Below, in pieces: positions 1 through 64,000 of a stretch of DNA of 64,000 bases. A program made the position numbers and the translations under genes. The first letter of the stretch is position 1; the number at the start of each line of letters is the position of its first letter. The stretch comes from Flavobacteriaceae bacterium (GTDB lineage Bacteria > Bacteroidota > Bacteroidia > Flavobacteriales > Flavobacteriaceae), in the NCBI GenBank assembly GCA_947453195.1, contig CANGFO010000001.1, positions 62,001 through 126,000 of the forward strand. The letters are read 5' to 3'. The notes below the pieces were generated by a model. The model had not been told where the DNA came from. It ran no database searches and saw nothing but the letters and a program-made list of their open reading frames with translations.

Positions 1-599
1 ACATGGTTGCTGCCTATAGCACTTTTGCAAATCAAGGCGTTTACATTAAGCCACAATTCATTTCTAGAATTGAAGATAAAAACGGAGCTGTAATTTTTGA
101 ACCCGTACCCGAATCACACGATGTATTAAGTAAAGATGTTTCGTTTGCGGTAATTAAATTGTTAGAAGGTGTAACCGAAGGTGGATCGGGAGAACGACTA
201 AGAACCGAAGGTGGTGGAAGCGGTGATAACCGTTGGACAGGATATCCTTATGTATTTAAAAATCCTATTGCTGGTAAAACAGGAACTTCACAAAATCAAT
301 CGGACGGTTGGTTTATCGGAATGGTGCCTAATTTAGTAACTGGCGTTTGGGTTGGATGTGAAGACCGATCAGCACATTTTAAAAGTATCACTTATGGTCA
401 AGGAGCAACTGCAGCTTTACCTATTTGGGGATATTTCATGGAAAAATGCTACCAAGATCCAGATCTTCTCATCTCCAAGGACGAATTCCAACGACCTGAA
501 AATTTTGCAATTAAAGTAGATTGCTATTCAGCTCCAAGAGAAGCGGTTAAAGACTCTACCAATACCGAAGAACAAAATCCAGATGAATTTGGACTTTAG
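1..599 (+). CDS. Penicillin-binding protein 1A, C-terminal part (cut by window start)
   Basis: C-terminal 198 residues of a class A (bifunctional) penicillin-binding protein; the glycosyltransferase domain and most of the transpeptidase domain lie before the window. The visible [13 protein letters not shown] stretch is the third active-site motif (KTG) of the penicillin-binding fold, followed by the usual GVWVGCEDR and the [15 protein letters not shown] segment. The family polymerises and cross-links peptidoglycan in the periplasm. The ATG at base 3 is internal, not the real start, because the frame is open to the window edge. The stop is followed after 14 bases by scoA. Family assignment is secure; the exact paralogue (PBP1A or 1C-like) is inferred from the tail. 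Confidence 0.9.
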
Positions 600-613
600 T
601 AATATTTAGTATT

Positions 614-1312
614 ATGATAAATAAAAAAGTAAACTCCGTTGAGGAAGCACTGCAAGGGATTGAAGATAACATGACAATCCTTTTAGGTGGATTTGGACTG
701 TGCGGAATCCCTGAAAATTCTATAGCCGAATTAGTAAAAAAAGGAACGAAAAACTTGACTTGTATTTCTAATAATGCGGGGGTAGATGATTTCGGACTTG
801 GCTTATTATTACAACAAAAGCAAGTCAAGAAAATGATCTCTTCTTATGTAGGAGAAAATGCCGAATTTGAAAGACAAATGCTTTCTGGCGAATTGGATGT
901 AGAGCTTATTCCACAAGGAACTTTAGCAGAAAGATGTCGTGCGGCGCAAGCGGGAATTCCTGCATTTTTTACTCCTGCAGGTTTCGGAACAGAAGTTGCA
1001 GAAGGCAAAGAAACACGCGAATTTAATGGAAAAATGCACGTTATGGAACACGCATTTAAAGCCGATTATTCTATCGTAAAAGCTTGGAAAGGTGACGAAG
1101 CTGGAAATTTAATTTTTAAAGGAACTGCAAGAAACTTCAACCCTTGCATGTGTGGGGCAGCCAAAATAACTATTGCTGAAGTAGAAGAATTAGTGCCGGC
1201 AGGAACTTTAGATCCAAACCAAGTGCACATACCAGGAATATTAATTCAAAGAATTTTCCAAGGTGAAAAATTTGAAAAAAGAATTGAGCAACGAACAGTA
1301 AGACAACATTAA
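614..1312 (+). CDS. scoA: 3-oxoacid CoA-transferase, subunit A
   Basis: Alpha subunit of a two-subunit 3-oxoacid (succinyl-CoA:acetoacetate) CoA-transferase, which activates acetoacetate with CoA from succinyl-CoA in ketone-body and short-chain acid use. The N-terminus has the family's glycine-rich CoA-binding signature ([15 protein letters not shown]), followed by [13 protein letters not shown] and the [16 protein letters not shown] segment. At 232 residues it has the usual length for a separate subunit A. The B subunit gene follows after about 30 bases in the same direction, so the pair is almost certainly one transcript and one heteromer. Substrate preference cannot be fixed from sequence. 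Confidence 0.93.
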
Positions 1313-1342
1313 TTACTGATTCATTAATTTGAAAATTTGAAG

Positions 1343-2002
1343 ATGGCATTAGATAAAAACGACATAGCAAAAAGAATAGCCAAAGAAGTAAAAGACGGCT
1401 ATTATGTGAACTTAGGGATTGGAATTCCAACATTGGTAGCCAACTATGTTCGAAATGATATTTCTGTTGAATTTCAAAGCGAAAATGGAGTTCTGGGAAT
1501 GGGCCCTTTTCCATTTGAAGGAGAAGAAGACGCCGATTTAATTAATGCAGGAAAACAAACAATTACAACACTTCCTGGAGCAAGTTTCTTTGACTCTGCT
1601 TTTAGTTTCGGAATGATACGTGGGCAGCATGTTGATTTAACCATTCTTGGCGCTATGGAAGTTTCAGAAAATGGAGATATCGCTAACTGGAAAATCCCTG
1701 GTAAAATGGTAAAAGGAATGGGTGGCGCTATGGATTTAGTTGCTTCTGCAGATAACATTATCGTGGCTATGATGCACGTAAATAAAGCTGGTGAAAGCAA
1801 AATTCTTAAAAAATGTACTTTGCCGTTAACTGGAGTTGGTTGTGTGAAAAAAGTAGTGACGGAATTGGCTGTTCTAGAAATCACTCCAAAAGGATTCAAA
1901 TTGTTGGAGCGTGCGCCTGGAGTTTCTGTAGAACACATTATTGCATCAACTGAAGCTGATTTAATTATTGAAGGAACAATCCCAGAAATGGTGATCGCTT
2001 AG
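1343..2002 (+). CDS. scoB: 3-oxoacid CoA-transferase, subunit B
   Basis: Beta subunit partnering the preceding gene. The SENGVLGMGPFPF stretch carries the glutamate that forms the covalent glutamyl-CoA thioester in this family (SENG motif), and LGAMEVSENGDIANWKIPGK is typical of subunit B. The ORF track starts at a TTG (1337), but the ATG two codons later gives the normal N-terminus (MALDKNDIAKRIAKEV), so 1343 is chosen, giving 219 residues. The stop is separated by one base from the stop of a convergent small gene. Confidence 0.93.
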   Translation: MALDKNDIAKRIAKEVKDGYYVNLGIGIPTLVANYVRNDISVEFQSENGVLGMGPFPFEGEEDADLINAGKQTITTLPGASFFDSAFSFGMIRGQHVDLTILGAMEVSENGDIANWKIPGKMVKGMGGAMDLVASADNIIVAMMHVNKAGESKILKKCTLPLTGVGCVKKVVTELAVLEITPKGFKLLERAPGVSVEHIIASTEADLIIEGTIPEMVIA

Positions 2003-2003
2003 T

Positions 2004-2402
2004 TTATTCTTTTTTACCCTCTTTCAATTCCATAAAAGCTGTAGAAGCATGCGCAAAACTTGGTGCTTGCTCATTTACAGTTACCGCTCTTTTTTTATTC
2101 AATTTATAGGTCAAATCCCTTTCAGTGGTAAATAATATTGCACTTAAAAATGGGTTATTTATAAACTCTACTATTCGATTGAAAGCTTTGTCAATAGTAT
2201 GAATTTCAACAATTTCTTCTTTTTGAAATTTAAACTTCAATTCCAATTGTAATTTGTTTTCTATTACGATTAAACGCGCATAAATATTCATTAACTCTGT
2301 GTTCCCAATAGTTTTGGCCAGTGTTAATTTGGCAAAAGTTTCCTCTTTAATACTTGTTTTTACTTCCGAATAAAATTCAGAAAAAGAATCCTTAAAAGGC
2401 AT
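2004..2402 (-). CDS. Conserved-looking protein of unknown function
   Basis: A 132-residue soluble protein that I do not recognise. There is no signal peptide or membrane segment. The N-terminal half looks helical and charged, the middle has alternating hydrophobic strands, and the C-terminus is lysine/glutamate rich. It starts with ATG, lies downstream of the fumarase gene behind a hairpin terminator, and ends one base from the convergent scoB stop. Codon use resembles its neighbours, so it is probably a real gene. No function is proposed. Confidence 0.6.
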   Translation of the reverse strand: MPFKDSFSEFYSEVKTSIKEETFAKLTLAKTIGNTELMNIYARLIVIENKLQLELKFKFQKEEIVEIHTIDKAFNRIVEFINNPFLSAILFTTERDLTYKLNKKRAVTVNEQAPSFAHASTAFMELKEGKKE

Positions 2403-2424
2403 AAGCGTGCTGTTTAGTTAAAAA

Positions 2425-2456
2425 TAAAACCCACAAGGAAACCTTGCAGGTTTTTT
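2425..2456 (-). terminator. Hairpin terminator after fumarase gene
   Basis: CAAGG/CCTTG stem with an AAA loop, extended past a small internal loop by AAAACC/GGTTTT. On the minus strand it is followed by a T-rich run. It sits between the fumarase stop and the small downstream gene. Confidence 0.65.
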
Positions 2457-2474
2457 ATTTTTTATATTTTTAAA

Positions 2475-4076
2475 TTACAAATTAGCAAAGAAATCATTGC
2501 CTTTATCATCAGTAATAATAAATGCTGGGAAGTTTTTAACGGTGATTTTTCGAACGGCTTCCATTCCTAATTCTTCAAAATCTACTACCTCAACTTTTAA
2601 GATGTTGTCTTGCGCCAAAATAGCTGCAGGACCTCCAATAGATCCTAAATAAAAACCGCCATATTTTTGGCACGCGTCTTTTACTTCGGTCGTTCTATTT
2701 CCTTTAGCAAGCATCACCATACTTCCACCCGCTTTCTGGAATTCTTCTACATACACATCCATTCTTCCTGCAGTGGTTGGTCCAAAACTTCCCGAAGGCA
2801 TTCCATCTGGAGTTTTTGCTGGACCGGCATAATAAATTGGATGATTTTTAAAATATTCTGGCATTGGTTTACCGGCATCAAGAAGCTCTTTGATCTTAGC
2901 ATGAGCAATATCGCGAGCAACAATTAAAGTCCCGTTTAATATTAATCTTGTCTTAATTGGATGCTTAGTCAATTCAGCTAAAATCTCAGGCATTGGTCGG
3001 TTCAAATCAATCACAACCGCTTGTTCCATATGTGGTGGAATTTCTGGCAAAAATTGCTTCGGATTTACTTCCAATTGCTCTAAAAATATTCCATCTTTAG
3101 TGATTTTTCCTTTAATGTTTCGATCCGCAGAACAGGAAACACCTAACCCAACCGGACAAGAAGCAGCGTGTCTTGGCAAACGAATTACACGAACATCATG
3201 AGCAAAATATTTACCTCCAAATTGCGCTCCAATAGAACTTTCTTGACATATTTTATGCACTCGCTTTTCCCATTCTAAATCTCGAAAAGCCTGTCCCGAC
3301 ATGTTACCAGAAGTTGGTAAATTATCAAAATATCCAGCAGATGCTTTTTTAACTGCAGCTAAATTTGCTTCGGCAGAAGTCCCTCCAATTACCAAAGCCA
3401 AATGATAAGGTGGACAAGCTGAGGTACCTAAATCTTTGATTTTTTCGCGAATGAATTCATCCATCGATTTTTCGTTTAATAACGATTTGGTCTTTTGATA
3501 TAGGAACGTTTTATTGGCAGAACCTCCTCCTTTAGCAAGGAATAAGAATTCGTAAGAACTACCTTTTTTTGAATAAATATCGATTTGTGCCGGTAAATTT
3601 GAACCCGAATTTTTTTCTTCAAACATCGAAATCGGCACAATTTGAGAATAACGAAGATTTTTATTTTGATAGGTGTTGAATATCCCTTTAGACAAATACT
3701 CGGCATCATCGGCACCTGTATATACATTTTCACCTTTTTTGGCCATTACAATTGCAGTTCCGGTATCTTGACATGAAGGCAATTCTCCTTTTACTGCCAC
3801 CACAGCGTTTTGCAATAAATTGTAGGCTACAAAGCGGTCGTTATCGGTTGCTTCAGGATCGTCCAAAATGTTTTTTAGCTTCTGCAAATGCGAAGTACGC
3901 AACATAAATGAAACTTCATTCATGGCTTCTTGTGCTAATAATTCCAACCCTTTTGGATCAACGATTAGAATTTCTCTATCTCCAAATTGTTCAGATTTTA
4001 CAAAATCGGAAGTCAGTTTTTTGTATAGCGTATCGTCTTTTAATATCGGATACGGATCTTGATATATAAAATCCAT
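2475..4076 (-). CDS. Class I (iron-sulfur) fumarate hydratase
   Basis: Interconverts fumarate and malate in the TCA cycle using a 4Fe-4S cluster. At 533 residues it matches the single-chain FumA/FumB length. Candidate cluster cysteines lie in SCQDTGTA (about residue 102), GTSACPPYH (about 220) and [10 protein letters not shown] (about 305-315), in the family order. The C-terminal domain has [18 protein letters not shown], containing the fumarase swivel-domain motif. It is flanked by its own terminator on one side and about 100 bases from the SpmAB-like gene upstream, so it is likely its own transcription unit. The iron-sulfur type is oxygen-labile, which is worth noting in an organism with aerobic heme synthesis. 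Confidence 0.95.
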
Positions 4077-4175
4077 TTTAAATATATTTTTGAGATGTAA
4101 AGTTACGGAAAGTTGCGGGATTGCTACATTAATTTTTTGCTAAATTGATGTAGTTACTTTACAAGAAAAAAAATA

Positions 4176-5615
4176 TTAAAAAAACCAACTAGCCACAAAG
4201 ATAGCTGCAAGAACGCAAACTAAATCTACCAAAAGCATGGTGCTAAGTGTATATCTTGTATTCTTAATATTAATGCTACCAAAGTAAACGGCAATAACAT
4301 AAAAAGTAGTTTCGGCACTACATTGAAAAATACAACTTAATCTTCCGGTGAAAGAATCGGGGCCAAACATGCGCATAGAATCAATCATAAATCCACGAGA
4401 ACCTCCCGAACTAAAGGGACGCAACATAGCAACCGGAAGGGAATCGGTGATTTCTTTGCTCACCCCAATATTTGAAAAAGCAAACGACAATCCGTTGCTG
4501 ATTAATTCAAATAATCCGCTGTTTCTAAAGAACGAAATGGCAACCAACATCCCCATAACATAAGGAAATATTTTTACTCCGGTTTGCAACCCGTTGTTCG
4601 CTCCAGTTACAAAAGTGTCGAAAATAGTCGTGTCTTGTGCAACAAATTTCTTTTCGTTTATAAATGAAAAAATCAAAGTAAACCCAATAATTGCAACCAG
4701 CATTAATCCGGAAAGATTCGACGTAAAGAAATTTTTACCTATTAAATCTAGGGTATTTACATAAAATAACAACCCTACAATTGCAGCAATTATTGTCATT
4801 AAAGCTACTACCAACGAGGCACTTTTAAAGTTAATTTTTTGTCGAATTCCAACAATAATAAATGCGGCAATGGTACCAATGAAAGAAGTGATAATACAGG
4901 GCAACATCACATCGGCCGGATTGCTTGCATTTTCTGCAGCACGATAACCAATTATGGATGTTGGAATTAAAGTCAGGCCTGCGGCATGAAGACACATGAA
5001 CATGATTTGTGCATCACTTGCTTTGTCTTTTTCGGGATTTATTTCTTGTAAACTTTGCATTGCCTTTAAGCCAAAAGGCGTTGCAGCTGAGTCTAATCCT
5101 AAGAAATTAGCCGCAAAATTTAAAGTCATGTATGAAATAGATTCGTGATTTTTTGGAACCGATGGAAAAACTTTAGTAAACATTGGACTCAGCTTTTTAG
5201 CTAATTTCTCTGCCGCACCCGAAATAATTAATAATTCCATTAATCCGCAAAAGAAAGCCAAATAGGCAATTAGCGGAAGTATTAAATCCAGCAAAGTATT
5301 TTTACAGGTTGGCAATAAACCATCGGATTTTTGAATTCCACTAAAAATTTTAACAGTTTTACTTTTGTAAACATAAGTAGTGTCAGCATTTAAAGTATCT
5401 CTATTGACCACAATTGTTTGATCCGGAGCATTTTTTATGCTGTCTTTTATAAAAACAGGAACTTGATTTAGGTATTTTTCAGAAATTAAAATCGGTTCAT
5501 CTTTTTTTCCATTCAATACATAATCAATCGTGTAGCTGTTTCCAACAAACAAACTGAAAACCACAAAAGCAATTGATGAAATAAAAATAGCAAGCCAAAA
5601 TCTACTTAAAACCAT
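4176..5615 (-). CDS. Nucleoside-recognition (Gate) membrane protein, SpmA/SpmB-like fusion
   Basis: A 479-residue polytopic inner-membrane protein. After a first membrane helix and a hydrophilic loop (about residues 27-105, probably extracytoplasmic), two Gate-type halves follow. The first carries NFLGLDSAATPFGLKAMQ, the SpmA-like motif; the second carries PVAMLRPFSSGGSRGFMID, the SpmB-like motif. In spore formers SpmA and SpmB are separate proteins linked to core dehydration. Here they form one chain in a lineage that does not sporulate, so the role is unknown; transport of a small solute is a guess. It stands alone between the exonuclease and fumarase genes. Confidence 0.85.
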   Translation of the reverse strand: MVLSRFWLAIFISSIAFVVFSLFVGNSYTIDYVLNGKKDEPILISEKYLNQVPVFIKDSIKNAPDQTIVVNRDTLNADTTYVYKSKTVKIFSGIQKSDGLLPTCKNTLLDLILPLIAYLAFFCGLMELLIISGAAEKLAKKLSPMFTKVFPSVPKNHESISYMTLNFAANFLGLDSAATPFGLKAMQSLQEINPEKDKASDAQIMFMCLHAAGLTLIPTSIIGYRAAENASNPADVMLPCIITSFIGTIAAFIIVGIRQKINFKSASLVVALMTIIAAIVGLLFYVNTLDLIGKNFFTSNLSGLMLVAIIGFTLIFSFINEKKFVAQDTTIFDTFVTGANNGLQTGVKIFPYVMGMLVAISFFRNSGLFELISNGLSFAFSNIGVSKEITDSLPVAMLRPFSSGGSRGFMIDSMRMFGPDSFTGRLSCIFQCSAETTFYVIAVYFGSINIKNTRYTLSTMLLVDLVCVLAAIFVASWFF

Positions 5616-5678
5616 AATCTGTTTTTTTGTAAAAGTAATAAAAAGACCGAAATAGGAAATATCCTACCAAATTAATAA

Positions 5679-6392
5679 TTACACATGAATTATCTCGTCC
5701 TCAATTAACAAATCTTCTTTTCTAAATCTCAGAAATACTTGGGCAACCGCAATGACGTCTTTTTCGCAATAGGTTACAATTCGGTCGATGTCTTTTTCTA
5801 TATAAAAAACGTGCCCCACTTGGCTGCCGTCAATGTCACCTTTTGGAGAAGGGATTCCCAATATTTTAGTAAGTAATTTTAAAGAAGTAAAGTGCTTGTA
5901 GTCGCCAAATTTCCATAATTCTAAAGTATCCAAATGAGCGATTTCCCAAGGTTTTTTCCCAAATAAATTCAGTTTACTCGGAATAGAAATTTGGTTGATA
6001 ATCATTCTTCGAGCAATAAATGGAAAATCAAATTCTTTGGCATTATGTCCACACAGAATGTGCTGTGGCGTATTGAAATGATTGTTTAGTAAATTATTAA
6101 AGTCTGCTAATATCTTTTTTTCTTCTCCAAAAAAAGAAGTCACTCTAAAGTTTCTAATGTCGCCTTTGATGATAAAATACCCAACCGAAATACATACAAT
6201 TTTTCCGAATTCTGCCCAAATTCCTGCACGATCATAAAAATCTTCTGCAGTGAATTCTTCTTTGCGTTGGTATTGCGTTTTGTGCTCCCAAAGTGATTTC
6301 ATTTCATCATCCAAAGAATTGAAATGTTCTTCTTGTGGAACGGTTTCTATATCAAGAAATAAAATTGAATCTAACCGAATTTTCTCAATCAT
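5679..6392 (-). CDS. 3'-5' exonuclease, DnaQ/PolB-exonuclease-like
   Basis: A 237-residue protein related to the proofreading exonuclease domain of family B polymerases but with no polymerase attached. Three acidic motifs are visible: ExoI as FLDIETVPQ (D and E), ExoII in CGHNAKEFDFPFI, and ExoIII as YCEKDVIAVAQ (Y..xD). Together they support two-metal-ion 3'-5' exonuclease activity. The in vivo substrate is unknown; DNA repair or RNA trimming are both possible. It is the last gene of a minus-strand run that includes the alkyltransferase gene upstream (about 95 bases apart), weakly consistent with a repair role. Confidence 0.85.
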   Translation of the reverse strand: MIEKIRLDSILFLDIETVPQEEHFNSLDDEMKSLWEHKTQYQRKEEFTAEDFYDRAGIWAEFGKIVCISVGYFIIKGDIRNFRVTSFFGEEKKILADFNNLLNNHFNTPQHILCGHNAKEFDFPFIARRMIINQISIPSKLNLFGKKPWEIAHLDTLELWKFGDYKHFTSLKLLTKILGIPSPKGDIDGSQVGHVFYIEKDIDRIVTYCEKDVIAVAQVFLRFRKEDLLIEDEIIHV

Positions 6393-6487
6393 AATTTAGA
6401 CTTATTTGAATAATAGACTTTGAATATTAAATCCTAAAAATAGAATTTATAAATCTAAGATAGTCTAAATATCGCTAAAAATCTAGC

Positions 6488-6961
6488 CTAAAATAAACTT
6501 TGTTGATTGGTAGGATTTTCGAGTTCTAAAAGCCACTTTTTCCTCCATAACCCACCTGCATAACCTGTAAGCGAACCGTCTGTTCCAATTACTCTGTGGC
6601 AGGGAATTACAAGCCAAAGTGGGTTTTTCCCATTGGCGGCAGCCACGGCACGGATGGCTTTTACATCTCCTATTTTTTTAGACAATTCCATATAGGATAG
6701 GGTTTTCCCATATGGAATATTTAGTAACTCTTGCCAAACGCTTTGCTGAAAATCGGTTCCTTTTGGATTTAATTTCAAATTGAAATGAGTTCGTTTTCCT
6801 TCAAAATATTCTTGCAATTGGATTACTGCTTGTTCTAATTCTTTTGGAATAGACACAGAAATTTTTCCTTCATCCAAAATACTTATTTCGGAAATACCAT
6901 TTGCATCACCAACAATTTTGACGACTCCCAAAGGACATTTAAAAAAAGTAGTTTGTGCCAT
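6488..6961 (-). CDS. ogt: Methylated-DNA-[protein]-cysteine S-methyltransferase
   Basis: Suicide repair enzyme that moves an alkyl group from O6-alkylguanine in DNA to its own cysteine. The active-site motif VIPCHRVIG and the GYAGGLWRKKWLLELE C-terminus are diagnostic. The helix-turn-helix region with the YGKTLSYMELSKKIG segment precedes them. At 157 residues it is the short Ogt form without an Ada regulatory domain. It is 10 bases downstream of the cytochrome c gene and probably co-transcribed with it. Confidence 0.95.
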   Translation of the reverse strand: MAQTTFFKCPLGVVKIVGDANGISEISILDEGKISVSIPKELEQAVIQLQEYFEGKRTHFNLKLNPKGTDFQQSVWQELLNIPYGKTLSYMELSKKIGDVKAIRAVAAANGKNPLWLVIPCHRVIGTDGSLTGYAGGLWRKKWLLELENPTNQQSLF

Positions 6962-6971
6962 TTATGAGTAA

Positions 6972-7370
6972 CTATTTCCCTTGGCTAAATATATATTGCT
7001 CAACAGCTTGTCTTTCTTCGTCGGTGAAGTTTTTAGTAATCTCAAAATTAATTTTCATTACTTCATATTGCGCTGGGTCTATAACCGGTTCTTCGGTTCC
7101 AGTTAAGAATTTAGCAACACTGATTTTATTCTTTTTGTAGATTTTAGCAATTTCTTGAATGCTTGGCCCTACCAATTTTACATCTAATTTGTGGCAAGTA
7201 ATGCAAATTCCTTTTCCTTCAAAAATCGCTTTCCCTTTATCGGCTAAAGGATATGTTGCGTTATCAATTATTGGTTTTTTACCAAAATCTTCGTCACTTT
7301 TTTTTCCACCACAACCTATTACCATTGCAAGTGCCATAGTAAAAAGAAGCATATTTATTTTTGTTTTCAT
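6972..7370 (-). CDS. Small monoheme cytochrome c lipoprotein
   Basis: A 132-residue exported c-type cytochrome. It has a lipoprotein signal peptide ending in a lipobox (VIGC, cysteine about residue 20), then a single heme-attachment motif CITCH, then a conserved methionine (about YEVMKIN) that could be the distal iron ligand. The C-terminal helix FTDEERQAVEQYI is typical of class I cytochromes c. It probably shuttles electrons at the outer face of the inner membrane. Its start lies 3 bases after the hemB stop, so it is co-transcribed with the heme genes that supply its cofactor. Confidence 0.9.
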   Translation of the reverse strand: MKTKINMLLFTMALAMVIGCGGKKSDEDFGKKPIIDNATYPLADKGKAIFEGKGICITCHKLDVKLVGPSIQEIAKIYKKNKISVAKFLTGTEEPVIDPAQYEVMKINFEITKNFTDEERQAVEQYIFSQGK

Positions 7371-7373
7371 TAG

Positions 7374-8369
7374 CTATCTATTTAAAATAATAGCTGCTTC
7401 TTTTGCAAAATAAGTCGAAATTAAACTTGCTCCTGCGCGTTTGATACACATTAATTGCTCCATCATTATTTTATCATGGTCCAACCATCCTCTTTCGGAA
7501 GCTGCTTTAATCATGGCGTATTCTCCCGAAACATGAAAAACAGTTACTGGAACATTTACAGCATTTTTTACTTCGCGAACAATGTCTAAATAGGCAATAC
7601 CGGGTTTAACCATAACCATATCGGCGCCTTCTTCAACATCCATAAGTGCTTCTTTAATGGCTTCAATTCGGTTGGCATAATCCATTTGGTAGGTTTTTTT
7701 ATCTTTTGGCACTTCCACATCCGCCTCTTTCGGAGCACTATCTAACGCATCGCGAAAAGGACCATAAAATGCAGAAGCATATTTAGCCGAATAACTCATA
7801 ATTCCCACATTTGGGAATCCAGCAGCATCCAATCCTTGGCGTAAACGCAAAACGCGTCCATCCATCATATCGCTTGGTGCTACAAAATCTGCTCCTGCTT
7901 GGGCGTGAGAAACGGCCATTTTTACCAAAGCATCGTTGGTAGCATCATTAGCGACATCACCATTTTCAATAATTCCGTCGTGGCCATAAATAGAATACGG
8001 ATCTAAAGCCACATCGGGCATTACAATCATTTCTGGGCAGGCAGATTTGATAGCTGTAATAGTGCGTTGCATCAACCCATTAGGATTCCAAGCTTCTTTT
8101 CCGGTGTTGTCTTTTAACGATTCGTCCACTTTTACATAAATGTTTACCGCACGGATTCCTAGAGCAAATAATTCTTTTACCTCAGCAACCGTTAAGTCAA
8201 TAGAACGGCGATAAATTCCGGGCATGGAAGGAATTTCTACTTTATAGTTTTCTCCTTCTGCAATGAACATTGGAAACATAAAATCACTTGGACTTAATGT
8301 GGTTTCACGAACTAAGCCTCTTATGGATTCGTTAGCTCTTAATCTGCGGCCTCTTTGTAATGGAAACAT
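7374..8369 (-). CDS. hemB: Delta-aminolevulinic acid dehydratase (porphobilinogen synthase)
   Basis: Condenses two 5-aminolevulinate molecules to porphobilinogen. Both Schiff-base lysine regions are visible (MSYSAKYASAFYGPFRDA and MVMVKPGIAYLD), with the usual 331 residues. The metal loop reads MPDVALDPYSIYGHDG. The cysteine triad of zinc enzymes is missing and replaced by the aspartate-containing form seen in magnesium-dependent enzymes of plants and some bacteria, so a zinc-independent enzyme is inferred. It follows the YdeI/CDGSH gene by 9 bases, inside the heme gene run. Confidence 0.96.
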   Translation of the reverse strand: MFPLQRGRRLRANESIRGLVRETTLSPSDFMFPMFIAEGENYKVEIPSMPGIYRRSIDLTVAEVKELFALGIRAVNIYVKVDESLKDNTGKEAWNPNGLMQRTITAIKSACPEMIVMPDVALDPYSIYGHDGIIENGDVANDATNDALVKMAVSHAQAGADFVAPSDMMDGRVLRLRQGLDAAGFPNVGIMSYSAKYASAFYGPFRDALDSAPKEADVEVPKDKKTYQMDYANRIEAIKEALMDVEEGADMVMVKPGIAYLDIVREVKNAVNVPVTVFHVSGEYAMIKAASERGWLDHDKIMMEQLMCIKRAGASLISTYFAKEAAIILNR

Positions 8370-8378
8370 ATTTTTTGT

Positions 8379-9017
8379 TTATTTTAGTATTTTGTGTGAA
8401 CCGTCGCATTGTGGCATTTTTTTCGAAAGTCCACAAGTACAATCCGTCATTCCTTTTCCGTCTATTATTTGATTTGTAAATTTATTAATCCTTGAAAACC
8501 TTGTCTCAGATTGTTTTGCTGCAGCAAAAAACATATGGTAAGCTCTTTGTCTTCCTGGAGTTAAAGATTCGAAAGCGGCTTTAAGCTTAGGGTTTTTGCC
8601 AAAAGCAATTTCAAGTTCTTCAATAAATTCAAATTTTGCCTCTGTAATTTTTACAATTTTAACTCCAATTTTTTCAAGCTCTATTGCTTGATTGATATAA
8701 TTACTGATTGCATATTTCTTCCTATCTAAATCTTTAATTTCAGATAATTTTATCATCCTTACATTTTGAGTATTATCCCCTGGTTTTTCTAATATTTCAT
8801 AAGAATCATTAATAAACGCACCCTTAAAAAATGAAACGCCGAAAGAATTCTTAAAATTGAAAATCATACAAACATTCTTATTTTGAAAGGTGTAACAAGG
8901 AGCATTCCATTTTAGTTCTTCTTTCAAATCAGCTGTGAGCACGATAGATCGTAAAAGATTTAATTCTTCTTTTCTAATTTTCTGTTCTTCAAAATAGTTA
9001 TCTAAATTGGCATTCAT
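8379..9017 (-). CDS. YdeI/OmdA-like protein with C-terminal CDGSH-type motif
   Basis: A 212-residue soluble protein in three parts. Residues 1 to about 120 resemble DUF1801 (YdhG-like). Residues about 130-190 carry the YdeI/OmdA signature AFESLTPGRQRAYHMFF with AKQSETR. The last 20 residues form a near-perfect CDGSH pattern: Cys193, Cys195, Cys204 and His208, spaced CxC-x2-S-x3-P-x-CDGSH. CDGSH domains bind redox-active, pH-labile 2Fe-2S clusters; YdeI-family proteins are linked to stress and bacteriocin protection. The gene sits between hemF and hemB in the heme run, which hints at an iron or heme connection, but the biochemical role is unknown. Confidence 0.8.
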   Translation of the reverse strand: MNANLDNYFEEQKIRKEELNLLRSIVLTADLKEELKWNAPCYTFQNKNVCMIFNFKNSFGVSFFKGAFINDSYEILEKPGDNTQNVRMIKLSEIKDLDRKKYAISNYINQAIELEKIGVKIVKITEAKFEFIEELEIAFGKNPKLKAAFESLTPGRQRAYHMFFAAAKQSETRFSRINKFTNQIIDGKGMTDCTCGLSKKMPQCDGSHKILK

Positions 9018-9079
9018 AACTTTATTTTTACTATTTATATATTATAACACTAGTATGAATAATTATTGATTTCTGATAT

Positions 9080-10003
9080 TTAAACCCAATCAATTGGATT
9101 TTCTAATACCTGAATTAATTTTTCTTCTTCGCTTCCAACTTCTGGATGGTGGTCGTAATGCCATTGCACGTGAGGTGGTAAAGACATCAAAATACTTTCA
9201 ATTCGGCCGTTAGTTTTTAGTCCGAAAAGAGTGCCTTTATCGTGAACTAAATTAAATTCAACATAACGTCCTCTTCGGATTTCTTGCCAAGTTCTTTGTT
9301 CTGGTGTGTATGCTAAATTTTTTCTTTTTTCTACAATTGGGACGTATGCTTCTAGAAAACTGTTCCCTACTTCAGTTACGAAATTAAACCAATCTTCCAT
9401 TGCCATTTGCTCATTTGCTTTGCAATAATCAAAGAATAATCCGCCTAGTCCTCGCGCTTCATTGCGATGCGCATTCCAAAAATAGTCGTCACATTGTTTT
9501 TTATATTTTGGATAAAACTCGGGGTTGTGTTTGTCGCAAGCCGTTTTACAAGTGTGATGAAAATGGATTCCGTCTTCCTCAAATAAATAATAAGGCGTTA
9601 AATCTTGGCCTCCGCCAAACCAGGAATTGATTACCTTCCGTGAACCTGTACTGAGCTCTGCCGAAGAATCATACATTTCAAAATAACGCCAATTGGCATG
9701 AACCGTTGGCACCATCGGGTTTTTAGGATGAATGACCAAACTCAATCCACAAGCAAAAAAATCGGCTTCGTCTACATTGAATAATTTCTGCATAGAATCA
9801 GGTAATTTACCATGAACCGCTGAAATATTCACACCTCCTTTTTCAAAAACAGATCCATTTTCAATTACTCGTGTTCGTCCGCCGCCGCCTTCTGGTCGTT
9901 CCCAAATGTCCTCACGAAATTTGGCAACGCCATCAACTTCTTCTAGTTTAGAAGTGATTTGGTCTTGGAGGCTTAGTATGTATTTATAGAATTTATCTTT
10001 CAA
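9080..10003 (-). CDS. hemF: Oxygen-dependent coproporphyrinogen III oxidase
   Basis: Oxidatively decarboxylates coproporphyrinogen III to protoporphyrinogen IX using O2. The motifs SWFGGGQDLTPYYLFEED, HHTCK and RRGRYVEFNLVHDKGTLFGL are diagnostic, and 307 residues is the normal length. It begins 9 bases after the hemE stop and so is in the same operon. Because this is the aerobic enzyme rather than radical-SAM HemN, heme synthesis from this cluster needs oxygen unless a hemN lies elsewhere. Confidence 0.97.
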   Translation of the reverse strand: MKDKFYKYILSLQDQITSKLEEVDGVAKFREDIWERPEGGGGRTRVIENGSVFEKGGVNISAVHGKLPDSMQKLFNVDEADFFACGLSLVIHPKNPMVPTVHANWRYFEMYDSSAELSTGSRKVINSWFGGGQDLTPYYLFEEDGIHFHHTCKTACDKHNPEFYPKYKKQCDDYFWNAHRNEARGLGGLFFDYCKANEQMAMEDWFNFVTEVGNSFLEAYVPIVEKRKNLAYTPEQRTWQEIRRGRYVEFNLVHDKGTLFGLKTNGRIESILMSLPPHVQWHYDHHPEVGSEEEKLIQVLENPIDWV

Positions 10004-10012
10004 AACTTGATT

Positions 10013-11038
10013 TTATTTTTGATACTCTTTTACCGCTTCCACAAAAGCTTTTGCGTGATCCACAGGAATATTTGGTAAAATTCCGTGACCTAGATTTACG
10101 ATGTAATTGTCTTTTCCGAATTCGTCTATCATTTCGTGCACCATTTTTTTGATGGTTGGAATTGGAGAAAGCAAACGACTTGGATCAAAATTTCCTTGCA
10201 AAGTAATATTTCCACCGGTTAAATAACGAGCGTTCCTTGCAGAACAAGTCCAATCTACGCCAAGAGCCGAAGCTTTCGATTTTGACATTTCGCCTAAAGC
10301 AAACCAACAGCCTTTTCCGAAAACAATTACTTTAGTTTCATCGGCTAAAGCCTCTACAATTTGGTTGATGTATTTCCAAGAAAATTCTTGATAATCTACA
10401 GGAGAAAGCATGCCTCCCCAAGAATCAAAAATCTGAATGGCGTTGCAACCTGCTTTTACTTTTTCTTTCAAATATAAAATAGTGGTATCGGTAATTTTTT
10501 GCAATAAAGTATGCGCCGCAACCGGATTTGAAAAACAAAATCCTTTTGCCGTATCAAAACTTTTTGTGCCTTTTCCTTCCACAGCATAACAAAAAATCGT
10601 CCAGGGTGAACCAGCAAAACCAATCAACGGCACCTCATCGTTCAGCATTTCTTTGGTTAATTTGATGGCATCAAAAACATAACCCAAGGTTTCATGAACA
10701 TCTGGAACAAAAGTTCTGTTCACGTCTTCCATGGTTCGAATTGGATTTGGAATTATCGGCCCCAAATTGTCTTTCAACTCCACATGAATTCCCATAGCGC
10801 GTGGCACCACCAAAATATCCGAAAACAAAATTGCCGCATCTGGTTTTACAATTCGAATGGGTTGCACCGTAATTTCGGCAGCCAATTCTGGAGTTTCGCA
10901 ACGGGTGAAAAAATCATATTTGTCACGTAAAGCTCTAAATTCTGGCAAATACCTTCCGGCTTGGCGCATCATCCAAACGGGCGGTCGCTCTACGGTTTCG
11001 TTATTAAGGGCTCTTAAGAATAGATCGTTTTTTAACAT
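10013..11038 (-). CDS. hemE: Uroporphyrinogen decarboxylase
   Basis: Removes four acetate carboxyl groups from uroporphyrinogen III to give coproporphyrinogen III. The N-terminal family signature [17 protein letters not shown] carries the substrate-binding arginines. The [18 protein letters not shown] region and the C-terminal [15 protein letters not shown] segment are also typical. Length is 341 residues. It lies between hemD (43 bases) and hemF (9 bases). Confidence 0.97.
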
Positions 11039-11081
11039 TGTTTATAATTTAAAGTTTTAAGTTGCGTCAACTCAAACTGTT

Positions 11082-11747
11082 TTAATAATATTCTATTACT
11101 TGTGTAATCACACTTTCAACCGAAGGTTTTTCTGCGATGATTATGTTTTTTACTTTTTTATTTTCTAATGCTTCTGCGGTGGTTTCGCCAATACAGAAAC
11201 AAATTTCGTCTTTTATCGAATTCAATTTTAAATAACTCTCCACTCCCGATGGGCTGAAAAACAGAATGCCATCTACTTTTGAGGTAATTGTATTTGAGGT
11301 CAAATTGGTTTCATAAACTTCAATTTCGTTGAATGTGATTCCGTTTTCATTTAAGGTATTTGGTAATACATCGCGACGTAAATTTCCACATAAGAAAGTA
11401 AACGAATCGGTAGCATAAACTAAAGAAATGATCTCAGCCAAATCGGAGGCATAGCCAGTATAGGCAACTACATCAAATCCGTTTTCGGTAAGCAATTCCT
11501 TGGTTTTCATACCAACAGAAAATACACTTTTCCCTTTTAATTCGTCGCATTTTGGGTGTTGTAAAATACTTAGAACCGCATTTTGACTCGTGAAAATTAG
11601 ATTTTCATTCAATTTTGAAAGTTCAAAATTTTTAATTTTAGTTTCTATAAAATCTTCCTCCAATACCGAAATGCCTGCATCTGACAAAAGTTGCCTTTGT
11701 ATAGGTTGGAGTTTTTTAGTAGATACTATGTTTATTTGTTTTGACAT
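11082..11747 (-). CDS. hemD: Uroporphyrinogen-III synthase
   Basis: Cyclises and inverts ring D of hydroxymethylbilane to form uroporphyrinogen III. HemD proteins are poorly conserved; here the two-lobed pattern is visible with FTSQNAVLSIL in lobe one and the conserved ILFFSPSGVESYL followed by CFCIGETTAEAL in lobe two. Length is 221 residues. The assignment is strengthened by position: it is directly between hemC and hemE, 38 bases after hemC. Confidence 0.93.
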   Translation of the reverse strand: MSKQINIVSTKKLQPIQRQLLSDAGISVLEEDFIETKIKNFELSKLNENLIFTSQNAVLSILQHPKCDELKGKSVFSVGMKTKELLTENGFDVVAYTGYASDLAEIISLVYATDSFTFLCGNLRRDVLPNTLNENGITFNEIEVYETNLTSNTITSKVDGILFFSPSGVESYLKLNSIKDEICFCIGETTAEALENKKVKNIIIAEKPSVESVITQVIEYY

Positions 11748-11785
11748 TTTTTGTTCCTAATGGATGGAAAATTTACCCTATTAAA

Positions 11786-12712
11786 TTATTTTTTTAATTG
11801 TTGTTTTATCTCTTCCATTAATTGGGCACCGCCATTATTTAGAATTTCTTGTGCGGCATGGAATCCTAATTTTTTCCATTCGGAAATTGAGACTTCTTTT
11901 TCAATTTCTAATTTTTGCTTTCCATCAATAGATAAAAGAGCACCTTTAAAATGGATGGTATCTTCAGTTTCATTGTATTTTGCAATAGCGCCAATTGGAG
12001 CGGTACATCCGCCTTCTAATGTTTTTAGAAATTGTCTTTCTATATAAGTACAGATTTCGGTTTCTATATGATTTAATTGCGATAAGGCGTCCAATGTGAA
12101 TTCGTCATTTGCCATAGCAACCACCACCATTGCACCTTGAGCTGGGGCAGGAATCATCCAATCTAAATTGATGTGATTCTCTGGTTTTAAATTAATTCGA
12201 TCTAATCCTGCTGCTGCAAAAACGGCGCCGTCCCAATTATTTTCTTGTAATTTTTGCATTCTGGTATTTACATTTCCACGTAAATCAACAACGGAATGAT
12301 TTGGATATTTATTCCACCATTGCGCTTGACGGCGTAAACTTCCGGTTGCAATCGTGGCCGCCGAATCTAAAAAAGTAGTACTGCCTTTATGAACTAAAAT
12401 ATCTAAAATATTCGCTCTTTCTAAAACCGCTGCTTGAACAATTCCTTGAGGTAAGGCCGTTGGCACATCTTTCATAGAATGCACGGCAATGTCTACTTGG
12501 CCATTTATCATGGCAATGTCTAATGTTTTGGTGAAAATTCCGGTAATTCCTAGTTCATAAAGCGGTTTGTCTAAAAGAATGTCACCTTGTGATTTCACTG
12601 CAATAATTTCGGTTTTATACCCTAAATCATTCAATTGTTTTTGAACTGTATGGGCTTGCCAAAGTGCTAATTCGCTATCTCTGGTTCCTATGCGTATGGT
12701 TTTTTCAGACAT
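11786..12712 (-). CDS. hemC: Hydroxymethylbilane synthase (porphobilinogen deaminase)
   Basis: Polymerises four porphobilinogens into hydroxymethylbilane. The dipyrromethane-cofactor cysteine is in FLKTLEGGCTAPIGA. The substrate-arginine region ATGSLRRQAQWW and VHSMKDVP are intact. The ORF track begins at an upstream TTG (12751), but the ATG at 12712 gives the standard N-terminus MSEKTIRIGTRDSELALWQ and is chosen (308 residues). The gene lies about 55 bases downstream of hemA. Confidence 0.96.
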   Translation of the reverse strand: MSEKTIRIGTRDSELALWQAHTVQKQLNDLGYKTEIIAVKSQGDILLDKPLYELGITGIFTKTLDIAMINGQVDIAVHSMKDVPTALPQGIVQAAVLERANILDILVHKGSTTFLDSAATIATGSLRRQAQWWNKYPNHSVVDLRGNVNTRMQKLQENNWDGAVFAAAGLDRINLKPENHINLDWMIPAPAQGAMVVVAMANDEFTLDALSQLNHIETEICTYIERQFLKTLEGGCTAPIGAIAKYNETEDTIHFKGALLSIDGKQKLEIEKEVSISEWKKLGFHAAQEILNNGGAQLMEEIKQQLKK

Positions 12713-12767
12713 TTTGTATTTTTTGGAAACCTCAAAGATTAAAGGTTTCAAGTTGGGGCTTATAGGA

Positions 12768-14027
12768 CTAAAAAAATGCTTTTTCTTGTTCTAATTGAAA
12801 TACTTTTTCAATCCATTCGATACCTTCTTCCATAGATTCTCCATCTTTTAAATGGTTTACAAAATGGCTCGTAATCTTTTGGATGATTCTATTGCTTATC
12901 AATTCGGCTTGATCTTCATCAAAATTAGATAATTTTTTTCGTTGAAAATTTAATTCCCCATCTTTTATAGAGTTGAACTTTTCTTTAAGCGCATGAATAG
13001 TAGGTGCAAATTTTCGGTTTTTATTCCATGCTAAAAACTCTTCTTGAATTTCCTCAATTATCGCTTCTGCTGCAGGGATATGTAATTTTCTATTTTCTAA
13101 AGTTTCATCTGTCATTTGAGATAAATGATCCATATGAACTAAAGTCACTCCAGGAACTTCATTTACATTTTCATGCACGTTTTTTGGGATGGACAAATCT
13201 AAAATAAGAATTGGTTTTTTTAGATTCAGAATAGTTTTATCAATAGTAGGGTTTTGCGCTCCTGTTGCCACAACAATCACATCCGATTTTTGAATTTCAA
13301 GTTGTAAGTCGGCGTAATCTTTTACAATTACATTTAGTTTTTGAGCTAATTTTTCAGCTTTGTCTTTGGTTCTATTAATAAGTGTGATTTGCTCATGTTT
13401 GGTATGTTTTACTAAATTTTCGCAAGTATTTCTTCCTATTTTTCCGGTTCCAAAAAGCAAAATATTTTTATTTGCTATGTCTTCAACATTTTTAAAAATA
13501 TATTGAACGGAGGCAAAAGATACTGATGTCGCTCCCGAAGAAATCTCGGTTTCGTTTTTTATTTTTTTACTAGCTTGAATCACTGCATTCACTAAACGCT
13601 CCATAAAAGCATTGGCAAGATTCATGGCTTTACTTTCGGCGAAAGCCATTTTTAATTGGCTAATTATTTCAAAATCTCCAAGAATCTGACTGTCTAAACC
13701 AGTTCCTACACGAAACATATGATTAATTGCTTCTTGTCGTTTATATACAAAAGCAACTTGTTGAAATTCTTCAACGGTGCCGTGACTGTTTTCGCAAAGT
13801 AATTTTATTAACTGAAATGGATGTTGAGCAAAACCATAGATTTCGGTTCTATTACAAGTAGAAGTAACGATTAACGCTTCGATACCTTCTCTTTTTGCTT
13901 GTGCTAATAAGTTGGTTTTAGCTTGTGCGTCTAAGCTAAATTTACCCCTCATCTCCGCATCTGCTTTCTTGTAACTCAATCCGACTGAGTAAAAAGTAGT
14001 TGACTTTAATGTATTATTATTTTCCAT
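12768..14027 (-). CDS. hemA: Glutamyl-tRNA reductase
   Basis: First committed enzyme of the C5 tetrapyrrole pathway: it reduces glutamyl-tRNA(Glu) to glutamate-1-semialdehyde. The active-site cysteine is in VTSTCNRTEIYGF. GSQ-like MFRVGTGLDSQILGDFEI and the NADPH-binding LLFGTGKIGRNTCENL follow in order, and a C-terminal dimerisation helix ends the 419-residue chain. It is the promoter-proximal gene of the minus arm, with a TAAATTTG -7 box 26 bases before the ATG. The next enzyme, HemL, is not in this window. Confidence 0.97.
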   Translation of the reverse strand: MENNNTLKSTTFYSVGLSYKKADAEMRGKFSLDAQAKTNLLAQAKREGIEALIVTSTCNRTEIYGFAQHPFQLIKLLCENSHGTVEEFQQVAFVYKRQEAINHMFRVGTGLDSQILGDFEIISQLKMAFAESKAMNLANAFMERLVNAVIQASKKIKNETEISSGATSVSFASVQYIFKNVEDIANKNILLFGTGKIGRNTCENLVKHTKHEQITLINRTKDKAEKLAQKLNVIVKDYADLQLEIQKSDVIVVATGAQNPTIDKTILNLKKPILILDLSIPKNVHENVNEVPGVTLVHMDHLSQMTDETLENRKLHIPAAEAIIEEIQEEFLAWNKNRKFAPTIHALKEKFNSIKDGELNFQRKKLSNFDEDQAELISNRIIQKITSHFVNHLKDGESMEEGIEWIEKVFQLEQEKAFF

Positions 14028-14053
14028 AGTTACCCTTTTACCTAAAAGTTAAA

Positions 14054-14061
14054 CAAATTTA
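14054..14061 (-). promoter_or_regulatory. -7 box of hemA operon promoter
   Basis: TAAATTTG on the minus strand, an exact match to the Bacteroidota -7 consensus TAnnTTTG, 26 bases before the hemA ATG. No clear -33 TTG was seen. Confidence 0.5.
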
Positions 14062-14210
14062 TGTTTAAGCTTTTTATAAAAGTAACGCTAAAAGTACTTT
14101 TTATGTCGCTGAGAGAAAATTTGCAGGAATTTGTAATTACAGCGTTATTTTTTTATAATTTTGCTTTAAAATAAATGGTTTTGAAAATAATAATTTAAAA
14201 CAATTCTTAA

Positions 14211-14218
14211 TAAATTTG
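14211..14218 (+). promoter_or_regulatory. -7 box of AraC-hemH operon promoter
   Basis: TAAATTTG, an exact TAnnTTTG match, 35 bases before the ATG of the AraC-type gene. A TTTG lies upstream at about 14180 but with a long (27-base) spacer. Together with the hemA box it makes the 226-base divergent gap the likely control region of both heme arms. Confidence 0.5.
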
Positions 14219-14253
14219 TAAGATTCAATTTTATTTATACAAAAAATGTCGCT

Positions 14254-15126
14254 ATGGGTTCACAAGAAGAAATTAAAATTGAAACTGATTTTATTTTACT
14301 CCGATTTCAAAATGAAGGAACCGAAAATTTTCATGTTAACCGACATGTTAATCAAGGACTTATACAATTTCATTTTGGAATTAAAGGCAAGGCAAAATTT
14401 ATTTTTAACACCGGTGGATATGCCTTAGATTTAAAAGAAGAGAAAGCCCTTTTGTTTTATAATCCACAAAAAGAATTACCACTTAATTTAGAAATTGCGC
14501 CAAACACTTGGGTGATTTCGGTACTTATTTCTATTCAAAAATTTCATTCGCTTTTTTCAAGTGAATCTGGAAATATCCCTTTTTTAAGTGACGAAAATAA
14601 AGATCGAAAATACTACACCGAAAGCGACATAAGCCCTTCTATGGCAATTGTGTTAAGCCAGTTATTTCATTACAACCTAAACCCTGCAATTAAAAACCTA
14701 TATTATAAAGGTAAAGGATACGAGCTTTTAAGTTTGTATTTTAATAGATCGGAAGATCCAAATGCTGCACAATGTCCTTTCTTAATAGATGAAGAAAATG
14801 TAGTTAAAATTAAAAAAGCCAAAGAAATCATCATCGCCAATATCGCTGAACCACCAAGTTTAGAAGAATTGGCAGGCCAAGTGGGATTGAGTTTGAAGAA
14901 ACTAAAAATGGGTTTCAAGCAAATTTATGGTGATACCGTTTATGGATTCCTATTGGATTATAAATTGGACTACGCACGCCAACTGCTAGATACAGGCTCT
15001 TATAATGTAAATGAAGTGGGATTAAAAATTGGATACAGCACTGGCAGTCATTTTATTGCGGCATTTAAGAAAAAATTTGCCACTACCCCAAAAAAATACC
15101 TAATGTCTATTAATATTACTATATAA
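14254..15126 (+). CDS. AraC-family transcriptional regulator (PchR-like)
   Basis: A 290-residue DNA-binding regulator. The N-terminal ~170 residues form a ligand-sensing region of the PchR-like type, and the C-terminal ~100 residues hold two helix-turn-helix motifs (SLEELAGQVGLSLKKLKMGF and the VNEVGLKIGYSTGSHFIAAF hallmark). PchR-like regulators often sense siderophores, iron or heme status. It is divergent from hemA and 13 bases before hemH, so control of the heme cluster is a reasonable inference, but no ligand or operator can be read from sequence. An overlapping frame-1 ORF at 14246 is a shadow. Confidence 0.9.
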   Translation: MGSQEEIKIETDFILLRFQNEGTENFHVNRHVNQGLIQFHFGIKGKAKFIFNTGGYALDLKEEKALLFYNPQKELPLNLEIAPNTWVISVLISIQKFHSLFSSESGNIPFLSDENKDRKYYTESDISPSMAIVLSQLFHYNLNPAIKNLYYKGKGYELLSLYFNRSEDPNAAQCPFLIDEENVVKIKKAKEIIIANIAEPPSLEELAGQVGLSLKKLKMGFKQIYGDTVYGFLLDYKLDYARQLLDTGSYNVNEVGLKIGYSTGSHFIAAFKKKFATTPKKYLMSINITI

Positions 15127-15139
15127 TTTACCACAACTA

Positions 15140-16153
15140 ATGAAAGGAGTATTACTTGTAAATCTTGGTTCGCCAGAAAGTCCAACACCAAAAGATGTAA
15201 AGCCGTATTTAGATGAATTTTTAATGGATAAATACGTTATTGACGTTCCGTTTTTATTGCGCGCCTTGTTGGTTCGTGGGATAATATTAAACACAAGACC
15301 AAAAAAATCAGCGGCAGCCTATGCTAAAATTTGGTGGGAAGAAGGGTCTCCCTTAGTGGTTATTTCGCAACGAATGCATAAAAAAGTTCAAGAGAAAAGT
15401 TCAATTCCGGTGGCATTGGCCATGCGTTATGGAACGATGACTATTGAAAAAGGCTTACAAGAATTAAGAGAAAAAGGAGTTACTGAGGTGCTACTTTTGG
15501 CTTTATACCCGCAATATGCCATGGCGTCTACAACTACCATTTGGGAGCTAGCAGATGACTTAGTTCGAACCAAGTTTCCAGAGATGAAACTTACCAAAGT
15601 TCCTGCTTTTTACAACAAACCCGATTATATTCAGGCATTAGCCAATTCAATAAAAAAACATTTAGACACTTTTGAATACGATCATTTGTTGTTTTCCTAC
15701 CACGGAATTCCCAAACGTCATATTCGCAAAACCGATGTGACCAAATCACATTGTGCTATAGATGGTTCGTGTTGTAATACGCCTTCGCCAGCACACGAAT
15801 TTTGCTACCGCCACCAATGTTATGAAACGACCAAACAGGTAGTGAAATTACTAGGTATTCCTGAAGGAAAATACAGCCAAACCTTTCAATCGCGCTTAGC
15901 GGGAGATAAATGGTTAACACCTTACACGGATGTGGAAGTAAATAAAATGCCTGAAAAAGGAATTAAGAAATTAGCCGTGGTAACTCCGGCATTTGTATCA
16001 GATTGTTTAGAAACTTTGGAAGAAATTGCTATGGAAGCCAACGAACAATTTTTACATCATGGTGGGGAAGAATTTATGGCAATTCCTTGTATGAATGATG
16101 GTGACGAATGGTGTGGCGTGGTGGCAAATTGGATTAAAGAATGGTCTAATTAA
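15140..16153 (+). CDS. hemH: Ferrochelatase
   Basis: Inserts ferrous iron into a porphyrin in the last step of heme synthesis. The conserved histidine motif FSYHGIPKRH, SRLAGDKWLTPYTD and VVTPAFVSDCLETLEEI are diagnostic, and the N-terminus MKGVLLVNLGSPESPTPKDV is classical. Length is 337 residues. With HemJ next to it, the protoporphyrin-dependent route is likely rather than the coproporphyrin-dependent route of Gram-positive bacteria. Confidence 0.97.
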   Translation: MKGVLLVNLGSPESPTPKDVKPYLDEFLMDKYVIDVPFLLRALLVRGIILNTRPKKSAAAYAKIWWEEGSPLVVISQRMHKKVQEKSSIPVALAMRYGTMTIEKGLQELREKGVTEVLLLALYPQYAMASTTTIWELADDLVRTKFPEMKLTKVPAFYNKPDYIQALANSIKKHLDTFEYDHLLFSYHGIPKRHIRKTDVTKSHCAIDGSCCNTPSPAHEFCYRHQCYETTKQVVKLLGIPEGKYSQTFQSRLAGDKWLTPYTDVEVNKMPEKGIKKLAVVTPAFVSDCLETLEEIAMEANEQFLHHGGEEFMAIPCMNDGDEWCGVVANWIKEWSN

Positions 16154-16160
16154 AGTAATT

Positions 16161-16709
16161 ATGTTATACGATTATCTAAAATCCCTTCACCTCATCTTTG
16201 TTGTAACTTGGTTTGCAGGGTTGTTTTACATTGTTCGCTTGTTTGTTTATCAAATAGAAGCCAATGCAAAACCATCCCCTGAAAAGGAAATTTTGCTACA
16301 GCAATACAAAATAATGACGTACCGACTTTGGTATATTATTACTTGGCCAAGTGCCATATTAGCAAGTATTTTTGCATTTTGGATGTTGTTTTTTACCGAC
16401 TTAGGAAATGCTTGGTTGCACATGCCTTGGATGCATGTTAAATTAGGTTTTGTGTTTCTGTTGTATTTATACCATTGGAAATGCCACTTAATTTACAAGC
16501 AATTACAAAACGATCAATTTAAGTACGGCTCCAATTACATGCGCCTTTGGAATGAGGGTGCTACAATTATATTATTTGCAGTAGTTTTTTTAGTAATTTT
16601 AAAAAATGCTTTTAATTGGATTTATGGCGTAATCGGAATTGTATTATTTTCCCTTTTGATTATGCTTGGATTTAAATTTTATAAAAGAATCAGAGAAAAA
16701 AATAACTAG
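16161..16709 (+). CDS. hemJ: HemJ-type protoporphyrinogen IX oxidase (CopD-like membrane protein)
   Basis: A 182-residue membrane protein with four to five helices, matching the UPF0093/HemJ family that oxidises protoporphyrinogen IX. The family's N-terminal segment LKSLHLIFVVTWFAGLFYI contains the essential histidine (His10), and the WHVK-like region MPWMHVKLGFVFLLYLYH carries further conserved residues. The ORF track extends to 16095, but that would overlap hemH; the ATG at 16161, 7 bases after the hemH stop, gives the normal start. No HemG or HemY is seen, so this is probably the enzyme used. Confidence 0.92.
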   Translation: MLYDYLKSLHLIFVVTWFAGLFYIVRLFVYQIEANAKPSPEKEILLQQYKIMTYRLWYIITWPSAILASIFAFWMLFFTDLGNAWLHMPWMHVKLGFVFLLYLYHWKCHLIYKQLQNDQFKYGSNYMRLWNEGATIILFAVVFLVILKNAFNWIYGVIGIVLFSLLIMLGFKFYKRIREKNN

Positions 16710-16714
16710 ATAAA

Positions 16715-18181
16715 ATGTTTAACGGCTTTAAAATGTCAATGCTTTCCCTTCGAATTAGGATTTTCCTATCGATGATTGTATTGATCTTAATTGCCGCCTC
16801 TTTAATGGCATTGATTTCGGTGATTCAGTTTAAAAATGAAGCGCGAAGATACCACCAGGAGCGATTAGACAGGAAAGAAGATGCTGTAAAAGAAAACATC
16901 AATTACATTTTATCTACTACCACCTATCCGCTTACAGAGCGAAATCTACCTTATATATTCAAAGATAAAATTCATGAATTATCCGATATTCATAATGTAG
17001 AAATTAATATTTATAGCTTAAGCGGAAATTTATTAAAAACCTCAAAAGCTTCCTTTTCAGTAGATAATGTAGCGCCGCCAATACCTAAATATGTAACTAA
17101 ATTAGTGCAGTCATCCATTGAAAAGCGCTATGTGGATATTAAAATTGTAGATGGCGTAAAAATTCGTTCATCCTATAGTCAAATTAAAGACGATAAGTTT
17201 AAACCACTCGGTATTTTAAACCTTCCTTATGTAGAAGACGATAGTTTTTACGAAAGTGAAATTCAGGATTTCTTGGTTCGATTGAGTCAGGTTTATTTTA
17301 TAATGCTGCTCATAGCTTTTGCTTTGGCGTATTTTCTTTCAAGTTATATTACCAAATCGTTGAAGACCATTTCTGAAAAAATCAACCAAACTAGTTTGGA
17401 ACAAAAAAATGAAAAGATTGTCATCGAAGCCAATAGCCGCGAAATCAATTCCTTGATCAACGCGTATAATCGAATGGTGGATAAACTAGAAGAAAGTGCT
17501 ACCATGCTTGCGCAAAGTGAGCGTGAGCAAGCTTGGCGCGAAATGGCAAAACAAGTAGCGCATGAAATTAAAAATCCGCTAACTCCAATGCGATTGACGG
17601 TTCAAAGTTTTCAAAGAAAATTTGATCCCGAAGATCCAAATTTACAGCAAAAACTGAGTGATTATTCTAAAACTTTAATTCAGCAAATTGACACCATGAG
17701 TTCGGTAGCATCGGCATTTTCTAACTTTGCTTCGATGCCTGCACAACAAAATGAAACGCTAAATGTGGTGGAAGTTGTAGAATTTTCATTAGAAATATTT
17801 AATGAAGAAGCGATACACTTTGAAAGCGAAGAAAAAGAAATTATTACCATTATGGATCGAACGCATTTAGTACGAATAATTACAAACTTAGTTAAAAATG
17901 CCATCCAAGCTATTCCAGAAAATCAAGAGGAAAAATCGATTGTCGTAGCCGTAACGCGTGAAGAAAATTGGGTAAATATTACGGTAAAAGACAATGGAAT
18001 TGGCATTGAGTCAAGCTACATAGAACATATTTTTGAACCAAAATTCACAACCAAAAATAGTGGAATGGGGCTTGGATTAGGAATCATCAAAAACATTATT
18101 GAAAATTACAAAGGAACAATTACATTTGAAACCCAATTAGAAAAAGGAACTACATTTACGGTTTCGTTACCTATCTTATAA
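16715..18181 (+). CDS. NtrY-like sensor histidine kinase
   Basis: A 488-residue membrane sensor kinase. TM1 is at about 15-38, an extracytoplasmic sensing region at 39-190, TM2 at about 193-212, then a HAMP-like linker. The phosphoacceptor is His283 in VAHEIKNPLTPMRL (NtrY-style H-box), and the ATPase domain has NLVKNAIQAI, DNGIGI and GMGLGLGI. No response regulator gene is adjacent, so its partner is unknown. It begins 5 bases after hemJ and so is probably co-transcribed with the heme genes. A second ATG at 16733 is an alternative start. Confidence 0.92.
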   Translation: MFNGFKMSMLSLRIRIFLSMIVLILIAASLMALISVIQFKNEARRYHQERLDRKEDAVKENINYILSTTTYPLTERNLPYIFKDKIHELSDIHNVEINIYSLSGNLLKTSKASFSVDNVAPPIPKYVTKLVQSSIEKRYVDIKIVDGVKIRSSYSQIKDDKFKPLGILNLPYVEDDSFYESEIQDFLVRLSQVYFIMLLIAFALAYFLSSYITKSLKTISEKINQTSLEQKNEKIVIEANSREINSLINAYNRMVDKLEESATMLAQSEREQAWREMAKQVAHEIKNPLTPMRLTVQSFQRKFDPEDPNLQQKLSDYSKTLIQQIDTMSSVASAFSNFASMPAQQNETLNVVEVVEFSLEIFNEEAIHFESEEKEIITIMDRTHLVRIITNLVKNAIQAIPENQEEKSIVVAVTREENWVNITVKDNGIGIESSYIEHIFEPKFTTKNSGMGLGLGIIKNIIENYKGTITFETQLEKGTTFTVSLPIL

Positions 18182-18190
18182 AATTAAATT

Positions 18191-18973
18191 ATGAATTTCG
18201 AAAACATTATTATTGCCTTAGAAAACGGAATCGGACAAATCACGATTAACCGTCCGTCAAAACTTAACGCCCTAAATGTAGCTACCATAAAGGAGTTACA
18301 TGATGGATTAGAAAGCTTAAATAATAACCCAGAAATTAAAGTTATAATAATTACTGGTGAAGGTGAAAAAGCATTTGTAGCTGGTGCTGATATTTCGGAA
18401 TTTGCTCATTTCACTGTAGACCAAGGAGCGCAATTAGCGCAACAAGGGCAAGAATTGTTATTTGATTTTATTGAAAATTTAAACACTCCTGTTATTGCTG
18501 CTGTAAATGGTTTTGCGCTTGGAGGCGGATTAGAACTAGCAATGGCTTGCCATATTCGAACAGCTTCTGATAATGCTAAAATGGGTTTACCCGAAGTTTC
18601 TCTTGGAGTTATTCCGGGCTATGGCGGAACGCAAAGATTACCGCAACTTGTTGGTAAAGGCCGTGCAATGGAAATGATAATGACTGCTGGAATGGTAACT
18701 GCAGAGGAAGCCTACAGAACCGGATTGGTAAATCACGTGGTGCCCCAAGCAGAACTTTTAGATTATACTAAATCTTTGGCACAACGCATTATGAAAAATT
18801 CACCGGTTGCTATTGGTAAAGCTATTGAATCGGTAAATGCTAATTTCACCGACGGAGTAAATGGCTTTGATTCGGAAATAAAAAACTTTGGGAAATGCTT
18901 TGGAACCGGAGATTTTAAAGAAGGAACCACTGCCTTTTTAGAAAAAAGAAAAGCCGATTTTAAAGGGAATTAA
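18191..18973 (+). CDS. Enoyl-CoA hydratase/isomerase (crotonase family)
   Basis: A 260-residue crotonase-fold enzyme. The oxyanion-hole motif is seen in KAFVAGADISEF and the second glycine-rich segment in NGFALGGGLELAMACH. The two catalytic glutamates of classical enoyl-CoA hydratase are at GLPEVSLGVIPGYGGTQRL and the preceding GGGLELA region. It most likely hydrates 2-enoyl-CoA in fatty acid beta-oxidation or acetoacetate-linked metabolism. It follows the kinase gene by 9 bases. Exact chain-length preference is not determinable. Confidence 0.92.
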   Translation: MNFENIIIALENGIGQITINRPSKLNALNVATIKELHDGLESLNNNPEIKVIIITGEGEKAFVAGADISEFAHFTVDQGAQLAQQGQELLFDFIENLNTPVIAAVNGFALGGGLELAMACHIRTASDNAKMGLPEVSLGVIPGYGGTQRLPQLVGKGRAMEMIMTAGMVTAEEAYRTGLVNHVVPQAELLDYTKSLAQRIMKNSPVAIGKAIESVNANFTDGVNGFDSEIKNFGKCFGTGDFKEGTTAFLEKRKADFKGN

Positions 18974-18981
18974 TCTTATTT

Positions 18982-19626
18982 TTATTTTTCACCATCCCAT
19001 TCCGAATAAAATTGAGATAAGAAACTTTCCATGAAAAGATGTCTTTGTAATGCAATTTTTTTTCCGGTTTCGGTATTCATTTTGTCTTTTAACAACAATA
19101 ATTTTTCGTAAAAATGATTGAGCGTTGGGGCTTCACTATTTTTATATTCCTCTTTGGTCATGTGCAAATTAGGAGCTACATCGGGCAAATATAATGGGCG
19201 GTTTTTATAGCCGCCGTAGTTAAAAGTTCGAGCAATTCCGATAGCGCCAAGAGCATCCAATCGATCGGCATCTTGAACTATATCTAATTCTTTAGATGAG
19301 AATTTCTTTTCGAAATTTCCGCCTTTAAAAGAAATGTTTTCAATTATTGCAATCACATGCGAAATAACTACTTCTGACTCATTTTGAGATTCTAAAAACG
19401 CTCTTGCTATTTTGGGTCCAATTGTCTCGTCGCCATTATGAAATTTACTATCGGCGATATCGTGAAGTAAAGCGCCCAGTTTCACAATTTCTAAATTACA
19501 TTCTTCTGCATTAGCAATTAACAGTGCATTTTTATACACTCGTTCTACATGATACCAGTCGTGACCGGCTTCAGCGTTTTGAAGTTTTTGTTTTACAAAA
19601 AGAATAGTATTATCTATCAGTGACAT
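18982..19626 (-). CDS. HD-domain phosphohydrolase (YedJ-like)
   Basis: A 214-residue soluble metal-dependent hydrolase. The HD motif is LLHDIADSKFH, preceded by the first metal histidine region AGHDWYHVERVYKNA and followed by ISHVIAIIENISFKGG and VQDADRLDALGAIGIARTF, the pattern of the YedJ/uncharacterised HD subgroup. The substrate is unknown; nucleotides or phosphoesters are typical. It is convergent with the enoyl-CoA hydratase gene, with 8 bases between the stops. Confidence 0.9.
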   Translation of the reverse strand: MSLIDNTILFVKQKLQNAEAGHDWYHVERVYKNALLIANAEECNLEIVKLGALLHDIADSKFHNGDETIGPKIARAFLESQNESEVVISHVIAIIENISFKGGNFEKKFSSKELDIVQDADRLDALGAIGIARTFNYGGYKNRPLYLPDVAPNLHMTKEEYKNSEAPTLNHFYEKLLLLKDKMNTETGKKIALQRHLFMESFLSQFYSEWDGEK

Positions 19627-19637
19627 AGGCTTGGGGA

Positions 19638-19667
19638 ATAAAAAATCCTTTCTTAACAGAAAGGATT
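19638..19667 (-). terminator. Terminator after acyl-ACP desaturase
   Basis: Perfect 9-bp stem AATCCTTTC/GAAAGGATT with a 6-base loop. On the minus strand it is followed by TTTTTATT, the intrinsic-terminator form. It separates the desaturase gene from the HD hydrolase gene. Confidence 0.8.
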
Positions 19668-19678
19668 AATTTGATTAT

Positions 19679-20659
19679 TTAGGCAGGTTGAACCCATTTA
19701 AAAACATGATTTTCTTCAGGAAGCACAATTCTTTCAGAAATTTTAGCCATTCTAGCTGGTAATTTCATTAAATAATCTCTTGCTTTTTCAGCTTCATCGG
19801 TAAGATTTGATATTTTATCAATTTGCCATTTATCAATTAATTTTTGCATAATATCTACATAATCATTGGCGGTGTAAACCCCAAGTTTTTGAGCAGAGTC
19901 AGAAAATTGATTGAAAGCGGTGCTTATTGATTGTCCTGACTCTCTTAAGAAATGTGCTGGCATAGTGATTTTTTGTTTCATCATGTATTGAAACGCCAAC
20001 ATCATTTCGCTAGGATCAACTTTAAAAATTTGATTTACAAATTCGCTATACGCTTGGTGGTGGCGCATTTCGTCACCAGCAATTATTTTACACGCTTTTG
20101 AAAGTTTGTTGTCACCATATTGCTTAGCAATTTGAGATACTCTATTGTGAGAAACGTACGTTGCTAATTCTTGAAAACTAGTGTATACAAAGTTCTTATA
20201 AGGATCTCTTCCGGTTCCAATTTCAAAACCATCATTAATTAAATGTTGTGTCGTAATTTCTACTTCACGCATGTTTACTCTGCCTGATAAATACAGGTAT
20301 TTATTAAGCAAATCTCCATGACGGTTTTCTTCACCCGTCCATTGACGAACCCATTTTGACCAACCATTATTTTCTAAGTTGTTTACTCCTTCTACTTCCA
20401 TTAACCAGGATTCGTAGGTAGGAAGGGCTTCTTCGGTGATGGTGTCTCCAACCATGGCTACCCAAAAATCATACGGTAAATCTTTGGCAATTTCTTGTAA
20501 CTCTTTTACCTCATCAAAAAAAGTTTCGCTTTGCGAATTAGGTAAAAAATCAGAAGGCTGCCAAATGGTTTCTACTGGAATTAAATATTGTTGTATGAAA
20601 GAGTCTACATTTTTTTCTAAAAATTGCATTACTTCCAGTCGGATATTGGTTAATGACAT
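19679..20659 (-). CDS. Acyl-[acyl-carrier-protein] desaturase
   Basis: A 326-residue ferritin-like di-iron enzyme that introduces a double bond into acyl chains bound to ACP. The di-iron ligands appear as the GEENRHGDLLNKY and AGDEMRHHQAY motifs (ExxH pairs). Soluble stearoyl-ACP-type desaturases occur in plants and some bacteria including Bacteroidota. It needs O2 and reduced ferredoxin. It is adjacent to, and in the same direction as, a PlsC acyltransferase gene, consistent with membrane lipid tailoring. Confidence 0.93.
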   Translation of the reverse strand: MSLTNIRLEVMQFLEKNVDSFIQQYLIPVETIWQPSDFLPNSQSETFFDEVKELQEIAKDLPYDFWVAMVGDTITEEALPTYESWLMEVEGVNNLENNGWSKWVRQWTGEENRHGDLLNKYLYLSGRVNMREVEITTQHLINDGFEIGTGRDPYKNFVYTSFQELATYVSHNRVSQIAKQYGDNKLSKACKIIAGDEMRHHQAYSEFVNQIFKVDPSEMMLAFQYMMKQKITMPAHFLRESGQSISTAFNQFSDSAQKLGVYTANDYVDIMQKLIDKWQIDKISNLTDEAEKARDYLMKLPARMAKISERIVLPEENHVFKWVQPA

Positions 20660-20698
20660 CTAGTATATTTTATTTATTAATATGAGATTTTGAGGGTA

Positions 20699-21430
20699 TT
20701 ATACTATTGATTTTACTATGGTTTCTTCTGTTTTTGCGGCAATTTCTTCAAAAGTAAAATCTTTAACTGCAATTGGATTGTGAATGATAAACTCTAATTT
20801 GTTTCCTAATCCCATTGGAAACGGACCAAATTTAACCATTTTCCAGGAATTATTAATAGAAATAGGAACAACATAAGCCGAAGGAGCATATTTGCAAAGT
20901 ATTTTTAATCCGCTTAGCGCAAATTCTTTCGGTTTCCCGGTTTTGCTTCGCGTGCCTTCTGGGAAAATAACTGCTGATCGGTTATTGGTTTCGATATATT
21001 CTGAAAGGCCTTTAATTAATGGAATGGCTTGCTTTGGATCTTTTCTATCAATTAAAATAGAGCCGCCGTGGCGTAAATTATATGATACACTTGGAATGCC
21101 TTTTCCTAATTCCTTTTTACTCACAAACTTGGCGTGAAACTTTCTTAAAAACCAAATGATTCCCACAATATCATACAAGCTTTGGTGGTTTGCCACAAAA
21201 ATAATGGGGACATTTTCGGGAATTACTTCTCTATTTTTAAAAGTGTAGGTCGTGCCAAGAATATTCGTACATCTAACCAAAAAAAAGTTTAAATAATCAA
21301 CACTTTTTTTATGGGCCTGATAGCCAAATACATTAATACAAATCCATTGAATGGGATGAAAAATAACCAAACATAATCCGAAGCAAAAATAATATACAAC
21401 AGATATTGGGTAGGAAAGTAATTTTTCCAT
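20699..21430 (-). CDS. 1-acyl-sn-glycerol-3-phosphate acyltransferase (PlsC-type), copy 1
   Basis: A 243-residue membrane-bound lysophosphatidate acyltransferase. Motif I is NHQSLYDIVGI (H-x4-D catalytic pair) and motif III is FPEGTRSKTGKP. One N-terminal hydrophobic helix (about 5-27) anchors it. It probably makes phosphatidate for phospholipid synthesis. A second PlsC-like gene lies at 24.5-25.3 kb; the two are divergent in sequence and may differ in acyl preference. Confidence 0.92.
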   Translation of the reverse strand: MEKLLSYPISVVYYFCFGLCLVIFHPIQWICINVFGYQAHKKSVDYLNFFLVRCTNILGTTYTFKNREVIPENVPIIFVANHQSLYDIVGIIWFLRKFHAKFVSKKELGKGIPSVSYNLRHGGSILIDRKDPKQAIPLIKGLSEYIETNNRSAVIFPEGTRSKTGKPKEFALSGLKILCKYAPSAYVVPISINNSWKMVKFGPFPMGLGNKLEFIIHNPIAVKDFTFEEIAAKTEETIVKSIV

Positions 21431-21571
21431 AATCTAAAAATTAATTTGGCTAAAGTAAGAAATATATTTTGGTTAGAAATGTTATTATTAATTACACTAA
21501 CCCTTTTTGCAAATATTGAATTATAAATAATAAAATAATTAGAGTTTATTTTTATTTTATTTTCATTATTA

Positions 21572-21597
21572 TTGCACTATATAAATTACTAATTTTG
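21572..21597 (+). promoter_or_regulatory. Promoter of NHL-repeat gene
   Basis: TTG (21572) and TAATTTTG (21590-21597, TAnnTTTG) separated by 15 bases, about 43 bases before the ATG. The spacer is a little short for the Bacteroidota consensus. Confidence 0.4.
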
Positions 21598-21640
21598 AAT
21601 AAGATAATATCTGAAATTAATAAATACAAATCACCTTCAT

Positions 21641-22900
21641 ATGAAAAATATCAAATTATTAGTTTTATTCTTCTATTCCATTTCCATTTCTGCACAAACG
21701 GTAACAACATTTGCAGGTGGATGTAGTGAAGTTTACCACGGATTAGTTAATGCTACAGGAACAGCAGCAAGGTTTTATTACCCAAGAGCCATTACTGTTG
21801 ATACTCATGGAACATTTTATGTGGCGGATTCTGGAAATAATTGTATTAGAAAAATCTCTCCAACTGGAGTGGTGACCACATTAGCAGGCAGTGGGAGTAA
21901 CACGCCCTATGGTGTAGCAGTGGACACTACTGGAAATGTTTATATTTCAGACACATTTAACCACCGTATTCTAAAAATTAATTTAGGCAGTAATGTTGCA
22001 CATACATTAGCTGGTAGTGGTACTACCGGAAATGCTGACGGAATTGGAATGGCAGCAGAATTTAATACCCCAAAGGGATTAGCGGTTGATGTAAACGGAA
22101 ACCTTTATGTAGCAGATTCCTATAATCATAGAATTAGAAAAATAGATATTAATGGAGTGGTTACAACCATAGCAGGCAGTTCTCAAGGAAATAGCAATGG
22201 GTTTGGAATCTTAGCTCAATTTGATATGCCTTGTGGGGTTGCTTTAGATTCCGCAGGAAATATATTTGTTGCTGATAGAAATAATAATCAAATAAAAAAA
22301 ATTGGAACTGATGGAATGGTTTCAACTTACATTGGAAATGGCATCCAAGGAAATACAGACGGTATTGGGCCAAATGCTAGTTTAGATAATCCGAGTGGTT
22401 TAACAATAGATAATGATAACATTATTTATTTTGTTTCTCAGAATGGCAATCTAATAAGAAGAGTTACTCCTAATGGAGAAGTAACAACAATTGCAGGATA
22501 TAATGGAACATGGGGTGGTTGTGGAAACGGAATTGGTACTAATGCCCAATTTCTTCATCCAGAGGGATTGATTATTAATTCTATTGGGAATATTTATGTA
22601 GCTGATACTGGAAGTCACACAATTAGAAAAATAACCAATCTCTTATCAACAACCGATAATAAATTGGGAGACAATATTACCCTTTCTCCGAACCCAGCAT
22701 CCGATAAGATCACAATTAATATGGATAATTTTACAACTGCTACAACTACTATTTTAGATATGAATGGCAGGGTTTTACAAAATAATCTAATTTCTGATAA
22801 AAACATTTCCATTGATATTTCTAATCTATCAAAAGGTTTTTATTTAATTCAGATTAATACTAATAAAGGCACGGTTTCTAAAAAAATAGTGAAAGAATAA
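21641..22900 (+). CDS. Secreted NHL-repeat protein with T9SS type A sorting domain
   Basis: A 419-residue exported protein. The signal peptide ends at about SISISAQ. Then come about six NHL beta-propeller blades with recurring VAVDTTGNVYISD and N(H/Q)RIxKI patterns, a linker, and a C-terminal domain (LSPNPASDKITIN ... NLSKGFYLIQINT ... VKE) typical of type IX secretion cargo. NHL propellers usually bind protein or carbohydrate. It is monocistronic, after a divergent promoter gap of about 210 bases. The target and exact role are unknown. The last 80 residues would be removed or anchored on the cell surface. Confidence 0.9.
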   Translation: MKNIKLLVLFFYSISISAQTVTTFAGGCSEVYHGLVNATGTAARFYYPRAITVDTHGTFYVADSGNNCIRKISPTGVVTTLAGSGSNTPYGVAVDTTGNVYISDTFNHRILKINLGSNVAHTLAGSGTTGNADGIGMAAEFNTPKGLAVDVNGNLYVADSYNHRIRKIDINGVVTTIAGSSQGNSNGFGILAQFDMPCGVALDSAGNIFVADRNNNQIKKIGTDGMVSTYIGNGIQGNTDGIGPNASLDNPSGLTIDNDNIIYFVSQNGNLIRRVTPNGEVTTIAGYNGTWGGCGNGIGTNAQFLHPEGLIINSIGNIYVADTGSHTIRKITNLLSTTDNKLGDNITLSPNPASDKITINMDNFTTATTTILDMNGRVLQNNLISDKNISIDISNLSKGFYLIQINTNKGTVSKKIVKE

Positions 22901-22989
22901 AAACTTAAAAATCATTTTAATAAACTTCTTTTTCTTCAAAAAAATTATATATTTTTACGGAAAAATAGGAGCAATTAAAATCAATAGCA

Positions 22990-23994
22990 ATGAGTTCAGA
23001 AAAAGAAGCCAAATTAAAAGCATTACAACTTACATTAGATAAATTAGACAAAACCTACGGAAAAGGAACCGTAATGAAAATGGGCGATAAGGCCGTTGAA
23101 GAAGTAGAAACTATTTCTTCTGGATCGTTAGGTTTAGATTTAGCTTTGGGTGTAAATGGGTATCCTAAAGGAAGAATTATAGAAATATACGGGCCAGAAT
23201 CTTCTGGTAAAACTACCTTAACGCTTCATGCGATTGCCGAGGCTCAAAAAGCTGGAGGAATTGCTGCTTTTATTGATGCTGAGCACGCATTTGATAGAAA
23301 TTATGCAGAAAAATTAGGAGTAGATATTGAAAATTTAATCATTTCACAACCTGATAATGGGGAACAAGCATTAGAAATTGCTGAGAATTTAATTCGTTCT
23401 GGGGCAATTGATATTGTGGTAATTGACTCGGTTGCTGCCTTAACTCCAAAAAGTGAAATTGAAGGAGAAATGGGAGATTCTAAAATGGGATTACACGCTC
23501 GTTTAATGTCTCAAGCCTTAAGAAAATTAACTGGAACTATCAGCAAAACGCATTGTACCGTATTTTTCATCAACCAATTAAGAGAAAAAATCGGAGTGAT
23601 GTTTGGAAACCCAGAAACAACAACGGGTGGAAATGCATTGAAATTTTATGCTTCGGTTCGTTTAGATATTCGTCGTTCTTCACAAATTAAAGATGGAGAC
23701 AATGTAATAGGAAATCGTACCAAAGTAAAAGTGGTAAAAAACAAAGTGGCGCCACCTTTTAAAACTGCCGAATTTGACATCATGTATGGCGAAGGAGTTT
23801 CTAAAACAGGAGAGATTCTAGATTTAGCTGTAGAGTTTGAAGTAATCAAAAAAGCAGGGTCATGGTTTAGCTATGGCGAAACCAAATTAGGCCAAGGTAG
23901 AGATGCCGTTAAAGTTTTAATTAAAGACAACCCAGAATTGGCTGATGAATTAGAACAAAAAATTAAAGAACTTATTAAAGAAAATAATGCTTAA
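22990..23994 (+). CDS. recA: Recombinase RecA
   Basis: ATP-dependent strand-exchange protein and LexA coprotease. The Walker A sequence [10 protein letters not shown], Walker B-like [12 protein letters not shown], the L2-region [20 protein letters not shown] and the N-terminal [19 protein letters not shown] are all present in a 334-residue chain of normal length. It is followed by a strong intrinsic terminator. No lexA or SOS box was identified nearby. Confidence 0.98.
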
Positions 23995-24000
23995 TAATTA

Positions 24001-24030
24001 AATCACGCTTTACCGCGTGATTTTTTTATT
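24001..24030 (+). terminator. Intrinsic terminator of recA
   Basis: Perfect 8-bp inverted repeat AATCACGC/GCGTGATT with loop TTTACC followed by TTTTTTATT, a few bases after the recA stop. Confidence 0.9.
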
Positions 24031-24079
24031 TGAAAGAAACTTTTATTATTTTTGAAAGTCTAATAAAAAATAATTTATC

Positions 24080-24490
24080 ATGAAATACATTTATTTACTT
24101 TTAGCAGTTGGCTTTTTATGCATTTCTTGCTCTCCAAGATATGATGGCCCAACAGAAGAATTAGAGACTTTGCCTGTAAGCCAAGTGGTGATGCCGATAA
24201 AATTTGCAAAAGATAGCATTACCGAAATTCCGGTGCAATACATTCGCCCAACGGTTTGCCATTCATTTTACGATTTTTATTATGAAAGAAATGACTTTAC
24301 AAGAACGGTGGCTATAATTGCTTTAAAACAAAATTCAGGGTCAAGTTGTCCGCCAAGTCAATTGGAATATACAGCAACCTTAAAATTTAAACCTGCTAGT
24401 TTAGGAACCTATCATTTTAAATTTTGGACCAGCACTGATGCGCAAGGTGTAGATCATTTTGCAGAATACGATGCCGTTGTCAATCATTAA
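24080..24490 (+). CDS. Small lipoprotein of unknown function
   Basis: A 136-residue protein with a lipoprotein signal peptide (cysteine of lipobox CISC at about residue 17). The mature part is short, with beta-rich alternation (for example LEYTATLKFKPASLGTYHFKFW), suggesting an immunoglobulin-like or beta-sandwich fold, but I recognise no family. Two cysteines in the mature chain (CHSF and CPPS) could form a disulfide. It is followed by a bidirectional terminator. Confidence 0.7.
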   Translation: MKYIYLLLAVGFLCISCSPRYDGPTEELETLPVSQVVMPIKFAKDSITEIPVQYIRPTVCHSFYDFYYERNDFTRTVAIIALKQNSGSSCPPSQLEYTATLKFKPASLGTYHFKFWTSTDAQGVDHFAEYDAVVNH

Positions 24491-24510
24491 ATCGATACCA
24501 AAATAAAAAA

Positions 24511-24531
24511 AGAGCGCCTTATTAGCGCTCT
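24511..24531. terminator. Bidirectional terminator
   Basis: Stem AGAGCGC/GCGCTCT with loop CTTATTA, an A-rich run before it (AAATAAAAA) and T-rich after it. It lies between convergent genes and can serve both. Confidence 0.8.
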
Positions 24532-24534
24532 TAT

Positions 24535-25272
24535 TTATGGATTGTATTTTTTTAATTGATTCAAAATAATGGCTCTCGCCTTCTCTTTTATTTCTTTTTT
24601 ATTATCTAAAGTTAGGCCTTTTGTTTCAATAGAAGTATGAACCATGGCGCGCAACAAGCCTGGAGAACCACTTAAAAAAGTATAGGATAACCTCTTCTTA
24701 TTATCGGCAAATGTCATGGGTACTATAGGTATTTGATGTTCTATAGCTAATCGAAAAGCGCCGTCTTTAAATTCATCTAATTCCACCGATTCATCTGGAA
24801 CGCCTCCTTCTGGGAAAATACAAATACTTAACCCTTGATTGAGTCTTTTTTGTGCCCGATCATAAACTGCAAATCGACTTTTAGAACTGTTTCTGTCAAC
24901 TAGAATACACGTTCTTTTGTAGAAAAATCCAAACAACGGAATGTTTGCTAATTCTTTTTTTCCTACAAATACAAAAGGATTTCTTTCAATGGCCAACATC
25001 AACATAATATCTATCATAGAAGTGTGATTGGCAATAATCATATAGCTTTTTCTTTGTTCTATTTCTTGCTCGCGATCTATTTTATATTGAAATCCCATTG
25101 CAAGTAAAATTCCTTTTGCCCAAATTCGTGCCATCACAAAAAAATAGCCGTACCATTCTTCCCTTAAAATAGAAATCAGTAAAAACGGAAATAATAACAC
25201 AATGAAAAAGGCTATTACAAAATAAAACCAAATACGCCAAAGTGTCCAAAAAATGATTTTTATAAATCTCAT
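24535..25272 (-). CDS. 1-acyl-sn-glycerol-3-phosphate acyltransferase (PlsC-type), copy 2
   Basis: A 245-residue PlsC family member with a long N-terminal hydrophobic segment (about 5-34) that probably forms a membrane hairpin. Motif I is NHTSMIDIMLM and motif III is FPEGGVPDES, the latter deviating from the common EGTRS. This, and its separate locus, suggest a different acyl acceptor or donor from copy 1. It is monocistronic, ending at the shared terminator. Confidence 0.88.
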   Translation of the reverse strand: MRFIKIIFWTLWRIWFYFVIAFFIVLLFPFLLISILREEWYGYFFVMARIWAKGILLAMGFQYKIDREQEIEQRKSYMIIANHTSMIDIMLMLAIERNPFVFVGKKELANIPLFGFFYKRTCILVDRNSSKSRFAVYDRAQKRLNQGLSICIFPEGGVPDESVELDEFKDGAFRLAIEHQIPIVPMTFADNKKRLSYTFLSGSPGLLRAMVHTSIETKGLTLDNKKEIKEKARAIILNQLKKYNP

Positions 25273-25317
25273 AAGGTCAAAATTAAGGAAATGTAGGAGA
25301 TTTTTATTACAAAGGTT

Positions 25318-25325
25318 TAACTTTG
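25318..25325 (+). promoter_or_regulatory. -7 box of trpS promoter
   Basis: TAACTTTG, an exact TAnnTTTG match, 17 bases before the trpS ATG. Confidence 0.45.
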
Positions 25326-25342
25326 CATAAATTATTTTTAGA

Positions 25343-26320
25343 ATGGCTAATATACTTACTGGTGTTCAAAGCACAGGAACCCCACATTTAGGAAACCTTT
25401 TGGGAGCAATTATCCCTGCGATTGCATTATCTAAAAAACCAGAAAATCAATCGTTTCTTTTTATTGCCGATTTACATTCGATTACACAAATAAAAGACGG
25501 CGAAACCTTGTTAAGTAATACTTACAGTACTGCTGCTGCTTGGTTAGCCTGCGGACTCGATATAAATAAAGTAATTTTTTATCGCCAATCTGATGTGCCT
25601 CAAACTACCGAATTATCTTGGTATTTGAGTTGTTTTTTCCCTTATCAAAGATTGACTTTAGCCCATTCTTTTAAAGATAAAGCAGACCGATTAGAGGATG
25701 TAAATGCTGGATTATTTACCTATCCAATGCTAATGGCTGCTGATATATTATTATATGATGCCAATTTTGTACCGGTTGGTAAAGACCAAATGCAGCACAT
25801 AGAAATTACACGAGATGTTGCGTCGCGTTTTAACCACCAAATGGGAGAAACTTTTGTAATTCCGGAAGGAACCGTGCAAGAAGAAACCATGTACATTCCA
25901 GGAACTGATGGGCAAAAAATGAGTAAATCACGTGGCAATATCATCGATATATTCCTAGATGATAAAGCGCTTCGCAAACAAATTATGGGTATCGAAAGCG
26001 ATAGTACACCACTGGAAGATCCAAAAAATCCTGATACGTGCAATGTTTTTGCTTTGTATAAATTATTGGCTTCCGAGGCAGAAATTAATGCCATGAAGCA
26101 AAATTACCTTGGCGGAAATTACGGTTATGGCCATGCCAAACAAGCTCTTTTTGAACTTATTTGCGAGAAATTTAAAGCCGAAAGAGAAAAATACAATTAC
26201 TACATTTCCAATCGTGCGGAGCTAGATGCCATCTTAAAAACAGGTGCTGAAAAAGCAGGAGCTATTGCCGATTCAGTGCTTAAAAGAGTACGAATAAAAT
26301 TAGGCTTTTCTGGTAGCTAA
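25343..26320 (+). CDS. trpS: Tryptophanyl-tRNA synthetase
   Basis: Charges tRNA(Trp) with tryptophan. As a class I synthetase it shows the HIGH-like motif as GTPHLGNLLGA and the KMSKS motif as GQKMSKSRGN. GKDQMQHIEITRDVASRFN is a typical substrate-binding segment. Length is 325 residues, the normal short bacterial form. It is convergent with dprA, with only 3 bases between the stops. Confidence 0.97.
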   Translation: MANILTGVQSTGTPHLGNLLGAIIPAIALSKKPENQSFLFIADLHSITQIKDGETLLSNTYSTAAAWLACGLDINKVIFYRQSDVPQTTELSWYLSCFFPYQRLTLAHSFKDKADRLEDVNAGLFTYPMLMAADILLYDANFVPVGKDQMQHIEITRDVASRFNHQMGETFVIPEGTVQEETMYIPGTDGQKMSKSRGNIIDIFLDDKALRKQIMGIESDSTPLEDPKNPDTCNVFALYKLLASEAEINAMKQNYLGGNYGYGHAKQALFELICEKFKAEREKYNYYISNRAELDAILKTGAEKAGAIADSVLKRVRIKLGFSGS

Positions 26321-26323
26321 TAC

Positions 26324-27427
26324 TTAAATTGCCTCAAATAATTTTCCGGGTAAAGGGCGAATCACGCCTTTTAATTCCATGTTGACTAAAACAGACGATG
26401 TTTTAAAAACAGGATAATCACACTCCAACGCGATTTGATCAATTTCGGTTTTTCCTTGTGCAAGCAAGAAATCGTAAATTTGTTGTTCGATTTCGGTTAA
26501 TGAAACAAATAATTGCTTTTGGATACTTTGCTTTTCTTGTTTGTGGATTTCCCAATTCAAAATATAAATAAGATCGGCAGCCGAAGTCAATAAATGCGCC
26601 CGCTGGGTTTTAATTAAATTATTACATCCTTGACTATATTTATCGGACGTTCTTCCCGGAACTGCAAAAACATCTCTGTTGTAATCATTTGCAAGAAGTG
26701 CTGTTATTAACGAACCTCCTTTTTCGGCACTTTCAATCACAATTGTGGCCTCAGAAATGCCGGCTACAATGCGATTTCGTTTTACAAAATTCTCTTTTTC
26801 TGGACTTGAAGTGCTCCAAAATTCGGTTAAAAAACCGCCATTTTGTTCCATTTTAGAAACGTACTTTTTGTGTGATTTTGGATAAATTTGATTGAGTCCA
26901 TGGGCTAACACCGCAACTGTTTGCAAGTTGTTTTCAAGTGCAGCCAGATGCGCTACAATGTCAACGCCGTAGGCAAATCCACTCACAATGATTGGGTTTA
27001 ATGGGGCTAAATCTTGAATTAGTTTTTTGCAAAAATCAATTCCGTGAGCAGAAACCTGTCGGGTTCCCACAATGCTAATTATTTTTTTATTGTTCCAATT
27101 AATTGCTCCTGAAGAAAACAACAATACGGGCCCATCAATGCAATATTTTAAACGATCGGGGTAGTTTTCTTCTAAATACGAACAGCACGAAATATTATTA
27201 TTTTTGAAATAATTCATTTCGCTTTTTGCTAAAGTGAACACCGAGGGGTTTTTTAAATTTTGAAGCAGTACCTTTCCCACGCCATCAATATTTTTTAAAA
27301 AATTTGGTTTGGCTTGAAATACTTTTTCGGCTGAACCGCAATGGGCAATTAATTTTTTAGCCATAATGTCGCCAACCCCTTCAATTTTTACTAAAGCTAA
27401 CAAGTGAAACAATTCGTTATCGGTCAT
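26324..27427 (-). CDS. dprA: DNA-processing protein DprA
   Basis: Single-stranded DNA-binding, RecA-loading factor for natural transformation. The Rossmann-like core has the signature IVSGFAYGVDIVAHLAAL and GTRQVSAHG. An N-terminal helix-hairpin-helix region (about 1-60; GVGDIMAKKLIAH) precedes it, and the C-terminal ~70 residues form a winged-helix DML1-like domain. Length is 367 residues. It suggests possible competence, but no other com genes are in the window. Confidence 0.94.
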   Translation of the reverse strand: MTDNELFHLLALVKIEGVGDIMAKKLIAHCGSAEKVFQAKPNFLKNIDGVGKVLLQNLKNPSVFTLAKSEMNYFKNNNISCCSYLEENYPDRLKYCIDGPVLLFSSGAINWNNKKIISIVGTRQVSAHGIDFCKKLIQDLAPLNPIIVSGFAYGVDIVAHLAALENNLQTVAVLAHGLNQIYPKSHKKYVSKMEQNGGFLTEFWSTSSPEKENFVKRNRIVAGISEATIVIESAEKGGSLITALLANDYNRDVFAVPGRTSDKYSQGCNNLIKTQRAHLLTSAADLIYILNWEIHKQEKQSIQKQLFVSLTEIEQQIYDFLLAQGKTEIDQIALECDYPVFKTSSVLVNMELKGVIRPLPGKLFEAI

Positions 27428-27532
27428 GATTATTTAAGTATCTATCCTAAAAATACGAATAATATTTAAAATTGTTAACAAAATTTGTTGATAAAATTTT
27501 GTCCTTCCCATTAAATAATTAATTTTGTGTTT

Positions 27533-28474
27533 ATGAAGATGGATTTATACATATCGCAATTACTATATCGGTACCAATGTGTTACCGTTCCTGGATTTGG
27601 TGCTTTTTTAACCGAAATCCAATCGGCACAATTAAATGAGTCGTCGCATTCTTTTTATCCGCCAAAAAAATTGGTTTCTTTTAATTCGTATTTAAAAAAT
27701 AACGACGGATTATTAGCTAATCATATGGCGCAATCTGAAAAGATTAGTTACGATGCTGCGGTATCAATTATTGAAAATCAAGTGGTAAATTGGAAATCTA
27801 AACTTCAAGATTTAGATACCATTACACTAAAAAATATTGGAGAATTTTCTCTGAACACCGAAAAAAGCCTTGTTTTTACTCCATTCGATTCAGTAAATTA
27901 CTTAACTGAATCTTTCGGTTTAACTACGTATGTTTCTCCTGCTATTAAAAGAGAGGTGTTACAACAAGTAGCTCAAATACAAGAAGAAACCGAAGTGGTT
28001 CAACTTATTCCTGAATCGCGTTCCAATCCGTTCTTGAAATATGCTGCTATTTTTGTAATTAGCGCCGGATTATTAAGTGCTGGTGGAGTGTTAGGAAATA
28101 ACTATTACCAACAAAAAATTCAAGAAGAAACTTTAGCAGTACAAACTAAAGTGCAAAAGCAAGTAGAGCAAAAAATTCAAGAGGCTACTTTTGTAATTTC
28201 AAACCCAATTCCTGCTGTAACTTTAACAGTGAACAATGCTAAAATGCCTTACCACATTGTGGCAGGTGCCTTTCTTAGTGAAGAAAATGCCGATAAAATG
28301 TATGATGAGCTTGTTCATTTAGGTTATCCTGCAAAACGAATTCGCAAAAATGAACACGGACTGTTTCCGGTTATTTATAAGAGTTATGCTTCTTATTCTG
28401 AAGCGCAAACTGAAATGCAACGGATTAAAAAATCACACAACCCAGAAGCTTGGGTGCTGATTGAAGAACTATAA
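27533..28474 (+). CDS. HU-like/SPOR-domain membrane protein
   Basis: A 313-residue protein in three parts. Residues about 1-145 resemble the duplicated HU-CCDC81 bacterial-type domain (VPGFGAFLTEI, SYDAAVSIIENQVVNWKSKL, LKNIGEFSLN). A single membrane helix follows at about 172-190 (YAAIFVISAGLLSAGGVLG). A coiled-coil-like linker leads to a C-terminal SPOR domain (YHIVAGAFLSEENADKMYDE) that should bind denuded peptidoglycan. The track starts at a GTG; the ATG at 27533 is preferred. The layout would place an HU-like domain in the cytoplasm and SPOR in the periplasm. It ends with a strong terminator. Confidence 0.85.
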   Translation: MKMDLYISQLLYRYQCVTVPGFGAFLTEIQSAQLNESSHSFYPPKKLVSFNSYLKNNDGLLANHMAQSEKISYDAAVSIIENQVVNWKSKLQDLDTITLKNIGEFSLNTEKSLVFTPFDSVNYLTESFGLTTYVSPAIKREVLQQVAQIQEETEVVQLIPESRSNPFLKYAAIFVISAGLLSAGGVLGNNYYQQKIQEETLAVQTKVQKQVEQKIQEATFVISNPIPAVTLTVNNAKMPYHIVAGAFLSEENADKMYDELVHLGYPAKRIRKNEHGLFPVIYKSYASYSEAQTEMQRIKKSHNPEAWVLIEEL

Positions 28475-28475
28475 T

Positions 28476-28501
28476 AAAATCCCGAGAAATCGGGATTTTT
28501 T
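28476..28501 (+). terminator. Intrinsic terminator after SPOR gene
   Basis: Perfect 10-bp stem AAAATCCCGA/TCGGGATTTT capped by a GAAA tetraloop, followed by TTG and more T. It begins 1 base after the stop codon. Confidence 0.9.
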
Positions 28502-28557
28502 GTTTTTATTCATTTCTAATAATGAGCTGCAGGAATTTTTAGCTTGATGTTTTATTA

Positions 28558-28580
28558 GAGATTCCTTCGGAATGACAAAC
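28558..28580. repeat. Short dispersed palindromic repeat, TTCGG type
   Basis: GAGATTCCTTCGGAATGACAAAC, containing the palindrome ATTCC-TTC-GGAAT. It resembles a second copy at 58608-58628 and ends in the AATGACAAA shared with the GCGAGGAACGAAGCAA family. It sits alone in the gap between the SPOR and thioesterase genes. Confidence 0.55.
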
Positions 28581-28620
28581 TAGGTGTTGATTTTTTAAAA
28601 CCTACTATCATTAAAATAAA

Positions 28621-28628
28621 TACCTTTG
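28621..28628 (+). promoter_or_regulatory. -7 box of thioesterase promoter
   Basis: TACCTTTG, an exact TAnnTTTG match, 14 bases before the thioesterase ATG. The nearest upstream TTG is 31 bases away. Confidence 0.45.
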
Positions 28629-28642
28629 TAAAAAATTTAATT

Positions 28643-29152
28643 ATGACTCCAAAGCATCCTATAGATTCCTTAACCATACTTACCGATATGGTATTGCCTG
28701 GTGAAACCAATCCTTTAAACAACCTTTTTGGAGGAGAATTATTGGCTCGAATGGACCGTGCTGCAAGTATTGCTGCCCGAAGACATTCTAGAAGAATTGT
28801 AGTGACTGCTTCGGTAAATCATGTTGCTTTTAACCGCACCATTCCTTTAGGAAGTGTTGTGACCATAGAAGCTAAGGTTTCTCGCGCATTTACATCCTCT
28901 ATGGAGATCTTTTTGGATGTATGGATAGAAGATAGAGAATCGGGGAATAAAATGAAGGCAAATGAAGCTATTTACACTTTTGTAGCTGTTGATGAATCGG
29001 GGAATCCGGTTTCGGTGCCGCCATTAGATCCACAAACAGATGAAGAAAAATCCCGCTTTGATGCCGCTTTACGAAGAAAACAATTGAGCTTAGTTCTTGC
29101 CGGAAAAATGAGTCCGCACGATGCCACCGAATTGAAAGCATTGTTTGTTTAA
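28643..29152 (+). CDS. Acyl-CoA thioesterase (hotdog fold, YciA-like)
   Basis: A 169-residue hotdog-fold thioesterase. The NNLFGGELLARMDRAAS segment holds the catalytic-aspartate region of the YciA/acyl-CoA hydrolase subfamily, with VNHVAFNRTIPLG following. The C-terminal part has a DxxTxEEK-like tail (PQTDEEKSRF). It hydrolyses acyl-CoA to free acid and CoA; chain length is unknown. It is monocistronic and shares its terminator with the convergent EnvC-like gene. Confidence 0.92.
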   Translation: MTPKHPIDSLTILTDMVLPGETNPLNNLFGGELLARMDRAASIAARRHSRRIVVTASVNHVAFNRTIPLGSVVTIEAKVSRAFTSSMEIFLDVWIEDRESGNKMKANEAIYTFVAVDESGNPVSVPPLDPQTDEEKSRFDAALRRKQLSLVLAGKMSPHDATELKALFV

Positions 29153-29198
29153 ATAAAAAAGGTCCTAAAAAGTAAAACTCTTTGGACCTTTTTTATTT
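29151..29198. terminator. Large bidirectional terminator
   Basis: Perfect 15-bp inverted repeat AAATAAAAAAGGTCC/GGACCTTTTTTATTT with an 18-base loop. The A/T-rich stem ends supply the U-run on either strand. Confidence 0.85.
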
Positions 29199-29208
29199 GA
29201 TTTCTATT

Positions 29209-30462
29209 TTATCGTTTCAACCAATTCATTGGATTTACGAATGAAGCATTTTGTGAAATGGTAAACTTTAAGATGGTCTTCCCTTCCGCATTGGTTCTAA
29301 TTTTACCAATACTTTGTTTAGCAGCAACTTTGTCTCCAGCGCTAACATTTACCGAACTTAAGTTTTGGTATACCGTAAAGAAATCTCCGTGTTGCACACA
29401 CACTAATTTGGTTAATGGAGAGGTAATAATTACTTTAGTCACTTCACCTCCAAAAACGGCGCGAGCACTTGCTCCAGCTTCTGTAGTGATTTCTACTCCA
29501 CTATTATGAATCGTAAGTGTTTTATATACTGGGTGCGGTTGATCTCCAAAACCTAAGGTAATAGCTCCTTTTTCTACCGGCCAATTCAAACTTCCTTTGT
29601 TGGCCTTAAAGTTATTGGAAATCAATTGCCCTTCTGGCGTAAGCATAATCTTGGTTGACTCTTCTATCTTTTTAGTTTCGGCAGCAGTTGTCGTTTTAGG
29701 ATTGGCTTTAACTTTTGCAGCAGCAGCTTTTTTATTGGCTTCTGCAATTGCATCACGAATCATTTTTTGAATCTGTGCATCAATTTTTCTAGACTCTTGT
29801 TGCTTTTTCTTGATTTCGGTAATGATTTGTTTTTTGTCTTTTTTCAAGCTATTTGCAATTTTTTCTTGCTCTTGTTTCTCTTTTTCAAGATCTGCACGTT
29901 GCTTTTCTTGCTCAGCTAATAGCTTTTCTTTTTCGGTTTTTTGACCGCTTAATTTTGCATTATGCTCTGACAATTGAACCGATTTATCTTTAATTTCATT
30001 CCCTTGCATTTTTCTATAGCTGGAATATTGCTTCATGTATTGCAATCTTTTATAGGCTTGCAAAAAGTTCTGAGAGGATAATAAAAACATGGCTCGGCTT
30101 TGCTGCGAACGACTTTTATACGATTTGACAATCATCTCGGCATAATCTTCTTTTAGAATAACTAAGTCTTTTTTTAACTTATTAATTTCAACCTGATTAA
30201 TATACATGTTGTTGCTCAGCAACTTGGCTTGCTTCTCGGTGGTGTAGATTAATTTTTGTTTTAAACCAATTTTTTCCTTTTGAATTTGCAAAAGTTTGGT
30301 CACCGATTTTTCTTTGCCTCGCACCTCTAGAAGCATGCGTTCTTTTTCTTGAATTTCTTGCTGAATTTTATTTTTTCTTTGCTCTAATTCTTCTTGCGTT
30401 AATTGACCCCAAGCCAATGAAGTTAAGAAGATGAAAAATAAAGTGGCTATTTTGTTTTGCAT
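29209..30462 (-). CDS. EnvC-like murein hydrolase activator with degenerate LytM (M23) domain
   Basis: A 417-residue periplasmic protein: signal peptide (ending about AWGQ), a long coiled coil (about 20-260, rich in E/K/Q), a linker, then an M23/LytM fold at about 290-417. The zinc-site motifs are degenerate. The H-x-G-V-D site reads IHNSGVEI, so the ligands are shifted or replaced by N and E. The YxHL region reads VYQNLSS, and the final LHFEI reads LKFTI. This matches EnvC/NlpD-type proteins, which activate amidases rather than cut peptidoglycan. It is the last gene of the envelope operon. No partner amidase is in the window. Confidence 0.9.
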   Translation of the reverse strand: MQNKIATLFFIFLTSLAWGQLTQEELEQRKNKIQQEIQEKERMLLEVRGKEKSVTKLLQIQKEKIGLKQKLIYTTEKQAKLLSNNMYINQVEINKLKKDLVILKEDYAEMIVKSYKSRSQQSRAMFLLSSQNFLQAYKRLQYMKQYSSYRKMQGNEIKDKSVQLSEHNAKLSGQKTEKEKLLAEQEKQRADLEKEKQEQEKIANSLKKDKKQIITEIKKKQQESRKIDAQIQKMIRDAIAEANKKAAAAKVKANPKTTTAAETKKIEESTKIMLTPEGQLISNNFKANKGSLNWPVEKGAITLGFGDQPHPVYKTLTIHNSGVEITTEAGASARAVFGGEVTKVIITSPLTKLVCVQHGDFFTVYQNLSSVNVSAGDKVAAKQSIGKIRTNAEGKTILKFTISQNASFVNPMNWLKR

Positions 30463-30467
30463 AACTA

Positions 30468-31241
30468 TTAGATCTTTTCTATGAATATTCTTTCGTATCC
30501 TTCGGGCACGTTGTAAGGGAAAGTAAGTTCTTCGTTAAAGGAAATGTTCTTGTATTCAATATTGATGTTGGTTTTACTCTCTTTTTGTCGGGCATCAATT
30601 GCCAAAGATAATGGTAAAATCATTGAGTCGTATCTTTTATAATCGGGATATTCTATTTGCAACGTTCTCTCTTGCAACGTTTGATTAATTTCTTGTTTTT
30701 TTACCAAATAATTATCGCTTTCAAAATAAAACGATTTATTGGTGTTGCTATCCGGATTGGATTGTAATTTGTATAATTTTTCGATAATTGTAGCTGCGTA
30801 TTTTCCGGCATGTAAATCATCAATCGTTTTTCCTAAAAACATATTTTGCAGCTTTTGATAATCTAAATCAGTGCCTATCCATTTGCTTAATAACGTGTAA
30901 TCTCCCTCAAAATATTTATTTCCAATCTTATCATAATACTGAACAGAATTAGGCGTAATCAACGCTTTTGCCATAGTAATTCCTAAAACACGAACACTAA
31001 TTAAAATCTTTTCATTCTTTTTAATCCGGATTTCGGCTTGTACATTTTGAGATTGTTTTTCATCTTCATAATGAGCGCTTGCCTTAATATACAATGTAGA
31101 AAAGTCAATTTTATTGTTATCGTAGCTTGAAATAATCTTGTCGGCAGACAAAGAAGAACTTGCTTGTCCTTCTGCCAAAACCGCTTTGGTTTTGCAGGAT
31201 GCCAATACAAGTAATAGCACAAGCGCTAAATATTTTTTCAT
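30468..31241 (-). CDS. DUF4292 lipoprotein
   Basis: A 257-residue lipoprotein with a lipobox cysteine at about residue 16 (LVLASCKTK). The mature part has beta-rich pairs such as AEIRIKKNEKILISVRVLGI and IVEKLYKLQ typical of the Bacteroidota DUF4292 family, possibly LolA/LolB-like in fold. The role is not established. It begins 4 bases after the TPR gene stop, within an operon of envelope functions, so an outer-membrane assembly role is a reasonable guess. Confidence 0.85.
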   Translation of the reverse strand: MKKYLALVLLLVLASCKTKAVLAEGQASSSLSADKIISSYDNNKIDFSTLYIKASAHYEDEKQSQNVQAEIRIKKNEKILISVRVLGITMAKALITPNSVQYYDKIGNKYFEGDYTLLSKWIGTDLDYQKLQNMFLGKTIDDLHAGKYAATIIEKLYKLQSNPDSNTNKSFYFESDNYLVKKQEINQTLQERTLQIEYPDYKRYDSMILPLSLAIDARQKESKTNINIEYKNISFNEELTFPYNVPEGYERIFIEKI

Positions 31242-31245
31242 TTTA

Positions 31246-32607
31246 TTATTTGTGTTGTAATTTTTGTTTTTCTATTAAAGCGTTTGCTTTTACAAAATAA
31301 GCATCTTTCTTTTTAAAATCGCCCAATCCGTTATAGGCCTCCCCAAGTTGAAGATTGAAATTAATTTCCAAATTTGGATCGTCAATAATAAAATCAATCC
31401 CCGATTCTAAACTTGCAATTGCTTTTTTGTAATTTTTCAATTGGTTGTTGGCCAATCCATTATAATAATACAATTGAGGCTGCGACGGAAACAATTGCAT
31501 TTGCTCTTCTGAAGCAGTTTCTAATACATCAAATTGAAAATTCTCAGTATACGCTTGCATTAATAACAATAGGGTTTCCATATCGTCATTAGTAGATTTT
31601 AAATGCATTTCATAAAAGTGAATGGCTCTAGCCCAATCTTTTTTGGATTGATAAAACTTACCTATTTCTTTGGACACTTTTACTTCTTTGTCCTTGCTAA
31701 AATACCCAATGGCATGATCTAAATCTTTATCAAACTGAGGATTATTTTTGGTGAATATTAAAAATTCATTCAATATTCGGTGTTTTAATTTAGTGTCAAT
31801 CTTTTCACTTGCCAAAACAATATTCATAGCATTAACGGCTTTTACACCGTCGTTATTGTTCAAATGAAATTTAAATAAACTCACTTGGGCCCAATCGGAA
31901 GTTGGGATTTCTTTTTCTAATTGTTGTGCAACTTCTAATGCTTTATCTTCTTGATTGCTTTTAGAATACAGAAAAATCAATGAAATATAATTGGATTCTT
32001 CTTTTGGAAATTGTTTGATTTTACTAATCAAATTGGCTTTTTCTGCTCCTTGGTATTTGGCGTCTTGCAAAATTTGCGCTTTATACAATTCTCTTTTATC
32101 AGATTTTCCAACCGTTTCATTAAGTTCGTTGATTAAATCGAGCGCTTTGTCAAACTGCTGCGTATTCATATACAACGAAACCAAATCTTCTCGATAATCG
32201 GCTTTAAACTCGACCAATTTTTGAACGATACTAATCGCTTGATTGTAATCGTGGGTATCATAACATACATCGTACATTCCTACCCAAGCCCAACGATTTT
32301 TAGGGTCTATTTTGGTAACTTTTTCAAAATTATCGTAAGCCTCTTTATATTTTTTTTGAGACAAATAATTTTTTCCCAATTCAAAATAAACGACACCATT
32401 TTCTGGCTGAAGCGTCTGGCATTTTTCTAAAGATTCAATTGCTCTATCATAGTTTTCCATTCCTTTTTGCTTCAACGATTCGAAAAAAGAATCTTCAAAT
32501 TTATTTTCCGCCAATGCCAAAGTATCCTTTGGCTCTTCTTGAGCAAAAAGATAAATAGGCGCAAAAAACATTGCGATTAGAAAAGGAAATAAAGCTGTTT
32601 TTTTCAT
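31246..32607 (-). CDS. Tetratricopeptide-repeat protein
   Basis: A 453-residue exported protein with a signal peptide (ending about LFAQ). TPR-like helical pairs are visible throughout (for example VYFELGKNYLSQKKYKEAYDNFEK, WVGMYDVCYDTHDYNQAI, YYYNGLANNQLKNYKKAIA). TPRs mediate protein contacts, so it is probably a periplasmic or outer-membrane scaffold. It abuts the nucleotidyltransferase gene (0 bases) and the DUF4292 gene (4 bases). Partners are unknown. Confidence 0.88.
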   Translation of the reverse strand: MKKTALFPFLIAMFFAPIYLFAQEEPKDTLALAENKFEDSFFESLKQKGMENYDRAIESLEKCQTLQPENGVVYFELGKNYLSQKKYKEAYDNFEKVTKIDPKNRWAWVGMYDVCYDTHDYNQAISIVQKLVEFKADYREDLVSLYMNTQQFDKALDLINELNETVGKSDKRELYKAQILQDAKYQGAEKANLISKIKQFPKEESNYISLIFLYSKSNQEDKALEVAQQLEKEIPTSDWAQVSLFKFHLNNNDGVKAVNAMNIVLASEKIDTKLKHRILNEFLIFTKNNPQFDKDLDHAIGYFSKDKEVKVSKEIGKFYQSKKDWARAIHFYEMHLKSTNDDMETLLLLMQAYTENFQFDVLETASEEQMQLFPSQPQLYYYNGLANNQLKNYKKAIASLESGIDFIIDDPNLEINFNLQLGEAYNGLGDFKKKDAYFVKANALIEKQKLQHK

Positions 32608-33618
32608 TTATTCTAATACCGAATAATCTCCTATACTGATACTTGTAAATTTGCCATCAAAACTTGCATGATTCCCAATCATAGCATTATCCAAATGGGC
32701 ATTTTTTATATGTGAATGCGTTTGAATCAAACTGTTTTTTATGGTACTATCACTTACATGACATCCGTCTCCTAACGATACATTAGGGCCAATAGTTGCA
32801 TTGATTAATACCACATTTTTTCCGATATAACACGGCGGAATAATGGTCGAATTTTCTTGTTTGACATCATAATCAATCAGGTGGATTCCGTCGTTATGTA
32901 AAAAGTTCAACATTTTATTGTTGGTGTCAACTGTAACATCTTTGTTTCCGCAATCCATCCATTCATCTACTTCCCCGGGAACAAATTTCATTCCTTTTGC
33001 CATCATTTGTTTAATACCATCATTAATTTGGTATTCTCCTCCGTGAACAATGTTGTTGTCCAATACTAATTGCAATTCATTTTTTAAAACGGCAACATCT
33101 TTAAAATAGTAAATTCCGATAACAGCGAGATCCGAAACAAACTCTTTTGGCTTTTCAACCAATTCGATAATTTCGTTTTTTTCATTCAAATTAATTACCC
33201 CAAAAGCTTCTGGCTGATCCACTTGTTTTACCCAAATTACACTATCGGCAGTTTTATCTATATCAAAATCGGCACGAATTAAAGTATCAGCATATGCAAT
33301 AACCACAGGACCACTCAAAGATTCTTTAGCACACATAATGGCGTGACCAGTTCCTAAGGCTTCATTTTGATAATAGATTGTTCCTTGAGCGCCCAGTTTT
33401 TGAGCAATTGCTACTAATTCTTCTTCTACTTTTGCCCCAAAACTTTCGTGTATAATAAAGGCTACTTCATCAATATCTTGATTTAATACACCGGCTATAT
33501 CTTCTACCAATCGGTGTACAATTGGTTTTCCGGCAATTGGAATAAGTGGCTTTGGAATGGTTAATGTGTGTGGTCTTAATCTTGATCCACGACCTGCCAT
33601 TGGTACTATTATTTTCAT
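32608..33618 (-). CDS. Sugar-phosphate nucleotidyltransferase with left-handed beta-helix
   Basis: A 336-residue enzyme activating a sugar-1-phosphate to an NDP-sugar. The N-terminus has the signature MAGRGSRLRPHTLTIPKPLI (GxGxRLRPxTxxxPKP). The C-terminal ~90 residues show hexapeptide-repeat-like sequence (IGKNVVLINATIGPNVSLGDG) of a left-handed parallel beta-helix. Glucose-1-phosphate thymidylyltransferase-like activity is likely, but the nucleotide and sugar cannot be fixed. The neighbouring dut and flippase genes suggest a role in envelope glycans. Confidence 0.9.
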   Translation of the reverse strand: MKIIVPMAGRGSRLRPHTLTIPKPLIPIAGKPIVHRLVEDIAGVLNQDIDEVAFIIHESFGAKVEEELVAIAQKLGAQGTIYYQNEALGTGHAIMCAKESLSGPVVIAYADTLIRADFDIDKTADSVIWVKQVDQPEAFGVINLNEKNEIIELVEKPKEFVSDLAVIGIYYFKDVAVLKNELQLVLDNNIVHGGEYQINDGIKQMMAKGMKFVPGEVDEWMDCGNKDVTVDTNNKMLNFLHNDGIHLIDYDVKQENSTIIPPCYIGKNVVLINATIGPNVSLGDGCHVSDSTIKNSLIQTHSHIKNAHLDNAMIGNHASFDGKFTSISIGDYSVLE

Positions 33619-33621
33619 TTT

Positions 33622-33661
33622 ATTGTAATTGCGAGGAACGAAGCAAGCCCATCCTCAAATT
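33622..33661. repeat. Dispersed repeat copy filling dut-nucleotidyltransferase spacer
   Basis: Core ATTGCGAGGAACGAAGCAA (33628-33646) followed by GCCCATCCTC. It occupies most of the 51-base gap and matches the copy at 34111-34146 at nearly every core position. Confidence 0.75.
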
Positions 33662-33669
33662 AATTTACT

Positions 33670-34104
33670 TTATTTTACTCCTGTACTTCCAAAACCCCCT
33701 TCACCTCTAGAGGTTTCAGACAATTCTTGAACTTCAATCCATTCGGCTCTTTCGTGTTTGGCGATGATTAACTGTGCAATTCGTTCGCCATTTTCAATCA
33801 CAAAATCCTCATTAGATAAATTTACTAAAATTACGCCAATTTCACCACGATAATCGGCATCAACTGTTCCTGGAGAATTTAATACGGTGATCCCTTTTTT
33901 GGCTGCCAATCCGCTTCTTGGGCGAACTTGTGCTTCATAACCAATTGGAAGTTCAATAAAAAGTCCTGTTTTTACAATGGTTCTTTCTAACGATTTAAGC
34001 GTAATTGGTTCTGAAATATTAGCGCGCAAATCCATTCCTGCCGATGCGATGGTCTCGTAATTTGGCAATTCATGTTGCGATTTATTGATGATTTTAATGG
34101 TCAT
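33670..34104 (-). CDS. dut: dUTP diphosphatase
   Basis: Hydrolyses dUTP to dUMP, keeping uracil out of DNA. All five motifs of the trimeric dUTPase are present in order: [42 protein letters not shown] and the C-terminal [10 protein letters not shown]. Length is 144 residues. Both flanking spacers in this operon contain a dispersed repeat. Confidence 0.97.
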
Positions 34105-34110
34105 TATTTA

Positions 34111-34146
34111 GTCATTGCGAGAAACGAAGCAATCTCATCCCTCTGA
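34111..34146. repeat. Dispersed repeat copy filling flippase-dut spacer
   Basis: GTCATTGCGAGAAACGAAGCAATCTCATCCCTCTGA fills the 43-base gap between the flippase stop and the dut start. This is the fullest copy in the window and the reference for the others. Confidence 0.8.
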
Positions 34147-34147
34147 T

Positions 34148-35632
34148 TTATTTTTTTCTTTTAATGATTCTTAATAAAGTTTCTTTTTCGCTGTAATAAA
34201 TGAAATATAAAAACACGAAAAGGATTCCGATTTTAATAAAATAATTTTCTCTTATGTACGGAATGTAAAACGAAATGGCTGAGAACAAAATACTCAAAGT
34301 TAGGTATCCAAAAATTCGTACTCGATCATAAGGAATTGGATATTTATTTCTGCCTAAATAATAAGACAAGGCCATCATACTTCCATAAGCTGCAATAGTT
34401 GCAATTGCCGAGCCATAATAACCGCCGAAAGGTCCTTTTAAAGGGATTAAAAGATAATTTAGTGCTAAGGTTACGGCAGCACCAACTAATGAGATATAGG
34501 CGCCTATTTTCGTTTTGTTTGTCAATTTATACCAAACCGATAAATTGGTATAGATTCCTAAAAAGAAATTGGCAAAAACAATCAGCGGAACTACTTTCAT
34601 TGCCGACCAATAGGTTTCGTTATCCAATAAAATTATTTTTAACAAATCGGCAAAAACAATTACACTTAAAGATATAAATGAGCCAAATATCACAAAATAT
34701 TTGGTTATGGTAGCATAGGTTTTTGGGGCATTTTCATTATTAGCATGGCTAAAGAAAAACGGTTCTATTCCTAGAGTATAGGCAGTTCTAAATAATACCA
34801 TGAACAACCCCAATTTATAACATGCGGAATAAGCCCCAACTTCCGATTTGGCAATATTGGGTGGTAATAATTTCCCTAATAGGATTTTATCAAAATGTTC
34901 GTTGATGGCAAAGGCTAATCCTGCAATTAGTATTGGAAGTCCATATTGCATCATGCGCTTCCATAATTCGGGATCCAACTTCCAATTTATTTTAAAATAA
35001 TCGGGGGATAAAGCAACAAATGTGATTAGACTAGAAATTAAGTTTGCCAGAAAAATATAGCCTACTTGAAAATCTTCTACATAAATGGAAGCAAAAATGC
35101 CGTTTGGATCTGACGCTGCACTATTTGGCAAAGCCAATAAAAAGAAGAAGTTCAAACCTAAATTAATAACTACATTACCAATTTTAATTGCGGCATAACG
35201 CATAGGTCTTTGGTTCGCTCTTAACTTTGAAAACGGAATCACAACCAAAGCATCTAATACTAATATCCAAATGGAATAGGTGATGTATTGCACTTCGACA
35301 TTAGCATAATTAGCAAGGGTATTTCTAAATAATAAAGCGACTATAAGAAATGCTAAAGAGCTCCAGAAAATTGAAATGGTTGAAGTAGCAATTACTTTTT
35401 TCTTGTCGTCTTCAGAATTGTAAAACCGGAAGAAAGCAGTTTCTAAACCATAAGATAATATCACATTAAAAAATACCATCCAAGATAATACCGTGGTCAA
35501 ATCGGCATAGTCTGCTCGGTTTGGAAGCACATTGGTGTAAAGTCGAACCAAAAAGAAGCTAAGCATTCTTGGCAACACCATTGCCAAACCATAAATTGCA
35601 GTTTGTTTGAATAAGTTTTTATATAAACTCAA
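34148..35632 (-). CDS. Polysaccharide/lipid-linked oligosaccharide flippase (MOP/Wzx-like)
   Basis: A 494-residue polytopic protein with about 12-14 membrane helices, typical of the Wzx/MurJ-like MOP exporter superfamily that flips lipid-linked sugars. FVALSPDYFKI and the AINEHFDKILLGKLLPPN segment (charged residues within helices) are characteristic. The ORF track starts at 35698, but that ATG lies inside the atp operon terminator. The TTG at 35632 gives the expected N-terminus (MSLYKNLFKQTAIYGLAMVL) and lies just after a -7 box, so it is chosen. The exact lipid-linked substrate is unknown. Confidence 0.88.
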   Translation of the reverse strand: MSLYKNLFKQTAIYGLAMVLPRMLSFFLVRLYTNVLPNRADYADLTTVLSWMVFFNVILSYGLETAFFRFYNSEDDKKKVIATSTISIFWSSLAFLIVALLFRNTLANYANVEVQYITYSIWILVLDALVVIPFSKLRANQRPMRYAAIKIGNVVINLGLNFFFLLALPNSAASDPNGIFASIYVEDFQVGYIFLANLISSLITFVALSPDYFKINWKLDPELWKRMMQYGLPILIAGLAFAINEHFDKILLGKLLPPNIAKSEVGAYSACYKLGLFMVLFRTAYTLGIEPFFFSHANNENAPKTYATITKYFVIFGSFISLSVIVFADLLKIILLDNETYWSAMKVVPLIVFANFFLGIYTNLSVWYKLTNKTKIGAYISLVGAAVTLALNYLLIPLKGPFGGYYGSAIATIAAYGSMMALSYYLGRNKYPIPYDRVRIFGYLTLSILFSAISFYIPYIRENYFIKIGILFVFLYFIYYSEKETLLRIIKRKK

Positions 35633-35654
35633 TGTAATTATCTTTAATGATAAA

Positions 35655-35662
35655 CAAAAATA
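35655..35662 (-). promoter_or_regulatory. -7 box of flippase-dut operon promoter
   Basis: TATTTTTG on the minus strand, an exact TAnnTTTG match, 22 bases before the TTG start of the flippase gene. The upstream atp terminator makes this the likely start of the envelope operon. Confidence 0.5.
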
Positions 35663-35677
35663 GTTATAATATCGATG

Positions 35678-35712
35678 TAATAAAAAAAGAGCCAACAAAT
35701 GTTGACTCTTTT
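35678..35712 (-). terminator. atp operon terminator
   Basis: AAAAGAG-C-CAAC / GTTG-A-CTCTTTT stem with one mismatch and loop AAAT; on the minus strand it is followed by TTTTTTTATT. It lies 22 bases after the atpG stop. Confidence 0.85.
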
Positions 35713-35733
35713 ATGATTTTATTAATACTTAAA

Positions 35734-36594
35734 TTATCCTTTTAAAGCTTCAGCTCCACCAACAATCTCTAAGATCTCGTTAGTAATTGCCGCTTGACGT
35801 GCTTTGTTATAAGTTAATTTTAATTGATCTCTTAATTCGGTTGCGTTGTCTGTTGCTTTGTGCATTGCGGTCATACGTGCTCCATGCTCAGAAGCAAAAG
35901 AATCACGAATGGATTTGTACAATTGTGTTTTTAGAGATTTTGGGATTAACGTTAATACAATTTCCTCTTTAGATGGTTCAAAAAGATAATCACCTGCAGT
36001 AACTGGAATATCTGATTTTACAGGTGCTAATGGTAAAAATTGTTCCGTTTGAACTATTTGCGTTGCGGCATTCTTGAATTCATTGTAAACAATTTCTATT
36101 TTATCATACGCCCCAGAAGTAAACATTTCTGTTAACTCATTAGCAATTTCTGCTACAGCATCAAAAGTAAGATTGTCGTAAATTGAATTATGACTAGCAA
36201 CAACGTTGTTTGTTTTTTTCAATACATCACCACCTTTTTTTCCGATAGAAAAAACATCTACTTGTTTTCCTGCATAGGAATCAGCAATAGCTTTTGTTTG
36301 CTTAATAACATTGGTGTTAAATGCACCGCACAAACCTCTATTAGAAGTTACTGCTACAACTAACACTTTATTTATTTCGCGTTGAGCGGTAAAATCACCA
36401 CCAACTTCGCCGTCCATAGTAGCGCTTAAACTTTGTAATAATTCCGTTAATTTTTCGGCATAAGGGCGCATTGCTGTAATTGCATCTTGTGCTTTTTTCA
36501 GTTTTGCCGCAGAAACCATTTTCATTGCAGAAGTAATCTGCATCGTAGATGAAACGGATGTAATTCTATTACGGATTTCCTTTAAGTTTGCCAT
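35734..36594 (-). CDS. atpG: ATP synthase F1 subunit gamma
   Basis: Central rotor shaft of F1, rotating inside the alpha-beta ring. The N-terminus ANLKEIRNRITSVSSTMQIT and C-terminus YNKARQAAITNEILEIVGGAEAL are diagnostic. At 286 residues it is normal. It is the last gene of the cluster; atpD (beta) and atpC (epsilon) do not follow. It is separated from atpA by 70 bases containing a GC-rich hairpin. Confidence 0.97.
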   Translation of the reverse strand: MANLKEIRNRITSVSSTMQITSAMKMVSAAKLKKAQDAITAMRPYAEKLTELLQSLSATMDGEVGGDFTAQREINKVLVVAVTSNRGLCGAFNTNVIKQTKAIADSYAGKQVDVFSIGKKGGDVLKKTNNVVASHNSIYDNLTFDAVAEIANELTEMFTSGAYDKIEIVYNEFKNAATQIVQTEQFLPLAPVKSDIPVTAGDYLFEPSKEEIVLTLIPKSLKTQLYKSIRDSFASEHGARMTAMHKATDNATELRDQLKLTYNKARQAAITNEILEIVGGAEALKG

Positions 36595-36615
36595 TTTATT
36601 TGGTATTGGGTTTGG

Positions 36616-36654
36616 GGTTCTGGGTACTAGGACTAAAACCTAAAACCCAGGACC
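36616..36654 (-). other. Imperfect hairpin between atpA and atpG
   Basis: Arms GGTTCTGGGT/ACCCAGGACC (9 of 10 pairing, the mismatch able to form G-T) with a 19-base loop of CTAAAACC-type repeats. It is richer in G and C than its surroundings. It has no T-run, so an mRNA processing or stability element is more likely than a terminator. Confidence 0.5.
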
Positions 36655-36664
36655 TTAAGCCTAA

Positions 36665-38242
36665 TTAATTATATTTTGCAGAAATTTCTGAAGCTGCTTT
36701 TTCAATAACATCAGTAATGTTATCGTCTAATTTTCCAGCTTTTAATGCATCTAATGTATCTCTATGTGTATTATTTAAATATTCTAAGAAATCTTTTTCA
36801 AATTCTTTTACTTTATTTACTGGAACATTTCTTAATAAATTTTTAGAACCTACATAGATAATTGCAACTTGATCTTCTACTGTATAAGGAGAGTTCAAAC
36901 CTTGTTTTAAGATTTCAACGTTACGTTTTCCTTTTTCAATTACGTTTAAAGTAACTGCATCCAAATCAGAACCAAATTTAGCAAACGCTTCTAATTCACG
37001 GAATTGAGCTTGGTCTAATTTTAAAGTACCCGCTACTTTTTTCATGGATTTAATTTGTGCATTACCTCCCACACGAGATACCGAAATACCTACGTTAATT
37101 GCAGGACGAACTCCAGAGTTGAATAAATCTCCATCAAGGAAAATTTGTCCGTCAGTAATCGAAATTACGTTGGTTGGGATATATGCAGAAACGTCTCCAG
37201 CTTGTGTTTCAATGATTGGCAAAGCCGTTAATGAACCTCCACCTTTTACGATACCTTTTAAAGTATCTGGCAAGTCATTCATGTTTTTAGCAATATCATC
37301 ATCAGCAATTACTTTACATGCTCTTTCTAATAAACGAGAGTGTAAGTAAAATACGTCACCAGGATAAGCCTCACGACCTGGAGGTCTTCTTAATAAAAGA
37401 GATACCTCACGGTAAGCTACTGCTTGTTTAGATAAATCATCATAAACAATTAATGCAGGACGCCCTGAATCACGGAAATATTCTCCAATTGCAGCTCCGG
37501 CCATTGGTGCATATACTTGCATTGGTGCTGGATCTGATGCGTTAGCTGCTACAATTACTGTATAAGCCATAGCTCCTTTTTCTTCCAACATTTTAGCGAT
37601 TCCAGCTACAGTTGAAGCTTTTTGTCCAATTGCAACATAGATACAAAACACTGGTTTTCCAGCATCGTAAAATTCTTTTTGATTTAAGATAGTGTCGATA
37701 CAAACGGTAGATTTACCTGTTTGACGGTCACCAATTACCAACTCTCTTTGTCCACGACCTACAGGAATCATAGCATCAACCGCTTTAATACCTGTTTGTA
37801 ATGGCTCGGTTACTGGCTGACGGAAGATAACTCCAGGAGCTTTTCTTTCTAAAGGCATGTCAAACAATTCCCCTCCGATAGGTCCTTTACCATCAATTGG
37901 CTCTCCAAGTGTATTTACAACACGGCCAACAATTTGTTCTCCAACTTTTAAAGAAGCAATTCGTTGTGTTCTTTTTACTGTAGATCCTTCACGGATTCCA
38001 GTAGATGGTCCTAAAAGTACCACCCCAACGTTGTCTTCTTCTAAGTTCAATACGATTGCTTCCAATCCGTTTTCGAATTGTACTAACTCACCATATTGAG
38101 CATTTGATAAACCGTAAACACGAGCGATACCATCACCCACTTGAAGTACAGTTCCTACTTCTTCTAAACTTGCACCTGATTCAAAACCAGATAATTGTTT
38201 TTTTAATATTGCTGTAATTTCAGCTGGTTTAATTTCTGCCAT
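36665..38242 (-). CDS. atpA: ATP synthase F1 subunit alpha
   Basis: Non-catalytic nucleotide-binding subunit of F1. The P-loop is GDRQTGKST, and [30 protein letters not shown] is the conserved downstream block. Length is 525 residues. It is in the usual order after atpH. The catalytic beta subunit is encoded elsewhere in the genome, a split typical of Bacteroidota. Confidence 0.98.
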
Positions 38243-38265
38243 TTTGATATATCTTTAATGGAATT

Positions 38266-38793
38266 TTAATTGCTAAACTCTCTTTTTAATTCACTTAATT
38301 TACTTGCTACTGAAGCATTGTATTGTTGATCTCCAACTCTTAAAATAAATCCACCAATAATTTCTGGATCTACAATGTTGTGGATAGTAATTTTCTTTTT
38401 TGAAAACTCGGCAATTTTAGCCAATACTTTTGTTTCTAACTCTGGAGTAATTGGAAGTGCAGTAGTTACTTTGGCTACTTCAATTCCTTTACTTTCATCG
38501 TATAATCTATTGTATTGAATTGCGATATCTTCTAAGATTTCATGTCTTTTGTTTTCAAATAACAAATCAAATAAACTATTTGTTTCTGCTTGAACATTTG
38601 AAAATATTTCAGACAATGCCGATTTCTTATATTCTATTTTAATAATAGGACTAGTAAGAAAATGTTTTAATTCTGGACTTTCAGTGATTGCAGTAACAAT
38701 AGAATTCATATCCATTTTAACTGCATCTGCTTTTCCAGAAGTTTGAGCAATGTCTAATATTGCTTTGGCGTATCTAATCGCTGCTCTAGACAT
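38266..38793 (-). CDS. atpH: ATP synthase F1 subunit delta
   Basis: Peripheral-stalk subunit linking b to the top of F1. The N-terminus SRAAIRYAKAILDIAQ and the C-terminal DPEIIGGFILRVGDQQYNASVASKL are typical. Length is 175 residues. It lies between atpF (5 bases) and atpA (23 bases). Confidence 0.95.
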   Translation of the reverse strand: MSRAAIRYAKAILDIAQTSGKADAVKMDMNSIVTAITESPELKHFLTSPIIKIEYKKSALSEIFSNVQAETNSLFDLLFENKRHEILEDIAIQYNRLYDESKGIEVAKVTTALPITPELETKVLAKIAEFSKKKITIHNIVDPEIIGGFILRVGDQQYNASVASKLSELKREFSN

Positions 38794-38798
38794 AATGA

Positions 38799-39299
38799 TT
38801 AGTTTAATTTAGCGTCACCCAACATTTTCTCAACTAATTTTGTTTGAGAATCTTTGTTAGATAATTCATCTCTTAATACTTTTTCAGCTATTTCTAATGA
38901 CAGTGAAGAAACTTGATTTTTCAAATCTGCCATTGCTGCATTTTTTTCGCTTTCGATAGCTGCTTTTGCTTGCGCAATCATTTTTTCACCTGCAGCTTGC
39001 GCTTCGGTTTTAGCATCGTTAATCATTTTATCTTTGATTTCACGAGCTTCTTTCATTAAAGCATCACGCTCAGCTCTTGCATCAGCTAATAATTTCTCAT
39101 TATCAGATTTAAGATTTTGCATTTCTTTTTTAGCACTTTCAGCCGATTGTAAAGCATTTTTTATACCTTCTTCTCTTTCATTTACAGCATCTAAAATTGG
39201 TTTCCAAGCAAATTTTTTCAATAAGAAAATTAATGCAATGAATAATGCTGTTTGTAAGATAAACAAGCCTAATGAAATATGACCAAATAATTCTTCCAT
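38799..39299 (-). CDS. atpF: ATP synthase F0 subunit b
   Basis: Peripheral stalk subunit: one N-terminal membrane helix (about 9-27) followed by a long, charged alpha helix to residue 166. The sequence LFILQTALFIALIFLLKKFAWKPIL then the E/K/A-rich stalk is typical. It is separated from atpE by a strong hairpin. Confidence 0.95.
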   Translation of the reverse strand: MEELFGHISLGLFILQTALFIALIFLLKKFAWKPILDAVNEREEGIKNALQSAESAKKEMQNLKSDNEKLLADARAERDALMKEAREIKDKMINDAKTEAQAAGEKMIAQAKAAIESEKNAAMADLKNQVSSLSLEIAEKVLRDELSNKDSQTKLVEKMLGDAKLN

Positions 39300-39369
39300 T
39301 ATATATGTATTTAAATTTTTTTAATTTTAAAAAAGAACAAAAGTTGTAACCAACCGTTACAACTTTTGT
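39300..39369 (-). terminator. Strong hairpin between atpE and atpF (attenuator or mRNA stabiliser)
   Basis: Perfect 14-bp inverted repeat ACAAAAGTTGTAAC/GTTACAACTTTTGT with a 5-base loop (39337-39369). On the minus strand it is followed by TCTTTTTT. It starts just after the atpE stop. It may partly terminate or protect the transcript so that subunit c is made in excess. Confidence 0.7.
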
Positions 39370-39378
39370 TGTAAAAAT

Positions 39379-39570
39379 TTACGATGCAAAAATTGCAGCG
39401 AAACCAATACCTTCAATAAGTGCAGCAGCAATAAGCATCGCTGTTTGGATTTTTCCAGTAGCTTCTGGTTGACGAGCGATTGCATCCATTGCAGAACCAC
39501 CGATTCTACCAATACCAATACCAGCTCCAATAACTACTAATCCTGCTCCAACAATTCTAGGAATTTCCAT
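39379..39570 (-). CDS. atpE: ATP synthase F0 subunit c
   Basis: A 63-residue hairpin of two membrane helices that forms the proton-driven c-ring. The sequence GAGIGIGRIGGSAMDAIARQPEA contains the conserved polar loop, and the acidic proton carrier is the glutamate in ALIEGIGFAAIF. It is short, as in other Bacteroidota. It is followed by a strong hairpin before atpF. Confidence 0.97.
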   Translation of the reverse strand: MEIPRIVGAGLVVIGAGIGIGRIGGSAMDAIARQPEATGKIQTAMLIAAALIEGIGFAAIFAS

Positions 39571-39667
39571 AAAAATATGTATTAAAAATTAAACATTCAA
39601 TTTGATAAACGATAAAATTAATGATTTAAGAACTTTATTTAACTTTCAAAAATCTAAATTCTAAATT

Positions 39668-40816
39668 CTAATGTGCCTCTTCGTAGTGGTGCTCTTCTGA
39701 AGCAGAACCAAAATATAAAGCTGCCAACATTGTAAAAATATACGCTTGTAACAACGCAACTAATACTTCTAATAATGTTAAAACAAATGAAAGTAAGAAT
39801 GCCAACGGACTTCCAACCATACTATTTGCTTTGTACATTAAAGCAATTAAACTCATTAATACAACGTGACCAGCCAACATATTTGCATACAAACGAATCA
39901 TTAATGAAAACGGTTTAATGATCGTTCCTAACAATTCAATTGGTGCCAAAATAAATTTCATTGGAACGGGAACTCCTGGCATCCAGAAGATGTGTTTCCA
40001 ATAATCTTTTTTTGCAGTAAAGGTAGTAATAAGGTAAGTTAAAAGAGCCAATGCCCCAGTAATCGCTAAGTTTCCTGTAATATTTACCCCTAGTGGTGTT
40101 AATCCAAAAATATTTGAAAACCAAATGAAGAAAAATATAGTTAATAAGAAACTCATGTATTTTTTGTAGTGCTTTTCTCCAATATTAGGAATAGCAATCT
40201 CGTCTCTGATGTATAAAATAATAGGCTCAAAAAATCTACCTGCTCCTTTTGCAATAGAACCATTCTTTTTATATGATTTACCTAATCCAGCAAATAATAA
40301 GAACATTAATAAACTTACAACAAAAATCATAAAAAGACTTTTGGTTATAGATAAGTCAATAGGTTTTTCGTTTTCAATTTGGCCTTTAGCATTTTCTTTT
40401 AAAGTCCCTGCAGCATCTGTTTTGTAGATTTTACCATCGTGGTGGCTAATTTTGTAGAAGTTTCCTCCATCTTCGGCAACCGCTTCACCGTGCTCAAATT
40501 TTGAGGAAGAAAATACATGAACCCCATTATCCCATAGAATAACTGGTAATGGAAAACCAACGTTATGCTCAGCATTTTTTCCATAAGAAAAAATATGAAA
40601 ATCGTGAGAATCTAATAAGTGGTGTTGGATGAACTCTTTTCGTTCTTCATCCTTTTTTTCATCTTCAGATAATGCTTTTATTTCAGGAGTAGCCGCAACT
40701 GCTTCTACCTTTTGTTTTACAGGTGCATTTTCGCTTGAATTCGCATTACTATATAAAGGAAAAAATGCTACTAAAGCGGCAAATAAGAACTGAAGTGGTT
40801 TGTTTAAAAACAACAT
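39668..40816 (-). CDS. atpB: ATP synthase F0 subunit a (long Bacteroidota form)
   Basis: Stator subunit with the proton half-channels. The C-terminal ~200 residues hold the membrane helices, with the essential arginine in SLMIRLYANMLAGHVVLM. In addition there is an N-terminal signal-peptide-like helix (ending about YSNA) and ~110 hydrophilic residues with histidines, making 382 residues versus about 250-270 for many bacterial AtpB. The extended form is common in Bacteroidota. A histidine-rich C-terminus (SEEHHYEEAH) is present. Confidence 0.95.
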   Translation of the reverse strand: MLFLNKPLQFLFAALVAFFPLYSNANSSENAPVKQKVEAVAATPEIKALSEDEKKDEERKEFIQHHLLDSHDFHIFSYGKNAEHNVGFPLPVILWDNGVHVFSSSKFEHGEAVAEDGGNFYKISHHDGKIYKTDAAGTLKENAKGQIENEKPIDLSITKSLFMIFVVSLLMFLLFAGLGKSYKKNGSIAKGAGRFFEPIILYIRDEIAIPNIGEKHYKKYMSFLLTIFFFIWFSNIFGLTPLGVNITGNLAITGALALLTYLITTFTAKKDYWKHIFWMPGVPVPMKFILAPIELLGTIIKPFSLMIRLYANMLAGHVVLMSLIALMYKANSMVGSPLAFLLSFVLTLLEVLVALLQAYIFTMLAALYFGSASEEHHYEEAH

Positions 40817-40931
40817 ATTTGATAATTTCTTTAATTTATTTTCTCAAATTTGGTGCAAAAGTACAATTTTAATTAATATTAAAAAGTATAACTTTTATTT
40901 TTTTTGAGAAAAGTAGGTGTGTTTTTCTGTT

Positions 40932-41330
40932 TTATTGCTTTTTGTTTAACATTCTAATAGTTACAACCGTTTCTATTGTTAAAAACTCAGCAAATATTAA
41001 AAAGAAATTTGATTTTTCGGGGGTGATTAATTCACTCGTTTCTTGTAAAATGGGATGTAATAAAATATAAGCCAATCCCATTTTTATACTTGTTACTAAT
41101 AAGTAGGTTTGTCCAACGCTATCAATGTTTTTTTCCTTCATCTTTATTAATATAAATAATATGATTAGGGAACAGGAATAAAAAAACAAATACAATAATG
41201 GAGTAGCATATCTAAAACGATCCGTTATTATGGAATCATACTTTACATAAATGAAAGATTCATGTAAAACAAATACAATTATTACAAGTAATAACGATTC
41301 AAGTAAAGGCGTGTATTTACTGTTCTTCAT
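40932..41330 (-). CDS. DUF6168-like small membrane protein
   Basis: A 132-residue inner-membrane protein with four probable helices and short loops. By position it is the DUF6168-type protein found upstream of atpB in flavobacteria; the family role is not known. Its start overlaps the end of the AtpZ/I-like gene by 14 bases, so its translation is likely coupled to it. It may help assemble F0, like AtpI, but this is inference. Confidence 0.75.
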   Translation of the reverse strand: MKNSKYTPLLESLLLVIIVFVLHESFIYVKYDSIITDRFRYATPLLYLFFYSCSLIILFILIKMKEKNIDSVGQTYLLVTSIKMGLAYILLHPILQETSELITPEKSNFFLIFAEFLTIETVVTIRMLNKKQ

Positions 41331-41559
41331 TATTATCCATTTTATTGATTTCTTTTAGCTGTCGGTTGATGTTGTAAAAAGCAAGTGCCACTCCAATAAG
41401 AGTTAATGCTTTTACAAATAAGGTGTTGGGATTCGGGTATTTTTCATCCAACCAAGTTCCGAGTTTTGAAAACAAAAAAATTACTACCCCCATTTGAATG
41501 GGAATATTAATTAATGCCAACCATTTATTAGGCTTTTTTTTCGGTGACTGGGGATTCAT
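41317..41559 (-). CDS. AtpZ/AtpI-like membrane protein
   Basis: An 80-residue protein with two membrane helices (about 13-32 and 44-65), matching the size and pattern of AtpZ/AtpI proteins that help c-ring assembly or Mg2+ uptake in F0F1 operons. The ATG lies 32 bases inside the bactofilin gene. It is in the flavobacterial order bactofilin-AtpZ-DUF6168-atpB. Confidence 0.85.
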   Translation of the reverse strand: MNPQSPKKKPNKWLALINIPIQMGVVIFLFSKLGTWLDEKYPNPNTLFVKALTLIGVALAFYNINRQLKEINKMDNNEEQ

Positions 41560-41932
41560 TTGTCAAGTGGGATTTAGAATTTGGATTCATAATGCAACTC
41601 GCACTAAAGTCGGCGCCGGGTTCTACAGAAAGTTTTCCGCAAACCACTTCCCCTTGCACACTCGATTTTAATTTAATATTTAGCAACTCCGAAACTTGAA
41701 TTTTGCCTTTATACTTTCCTTCAATGTCGCAGTTTTTACATATTACATCTCCGGTTACGCTTCCCGCAGGGCCAATAACCAACTTCCCTTTGGATTCAAA
41801 GTTTCCTATTAAATGCCCGTCTAATCTAAAATCTGCAGGAGAAACAATATCTCCTTTTATTGTAGTGCCCTCTACAATTCGGTTGGTTTTACCCAATAAA
41901 TCGGTATAGGATTTCGTTTTTTTATCAAACAT
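41528..41932 (-). CDS. Bactofilin (polymer-forming cytoskeletal protein)
   Basis: A 134-residue bactofilin-family protein. The beta-helical core shows repeating short-strand sequence (IVEGTTIKGDIVSPADFRLDG, GPAGSVTGDVICKNCDIEGK), with disordered ends. Bactofilins polymerise without nucleotides into filaments involved in cell shape, stalks or envelope. It begins 2 bases after the sprE stop, and its own end overlaps the AtpZ/I gene. Confidence 0.92.
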   Translation of the reverse strand: MFDKKTKSYTDLLGKTNRIVEGTTIKGDIVSPADFRLDGHLIGNFESKGKLVIGPAGSVTGDVICKNCDIEGKYKGKIQVSELLNIKLKSSVQGEVVCGKLSVEPGADFSASCIMNPNSKSHLTNESPVTEKKA

Positions 41933-41934
41933 AA

Positions 41935-44766
41935 TTATGGTTTTTTAGGGAAACCCGGATTAGCTGATTTTGGGGTTGCATTATCTAAATTGCTATCCGT
42001 TGGATCTAAATCCATTGGAGGAGCGCTCGCGCTATTTTGCTTTCCTTTAAAAGCAGGTGCCTGCATATTATTATTCGGATCTTGTCCTTGTTCATTAGGT
42101 TTCACAGCTTCTGGTTTTTTCCCTGCTGTTTTAGTCTCTGGAATAACAATATTTCTTTGAATTGGCACAATTGGTTTGTTTAACCAATCTCCAGCAATGT
42201 AATCATTACTATTTTTTTTCACCTGAACCACTTTGTAATTTTCACTTGAAATAACAATAGCAGGATCCGTTATTTTGTAATCTTTATATTCTTTCAATAC
42301 GTGCGCAATACCTGAAGCACTTTCGGCAGATTTAATCCCGTGAATAACCAAGAAATTACTTTCTAAAGTGTATATATCTGTTGAAACGGTTAGTTTTTCG
42401 ATGGTTCTTTCTTTAGCAAATTTGGTGATTTTATCTAAAAGATCTTTGGTGCTTTTTGCAGATAAATCGTCTGCTTTGTATAAAATATTCCATGATAATG
42501 GAAATTCTGAATTAAAAGATAATGATTCTAAATACGGAATTTTGGTTGCAATATAAACCTCGGTGTTTTTTCCTTCCTCACTATTTGGATAGGTCAGCGC
42601 AACATAATTTAATGCTTTTTTAAATTCGGCAACTCCTTTAAGTTTTCCAACAACATTCGCTTTTAGCAATTCAAATTTAGGCAACATATCTTCCCCCGTG
42701 AATTGATCAATAGCTTGTTCTAATTTAGGAAGAATTTCTCGGTATTTTTCTTTTTCAAAATCTCTGAATAATTCATTGTAGGCCACTTCGGGAGTGGAGC
42801 TTGCTAAAGTTCCTCCGCCAGAATTACTCAATATTTGTGCATAACGAGAATCTGGAAATTGCGCAATTATTTTAGACTTCATAGCCAGCGCTTTTTCTTT
42901 ATCAATAATCTCATATACTTTATAAAGAGTATACATTGATGGCAATACTAAACGCTCTTCGGGCTTGTTGTCTAACAATTTTTCTAGCTTGTCTGCAGCT
43001 CTTGGATACTCTTTAAATTTTTCTTTGTAAATCACTCCCAATTGGTAGTAAGCAAAATTTCGTTCTTTAGCAATACTGTCTAAAATCTTTGATGAAGAAG
43101 GGATTTGCTTGATGTAATAATTTACAGAATATTTTTCGTTTACCTCTTTTGATGGATTGTCGGCATCAGCCTGTGCCTCTTTATTGTCTTCCGGATTTTT
43201 ATCGTCTTTTATCGCTTCTTTTGCCAATCTCCAATTTAACACATGCGCTCTATCTCCCCATTTTTTCTTGAATTCTACCATTCCGAAAGAAACGGTTGAT
43301 GGATTGTAAAAGTAAAATGTACTTCCTGAACCTGGGTTTAAAGAAACCGGAGTGATTGCTTTAGTTGTAGCCGACTTAGAAGCCGAAGCATTATCTGAGT
43401 TAGCAGCATCTTTAGCTTTAGAATCTTTAAGTTTTGCTTCTACAGCTGCTGCTGTTTTAGCATCTTCTTTCTTCAAAGCATCAATATATTCTTTGTAATA
43501 TTTTTCCTTACCCTCTTTAGATAATGATGCTATTTTTAAAATACTATCATTTCGTTGTGCAATTCCTTCAAACTTAATTACGTCCTCTAGATTTTCTCTT
43601 TTCTTGGTAATCAATTTAAACTCTCTCGTTTTAGAATTTAAAACGGTAAGCGTACTATCAAAATATTTTCCTGCCAAGACATATTTCGCTTTATTGAAAT
43701 AAATATCCGCAAGATTTCTATAATTAGAAGCTACTAAATAGCTGTCGTTTGATCTTTTTTTAATGGATTTATTATAATAAACTATTGCCTCTTTAGGTTT
43801 ATTTTGTTTGTCATAAAACAAAGCCATTTGGTGATTTAACACATCTAAAAACGGACGGTTTTCTCTATCTTTAAGCAATAATCTGTATTTTTCTAAAAAG
43901 GCAATGGTGTCTCCTTTTTTATAATCAAACTGAGCAGCTTGGTGTGCGTGCGCCTGAATTACATATTGACGAGCTGATTTTCGATTCATATCAATCACCT
44001 CTTGAAATTTGGCGTAAGCACTATCCTTATGTCCTAAACGCTCATAAATTTGTGCTTCAATAAATCGGTAGCGTGCTTTTTCTTCGTTAGATTTAGTGAA
44101 ATCTGTAGCAATTTTAAGCTTTGCTAATGCGTTTTTATTTTCTTCCAAATTTAAATACGCTTGCGCTAATGCGGCGTTGGCATCTGCAAAAATTTGATCT
44201 TTAAATTTTATTTCGCCTAATAATTTTTTAAGATTTACAACCGCCGTGGCATCATTATCCATGCGCATGTTGGTTTTTTCTCTCCAAATTTTAACTTCTT
44301 GAATTCGACTACTTGTAGGGTATTTATACAAAACATAATTGAAAGCTTCCAAAGCGGGAACAAACCGTTGGTCGTAATACCTTGTTTTTCCTAACAATAA
44401 ATGCGCCTCGTCCATTTGTGGATTTTTTTCAGAGCCGTCAATATTCATCGAATGCTTTTGAATGGCTTTGGTTGCTTTGGTTTCCGCTTTTTCAAAATTT
44501 TGGTTTTTGGTTTGCCCTGGCAGCATCTGCTCTTCAGAAGCCTGCATACGCTCTACCGGAAGGATGGCCCAAAAATTATCGTTATACTGAGATTTAAGGT
44601 CAATAATTCCTTTATCTAGGGCTAAATTACCATTGTAAAGCACATTATCTCGAGTAGTTAAGGCGTGATAATTTCTAGAAATAAAGGTGTTCCTTTTTGT
44701 AGAACAAGCTACAAAAATTAAGACTGCTGCGGTAAGGAAAGTATATTTTAAAGTACTCGTTTTCAA
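41935..44766 (-). CDS. sprE: SprE/PorW-type T9SS lipoprotein
   Basis: A 943-residue TPR-rich lipoprotein that supports type IX secretion and gliding. The lipobox cysteine is at about residue 21 (FVACSTKRN). The N-terminal segment NYHALTTRDNVLYNGNLAL is the recognisable SprE/PorW start. TPR helices fill most of residues 130-460, and the C-terminal ~150 residues are proline-, asparagine- and lysine-rich and probably disordered. Two putative T9SS cargo proteins are in this window, so it fits the biology. Other T9SS core genes (gldKLMN, sprA) are not here. Confidence 0.9.
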   Translation of the reverse strand: MKTSTLKYTFLTAAVLIFVACSTKRNTFISRNYHALTTRDNVLYNGNLALDKGIIDLKSQYNDNFWAILPVERMQASEEQMLPGQTKNQNFEKAETKATKAIQKHSMNIDGSEKNPQMDEAHLLLGKTRYYDQRFVPALEAFNYVLYKYPTSSRIQEVKIWREKTNMRMDNDATAVVNLKKLLGEIKFKDQIFADANAALAQAYLNLEENKNALAKLKIATDFTKSNEEKARYRFIEAQIYERLGHKDSAYAKFQEVIDMNRKSARQYVIQAHAHQAAQFDYKKGDTIAFLEKYRLLLKDRENRPFLDVLNHQMALFYDKQNKPKEAIVYYNKSIKKRSNDSYLVASNYRNLADIYFNKAKYVLAGKYFDSTLTVLNSKTREFKLITKKRENLEDVIKFEGIAQRNDSILKIASLSKEGKEKYYKEYIDALKKEDAKTAAAVEAKLKDSKAKDAANSDNASASKSATTKAITPVSLNPGSGSTFYFYNPSTVSFGMVEFKKKWGDRAHVLNWRLAKEAIKDDKNPEDNKEAQADADNPSKEVNEKYSVNYYIKQIPSSSKILDSIAKERNFAYYQLGVIYKEKFKEYPRAADKLEKLLDNKPEERLVLPSMYTLYKVYEIIDKEKALAMKSKIIAQFPDSRYAQILSNSGGGTLASSTPEVAYNELFRDFEKEKYREILPKLEQAIDQFTGEDMLPKFELLKANVVGKLKGVAEFKKALNYVALTYPNSEEGKNTEVYIATKIPYLESLSFNSEFPLSWNILYKADDLSAKSTKDLLDKITKFAKERTIEKLTVSTDIYTLESNFLVIHGIKSAESASGIAHVLKEYKDYKITDPAIVISSENYKVVQVKKNSNDYIAGDWLNKPIVPIQRNIVIPETKTAGKKPEAVKPNEQGQDPNNNMQAPAFKGKQNSASAPPMDLDPTDSNLDNATPKSANPGFPKKP

Positions 44767-44908
44767 ATTAAAATCGTTTTATAACTAACTAATAAAAGTT
44801 AGTTTTAGTATAACTAACTGGTAAAAGTACGCTTCTTTTTGAAACTTTAAAAAAATAAGCCGGTTTTTTAAATAAGAAATCTACAAAACACTCTAAATTC
44901 ATTACTAA

Positions 44909-45598
44909 TTACGAAACCAAATCATACTCGGGATAGGTTTGTTTTAGGTATTCGGTGGCTTTGGAGGGAATAATAAAAAAAATGATGTATTCAATAATTA
45001 CCATTGAAACCATAAAAAAACTCATAAAAAATAACATAATTAGATTGGAATGATTTTCAAACTGTAAAAATAACTGAAAAGGCAAATAACTCATTCCCGC
45101 CATCGAGCTGTATCCATAAATAATATCTTTCAATAGCCATTTCTTTCCCTCTATTTTTGCTGTTTTTTTTCTTTTACTATTCATTCGAATTAATCCAACC
45201 CAAAAGGAAATTAAAATCATAAAAGTAAGTATTTCAGCAACTTCATGAGAAATAGTAATAGATTTCAGTAATTGAAACACGAGAAAAATCGATACTAGCG
45301 TTCCTATAATTTGGGGTAATCTAAAAAAAGCTTTAAAATGCTGCCACACTAATTTATTGTATTTTTTATTCATGGCTTTTTGACGTTGTTCTACCACATC
45401 CATAAAACCAAATATTCCAAATTTTTTGAACTCCATTTGTAAAGCTTCCTCAAAAGTTCGTTTTGGATTTTCTGTGCATTGTTCTTCAATAGAATTAGCT
45501 AAATGATCTACCAATTCCGTTTGCAAATCGTAATATTCAACATAATGTTGTTGTGTGAAAGTGTAAAGTTTTTGGATTTGGTCGGCTGATAATTTCAT
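44909..45598 (-). CDS. HAAS-like membrane protein, paralogue 3
   Basis: A 229-residue protein: an N-terminal cytoplasmic helical region (about 1-80) with the shared MKLSxxQI...DLQTELVDHLANSIEE pattern resembling the HAAS/permease-prefix domain, then about four to five membrane helices from about residue 95. The ORF track starts at a TTG overlapping the previous stop; the ATG at 45598 gives the same MKLS start as its paralogues and is chosen. It is the last gene of the PadR-led operon. Function unknown. Confidence 0.75.
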   Translation of the reverse strand: MKLSADQIQKLYTFTQQHYVEYYDLQTELVDHLANSIEEQCTENPKRTFEEALQMEFKKFGIFGFMDVVEQRQKAMNKKYNKLVWQHFKAFFRLPQIIGTLVSIFLVFQLLKSITISHEVAEILTFMILISFWVGLIRMNSKRKKTAKIEGKKWLLKDIIYGYSSMAGMSYLPFQLFLQFENHSNLIMLFFMSFFMVSMVIIEYIIFFIIPSKATEYLKQTYPEYDLVS

Positions 45599-45600
45599 AT

Positions 45601-46284
45601 TCAAAAATAGAGTTTGTGTTTTTTAAGTGTTTTAAAGTGTTTTACCACGAGATTCATACCTAGTATTGTGTAGGAAAATAATGTCATATAGCAAGTATTG
45701 CCAATAGCAACAATAAAAACAGACATATTCGGTCTATAAAAATGAATATGCATTTCTCCAAAACTGATCATGAGTAAAAAAATCACCATTGACCAACCCC
45801 TTCTTATAAATAATCGACTATAAGTGGTTTTCCTTTTAGAGTTTAATACCACAAAATATAAGGTAAGTGTTGATAAACTACAAAATATAAAAAATGCTTG
45901 AATTAAATTATCCGAAATTCTAATTATCTTTTCTCCATGATAAATTTGGTAGAATCCTGTTAGAATAATACTCGCAATAACCGCAGAAAAGTAGGTGCTT
46001 TTTGCAAGATCTTGAGTGTTTGATACACATTTATCAATTATTATTTTTGGTGCGTGAAAAAAATTTCCAAGCCAAAATGGAGCACTGGTTGTTCTTAAAA
46101 TATTTCGTCTTTCATAAAAAGAGTTCTTAAGAGCTAAATCAAAATCTACGCCTTCATCTTCAATTTTATCTTCAATTTCCGAAGCAATATGGTCTATCAA
46201 TTCTAATTTTATGTCGACATAAACTACTCCCTTCAATACTAAATTTTCGTCTATTTTTGCTATTTGTTCTTTGGATAATTTCAT
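45601..46284 (-). CDS. HAAS-like membrane protein, paralogue 2
   Basis: A 227-residue paralogue with the same plan: N-terminal region with MKLSKEQIAKIDE and KLELIDHIASEIEDKI, then about four membrane helices from about residue 95. It starts with the ATG at 46284, one base after the previous gene's stop (the track's TTG is rejected). It ends 2 bases before the next paralogue. It is more divergent in its membrane part than in its head. Confidence 0.75.
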   Translation of the reverse strand: MKLSKEQIAKIDENLVLKGVVYVDIKLELIDHIASEIEDKIEDEGVDFDLALKNSFYERRNILRTTSAPFWLGNFFHAPKIIIDKCVSNTQDLAKSTYFSAVIASIILTGFYQIYHGEKIIRISDNLIQAFFIFCSLSTLTLYFVVLNSKRKTTYSRLFIRRGWSMVIFLLMISFGEMHIHFYRPNMSVFIVAIGNTCYMTLFSYTILGMNLVVKHFKTLKKHKLYF

Positions 46285-46285
46285 A

Positions 46286-46915
46286 TTATACAATATTTAA
46301 ACGCTTCTTAAATTGCATGTGTTTTATATAACTATAAATTGCAATTGGAAAATAAGCAATAATCGTTGAATTCCAAAATAAACCCATTGGATAGGCTGCA
46401 GGAACAACGTAAGAAGCAACTCCAAAAAATAAAAAGAATGTAGCCATTTTATAAATTCGACTAAACTCATAAGAATAACTTGTTTCCTGTTTATTTATTG
46501 AAATAAAATAGCGTAAAATAAATAAAGATAAAAATAAAATAGCGCCGATGTAGAACATTGTACCTTTAGTATTTGCTGTTTCAAACTCTTTAAAATATAA
46601 AACTGAAAGACCAAGAATTATAGGAAGTGTTATGGAACTATAAATAATGTAACGCTTTTTAATTGCATTTAAAACCACAACTGAAAAACCTCTTTTATTA
46701 CTAATCCAAATACTATGCTTTAAAACCAAACTAGTTTCCCACGCTTTCAAAACTATTGTCACCGCTTCTTCAAAAGTGTTATTTTGATTTTTACACAAAT
46801 CTTCTATTTGGGTCGCAAAGTGATCTTTTATTTCAAGTTTAAAATCTAAAAAATCTAAGCCTCGATTTTCTAAAATTTCATCAATTTTTGCTATTTGTAT
46901 TTTAGATAATTTCAT
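46286..46915 (-). CDS. HAAS-like membrane protein, paralogue 1
   Basis: A 209-residue paralogue. The head has MKLSKIQIAKIDEIL and KLEIKDHFATQIEDLCKN, then FEEAV, as in the others, followed by about five membrane helices from residue 88. Only the head is clearly conserved among the three, which suggests a shared docking or signalling role for it. It starts 2 bases after the lipoprotein gene's stop. Confidence 0.75.
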   Translation of the reverse strand: MKLSKIQIAKIDEILENRGLDFLDFKLEIKDHFATQIEDLCKNQNNTFEEAVTIVLKAWETSLVLKHSIWISNKRGFSVVVLNAIKKRYIIYSSITLPIILGLSVLYFKEFETANTKGTMFYIGAILFLSLFILRYFISINKQETSYSYEFSRIYKMATFFLFFGVASYVVPAAYPMGLFWNSTIIAYFPIAIYSYIKHMQFKKRLNIV

Positions 46916-46917
46916 AA

Positions 46918-47484
46918 TTAATTTTCTTCTTTGGGTAAATCATTTAATGTTTTTATATACTTGCCATGCTCAAAAAAGAAAAGATTTCCTAACCATTCTT
47001 TATCTTTAAATGGTTTATCTCTTAATTCATTATGAAAATATTGGGTATAAACCGATCTAAAACTTTTTTTATAATAATCCCCATCTATAGCAAAAAGCGG
47101 CGAAGTAAAATTTTGGCTTAACGTTCTGTCTAAATTAGCAAAACCATTCATTACCAAAAACAACTTATAATGGTGTTTTTGGGCATACTTCTCATACACT
47201 TTGAGTGGTCTACAAAATTCCGAAGAGCAGCCATTGGTAAACTCATATACCATTGCAGCATCATATTTTAACAATTCTTCTTTTAATTGCAACGCATTGA
47301 TTTTATAAATAGTGTCTTTACTCAGATTTTCAAAATTTTTAAGGGCAATGATTTTAGATTTTTCTATTGGAGTAAGTTTACCATAATCATTAGTAAGTCC
47401 GTTAATTTTACACGAAGTTAGTATTGACAGTAGTAATGATACTAATAGGTATACTAAGCAATTTGGTCTGTTGTTATTTTTCAT
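46918..47484 (-). CDS. Lipoprotein of unknown function, possibly thioredoxin-like
   Basis: A 188-residue lipoprotein with lipobox cysteine at about residue 25 (LTSCKING). The mature part contains VYEFTNGCSSEFCRPLKVYEK, a strand then two cysteines five residues apart (CSSEFC), followed by a second strand (HYKLFLVMNGF). This resembles a thioredoxin-like core, but the cysteine spacing is not the classical CxxC, so redox activity is uncertain. The ATG at 47484 is chosen over the track's TTG. It begins 2 bases after padR. Confidence 0.65.
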   Translation of the reverse strand: MKNNNRPNCLVYLLVSLLLSILTSCKINGLTNDYGKLTPIEKSKIIALKNFENLSKDTIYKINALQLKEELLKYDAAMVYEFTNGCSSEFCRPLKVYEKYAQKHHYKLFLVMNGFANLDRTLSQNFTSPLFAIDGDYYKKSFRSVYTQYFHNELRDKPFKDKEWLGNLFFFEHGKYIKTLNDLPKEEN

Positions 47485-47486
47485 TT

Positions 47487-47822
47487 TCAATATTCTAATT
47501 TTGGATTTACTAAACTTTGCATGTTTCTAATAAAATCTTCCAATTCAGCCAATCGGTTAATGGTTTCTTTGCTTCCTTTTTCGGTAAGTTTATAGTATTT
47601 TCGTAATCTATTGTCTACATTTTCAACCTCCACTTCTAGAACTCCTTCGGCTTCCAATTTATGCAAAGCGGGATACAAAGCACCTTCGGTTATTTTCAAT
47701 TCCCCACTAGTAATTTCCTTTACCTTCTGGGTAATTTCATAACCATACATCCTACCGTTTTCCTCCAAAAGTTTCATCACTATGGTATTCAAACTACCTT
47801 TATATAATTGCGAATTTTTCAT
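47487..47822 (-). CDS. PadR-family transcriptional regulator
   Basis: A 111-residue winged-helix regulator of the PadR (s1-type) group. The recognition core GRMYGYEITQKVKEITSGELKITEGALYPALHKLEAEGVL is the PadR signature, followed by RRKYYKLT-like RLRKYYKLTEKGSKE and a C-terminal dimerisation helix. The track starts at a GTG inside a repeat remnant; the ATG at 47822 gives the normal start (MKNSQLYKGS). It is the first gene of the HAAS-like operon. PadR proteins often repress their own operon, which fits the operator described. Confidence 0.93.
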   Translation of the reverse strand: MKNSQLYKGSLNTIVMKLLEENGRMYGYEITQKVKEITSGELKITEGALYPALHKLEAEGVLEVEVENVDNRLRKYYKLTEKGSKETINRLAELEDFIRNMQSLVNPKLEY

Positions 47823-47828
47823 CTTTTT

Positions 47829-47854
47829 GTTATTTTGAGACACGAAGCACTCTC
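47829..47854. repeat. Diverged dispersed repeat in padR leader
   Basis: GTTATTTTGAGACACGAAGCACTCTC, about 21 of 26 bases matching the 34111 copy. It lies just upstream of the padR ATG and contains the rejected GTG start, so part of the untranslated leader appears derived from the repeat. Confidence 0.5.
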
Positions 47855-47866
47855 TTAATTAAGGTA

Positions 47867-47909
47867 CAAATATACATAAGTTTTTTATATACATAAAATT
47901 CTTATGTAT
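47867..47909. promoter_or_regulatory. padR promoter with candidate operator
   Basis: TATATTTG (-7 box, minus strand, 47874-47867) overlaps a half-site TATACATAAG (47871-47880). A direct copy lies at 47888-47897, and an inverted copy CTTATGTAT at 47901-47909. ATACATAA-AATTC-TTATGTAT (47889-47909) is a perfect palindrome with a 5-base centre. The layout is typical of an autoregulatory site for a dimeric repressor such as PadR. Confidence 0.55.
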
Positions 47910-47926
47910 TATTTATAAAAAAATAA

Positions 47927-47957
47927 TTGGAAATGTGAAAAATGTAAAGTAAATTTG
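47927..47957 (+). promoter_or_regulatory. Promoter of membrane protein-XRE operon
   Basis: TTG (47927-47929), 20-base spacer, TAAATTTG (47950-47957, TAnnTTTG). It lies 28 bases before the ATG at 47986 and is one of the best full promoter matches in the window. Confidence 0.6.
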
Positions 47958-47985
47958 TCATTATGTAAACTTAACTTATTAAAAA

Positions 47986-48399
47986 ATGAAAAATATAGAA
48001 GCTAAAGGCGTAGGGTTTCCAAACTATTTCAAAAAAATTGGTGTTATTTTATTTGTTTTAGTGATTGTTGTAATGCTTATTATAAAAGGATTACATTATA
48101 ATTTTAATACAACCCAAAAAGGAAATATTAAAATTGTAGGAATGAGTTTATTAAATATAGGATTATGCTTTATAGCATTTGCAAAAGAAAAAATAGACGA
48201 TGAAATGATGGTTCATCTTAAATTAAAATCCATCTATGGAGCATTAATTTTTGGAATTGTTTATACTTTAATTTCACCTCTAATTGATATAGCATTTAAT
48301 GATGCCGTTCAACTAATATCGGCACAACAACTGGTTACCCTTATGCTATTTTCTCATATTGGAACTTATTTTTTTCTAAAACGAAATGAAAATAAATGA
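47986..48399 (+). CDS. Small four-helix membrane protein
   Basis: A 137-residue protein with about four membrane helices (about 16-35, 49-66, 84-105, 115-132) and few long loops. I do not recognise a family with certainty. Its stop overlaps the following XRE regulator gene by 4 bases (ATGA), so translation is coupled. It is divergent from padR. Pairs of a small membrane protein and a tiny XRE regulator are common in Firmicutes and Bacteroidota, but their roles differ. Confidence 0.7.
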   Translation: MKNIEAKGVGFPNYFKKIGVILFVLVIVVMLIIKGLHYNFNTTQKGNIKIVGMSLLNIGLCFIAFAKEKIDDEMMVHLKLKSIYGALIFGIVYTLISPLIDIAFNDAVQLISAQQLVTLMLFSHIGTYFFLKRNENK

Positions 48400-48599
48400 A
48401 AAATACTCTAAAAGTAGAAAGAGCGAAACTTAATTTTACGCAACAAGATTTAGCAGATAAAGTATTTGTTTCTAGACAAACCATTAACTCTATAGAAACG
48501 GAAAGATATATACCTTCAACCGTTCTTGCCTTAAAAATTTCGAAAGTGTTTGCTATTAGCGTTAACGAAATATTTATACTAGAGGAACATGAAAAATAA
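48396..48599 (+). CDS. XRE-family helix-turn-helix regulator
   Basis: A 67-residue DNA-binding protein consisting of one HTH_3 domain: LNFTQQDLADKVFVSRQTIN followed by IETERYIPSTVLALKISKVF is diagnostic. It has no effector domain, which suggests it acts as a compact regulator, possibly of its own operon. Its ATG overlaps the preceding stop (ATGA). Confidence 0.92.
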   Translation: MKNTLKVERAKLNFTQQDLADKVFVSRQTINSIETERYIPSTVLALKISKVFAISVNEIFILEEHEK

Positions 48600-48646
48600 G
48601 AGATCATAAAGAAACCTAAACTCTAAAGTAAAATAATATTCTTTGC

Positions 48647-48654
48647 TATCTTTG
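48647..48654 (+). promoter_or_regulatory. -7 box of PaaE-like reductase promoter
   Basis: TATCTTTG, an exact TAnnTTTG match, 16 bases before the ATG at 48671. Confidence 0.45.
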
Positions 48655-48670
48655 TAAAAAATAAAATCCA

Positions 48671-49723
48671 ATGGCATCTTTTTATAAGTTACAAATCAAA
48701 GAAATTAAGCGAGAAACCCCAAGCGCAGTTTCTGTAGTTTTTAATGTCCCAACCGAATTACAATCTGCATATCAATTCATCGCAGGTCAATATATTAATT
48801 TGAAATTAACGCTTGACGGAAAAGAAATTCGTCGTGCCTATTCCATTTGTTCTTCGCCTAATAATGGTGAATTACGCATTGCAATTAAGGCGGTTAAAAA
48901 TGGTCTTTTTTCAAAATTTGCTAACGAAAACCTTAGCGTAGGCGATATCCTAGAAGTAGGTCAACCGGAAGGAAAATTTACTTTTGAACCGAATATTGAA
49001 AAACAAAAAAACTACGCAGCTCTAGTTGCTGGAAGCGGAATTACGCCAGTAATGTCAATCTTACAGTCGGTTTTAGAAAACGAACCGAACAGTTCTTTTG
49101 TGTTACTTTATGGAAATAAAACTCCTGAAGAAACTATTTTTCACCAACAGTTACACGATTTACAATTGAAATATGTTGGCCGTTTATTAGTGCATTATGC
49201 TTTCAGCCAAAGCAAAGTTGAAAACGAACTTTTTGGAAGAATAGACAAGTCAAATATCAACTTTGTTTTTGACAACAAGCACAAAGAAAAAGATTTTGAC
49301 AAGTTCTATTTATGTGGTCCTGAAGAGATGATCAACTTGGCAACTGCCGTTTTAAAAGAACACAACGTTGCCGATAAAAACATCAAATTTGAATTGTTTA
49401 CCGCATCAGGCACTGAAAATACCGAAGCAAGTTCTCACGAAGGACATACTAAAATCACGGTTTTGGTAGACGACGAGGAAACGACTTTTGAAATGAGTCA
49501 GAAGCAAACCATTTTAGATGCTGCTTTAAAACAAGGCATTGACGCTCCTTATTCTTGCCAAGGCGGAATTTGCAGCAGTTGTTTAGCTCGTGTTTCTAAA
49601 GGTACTGCAGAGATGAAAAAGAATTCTATTTTGAGTGATAAAGAAGTGGCTGATGGTCTTATTTTAACTTGTCAAGCACATCCAACTTCGAGTGAATTAA
49701 CTGTAGATTTTGATGATGTTTAA
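48671..49723 (+). CDS. PaaE-like NAD(P)H oxidoreductase with 2Fe-2S ferredoxin domain
   Basis: A 350-residue flavo-iron-sulfur reductase. The N-terminal FAD domain has RRAYSICSSP (about 56-65), the NAD(P)-binding domain has GSGITPVMSIL, and the C-terminal plant-type ferredoxin domain has CQGGICSSCLARV with the fourth cysteine in ILTCQAHP. It moves electrons from NAD(P)H to a partner, as PaaE does for the phenylacetyl-CoA epoxidase. No paaABCD genes are in the window, so its partner is unknown. It is convergent with the GT9 gene, sharing 4 bases at the stops. Confidence 0.93.
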   Translation: MASFYKLQIKEIKRETPSAVSVVFNVPTELQSAYQFIAGQYINLKLTLDGKEIRRAYSICSSPNNGELRIAIKAVKNGLFSKFANENLSVGDILEVGQPEGKFTFEPNIEKQKNYAALVAGSGITPVMSILQSVLENEPNSSFVLLYGNKTPEETIFHQQLHDLQLKYVGRLLVHYAFSQSKVENELFGRIDKSNINFVFDNKHKEKDFDKFYLCGPEEMINLATAVLKEHNVADKNIKFELFTASGTENTEASSHEGHTKITVLVDDEETTFEMSQKQTILDAALKQGIDAPYSCQGGICSSCLARVSKGTAEMKKNSILSDKEVADGLILTCQAHPTSSELTVDFDDV

Positions 49724-50757
49724 TTAAGTTGTGACAGTATTCTGTCAACTATTTTTTCTGGCGAAATTGTTCGCATAGCATCTTCATAACCATCAACTTT
49801 TACGTTTCCATAAACCGAAGTAGGCAATAAAGGGTATTGCGCTCTATCGGCAACCAAACAATTTTCTTCTGGTTGGTTATACGGTGCAAAGCCAGCATAA
49901 GGATGCGTAGCGCCCCATAAAGTTACCGTTTTTACTCCAAATAATGCCGCCAAATGCGCATTTCCAGAATCCATAGAAAGCATAACATCTAGATTTGAAA
50001 TGAGATGCAACTCATCGATAAATGAGATTTTTTTTGAAAAATTAAATACATTATCTAATCCATTTGCCAAATGTTCTAATCGAACAAAATCGGGTTCACC
50101 CCCAAATAATAAAACCGTATAGTGTTTGTTTTCGGAAAGTGCTGCGATCACTTTTTCCATTAAATCAATTGGATAAGTTTTTCCTTTATAATGTGCAAAT
50201 GGAGCAATTCCAATCCATTTTTCATTTTTTTTGCCCAAAAGGGAGCTTGCTTTTTCGGGAATAGGTCCTTTTTCTAACAAATAAGGCATGTCCAAATTAA
50301 CTGAATAACCCAATTTCTTAAGCGTGTCCAGGTGTCTTTGGATCATTGTTTTTAGCGGACGAAAATCTTTATTAGTTAAGCTAGTGAGTGCTTTTTTATC
50401 GGCTCTACCTTTATCGGTTGCGGCTACTTTTTTGCCAAAAAGTGCAAATAATTGGCGCACCACTTGAGATCGAAGCACGTTGTGAAAATCGGCAATCTGG
50501 TTTACCCCAAGCGCTTTTAAATCGGAGTATAACTTGATAATACCTACGAAGCCCTTGTGTTGGTGGTGGGTATGAACCGAGAAAAAATTTACATTCGGAA
50601 TATTTTCAAAAATCGATTTGAAAAACGGCCTTGAAACAATGGTAATTTTTAAGTCGGGATACTGCTTGGACAAGGCAAGAACAACAGGAACTGTCATGGC
50701 AACATCTCCCATAGCAGAGAGTCTGATAATGGCAATATGCTGAGCGTTATTCGACAA
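49720..50757 (-). CDS. Glycosyltransferase family 9 (heptosyltransferase-like)
   Basis: A 345-residue GT-B enzyme of the ADP-heptose:LPS heptosyltransferase family. The N-terminus HIAIIRLSAMGDVAMTVPVVLAL and the C-terminal donor-binding segment MSMDSGNAHLAALFGVKTVTLWGATHPYAGF are typical. It most likely adds a sugar to the LPS inner core; the exact sugar is not clear in Bacteroidota. It begins 5 bases after the DUF4254 gene. Confidence 0.9.
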   Translation of the reverse strand: MSNNAQHIAIIRLSAMGDVAMTVPVVLALSKQYPDLKITIVSRPFFKSIFENIPNVNFFSVHTHHQHKGFVGIIKLYSDLKALGVNQIADFHNVLRSQVVRQLFALFGKKVAATDKGRADKKALTSLTNKDFRPLKTMIQRHLDTLKKLGYSVNLDMPYLLEKGPIPEKASSLLGKKNEKWIGIAPFAHYKGKTYPIDLMEKVIAALSENKHYTVLLFGGEPDFVRLEHLANGLDNVFNFSKKISFIDELHLISNLDVMLSMDSGNAHLAALFGVKTVTLWGATHPYAGFAPYNQPEENCLVADRAQYPLLPTSVYGNVKVDGYEDAMRTISPEKIVDRILSQLN

Positions 50758-50762
50758 GTAGA

Positions 50763-51368
50763 TTATTTTTTATTCTGATATAAAACTGGATTCAAATCGT
50801 CGTCGTTGTACATTTTCATCTGTTTGTACACTTTCATAAATTTATCTCCGTTTTCAATATCCAATAATAAATCATCAATTGCAGTAGATAAATCCGAGCG
50901 TTGCTCTAAAAGCACATTTAGTTTTTCTTGGCATTTATCTCTATGTTCTTGCGAAGCTTCTGTACGAGTCACTTCTTCATTCATGTGATAAATTTTTAAA
51001 GCTAAAATAGACAATCTATCAATGGTCCAAGCTGGACTTTCTGAGTTGATTTTGGCAGATGCCTTAACGGCAACATGAGCATATTTTTGAAGGAAATAAC
51101 TGTCAATATATTCTACCATGTCGGTGCGTTCTTGATTGGAAGCGTCGATTTTTCTTTTTAAAGTTAAAGCTGCAACTGGGTCAATATTTGGATCTCTAAT
51201 AATGTCTTCGTAATGCCATTGCACGGTATCAATCCAGTTTTTAAAATACAACAAATGCTCAATTTTATCACTTGGATAAGGGTTGTTTATAGGTTGATCT
51301 ACACTGTCGTGAACGTGGTAATCCTTAATACTTTGTTCAAATATGGAATAGGCAAATTTTGAAAACAT
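50763..51368 (-). CDS. DUF4254 protein
   Basis: A 201-residue soluble, mostly helical protein matching the Bacteroidota DUF4254 family in length and in the WIDTVQWHYEDIIRDP and DRLSILALKIYHMNEEV segments. No function is established. Its pairing with the GT9 gene (5 bases apart, same direction) is common in flavobacteria and suggests a link to LPS core synthesis. Confidence 0.85.
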   Translation of the reverse strand: MFSKFAYSIFEQSIKDYHVHDSVDQPINNPYPSDKIEHLLYFKNWIDTVQWHYEDIIRDPNIDPVAALTLKRKIDASNQERTDMVEYIDSYFLQKYAHVAVKASAKINSESPAWTIDRLSILALKIYHMNEEVTRTEASQEHRDKCQEKLNVLLEQRSDLSTAIDDLLLDIENGDKFMKVYKQMKMYNDDDLNPVLYQNKK

Positions 51369-51419
51369 AACTATATCATTTTAATTATTTCATACAATTT
51401 GACCAAAAGGTCTCGGGTG

Positions 51420-51427
51420 CAAAGATA
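51420..51427 (-). promoter_or_regulatory. -7 box of DUF4254-GT9 operon
   Basis: TATCTTTG on the minus strand, an exact TAnnTTTG match, 51 bases before the DUF4254 ATG. It sits in the 100-base divergent gap with upp. Confidence 0.4.
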
Positions 51428-51468
51428 GTTTTTATACTTTTACATAAACCTACTTAATTATCACTTTT

Positions 51469-52122
51469 ATGCAAATTCATTATATTTCTAATAACAACAG
51501 TATACTAAATCATTTTTTGGCAGAAATTAGAGCTGTAGAAATCCAAAAAGACAGCATGCGTTTTAGAAAAAACATGGAACGCATTGGTGAAATAATGGCG
51601 TATGAAATTAGTAAGGAATTGCACTATCAAGAACTTGCTGTTACTACTCCACTAGGCGTAAAACAAACTACAGCAATTGCAGACAAAGTAGTTTTGTGTT
51701 CTATCCTTAGAGCAGGATTGGCATTACATTCGGGATTTACAAACTTTTTTGATCATGCCGAAAACGGATTTGTTTCAGCGTACAGACACCATCCAAATAA
51801 CGATGATTTTTTTGATATTTTAATAGAATATAAGGCAATGCCTTCATTGGAAAACAAAACCCTAATCCTGATTGATCCGATGCTAGCCACTGGACAATCT
51901 ATTGTTGCGGTGTTAAATAAATTAAACCTAGAACAAAACCCTAAAGAAATTCATATTGCCGTGGTGATTGCAGCGCCGGAAGGAATAACTTATTTAGAAA
52001 AAAATATTCCGAGCAATTGCCATCTTTGGGTAGCGTCATTAGACGAAAAACTTAATGAAAAAAACTACATTATTCCGGGACTTGGAGATGCAGGCGATTT
52101 GGCTTTTGGAGATAAATTATAG
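51469..52122 (+). CDS. upp: Uracil phosphoribosyltransferase
   Basis: Salvages uracil to UMP using PRPP. The PRPP-binding motif is LILIDPMLATGQSIVAVL, and LCSILRAGLALHSGFTNFF and PGLGDAGDLAFGDKL are typical uracil-specific segments. Length is 217 residues. It overlaps the convergent DUF6427 gene by 6 bases. Confidence 0.95.
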   Translation: MQIHYISNNNSILNHFLAEIRAVEIQKDSMRFRKNMERIGEIMAYEISKELHYQELAVTTPLGVKQTTAIADKVVLCSILRAGLALHSGFTNFFDHAENGFVSAYRHHPNNDDFFDILIEYKAMPSLENKTLILIDPMLATGQSIVAVLNKLNLEQNPKEIHIAVVIAAPEGITYLEKNIPSNCHLWVASLDEKLNEKNYIIPGLGDAGDLAFGDKL

Positions 52123-53046
52123 TTGCGAAAAGAAGCAATAAAATCCAGATACGATAGAAAGTAATAATATTAATTCCTGTTTAAATTTACTCTGAAAATT
52201 TTCTACTGTGCTCGTTGCAATTATTGCCATTGGCAAGAAAGAAAACACCAAAATTTCATTGCTTTTATTAGCCGAAATTAAAAAAACAAGAATGCTTAAT
52301 ATTGTCCCAAAAAGGGCTTTTTTGTAGGAAGCTTGGAGATTTAATGGCTTATTTGGAATTGAAATAACAAATGGGAAAACAAAAAACGCCAAGAATACGG
52401 CAAAAATAGAAAAAGCTATGTTTTGAGTTTGACTTGTAAAATAATCGATCTTAAAACTCACTTCTCCTGAATGAAGAAAAGTAGTTAACACCGATTTATC
52501 GAATAAAAGGTCATAAAATATAAAAACCACTGCAAATGAAAAAAATGCCACAAAAGGAATTAACCAATTTCTATAATCTCTTGAAGCATTAAAAATAATG
52601 GAAATGTATACTAATATGATGAAAATTATAGCCCAATAATGAAACAAACTTGCTACGAAGATCCATAAGGAGGCATCAAATATTTTTTCTTTCGTAAATT
52701 TTAGTGTTTGAAGCGAAATCAATCTTCTCATGGATAATAAAACAAAGAAATTTGCTAAAAGCAAATTCATACTGCTGAATATCTTTGGAAAGAAGAGTAA
52801 GAAAAGGAAAAAATACAATATTGTATAAGAGCTTCCTTTTGTTAAAGCATTTTTTTTTACCATAAAATTGGAAAGAAATAATGACCCTAAAATCAGTGTT
52901 AAAGCACCTGCTTTTTTTATGATATCAGACCAAGTATTCATTCCGGTGGGATTGTGAAATTGATATACAAAAAACAAAATGATAGTTAAAATTCCTATCA
53001 AAGAATAATTAATTGGTGTAGATTTTTTAAAAATGCTTGTTATCAT
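52117..53046 (-). CDS. DUF6427-like membrane protein
   Basis: A 309-residue polytopic inner-membrane protein with about eight to nine helices, lacking recognisable catalytic motifs. By context (between upp and the DUF6341-purD pair) it matches the flavobacterial DUF6427 family. The C-terminal end (YCFFSQL) is encoded by DNA resembling the dispersed repeat, so the last residues may be a repeat-derived extension. Function unknown. Confidence 0.75.
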   Translation of the reverse strand: MITSIFKKSTPINYSLIGILTIILFFVYQFHNPTGMNTWSDIIKKAGALTLILGSLFLSNFMVKKNALTKGSSYTILYFFLFLLFFPKIFSSMNLLLANFFVLLSMRRLISLQTLKFTKEKIFDASLWIFVASLFHYWAIIFIILVYISIIFNASRDYRNWLIPFVAFFSFAVVFIFYDLLFDKSVLTTFLHSGEVSFKIDYFTSQTQNIAFSIFAVFLAFFVFPFVISIPNKPLNLQASYKKALFGTILSILVFLISANKSNEILVFSFLPMAIIATSTVENFQSKFKQELILLLSIVSGFYCFFSQL

Positions 53047-53058
53047 GAGTATATTTTA

Positions 53059-53066
53059 TACTTTTG
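53059..53066 (+). promoter_or_regulatory. -7 box of DUF6341 gene promoter
   Basis: TACTTTTG, an exact TAnnTTTG match, 52 bases before the ATG at 53119. Confidence 0.4.
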
Positions 53067-53118
53067 CGTTGTAAATATAACACTACATCCAATACAAAAA
53101 CAAATAAAACTTAATTAG

Positions 53119-53349
53119 ATGAAAGCATTTTTTGAAGCAATACAATCTCTTTTTGTAGATTTCTTATTCAAACCATTAGATTGGTTACGTGCATTAGAGT
53201 TAGATAATTGGTGGTTAGCTAATATTGTTAGCTGGACCTTAATGGCTGTATGTGCAAGATACGTTATCTATTGGTGCAAACAATTAACCATTCACCAAAA
53301 AAACAACGAAGAAAACCAAGATACTACGGCGCACTCTTTCTTAAAGTAA
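53119..53349 (+). CDS. DUF6341-like small protein
   Basis: A 76-residue protein with one to two hydrophobic or amphipathic helices (about 6-25 and 31-54, tryptophan-rich) and a charged C-terminal tail. It matches by position and length the flavobacterial DUF6341 family. It overlaps purD tail-to-tail by 9 bases. Function unknown. Confidence 0.75.
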   Translation: MKAFFEAIQSLFVDFLFKPLDWLRALELDNWWLANIVSWTLMAVCARYVIYWCKQLTIHQKNNEENQDTTAHSFLK

Positions 53350-54615
53350 GTCGAAACCGATATCTTTTCTATAATACATCTTATCAAAATGTAGTTTTTC
53401 TATGTTTTGATAAGATTTTTTTATGGCCTCTTGGAAATTATCTCCATATGAAGTAATTGCTATCACTCTACCTCCGTTGGTAACAACTTTGTCGTTTTCT
53501 AATTTAGTTCCGGCGTGAAATGCAATCGAATCTTGTATTTTTTCTAGTCCTGTAATTTCAAATCCTTTATCATAATCTTCGGGATATCCACCTGATACAA
53601 CCATAATAGTAGTGGCACTTCTTTCATCGATTTCTAACGAAACTTGATCTAAGGTTTGATTTGCAACTGCTTGAAATAACTCAACTAAATCGGATTTCAA
53701 TCTCGGAATTACAACTTCAGTTTCAGGATCTCCCATACGCACATTGTATTCAATAACTATAGGTTCTCCTTTTACATTGATTAATCCAATAAAAACAAAT
53801 CCTTTATATTCAATATTATCTTTTTGTAAACCTACAATAGTAGGTTTTACAATTCGGGTTTCAATTTTTTCTAATAAAATAGCGTCTGCAAAGGGCACTG
53901 GAGAAACAGCTCCCATTCCGCCGGTATTTAATCCGGTATCGCCTTCGCCAATTCGTTTATAATCTTTAGCCGTTGGAAGAATTTTGTAATTTTTCCCGTC
54001 TGTTAAAACAAAACAACTCAATTCAATTCCGTCAAGAAATTCTTCAATAACCACCTTAGCACTAGCATTACCAAATTTTTGGTGCACCAACATGTTGCGC
54101 AATTCGGTTTTGGCTTCCTCCAAATCTTGAATTATTAAAACGCCTTTTCCTGCTGCCAATCCATCTGCTTTTAATACAAATGGAGGCTGAAGCGTTTCTA
54201 AAAATTCACAGCCTTCTTCTACCGTTTCTTTGGTAAAACTATCATATGCGGCAGTTGGGATGTTGTTTTTTACAAGGAATTCTTTAGCAAATTCTTTACT
54301 TCCTTCAAGCTGTGCTCCAACTTTGGAAGGTCCAATAACAAGAATGTGATTTAGTGCAGCATCCGATTTGAAAAAATCGTAAATTCCTAACACCAATGGA
54401 TCTTCTGGGCCAACCACAACTAAATCTACTTTTTCTTGAATAGCGAATGTTTTTATAGCTTCAAAATCTGAAATGTTTAACGCTATGTTTTTAGCGATTG
54501 CTGCTGTACCTGCATTTCCAGGAGCAACAAAAAGTTTGGAACATTTAGAACTTTGTAACATTTTCCATGCTAATGCGTGTTCTCTTCCGCCAGATCCAAG
54601 TAGTAAAATTGTCAT
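53341..54615 (-). CDS. purD: Phosphoribosylamine-glycine ligase
   Basis: Third step of de novo purine synthesis: ATP-dependent joining of phosphoribosylamine and glycine. The N-terminal signature GSGGREHALAWKM, the ATP-grasp domain with FVLKADGLAAGKGVLI and the signature RMGDPETE are all present in a 424-residue chain. It has a TATTTTTG -7 box 24 bases upstream and is monocistronic here. Confidence 0.97.
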   Translation of the reverse strand: MTILLLGSGGREHALAWKMLQSSKCSKLFVAPGNAGTAAIAKNIALNISDFEAIKTFAIQEKVDLVVVGPEDPLVLGIYDFFKSDAALNHILVIGPSKVGAQLEGSKEFAKEFLVKNNIPTAAYDSFTKETVEEGCEFLETLQPPFVLKADGLAAGKGVLIIQDLEEAKTELRNMLVHQKFGNASAKVVIEEFLDGIELSCFVLTDGKNYKILPTAKDYKRIGEGDTGLNTGGMGAVSPVPFADAILLEKIETRIVKPTIVGLQKDNIEYKGFVFIGLINVKGEPIVIEYNVRMGDPETEVVIPRLKSDLVELFQAVANQTLDQVSLEIDERSATTIMVVSGGYPEDYDKGFEITGLEKIQDSIAFHAGTKLENDKVVTNGGRVIAITSYGDNFQEAIKKSYQNIEKLHFDKMYYRKDIGFDLL

Positions 54616-54639
54616 TGTGTTGTGCTATAAGTTGTGGTG

Positions 54640-54647
54640 CAAAAATA
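54640..54647 (-). promoter_or_regulatory. -7 box of purD promoter
   Basis: TATTTTTG on the minus strand, an exact TAnnTTTG match, 24 bases before the purD ATG. Confidence 0.45.
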
Positions 54648-54679
54648 GAATATTCAAGATTACTAAATTTGAAAAAAAA

Positions 54680-54708
54680 TTGTTTTTTAATTTTTTTAGC
54701 TAAATTTG
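54680..54708 (+). promoter_or_regulatory. Promoter of Asp-box T9SS cargo gene
   Basis: TTG (54680-54682), 18-base spacer, TAAATTTG (54701-54708), a full Bacteroidota-type promoter 21 bases before the ATG at 54730. Confidence 0.6.
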
Positions 54709-54729
54709 TTTAAACTTTAATACTTCATT

Positions 54730-56073
54730 ATGAAAAAATTATTACTTACCTTATTACTTATTGCCTCCTCATCGACTTTTGCTCAGTCTTGGGATACCCA
54801 GGTTTCTGGATTTGCAAGTGCATCTAGAGGAATTAGCAAATTAGAAATTATTGATGCAAATACCGTATGGGGATTAGCCTATGACGGATCTGCTACAGGT
54901 GCAAATGTTCAGGAATTTACTCGTACTACAAATGGTGGTGCGACATGGACTCCAGGAACAATTAATGTTGGAAACACTGCTCTAGCAATTGGAAACCTAT
55001 CTGCTATAAGTGCTACTACTGCTTGGGTTTCTGCATTTGACTCTACTGCTGGATTAGGAAGCATCTGGAAAACAACTGATGCTGGTGTGACTTGGGCGCA
55101 ACAAAATGCAGGGTCTTTTTCGACTGCAGCCTCTTCATGGATAGACGGGGTTCACTTTTTTGACGCTAATAATGGATTGGCATTTGGAGATCCTGTTGGA
55201 ACTACATTTGAAATTTACACTACAAATGATGGTGGTACTACTTGGACACCGGCTACTAGCCCTGCTATTGTTACAGGAGAATATGGTTATTCTGGGAACT
55301 TTGTAGCGGCCGGAAATTCATTGTGGTTTACAACTAGCAAAGGTAAAATATACAAAACCACTGATAAAGGACTTACTTGGACAAAACTAAGTTCTCCATT
55401 AAACGATTTTGGTGCTCAAGTAACTACAACACACATTGGAAGCCTTTACTTTACAGATGATAATACCGGCATCATTGTAGGGGCAAAAAATTACTCTTCA
55501 ACAGCCGGAACTGGAACTTTTAAAATCTACACTACAACAAATGGAGGGACTACATGGTCTACAGGTGTAACATATACAGGGTTTAGAAACATATGCTACA
55601 TTCCCGGCACAACTAAATTAGTTGCTACTTCTGCCTTAACTACAACCGCAACAAGTGATGGATCATCCTATAGTACAGACAATGGAGTAACTTGGACTAC
55701 AATTGAAACCGGAACTCAAAGACTTCCTCCTGCATTTTTAAATGAAACAACCGGCTGGTGTGGCGGATTTAATTCTGATCCTTTTACAGGTGGAGTTTTT
55801 AAATTTAATGGAAGTTTATTTAACCCAACATTTGCTGGCACAAAAAGCTTTGTGGTTGCTCCAAATCCAGTTAATTCAATAGTTTCTATTTCTTCTTCAT
55901 TAGTAGACTCTTATTCATTGAAAGTTTTAGATTTAACTGGGAAAACAATTCTAGAAAAAGAATTAAATGGCATAGAAAATACATTGGATATTTCTGCATT
56001 AAACTCTGGAATGTATTTCTTTAATTTCACTTCAGATTCTAAATCAGAAACTGTAAAAATTATTAAAAATTAA
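54730..56073 (+). CDS. Secreted Asp-box (BNR/YCF48-like) repeat protein with T9SS sorting domain
   Basis: A 447-residue exported protein. The signal peptide ends at about SSTFAQ. At least six Asp-box-like motifs (TTNGGATWTPG, TTDAGVTWAQQ, TNDGGTTWTPA, TTDKGLTWTKL, TTNGGTTWSTG, STDNGVTWTTI) suggest a beta-propeller like YCF48/photosystem assembly or sialidase-like repeats. The C-terminal APNPVNSIVSISSS ... NSGMYFFNFTSDS ... IIKN is a type A T9SS sorting domain. It has its own promoter and terminator. Function unknown; glycan or protein binding is likely. Confidence 0.9.
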   Translation: MKKLLLTLLLIASSSTFAQSWDTQVSGFASASRGISKLEIIDANTVWGLAYDGSATGANVQEFTRTTNGGATWTPGTINVGNTALAIGNLSAISATTAWVSAFDSTAGLGSIWKTTDAGVTWAQQNAGSFSTAASSWIDGVHFFDANNGLAFGDPVGTTFEIYTTNDGGTTWTPATSPAIVTGEYGYSGNFVAAGNSLWFTTSKGKIYKTTDKGLTWTKLSSPLNDFGAQVTTTHIGSLYFTDDNTGIIVGAKNYSSTAGTGTFKIYTTTNGGTTWSTGVTYTGFRNICYIPGTTKLVATSALTTTATSDGSSYSTDNGVTWTTIETGTQRLPPAFLNETTGWCGGFNSDPFTGGVFKFNGSLFNPTFAGTKSFVVAPNPVNSIVSISSSLVDSYSLKVLDLTGKTILEKELNGIENTLDISALNSGMYFFNFTSDSKSETVKIIKN

Positions 56074-56094
56074 TTCTAAATAAATAGTATTTTT

Positions 56095-56125
56095 AAGGGC
56101 TGACTTTTGTTAGCCCTTTTTTATT
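56095..56125 (+). terminator. Terminator after T9SS cargo gene
   Basis: AAGGGCT/AGCCCTT stem with a 10-base loop followed by TTTTTATT. Confidence 0.8.
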
Positions 56126-56132
56126 TAAAACT

Positions 56133-57440
56133 ATGTTTTCAATTTTTAATTTATCCCTTTTTTTAAATGGCTTTCCAATCAAGAAGGCACAAAAAAATTT
56201 AAAAAAAATACAAGCTATTTCAGAAGTAGATTTTGAAAAATATGTTATGGATAAAAGGGAAGAAATTGTGAACTTCCATTTAAAAAATAACCGCTTTTAT
56301 TCTGAATTCGTGGGCAAAAACGAATTCGAAAATTGGGAAGCGCTCCCAATAATGACAAAAAAAGAGCTTCAAAAACCACTTCAAAGCAGACTATCCAAAG
56401 GATATAAAGAAAAATATTATTTCAATAAAACTTCTGGTTCTAGCGGAATTCCTTTTGTTTTTGCAAAAAATATGTACTCCCATGCGCTAACTTGGGCTGT
56501 AATTCAAGATCGGTTTGGATGGTTTGGAATAAATTTTAATTCCTATTTACAGGCGCGTTTTTATGGAATTCCTTTAGATTTTATTGGAAACACCAAAGAA
56601 CGTATCAAAGATTTCTTTAGTAATAGATATCGGTTTCCAGTTTTTGATTTATCCGATGCTTTTATGGAATCGGTGGTTGCTGCATTTCAAAAAAAGCACT
56701 TTCAATACATCAATGGGTACACTTCTTCAATTGTATTATTTGCAAAATATTTGAAGAAAAAAAATATACAATTAATAACTATTTGTCCCAGTTTGAAATA
56801 TTGTGTAGTTACTTCTGAAATGCTTTTTGAAGAAGATAAAATCCTTTTAGAATCTCAATTTGGAGTTCCAGTAATTAACGAATATGGCGCTTCTGAACTG
56901 GATCTTATTGCGTTTACAAATATTCAAAAGGAATGGCAAGTCAATTCGGAGACCTTATTTGTAGAGATTTTAGATGAAAACAATAGGATCGTACCTAACG
57001 GAAAAGAAGGTAGGATTGTAATAACTTCATTATACAATAAAGCACATCCTTTTATAAGATATGAGATAGGCGATATTGGAATTTTAGAGGGAAAAAGCAC
57101 ATTAAAAAAGCCTATTCTGAAAAAATTAATTGGAAGAACAAATGATGTAGCAATGCTTCCAAGTGGGAAAAAAACTCCTGGATTAACTTTTTATTATATT
57201 ACAAAAAGCATCATTGAAGACGACGGAAATGTAAAAGAATTTGTTGTCAAACAAACCAAAATAGATACCTTTGAAATTGAATATTGTAGCGAAGTAGAAT
57301 TGTCTGAAAAGAAATTAGAAACCATTAAATTGGCTATTACAAACTATCTAGAATCGGGATTGAATTTTACCTTTCATAGAAAAGATAATATAGAACGTAG
57401 TCCGAGTGGGAAACTAAAACAATTTGTTTCTGTAGTTTGA
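56133..57440 (+). CDS. CapK/PaaK-like adenylate-forming enzyme
   Basis: A 435-residue protein of the phenylacetate-CoA ligase-like AMP-forming superfamily. The P-loop-like KTSGSSGIPFVF and the acceptor-side YGASELDLIAF and RYEIGDIG motifs are typical of this group. In polysaccharide loci such CapK-like proteins are common but their acceptor is unknown; they may activate an acid that decorates the glycan. It opens the polysaccharide run, just after the terminator of the cargo gene. Confidence 0.85.
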   Translation: MFSIFNLSLFLNGFPIKKAQKNLKKIQAISEVDFEKYVMDKREEIVNFHLKNNRFYSEFVGKNEFENWEALPIMTKKELQKPLQSRLSKGYKEKYYFNKTSGSSGIPFVFAKNMYSHALTWAVIQDRFGWFGINFNSYLQARFYGIPLDFIGNTKERIKDFFSNRYRFPVFDLSDAFMESVVAAFQKKHFQYINGYTSSIVLFAKYLKKKNIQLITICPSLKYCVVTSEMLFEEDKILLESQFGVPVINEYGASELDLIAFTNIQKEWQVNSETLFVEILDENNRIVPNGKEGRIVITSLYNKAHPFIRYEIGDIGILEGKSTLKKPILKKLIGRTNDVAMLPSGKKTPGLTFYYITKSIIEDDGNVKEFVVKQTKIDTFEIEYCSEVELSEKKLETIKLAITNYLESGLNFTFHRKDNIERSPSGKLKQFVSVV

Positions 57441-57487
57441 GAATTTTGCTCTAAAGAAAGTATAAATTAATTGAAGGAATAGATAGC

Positions 57488-57508
57488 ATCGATCCTCGCA
57501 ATGACAAA
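57488..57508. repeat. Dispersed repeat fragment before wecB
   Basis: ATCGATCCTCGCAATGACAAA is the reverse complement of the end of the GTCATTGCGAGG-type element. It ends 2 bases before the wecB ATG, so it forms that gene's ribosome-binding region. Confidence 0.55.
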
Positions 57509-57510
57509 AA

Positions 57511-58596
57511 ATGAAAATTACCCTAATTGCTGGCGCTAGACCAAATTTTATTAAAATTGCACCCATCATCAAAGCGATTGAAAAAAAACAATCGGAAGGG
57601 GCAACAACTTCCTTCAGACTCGTACATACGGGCCAGCATTACGATAAAGCATTAAGTGACACTTTTTTTGAAGAATTAAATATTCCAGCCCCTCATATAA
57701 ATTTAAATGTAAAAAGCGGCTCACAAGCAGAACAGACTGCTGCGATAATGATAGCATTTGAAAAAGAATTAATGTCAAATCCATGCGATTTGGTTTTGGT
57801 AGTTGGTGATGTAAATTCTACAATGGCTTGTGCAATAGTGGCCAAAAAAATGAATATTAAAGTGGCTCATGTAGAGGCAGGAATTCGATCTGGAGACTTA
57901 ACCATGCCCGAAGAAATAAACCGAATTGTAACGGATAGCATCACCGATTATTTCTTCACTACCTCGACAAAAGCAGGTGAAAATCTAATAAAAAATGGGG
58001 CTTTACCAGCTAACATTCATTTTGTTGGTAATGTTATGATTGACACTTTATTTCAAAATTTAGATAGAATAACTGCTCCAAATTTTTGGAATGAATACCA
58101 ATTAGAGTCAAAAAACTATTTGCTTTTAACACTTCACCGCCCTTCCAATGTGGATGAAGAGAAATCACTTTTTGATTTATTAAAAGGAATTGACGCAATG
58201 GCTAGAGATAAGAAAATAATTTTTCCGATTCATCCAAGAACAAAAGCAATTATTGGAGATAAAAATCTAGAATTAAAAAACATCCTATTAGTAGAGCCTC
58301 AAGGGTATTTAAATTTTATATATTTAATCAGAAATTGTTTAGCTGTAATTACTGATTCGGGTGGGATTTCTGAAGAAACAACGGTATTGGGAATTCCTTG
58401 TTTTACCATGAGAACTACAACCGAAAGACCGGAAACGATCTCTGTTGGAACAAATACATTGGTTGGAAATTCACTTGAAAATTTGGTAAAAAGTTATTCA
58501 GATTTCTTGCAGAATGAAATCAAACAATTTGGAATTCCAGCGCTTTGGGATGGAAAAGCATCTGAACGTATTATAGATTTACTATTAAAAAAATAA
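57511..58596 (+). CDS. wecB: UDP-N-acetylglucosamine 2-epimerase
   Basis: Non-hydrolysing epimerase converting UDP-GlcNAc to UDP-ManNAc for surface polysaccharides. The N-terminal GARPNFIKIAPII, HVEAGIRSGDLTMPEEINR and the C-terminal TDSGGISEETTVLGIPCFTMR are diagnostic. Length is 361 residues. It has a repeat fragment just upstream of its ATG. Confidence 0.95.
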   Translation: MKITLIAGARPNFIKIAPIIKAIEKKQSEGATTSFRLVHTGQHYDKALSDTFFEELNIPAPHINLNVKSGSQAEQTAAIMIAFEKELMSNPCDLVLVVGDVNSTMACAIVAKKMNIKVAHVEAGIRSGDLTMPEEINRIVTDSITDYFFTTSTKAGENLIKNGALPANIHFVGNVMIDTLFQNLDRITAPNFWNEYQLESKNYLLLTLHRPSNVDEEKSLFDLLKGIDAMARDKKIIFPIHPRTKAIIGDKNLELKNILLVEPQGYLNFIYLIRNCLAVITDSGGISEETTVLGIPCFTMRTTTERPETISVGTNTLVGNSLENLVKSYSDFLQNEIKQFGIPALWDGKASERIIDLLLKK

Positions 58597-58607
58597 TACC
58601 CAATTTT

Positions 58608-58628
58608 AGATTCCTACCGAATGACAAA
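58608..58628. repeat. Short dispersed palindromic repeat, second copy
   Basis: AGATTCCTACCGAATGACAAA resembles the copy at 28558-28580 (GATTCCTTCGGAATGACAAA) with two changes in the loop region. It ends 13 bases before the GT4 ATG. Confidence 0.5.
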
Positions 58629-58641
58629 AGAGTGAGAAAAA

Positions 58642-59823
58642 ATGGAAGAACTATTAATTATTACCAATTATTATCCTCCTGAAAAAGGTGCTGCTGCCAA
58701 TAGAATGGAGCAGTTGGCATTAAAATTAAATCAAAATAACTACGCTGTATTTGTAGTTTGCCCATTAGGAAATTATCCCGAGGGCAAATTATTTCAAGAA
58801 TATAAAGGCAAATTTTCAATAAAAGAAAACCGAAAAGGAATTGCAGTTAAACGATTATGGATTTACCCGAGTGTGAGTAAAAACGTATTGATTCGGGTAT
58901 TTTCGGTTTTATCTTTTTCAATTGGATTATTTTTTTATTTGCTATTTAAAAAAACACCACGCAAAGTTTTGGTCCAATCTCCACCTCTTTTGCTTTCTTT
59001 TATTTCTGTTTTTGTTCTTTCATTAAAAAAGAAGAAAATAATAGTAAATGTTTCCGATTTATGGCCTTTGGCAGCTATTGAATTAAATGCGATGAAAGAA
59101 GATTCTTTTTCTCATAAACTCTCCTTATTTATGGAGCGTTACATTTATAAAAAAGCTTCTGTTTTACTTGGGCAATCCAATGAAATTATAGAACATATTC
59201 ATTCTGTTTTTCCTGAAAAAAATTGCTTTTTATACCGCAATTTTCCAGATCAAAATAATTCATTAATAGAACCCAAAGAAGAAGGGCAGCCTATTAAAAT
59301 CTTTTATGCCGGTCTATTAGGTATTGCTCAAGGGGTATTGGAATTGTGTAAGAAAATAGATTGGAAAACACACAATGTAGAATTTCATATTTATGGTGAT
59401 GGTGCAGAAAAACAAGAAATAAATAATCTTATTTTATCTGGAGAACTTAAAAATGTCTTTTTTTACGGTATAGTAAATCGAGAAGTGCTTCATGAAAAAA
59501 TTAAAGCTTATGATGTTGCTTTAGTACCTTTAAAAGCGAGAATTTATGGTTCGGTTCCGTCAAAAATATTTGAGTATTCAAGCCTTGGATTTCCAATTCT
59601 ATACTTTGGTGGCGGCGAAGGAGAAAAGCTCGTAGCAGAAAATAATTTGGGATGGGTGGCAAAAGTTGGTAATTATTCCGAAATAAATTCAACAATAACC
59701 ACCATTTCTAAATTAACAAAAACGGAGCTATTTGAAATGAAAAAAGAGGTGTTAGAAACTTCTAAAAAAGCTTTTGATTTGGATAAGCAAATGAAATTCT
59801 TATTAAGTGAAAAGGCTTTTTAG
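58642..59823 (+). CDS. Glycosyltransferase family 4 (WbuB-like)
   Basis: A 393-residue GT-B glycosyltransferase. The N-terminal NYYPPEKGAAANRMEQLA and the LGIAQGVLELCKK and VPLKARIYGSVPSKIFEYSSLG donor-binding region (with the family E-x7-E type glutamates) fit GT4. A hydrophobic stretch (about 88-125) probably binds the membrane, as in WbuB-type L-fucosamine transferases. The sugar is not known. It overlaps the sugar transferase gene tail-to-tail by 4 bases. Confidence 0.88.
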   Translation: MEELLIITNYYPPEKGAAANRMEQLALKLNQNNYAVFVVCPLGNYPEGKLFQEYKGKFSIKENRKGIAVKRLWIYPSVSKNVLIRVFSVLSFSIGLFFYLLFKKTPRKVLVQSPPLLLSFISVFVLSLKKKKIIVNVSDLWPLAAIELNAMKEDSFSHKLSLFMERYIYKKASVLLGQSNEIIEHIHSVFPEKNCFLYRNFPDQNNSLIEPKEEGQPIKIFYAGLLGIAQGVLELCKKIDWKTHNVEFHIYGDGAEKQEINNLILSGELKNVFFYGIVNREVLHEKIKAYDVALVPLKARIYGSVPSKIFEYSSLGFPILYFGGGEGEKLVAENNLGWVAKVGNYSEINSTITTISKLTKTELFEMKKEVLETSKKAFDLDKQMKFLLSEKAF

Positions 59824-61172
59824 TAGGCTTTTTCCTCGCCTCTTATTGTATTGATTACCGTTAGGAATACTATTTTAATATCTAAAAATAGGGTCCAATT
59901 TTCTAAATAAAAAATATCATATTTTACTCGGTTTATAATGTCTGTTTCAGACTCTACTTCTCCTCTATAACCATTTGTTTGAGCCAACCCTGTTATTCCG
60001 GGTTTAATAAAATGACGCACCATAAACTTGTCCACTTTTTTTGCATACATTTCGGTATGACTAACCATATGTGGTCTTGGGCCTACAACCGACATCTCCC
60101 CTAAGAACACATTAAAAAATTGAGGTAATTCATCAATACTAGTCTTTCTAATGAATTTGCCTATTTTGGTAATTCTTGGGTCGTTTTTAGAAACCTGTTC
60201 TATATCAGCTATTTCATTTATTGTCATGGATCTGAATTTATAGCAATCAAATTCATGATAGTTAAGTCCATTTCTCTTTTGTTTAAAAAATATTGGCCCT
60301 TTAGATTCTAACTTTATGAATATAGCTAGTATTGGTATTAACCATGAAAGGAGTCCAACAATGATTAAGCTTGAAAAAAGTAAATCAAATATTCTTTTGA
60401 TAATTTTATTAGCCGTATCATCTAATGCAATATTTCTTAATGATACGATTGGGATGTAACCATAATAATCCAGCTTTAAATTTCTGGCGGTTACTTCTTT
60501 CTCGTCGGGTAGGAATTTTAATGTTTTTAAATTATTGTCAGCAAAATCAATGAAATTATTTACATCGGTGTTGGATAAATCAGAGAGTGCACAATAGATT
60601 TCATCAATTCTATTTTCTAAAACAAACTTAAAACACTCCTGAATTTTTTCTTTTTTATTTGATTGCAAATCAAATAATTTTAAGTGTTTGTAGCCATAAT
60701 TTGGATTATCATTGAAAAATTCAACAAGATGATTTGTGTTTTTTTCTTCTCCAACAATTACAACTCTTCTAAAATTTCCACCATATACTACCCTGAATTT
60801 TCTTAAAAAATAATAAATGAATAATTTTTCAAAAGCTATTAATCCCATAGCTATTGATATGAACTTTATTATTATTGAGGGTTCTGAAAATTTTAGAAAA
60901 TATCCAATGTATGCAAAATTCACAAGTATAAATGCAGCATATTGTTTCCCAATTTTCTCAATAATTTCTGAAGATTTTGTAAATCGATATACTTCATAAA
61001 AACCTACATTCCATGAAATAAGAATCCAAGAAAAAGAAATGAAAAAATGATAATAAACCCCATTTAAAGTATTTATTAATAGGATATTTGCTAATAAATT
61101 AATTATTAATAAATCCAGCAAATAGGAAAAGGGTCTTATGTATACGGAAAATCTTCCGGTATGTCTTTGCAC
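59820..61172 (-). CDS. Polyprenyl-phosphate glycosylphosphotransferase (WcaJ/WbaP-like)
   Basis: A 450-residue integral membrane enzyme that starts glycan synthesis by transferring a sugar-1-phosphate to undecaprenyl phosphate. Four to five N-terminal helices (about 15-140), a CoA-binding-like middle domain (about 145-265), then the catalytic PHPT domain with KRIFDLLFSSLIIVGLL, CYKFRSMT, KTSIDELPQFFNV and VVGPRPH. The first sugar is probably glucose or galactose. It is divergent in direction from the CapK-GT4 genes. Confidence 0.93.
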   Translation of the reverse strand: MQRHTGRFSVYIRPFSYLLDLLIINLLANILLINTLNGVYYHFFISFSWILISWNVGFYEVYRFTKSSEIIEKIGKQYAAFILVNFAYIGYFLKFSEPSIIIKFISIAMGLIAFEKLFIYYFLRKFRVVYGGNFRRVVIVGEEKNTNHLVEFFNDNPNYGYKHLKLFDLQSNKKEKIQECFKFVLENRIDEIYCALSDLSNTDVNNFIDFADNNLKTLKFLPDEKEVTARNLKLDYYGYIPIVSLRNIALDDTANKIIKRIFDLLFSSLIIVGLLSWLIPILAIFIKLESKGPIFFKQKRNGLNYHEFDCYKFRSMTINEIADIEQVSKNDPRITKIGKFIRKTSIDELPQFFNVFLGEMSVVGPRPHMVSHTEMYAKKVDKFMVRHFIKPGITGLAQTNGYRGEVESETDIINRVKYDIFYLENWTLFLDIKIVFLTVINTIRGEEKAY

Positions 61173-62156
61173 TTAAAAAATATATTTTGAAAAATCCTTA
61201 TGCTCTTCTTTTAATAGTTCTTCTGTAGACAGTGATTTGAAATATTCATATGTTATTTTCATTCCTTCTTGTCTCGAAACTTTGGCTTCCCATCCTAATA
61301 TTTCTTTTGCCTTAGTAGTATCTGGTTGACGCTGAAGCGGATCATTTATTGGAAGTGGATGATACACTACTTTTTGATTAGTTCCGGTTAACTTGATAAT
61401 TTCATCAGCAAAATCTTTTATTGTGATTTCGTCTGGATTTCCAATATTTACTGGTAAAACATAATCAGAATGAAGTAATCTAAATATTCCTTCTACTTGA
61501 TCATCGACATAGCAAAAAGAACGTGTTTGCATTCCGTCACCAAAAATTGTTAGGTCTTCTCCACGTAATGCCTGTCCAATAAAAGCCGGAATTACACGGC
61601 CGTCATTAAGTCGCATTCTCGGTCCATAGGTATTGAAAATTCTCACTATTCTAGTTTCTACACCATGAAAAGTATGATAGGCCATAGTTATAGATTCTTG
61701 AAATCGTTTTGCCTCGTCATAAACACCTCTTGGGCCTATAGTATTTACATTTCCATAATATTCCTCTGTTTGCGGATGAATTAATGGATCTCCATAAACT
61801 TCTGAGGTAGAAGCAATAAGAATTCTTGCTTTTTTTACACGGGCTAACCCTAATAAATTATGAGTTCCTAAAGAGCCAACTTTAAGTGTTTGGATTGGAA
61901 TTTTTAAATAATCAATTGGGCTTGCTGGAGAAGCAAAATGTAAAATATAATCTAATTTACCTGGTACATGAACAAACTTTGTAATATCATGGTGATAGAA
62001 TTCAAAGTTTTCTAATTTAAATAAATGGGCAATATTTTTTAAATCTCCGGTTATAAGATTGTCCATTCCTATAACAAAATAACCTTCTTTAATAAATCGA
62101 TCACAAAGATGAGATCCAAGGAAACCTGCTGCGCCTGTAATTAAAATTCTTTTCAT
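61173..62156 (-). CDS. NAD-dependent epimerase/dehydratase, UDP-glucuronate decarboxylase-like
   Basis: A 327-residue extended SDR. The NAD-binding [10 protein letters not shown] at the N-terminus, catalytic YDEAKRFQE (YxxxK) at about residue 146, and the [20 protein letters not shown] motif match UDP-xylose synthase-like (Uxs/ArnA-like) enzymes. The [11 protein letters not shown] segment is typical of this subgroup. UDP-xylose or a related sugar is the likely product, but dTDP-glucose 4,6-dehydratase-like activity cannot be excluded. It begins 2 bases after the polymerase gene. Confidence 0.9.
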
Positions 62157-62158
62157 GT

Positions 62159-63475
62159 TTATTTGATATTGTCTCTTTGTGAACTATGATTATTTGCATT
62201 GAACAAACAATACAGAAGAGTAAAAAATACAATTCCTCTTTGTCTGCAAAAAAATGATTCTGACAAAAATAACATTATCATTGTGATTGCAAAAGCAATA
62301 TGAAGAAAATCTTTTTGCTTTATTCCATTTAATAAATTCACTGTAAGCATTGTAATTAATATCAATAATCCAATTATTCCAATTTCGGCAAAAGTTTGTA
62401 TGAATTGATTGTGGAAATTATATTCTCCATAATCATTATTCAAATTATGCATTTTGCATTTTTCTCTAATTTTATCTTGAGAAGCTTCCAATCCAAATCC
62501 TGTAAAAAAAGCAGGTTTTTCCTTTTGCATTTCTGTAAATATTCTTAATTGATAGACTCTTAAAGCGGTCCCTGGGAAAAAATCAGTTTGTTGAAATGAT
62601 TTAGTATTCCATGCTTCTGCTACACTTATATTATGAATTTTATTAGGGAGTTCATTATTTTCTTCAGTAGAAATATTATCTACAAATGCAGTTTCAAATT
62701 CAATAAAAAAACGCTCTTTTACTTCTTTTACAAAGAAAATAGAAAAAAATAAAAATAAAGATACTGCAGAAATAGTTAACGCCTTAGTGCCTTGAGATAT
62801 TTTTGCATAGAAAGCATAAAACCAAATAATTATTACAAAATCAATAGTAATACTACTTTTTGAAGAAAGTAAAAAAATGAATGTTGACAATACTATTAAC
62901 GCTACATTTTCTAAAATCTTTCTGCTCTTTAACTGAATAAAATAAAATAACGCAAATGAAGCAAATACCGACATGTATATAGCGCCGGGGTCTTCAGGGA
63001 CTAAATATTTATTGAAAAAAAGTTCTCTATTCAGGGTAGAATAATAATTAATTCCTGCCATAATTATATACATCGTGGCATAAACTAGCATTCCGAAACC
63101 GTAAACTCTAAAAATCCAATTTTGTGTTTCTTTGGAAATTTTAGGAATAATAAAGAAAACTACTGGAATAACTAAAAAGGATAATGATTTCTGAAGTCCA
63201 GACAGAGAAGCGTCAAAGTCATTAGTCCATAAAAGCGAAAAAGACAGCATAATAAAAAACAAAATAGGTAAAAATATAGCCATTCCGTTTTTTATGTTTT
63301 GCCTTTCATTTATTAGTATTCCTGCCACGACAAATCCTATTGTAGCAATACTAACATAAATATTTTTTAAAGGTAAAGTGACAAGAATTAAAGAAATTAG
63401 TAGTCCTAAAGAAACTTGAGAATTATGGACACCGTTTTTGGGAATGCTTGAAATCAATTTATTAAAGATACCCAT
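62159..63475 (-). CDS. O-antigen polymerase/ligase family membrane protein
   Basis: A 438-residue protein with about 11-12 membrane helices and a large loop (about 235-325) before the C-terminal helices, containing the family motif region [27 protein letters not shown]. This is the Wzy_C/WaaL domain type that polymerises or ligates lipid-linked oligosaccharide. Which of the two activities applies cannot be told. It has its own promoter and leads a three-gene minus-strand run with the UXS-like and PHPT genes. Confidence 0.88.
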
Positions 63476-63496
63476 TTACTAAGATTAAAATATTTA

Positions 63497-63523
63497 CAAA
63501 AATATACTTATTGTTTTAAACAA
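63497..63523 (-). promoter_or_regulatory. Promoter of polymerase-UXS-PHPT operon
   Basis: Minus-strand TTG (63523-63521), 16-base spacer, TATTTTTG (63504-63497, TAnnTTTG), about 21 bases before the ATG at 63475. Confidence 0.5.
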
Positions 63524-63635
63524 CATATAAATTTGTAAAAATGTTTCACATACTGGTTAAGTAATTTTATTTAAAATAAGATCCTTTAATAATATTAGTT
63601 TTTATAGGCAAACCACTAGTTAATCATAAAAACTC

Positions 63636-63643
63636 TATATTTG
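63636..63643 (+). promoter_or_regulatory. -7 box of gmd promoter
   Basis: TATATTTG, an exact TAnnTTTG match, 20 bases before the gmd ATG. Confidence 0.5.
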
Positions 63644-63663
63644 TGACTTGAAATTTGAAAAAC

Positions 63664-64000
63664 ATGAAAATAGCTTTAATTACTGGAATTAACGGGCAAG
63701 ATGGTTCGTATTTAGCAGAATTATTATTAGAAAAAGGATATTATGTTCACGGAATAATTAGAAGAAGTTCTACTTTTAATACGGAACGCATTGAACATTT
63801 ATACATTGAATCTTTAATTAAAGACCTTCATTTAAAGCAGCAAATAAAACTTCATTATGGAGATATGACTGATTCAACTAATTTGATTCGGTTAATTCAA
63901 CAAATAAAACCAGATGAAATTTATAATCTAGCGGCTCAATCTCATGTAAAAGTTTCATTTGAATTACCAGAATATACCGCAGAAACCGATGGAATAGGAA
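63664..64000 (+). CDS. gmd: GDP-mannose 4,6-dehydratase, N-terminal part (cut by window end)
   Basis: First 112 residues of a GDP-mannose 4,6-dehydratase, absent from the ORF track because no stop is in the window. It begins [20 protein letters not shown], with the family's characteristic [13 protein letters not shown]-binding motif and [32 protein letters not shown] and [16 protein letters not shown] follow. The enzyme makes GDP-4-keto-6-deoxymannose, the precursor of GDP-fucose, GDP-rhamnose or GDP-perosamine. The polysaccharide locus clearly continues past the window. Confidence 0.95.

Follow-up and report, generated by a model that had tools for sequence, protein, structure and literature searches.

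A conserved padR cassette of tandem membrane paralogues with a common N-terminal head in Flavobacteriaceae

The gene run and its upstream site

The window (the whole stretch of DNA analysed, 64,000 nucleotides) contains a minus-strand run of five genes, 47822-44909, with intergenic gaps of 1-2 nt and an ATG start in every ORF (Table 1); the coordinates and strand of this tandem arrangement, as described in a sequence-only reading of the same DNA, were verified. That reading also placed a PadR regulator at the head of the run, and the product of the lead gene does exceed the curated cut-off of PF03551 (E 1.3e-20; 73.6 bits against 27) and matches many solved PadR chains at E ~1e-9, this being the sole family match among the five cassette proteins. 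Upstream, a pair of genes on the plus strand (47986-48599, overlapping by 4 nt) encodes a 137-aa membrane protein without a family match and a 67-aa XRE-type HTH regulator (HTH_3 E 1.5e-11); the pair stands divergently between padR and a PaaE-like reductase, which in most relatives adjoins padR directly.

Table 1. Genes and sites of the cassette in window coordinates.
Feature	Position	Strand	Basis
padR (P0001), 111-aa PadR-family winged-helix regulator	47487..47822	-	Pfam PF03551; solved PadR chains
Probable thioredoxin-fold lipoprotein (P0002), lipobox LTSC, Cys86-x4-Cys91	46918..47484	-	AlphaFold2; Foldseek; 6 homologues
M1 (P0003, 209 aa), head (~residues 1-58) and membrane tail	46286..46915	-	BLASTP; orthologue in L128
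M2 (P0004, 227 aa), head and membrane tail	45601..46284	-	BLASTP; orthologue in L128
M3 (P0005, 229 aa), head and membrane tail, conserved last paralogue	44909..45598	-	orthologue counts; AlphaFold2
Candidate 21-bp palindromic operator ATACATAANNNNNTTATGTAT, upstream of padR	47889..47909	.	conservation; uniqueness
TATATTTG, match to Bacteroidetes -7 box TAnnTTTG	47867..47874	-	position and consensus

The lipoprotein has no hit in Pfam. The first Foldseek matches of its AlphaFold2 model (pLDDT 79) are thioredoxins (probability 0.97-0.99, E 3e-3, TM ~0.3-0.45), lending moderate support to the earlier suggestion that it is thioredoxin-like; Cys25, Cys86, and Cys91 are invariant in 6 homologues, and the cysteines are spaced Cx4C, not CxxC. 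Judging from the model, a thioredoxin-like fold is probable.

The palindrome upstream of padR, ATACATAAGAATTTTATGTAT, has no second match with ≤1 mismatch anywhere else in the genome (2.42 Mb), which suggests that PadR serves only its own operon. Its 16 arm positions recur with ≤2 mismatches in 112 of 118 related padR upstream regions, compared with 0.08% of shuffles, an approximate null that rests on mononucleotide shuffles and related loci. Of 111 loci, 100 have a match to the Bacteroidetes -7 box consensus TAnnTTTG (PMC2483708) close to the operator, compared with 10% of shuffles; counted from where the operator starts, the match nearly always lies at +33/+35 or +18/+20, and the operator thus covers the expected -33 region, as it would for a repressor.

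The common head and its kinship

As the sequence-only reading had it, M1, M2, and M3 share a head and differ in their tails: BLASTP finds similarity over residues ~1-57 (M1/M2, E 6e-13; M1/M3, 8e-10; M2/M3, 5e-8) and no significant similarity beyond the head. All three tails are helical membrane parts. The AlphaFold2 model of M3 (pLDDT 92, pTM 0.84) has a three-helix head (residues 5-17, 23-43, and 49-91), the core expected of heads in HAAS-PadR dyads, and approximately four membrane helices; a fold search of this model against the PDB gave no match. Among 277 related head proteins, m-m pairs between loci have 38% identity in the head and 24% in the tail, with shuffled tails at 20%, and M3 orthologues are 68% identical in the head versus 37% in the tail. 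Weak hits to STING_TM, SLATT_4, CPP1-like, and VCA0040-like families were rejected as scattered matches to membrane composition.

The same reading compared the head to HAAS or permease-prefix domains, and standard models do not detect this kinship. The window heads matched none of the Pfam HAAS models, a direct search of the window proteins against NCBIfam gave no hit, direct comparison of the heads with PspC-type HAAS domains from Bacteroidota, a narrow set, gave a negative result, and the DUF1700/HAAS_TM model (PF08006) matched neither the window proteins nor anything else in the genome, a control search with it likewise giving none. Weak matches to DUF1129, a family of the HAAS superfamily (PMC11237479), were confined to 4 relatives. 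For profile-profile comparison, nine PadR-adjacent proteins served as an independent set; they are encoded on plasmids of Bacillota, Deinococcota, and Actinomycetota, several carry the annotation "permease prefix domain 1" or "DUF1700", and their E values against Pfam HAAS go down to 1.3e-13. The evidence from these and related comparisons is as follows: i) hhalign aligns the flavobacterial heads to the independent-set profile at 72-88% probability with scores up to 34.1, twice that of the best decoy (~17.2 among 150 column-shuffled decoys; 15.5 among 37 slices of unrelated families), and the same set scores 31.3 against accepted HAAS domains; ii) the alignment register is kept over helix 2 (D-[LI]-[QR]-x-E-[LM]-x-D-H) and helix 3; iii) NCBIfam perm_prefix_1 (NF038403) is the leading match for 5 of 25 heads scanned alone (best E 0.0011, under the 30-bit curated cut-off); iv) in two loci (L263 and L264) the head forms the N-terminus of an ADOP/MacB-FtsX-type permease directly after padR, the very architecture behind the name "permease prefix"; and v) a heads-only profile finds matches in 34 of 396 Bacteroidota genomes, and padR adjoins the head gene in all 18 inspected loci of other Bacteroidota, as well as in Spirosoma. 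The GxP motif of HAAS, which kinks helix 3 and is said to shape the HAAS groove, is not kept; M3 heads instead read G-[VI]-F-G, with G61, G64, and F65 invariant, a motif that M1 and M2 lack. We conclude from these comparisons that the M1-M3 heads belong, on indirect profile evidence, to the HAAS superfamily by homology, with one defining motif divergent, and the earlier comparison is thus borne out with Pfam HAAS itself unmatched. Compared with NF038403 and the PadR-associated ADOP permeases (TIGR03434), the helix 2 and helix 3 region aligns, but the window heads are carried by small membrane proteins with four helices instead of by a permease.

In another locus (L265:4110-5360), a head protein adjoining padR has a tail that resembles GldL_N (PF22827, E 2.9e-6) and the GldM N-terminal domain (PF12081, E 8.7e-13), a possible link between PadR-head systems and gliding-motor-like proteins.

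Distribution of the cassette and its chromosomal site

Of the genomes sampled, 60 of 251 in the family and 53 of 150 in the genus carry an M3 orthologue. We analysed 125 non-identical loci (15 duplicates removed) with a simple ORF caller and overlapping public collections, and in 120 of them the caller finds padR with head genes behind it. Wherever adjacency could be assessed, the head lies beside padR, one distant exception apart; among the other loci, L042 holds an uncalled copy, the contig ends inside padR in L141 and in the identical L123 and L142, and no padR is visible in L169 or in the distant relative L070. In the 120 loci, head genes number one (28 loci), two (50), three (24), four (9), five (5), six (3), or nine (1), and M3 is the final head gene in 114. 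The order of padR, then heads, then M3 last is therefore conserved, but the five-gene set itself is not: the lipoprotein gene is present in only 3 of the 120 cassettes, and the three paralogues are no fixed set, head genes ranging from one to nine. One relative (L128) holds M1, M2, and M3 in the window's order plus one extra head gene (phmmer, M1 5e-128 and M2 5e-146). The lipoprotein is a recent accessory addition confined to close relatives; a copy 75% identical is found elsewhere in the window's own genome, away from any padR (G000:C8:45108-45632; L137:7100-7636). The locus with nine tandem head-type membrane paralogues after one padR (L136:2937-9356) has other neighbours and no DUF5687 pair.

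The usual order is PaaE-like reductase (divergent), padR, heads, M3, DUF5687 permease, ABC ATPase, and PorW/SprE. In the window, PorW/SprE, a T9SS periplasmic lipoprotein (41935-44766, minus strand; NF052312 E 2.2e-236), directly follows M3. We were unable to find any remnant of the DUF5687-ABC pair near the window cassette, and DUF5687 was not found anywhere in this genome (94.7% complete). Among relatives with a full locus, the closest (L119/L140) carries padR, the lipoprotein gene, M3, DUF5687, and ABC, so the pair was most likely deleted in the window genome. A Flavobacterium group (L143-L149, L151, L155, L159, L168, L170, and L188) has opposite-strand genes of ~170 and 313 aa after the cassette instead of the DUF5687 pair.

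Where M3 is missing, the flanking genes close up: the reductase gene directly adjoins DUF5687 in 19 of 20 inspected genomes that have DUF5687 and no M3 hit, and the padR-head cassette is therefore a presence/absence unit at one chromosomal site. PadR, not the ABC pair, is the constant partner of the heads, because the pair adjoins the cassette in only 97 of 120 loci (not in 23, the window genome included) and DUF5687, found in 186 of the 251 genomes versus 60 for M3, mostly occurs without M3. The ABC pair as an obligate output of the cassette is correspondingly weakened, DUF5687 standing without a cassette in 20 of 20 inspected genomes that lack an M3 hit. Gaps between cassette and transporter are ~50 nt in relatives, and a coupling by read-through, though not obligatory, is plausible. 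A literature search on DUF5687 found nothing.

That the tandem paralogues represent neutral or selfish expansion, or else an immunity-like set of membrane effectors silenced by PadR, with no sensing at all, would accord with copy numbers of one to nine, with tails near random identity, and with weak hits to single domains, STING_TM and SLATT_4 among them; we consider it improbable, since M3 keeps the last position in 114 of 120 loci and its heads are 68% identical, the chromosomal position is fixed, and the membrane hits are weak and scattered with no relevant PADLOC hit. A defence system as such was rejected, there being no relevant PADLOC hit and the PadR matches to Csa3 reflecting winged-helix similarity.

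A HAAS-PadR type reading and its main rival

In the proposal of Ravi et al. 2024 (mSystems, PMC11237479), HAAS domains relay a signal from the membrane to PadR, and PadR comes off the DNA in response. Such HAAS-PadR pairs were put forward there as two-component-like signalling, so the earlier statement that the arrangement has no described function went too far. Our data fit this proposal, because PadR is the one thing that stays constant beside a conserved head whose tails vary, and because the operator overlaps the promoter. We favour, by a modest degree, a HAAS-PadR type cassette with one repressor and several envelope sensors, self-repressing and relieved by the membrane heads. Starting from what gene order, head homology, operator, and presence/absence of the cassette establish, we infer that i) a PadR dimer would bind the palindrome overlapping the promoter of its own operon and repress it, as the conservation and position of the site suggest; ii) M1, M2, and M3 would be sensors, their divergent membrane tails feeling different membrane or envelope disturbances, and multiple paralogues would bring multiple stimuli to one repressor; iii) the common cytosolic three-helix head would dock onto PadR, which would then leave the operator; iv) derepression would supply more sensors and, in the window species, more of the periplasmic thioredoxin-like lipoprotein; and v) read-through would also raise the DUF5687/ABC-ATPase pair in most relatives. 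Counted against this reading are the GxP motif that is not kept, the unmatched Pfam HAAS models, the negative PspC-type comparison, and the existence of PadR proteins inducible by small ligands without membrane partners, such as LmrR (PMC6624303). The distance correlation between PadR and M3 heads (mirror-tree, controlled for a neighbour gene) was ~0.05, giving no signal.

The main rival takes up that last point: PadR would be a simple ligand-binding, drug-sensing repressor like LmrR and LftR, its membrane proteins would be effectors (small-molecule resistance or membrane-protective), and the head would serve assembly among themselves or with the ABC transporter instead of docking onto PadR. 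LmrR and LftR do regulate efflux pumps in a drug-dependent way, and in an lltR* mutant the phenotype came from overexpressing the DUF1700 protein Lmo0600 itself (PMC6624303); here, too, the ABC pair lies directly downstream in 97 of 120 loci, and head fusions to ADOP-type permeases exist. We nevertheless judge this explanation rather unlikely: padR stays with the heads in the 23 loci where the pair is not adjacent, DUF5687 is far more widespread than M3, and heads with quite different tails fit a common partner, the sole common neighbour being padR.

Among known systems, the HAAS-PadR dyad (PMC11237479) likewise has PadR adjoining membrane proteins with an N-terminal three-helix head and varied membrane domains; it differs in that here the head is beyond Pfam HAAS detection and does not keep GxP, one to nine tandem paralogues stand behind each PadR, no PspC/Toastrack partner is seen, and the cassette has its own conserved operator. 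Listeria LltR-Lmo0600 (PMC6624303) shares the order of padR and then a gene for a HAAS-type membrane protein, as well as repression of its own operon (predicted for the window), but it is a Firmicute system with a single DUF1700 membrane protein, a DUF4097 protein, and no tandem paralogues. LmrR-LmrCD and LftR-LieAB, in which PadR controls ABC efflux (PMC6624303), resemble most relatives of the window in having PadR upstream of an ABC transporter; no head proteins are described there, however, and the transporter pair is gone from the window genome.

We conclude that the padR-head cassette is genuine, conserved, and under-annotated, and that it is a variant of the HAAS-PadR type rather than a separate kind. 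Beyond the sequence-only reading, it has a conserved operator and promoter, comes and goes at one chromosomal site, and has here lost the DUF5687 ABC pair. Its heads fall outside all Pfam families and are missed by standard annotation, even though M3 is present in ~1/4 of the sampled Flavobacteriaceae genomes and ~1/3 of those of the genus. We found no mechanistic proof of the HAAS-PadR mechanism in the literature, and the conserved operator offers a direct and cheap test of it; loci that differ in how many sensor paralogues stand with one repressor form a natural series for asking whether one PadR integrates several membrane signals. It is possible, and we put it forward tentatively, that unrelated tails on one docking head report various envelope states to a single PadR, with a repertoire gained and lost gene by gene (one to nine) at a mostly fixed site, which would give Bacteroidota an alternative to two-component systems that needs no kinase.
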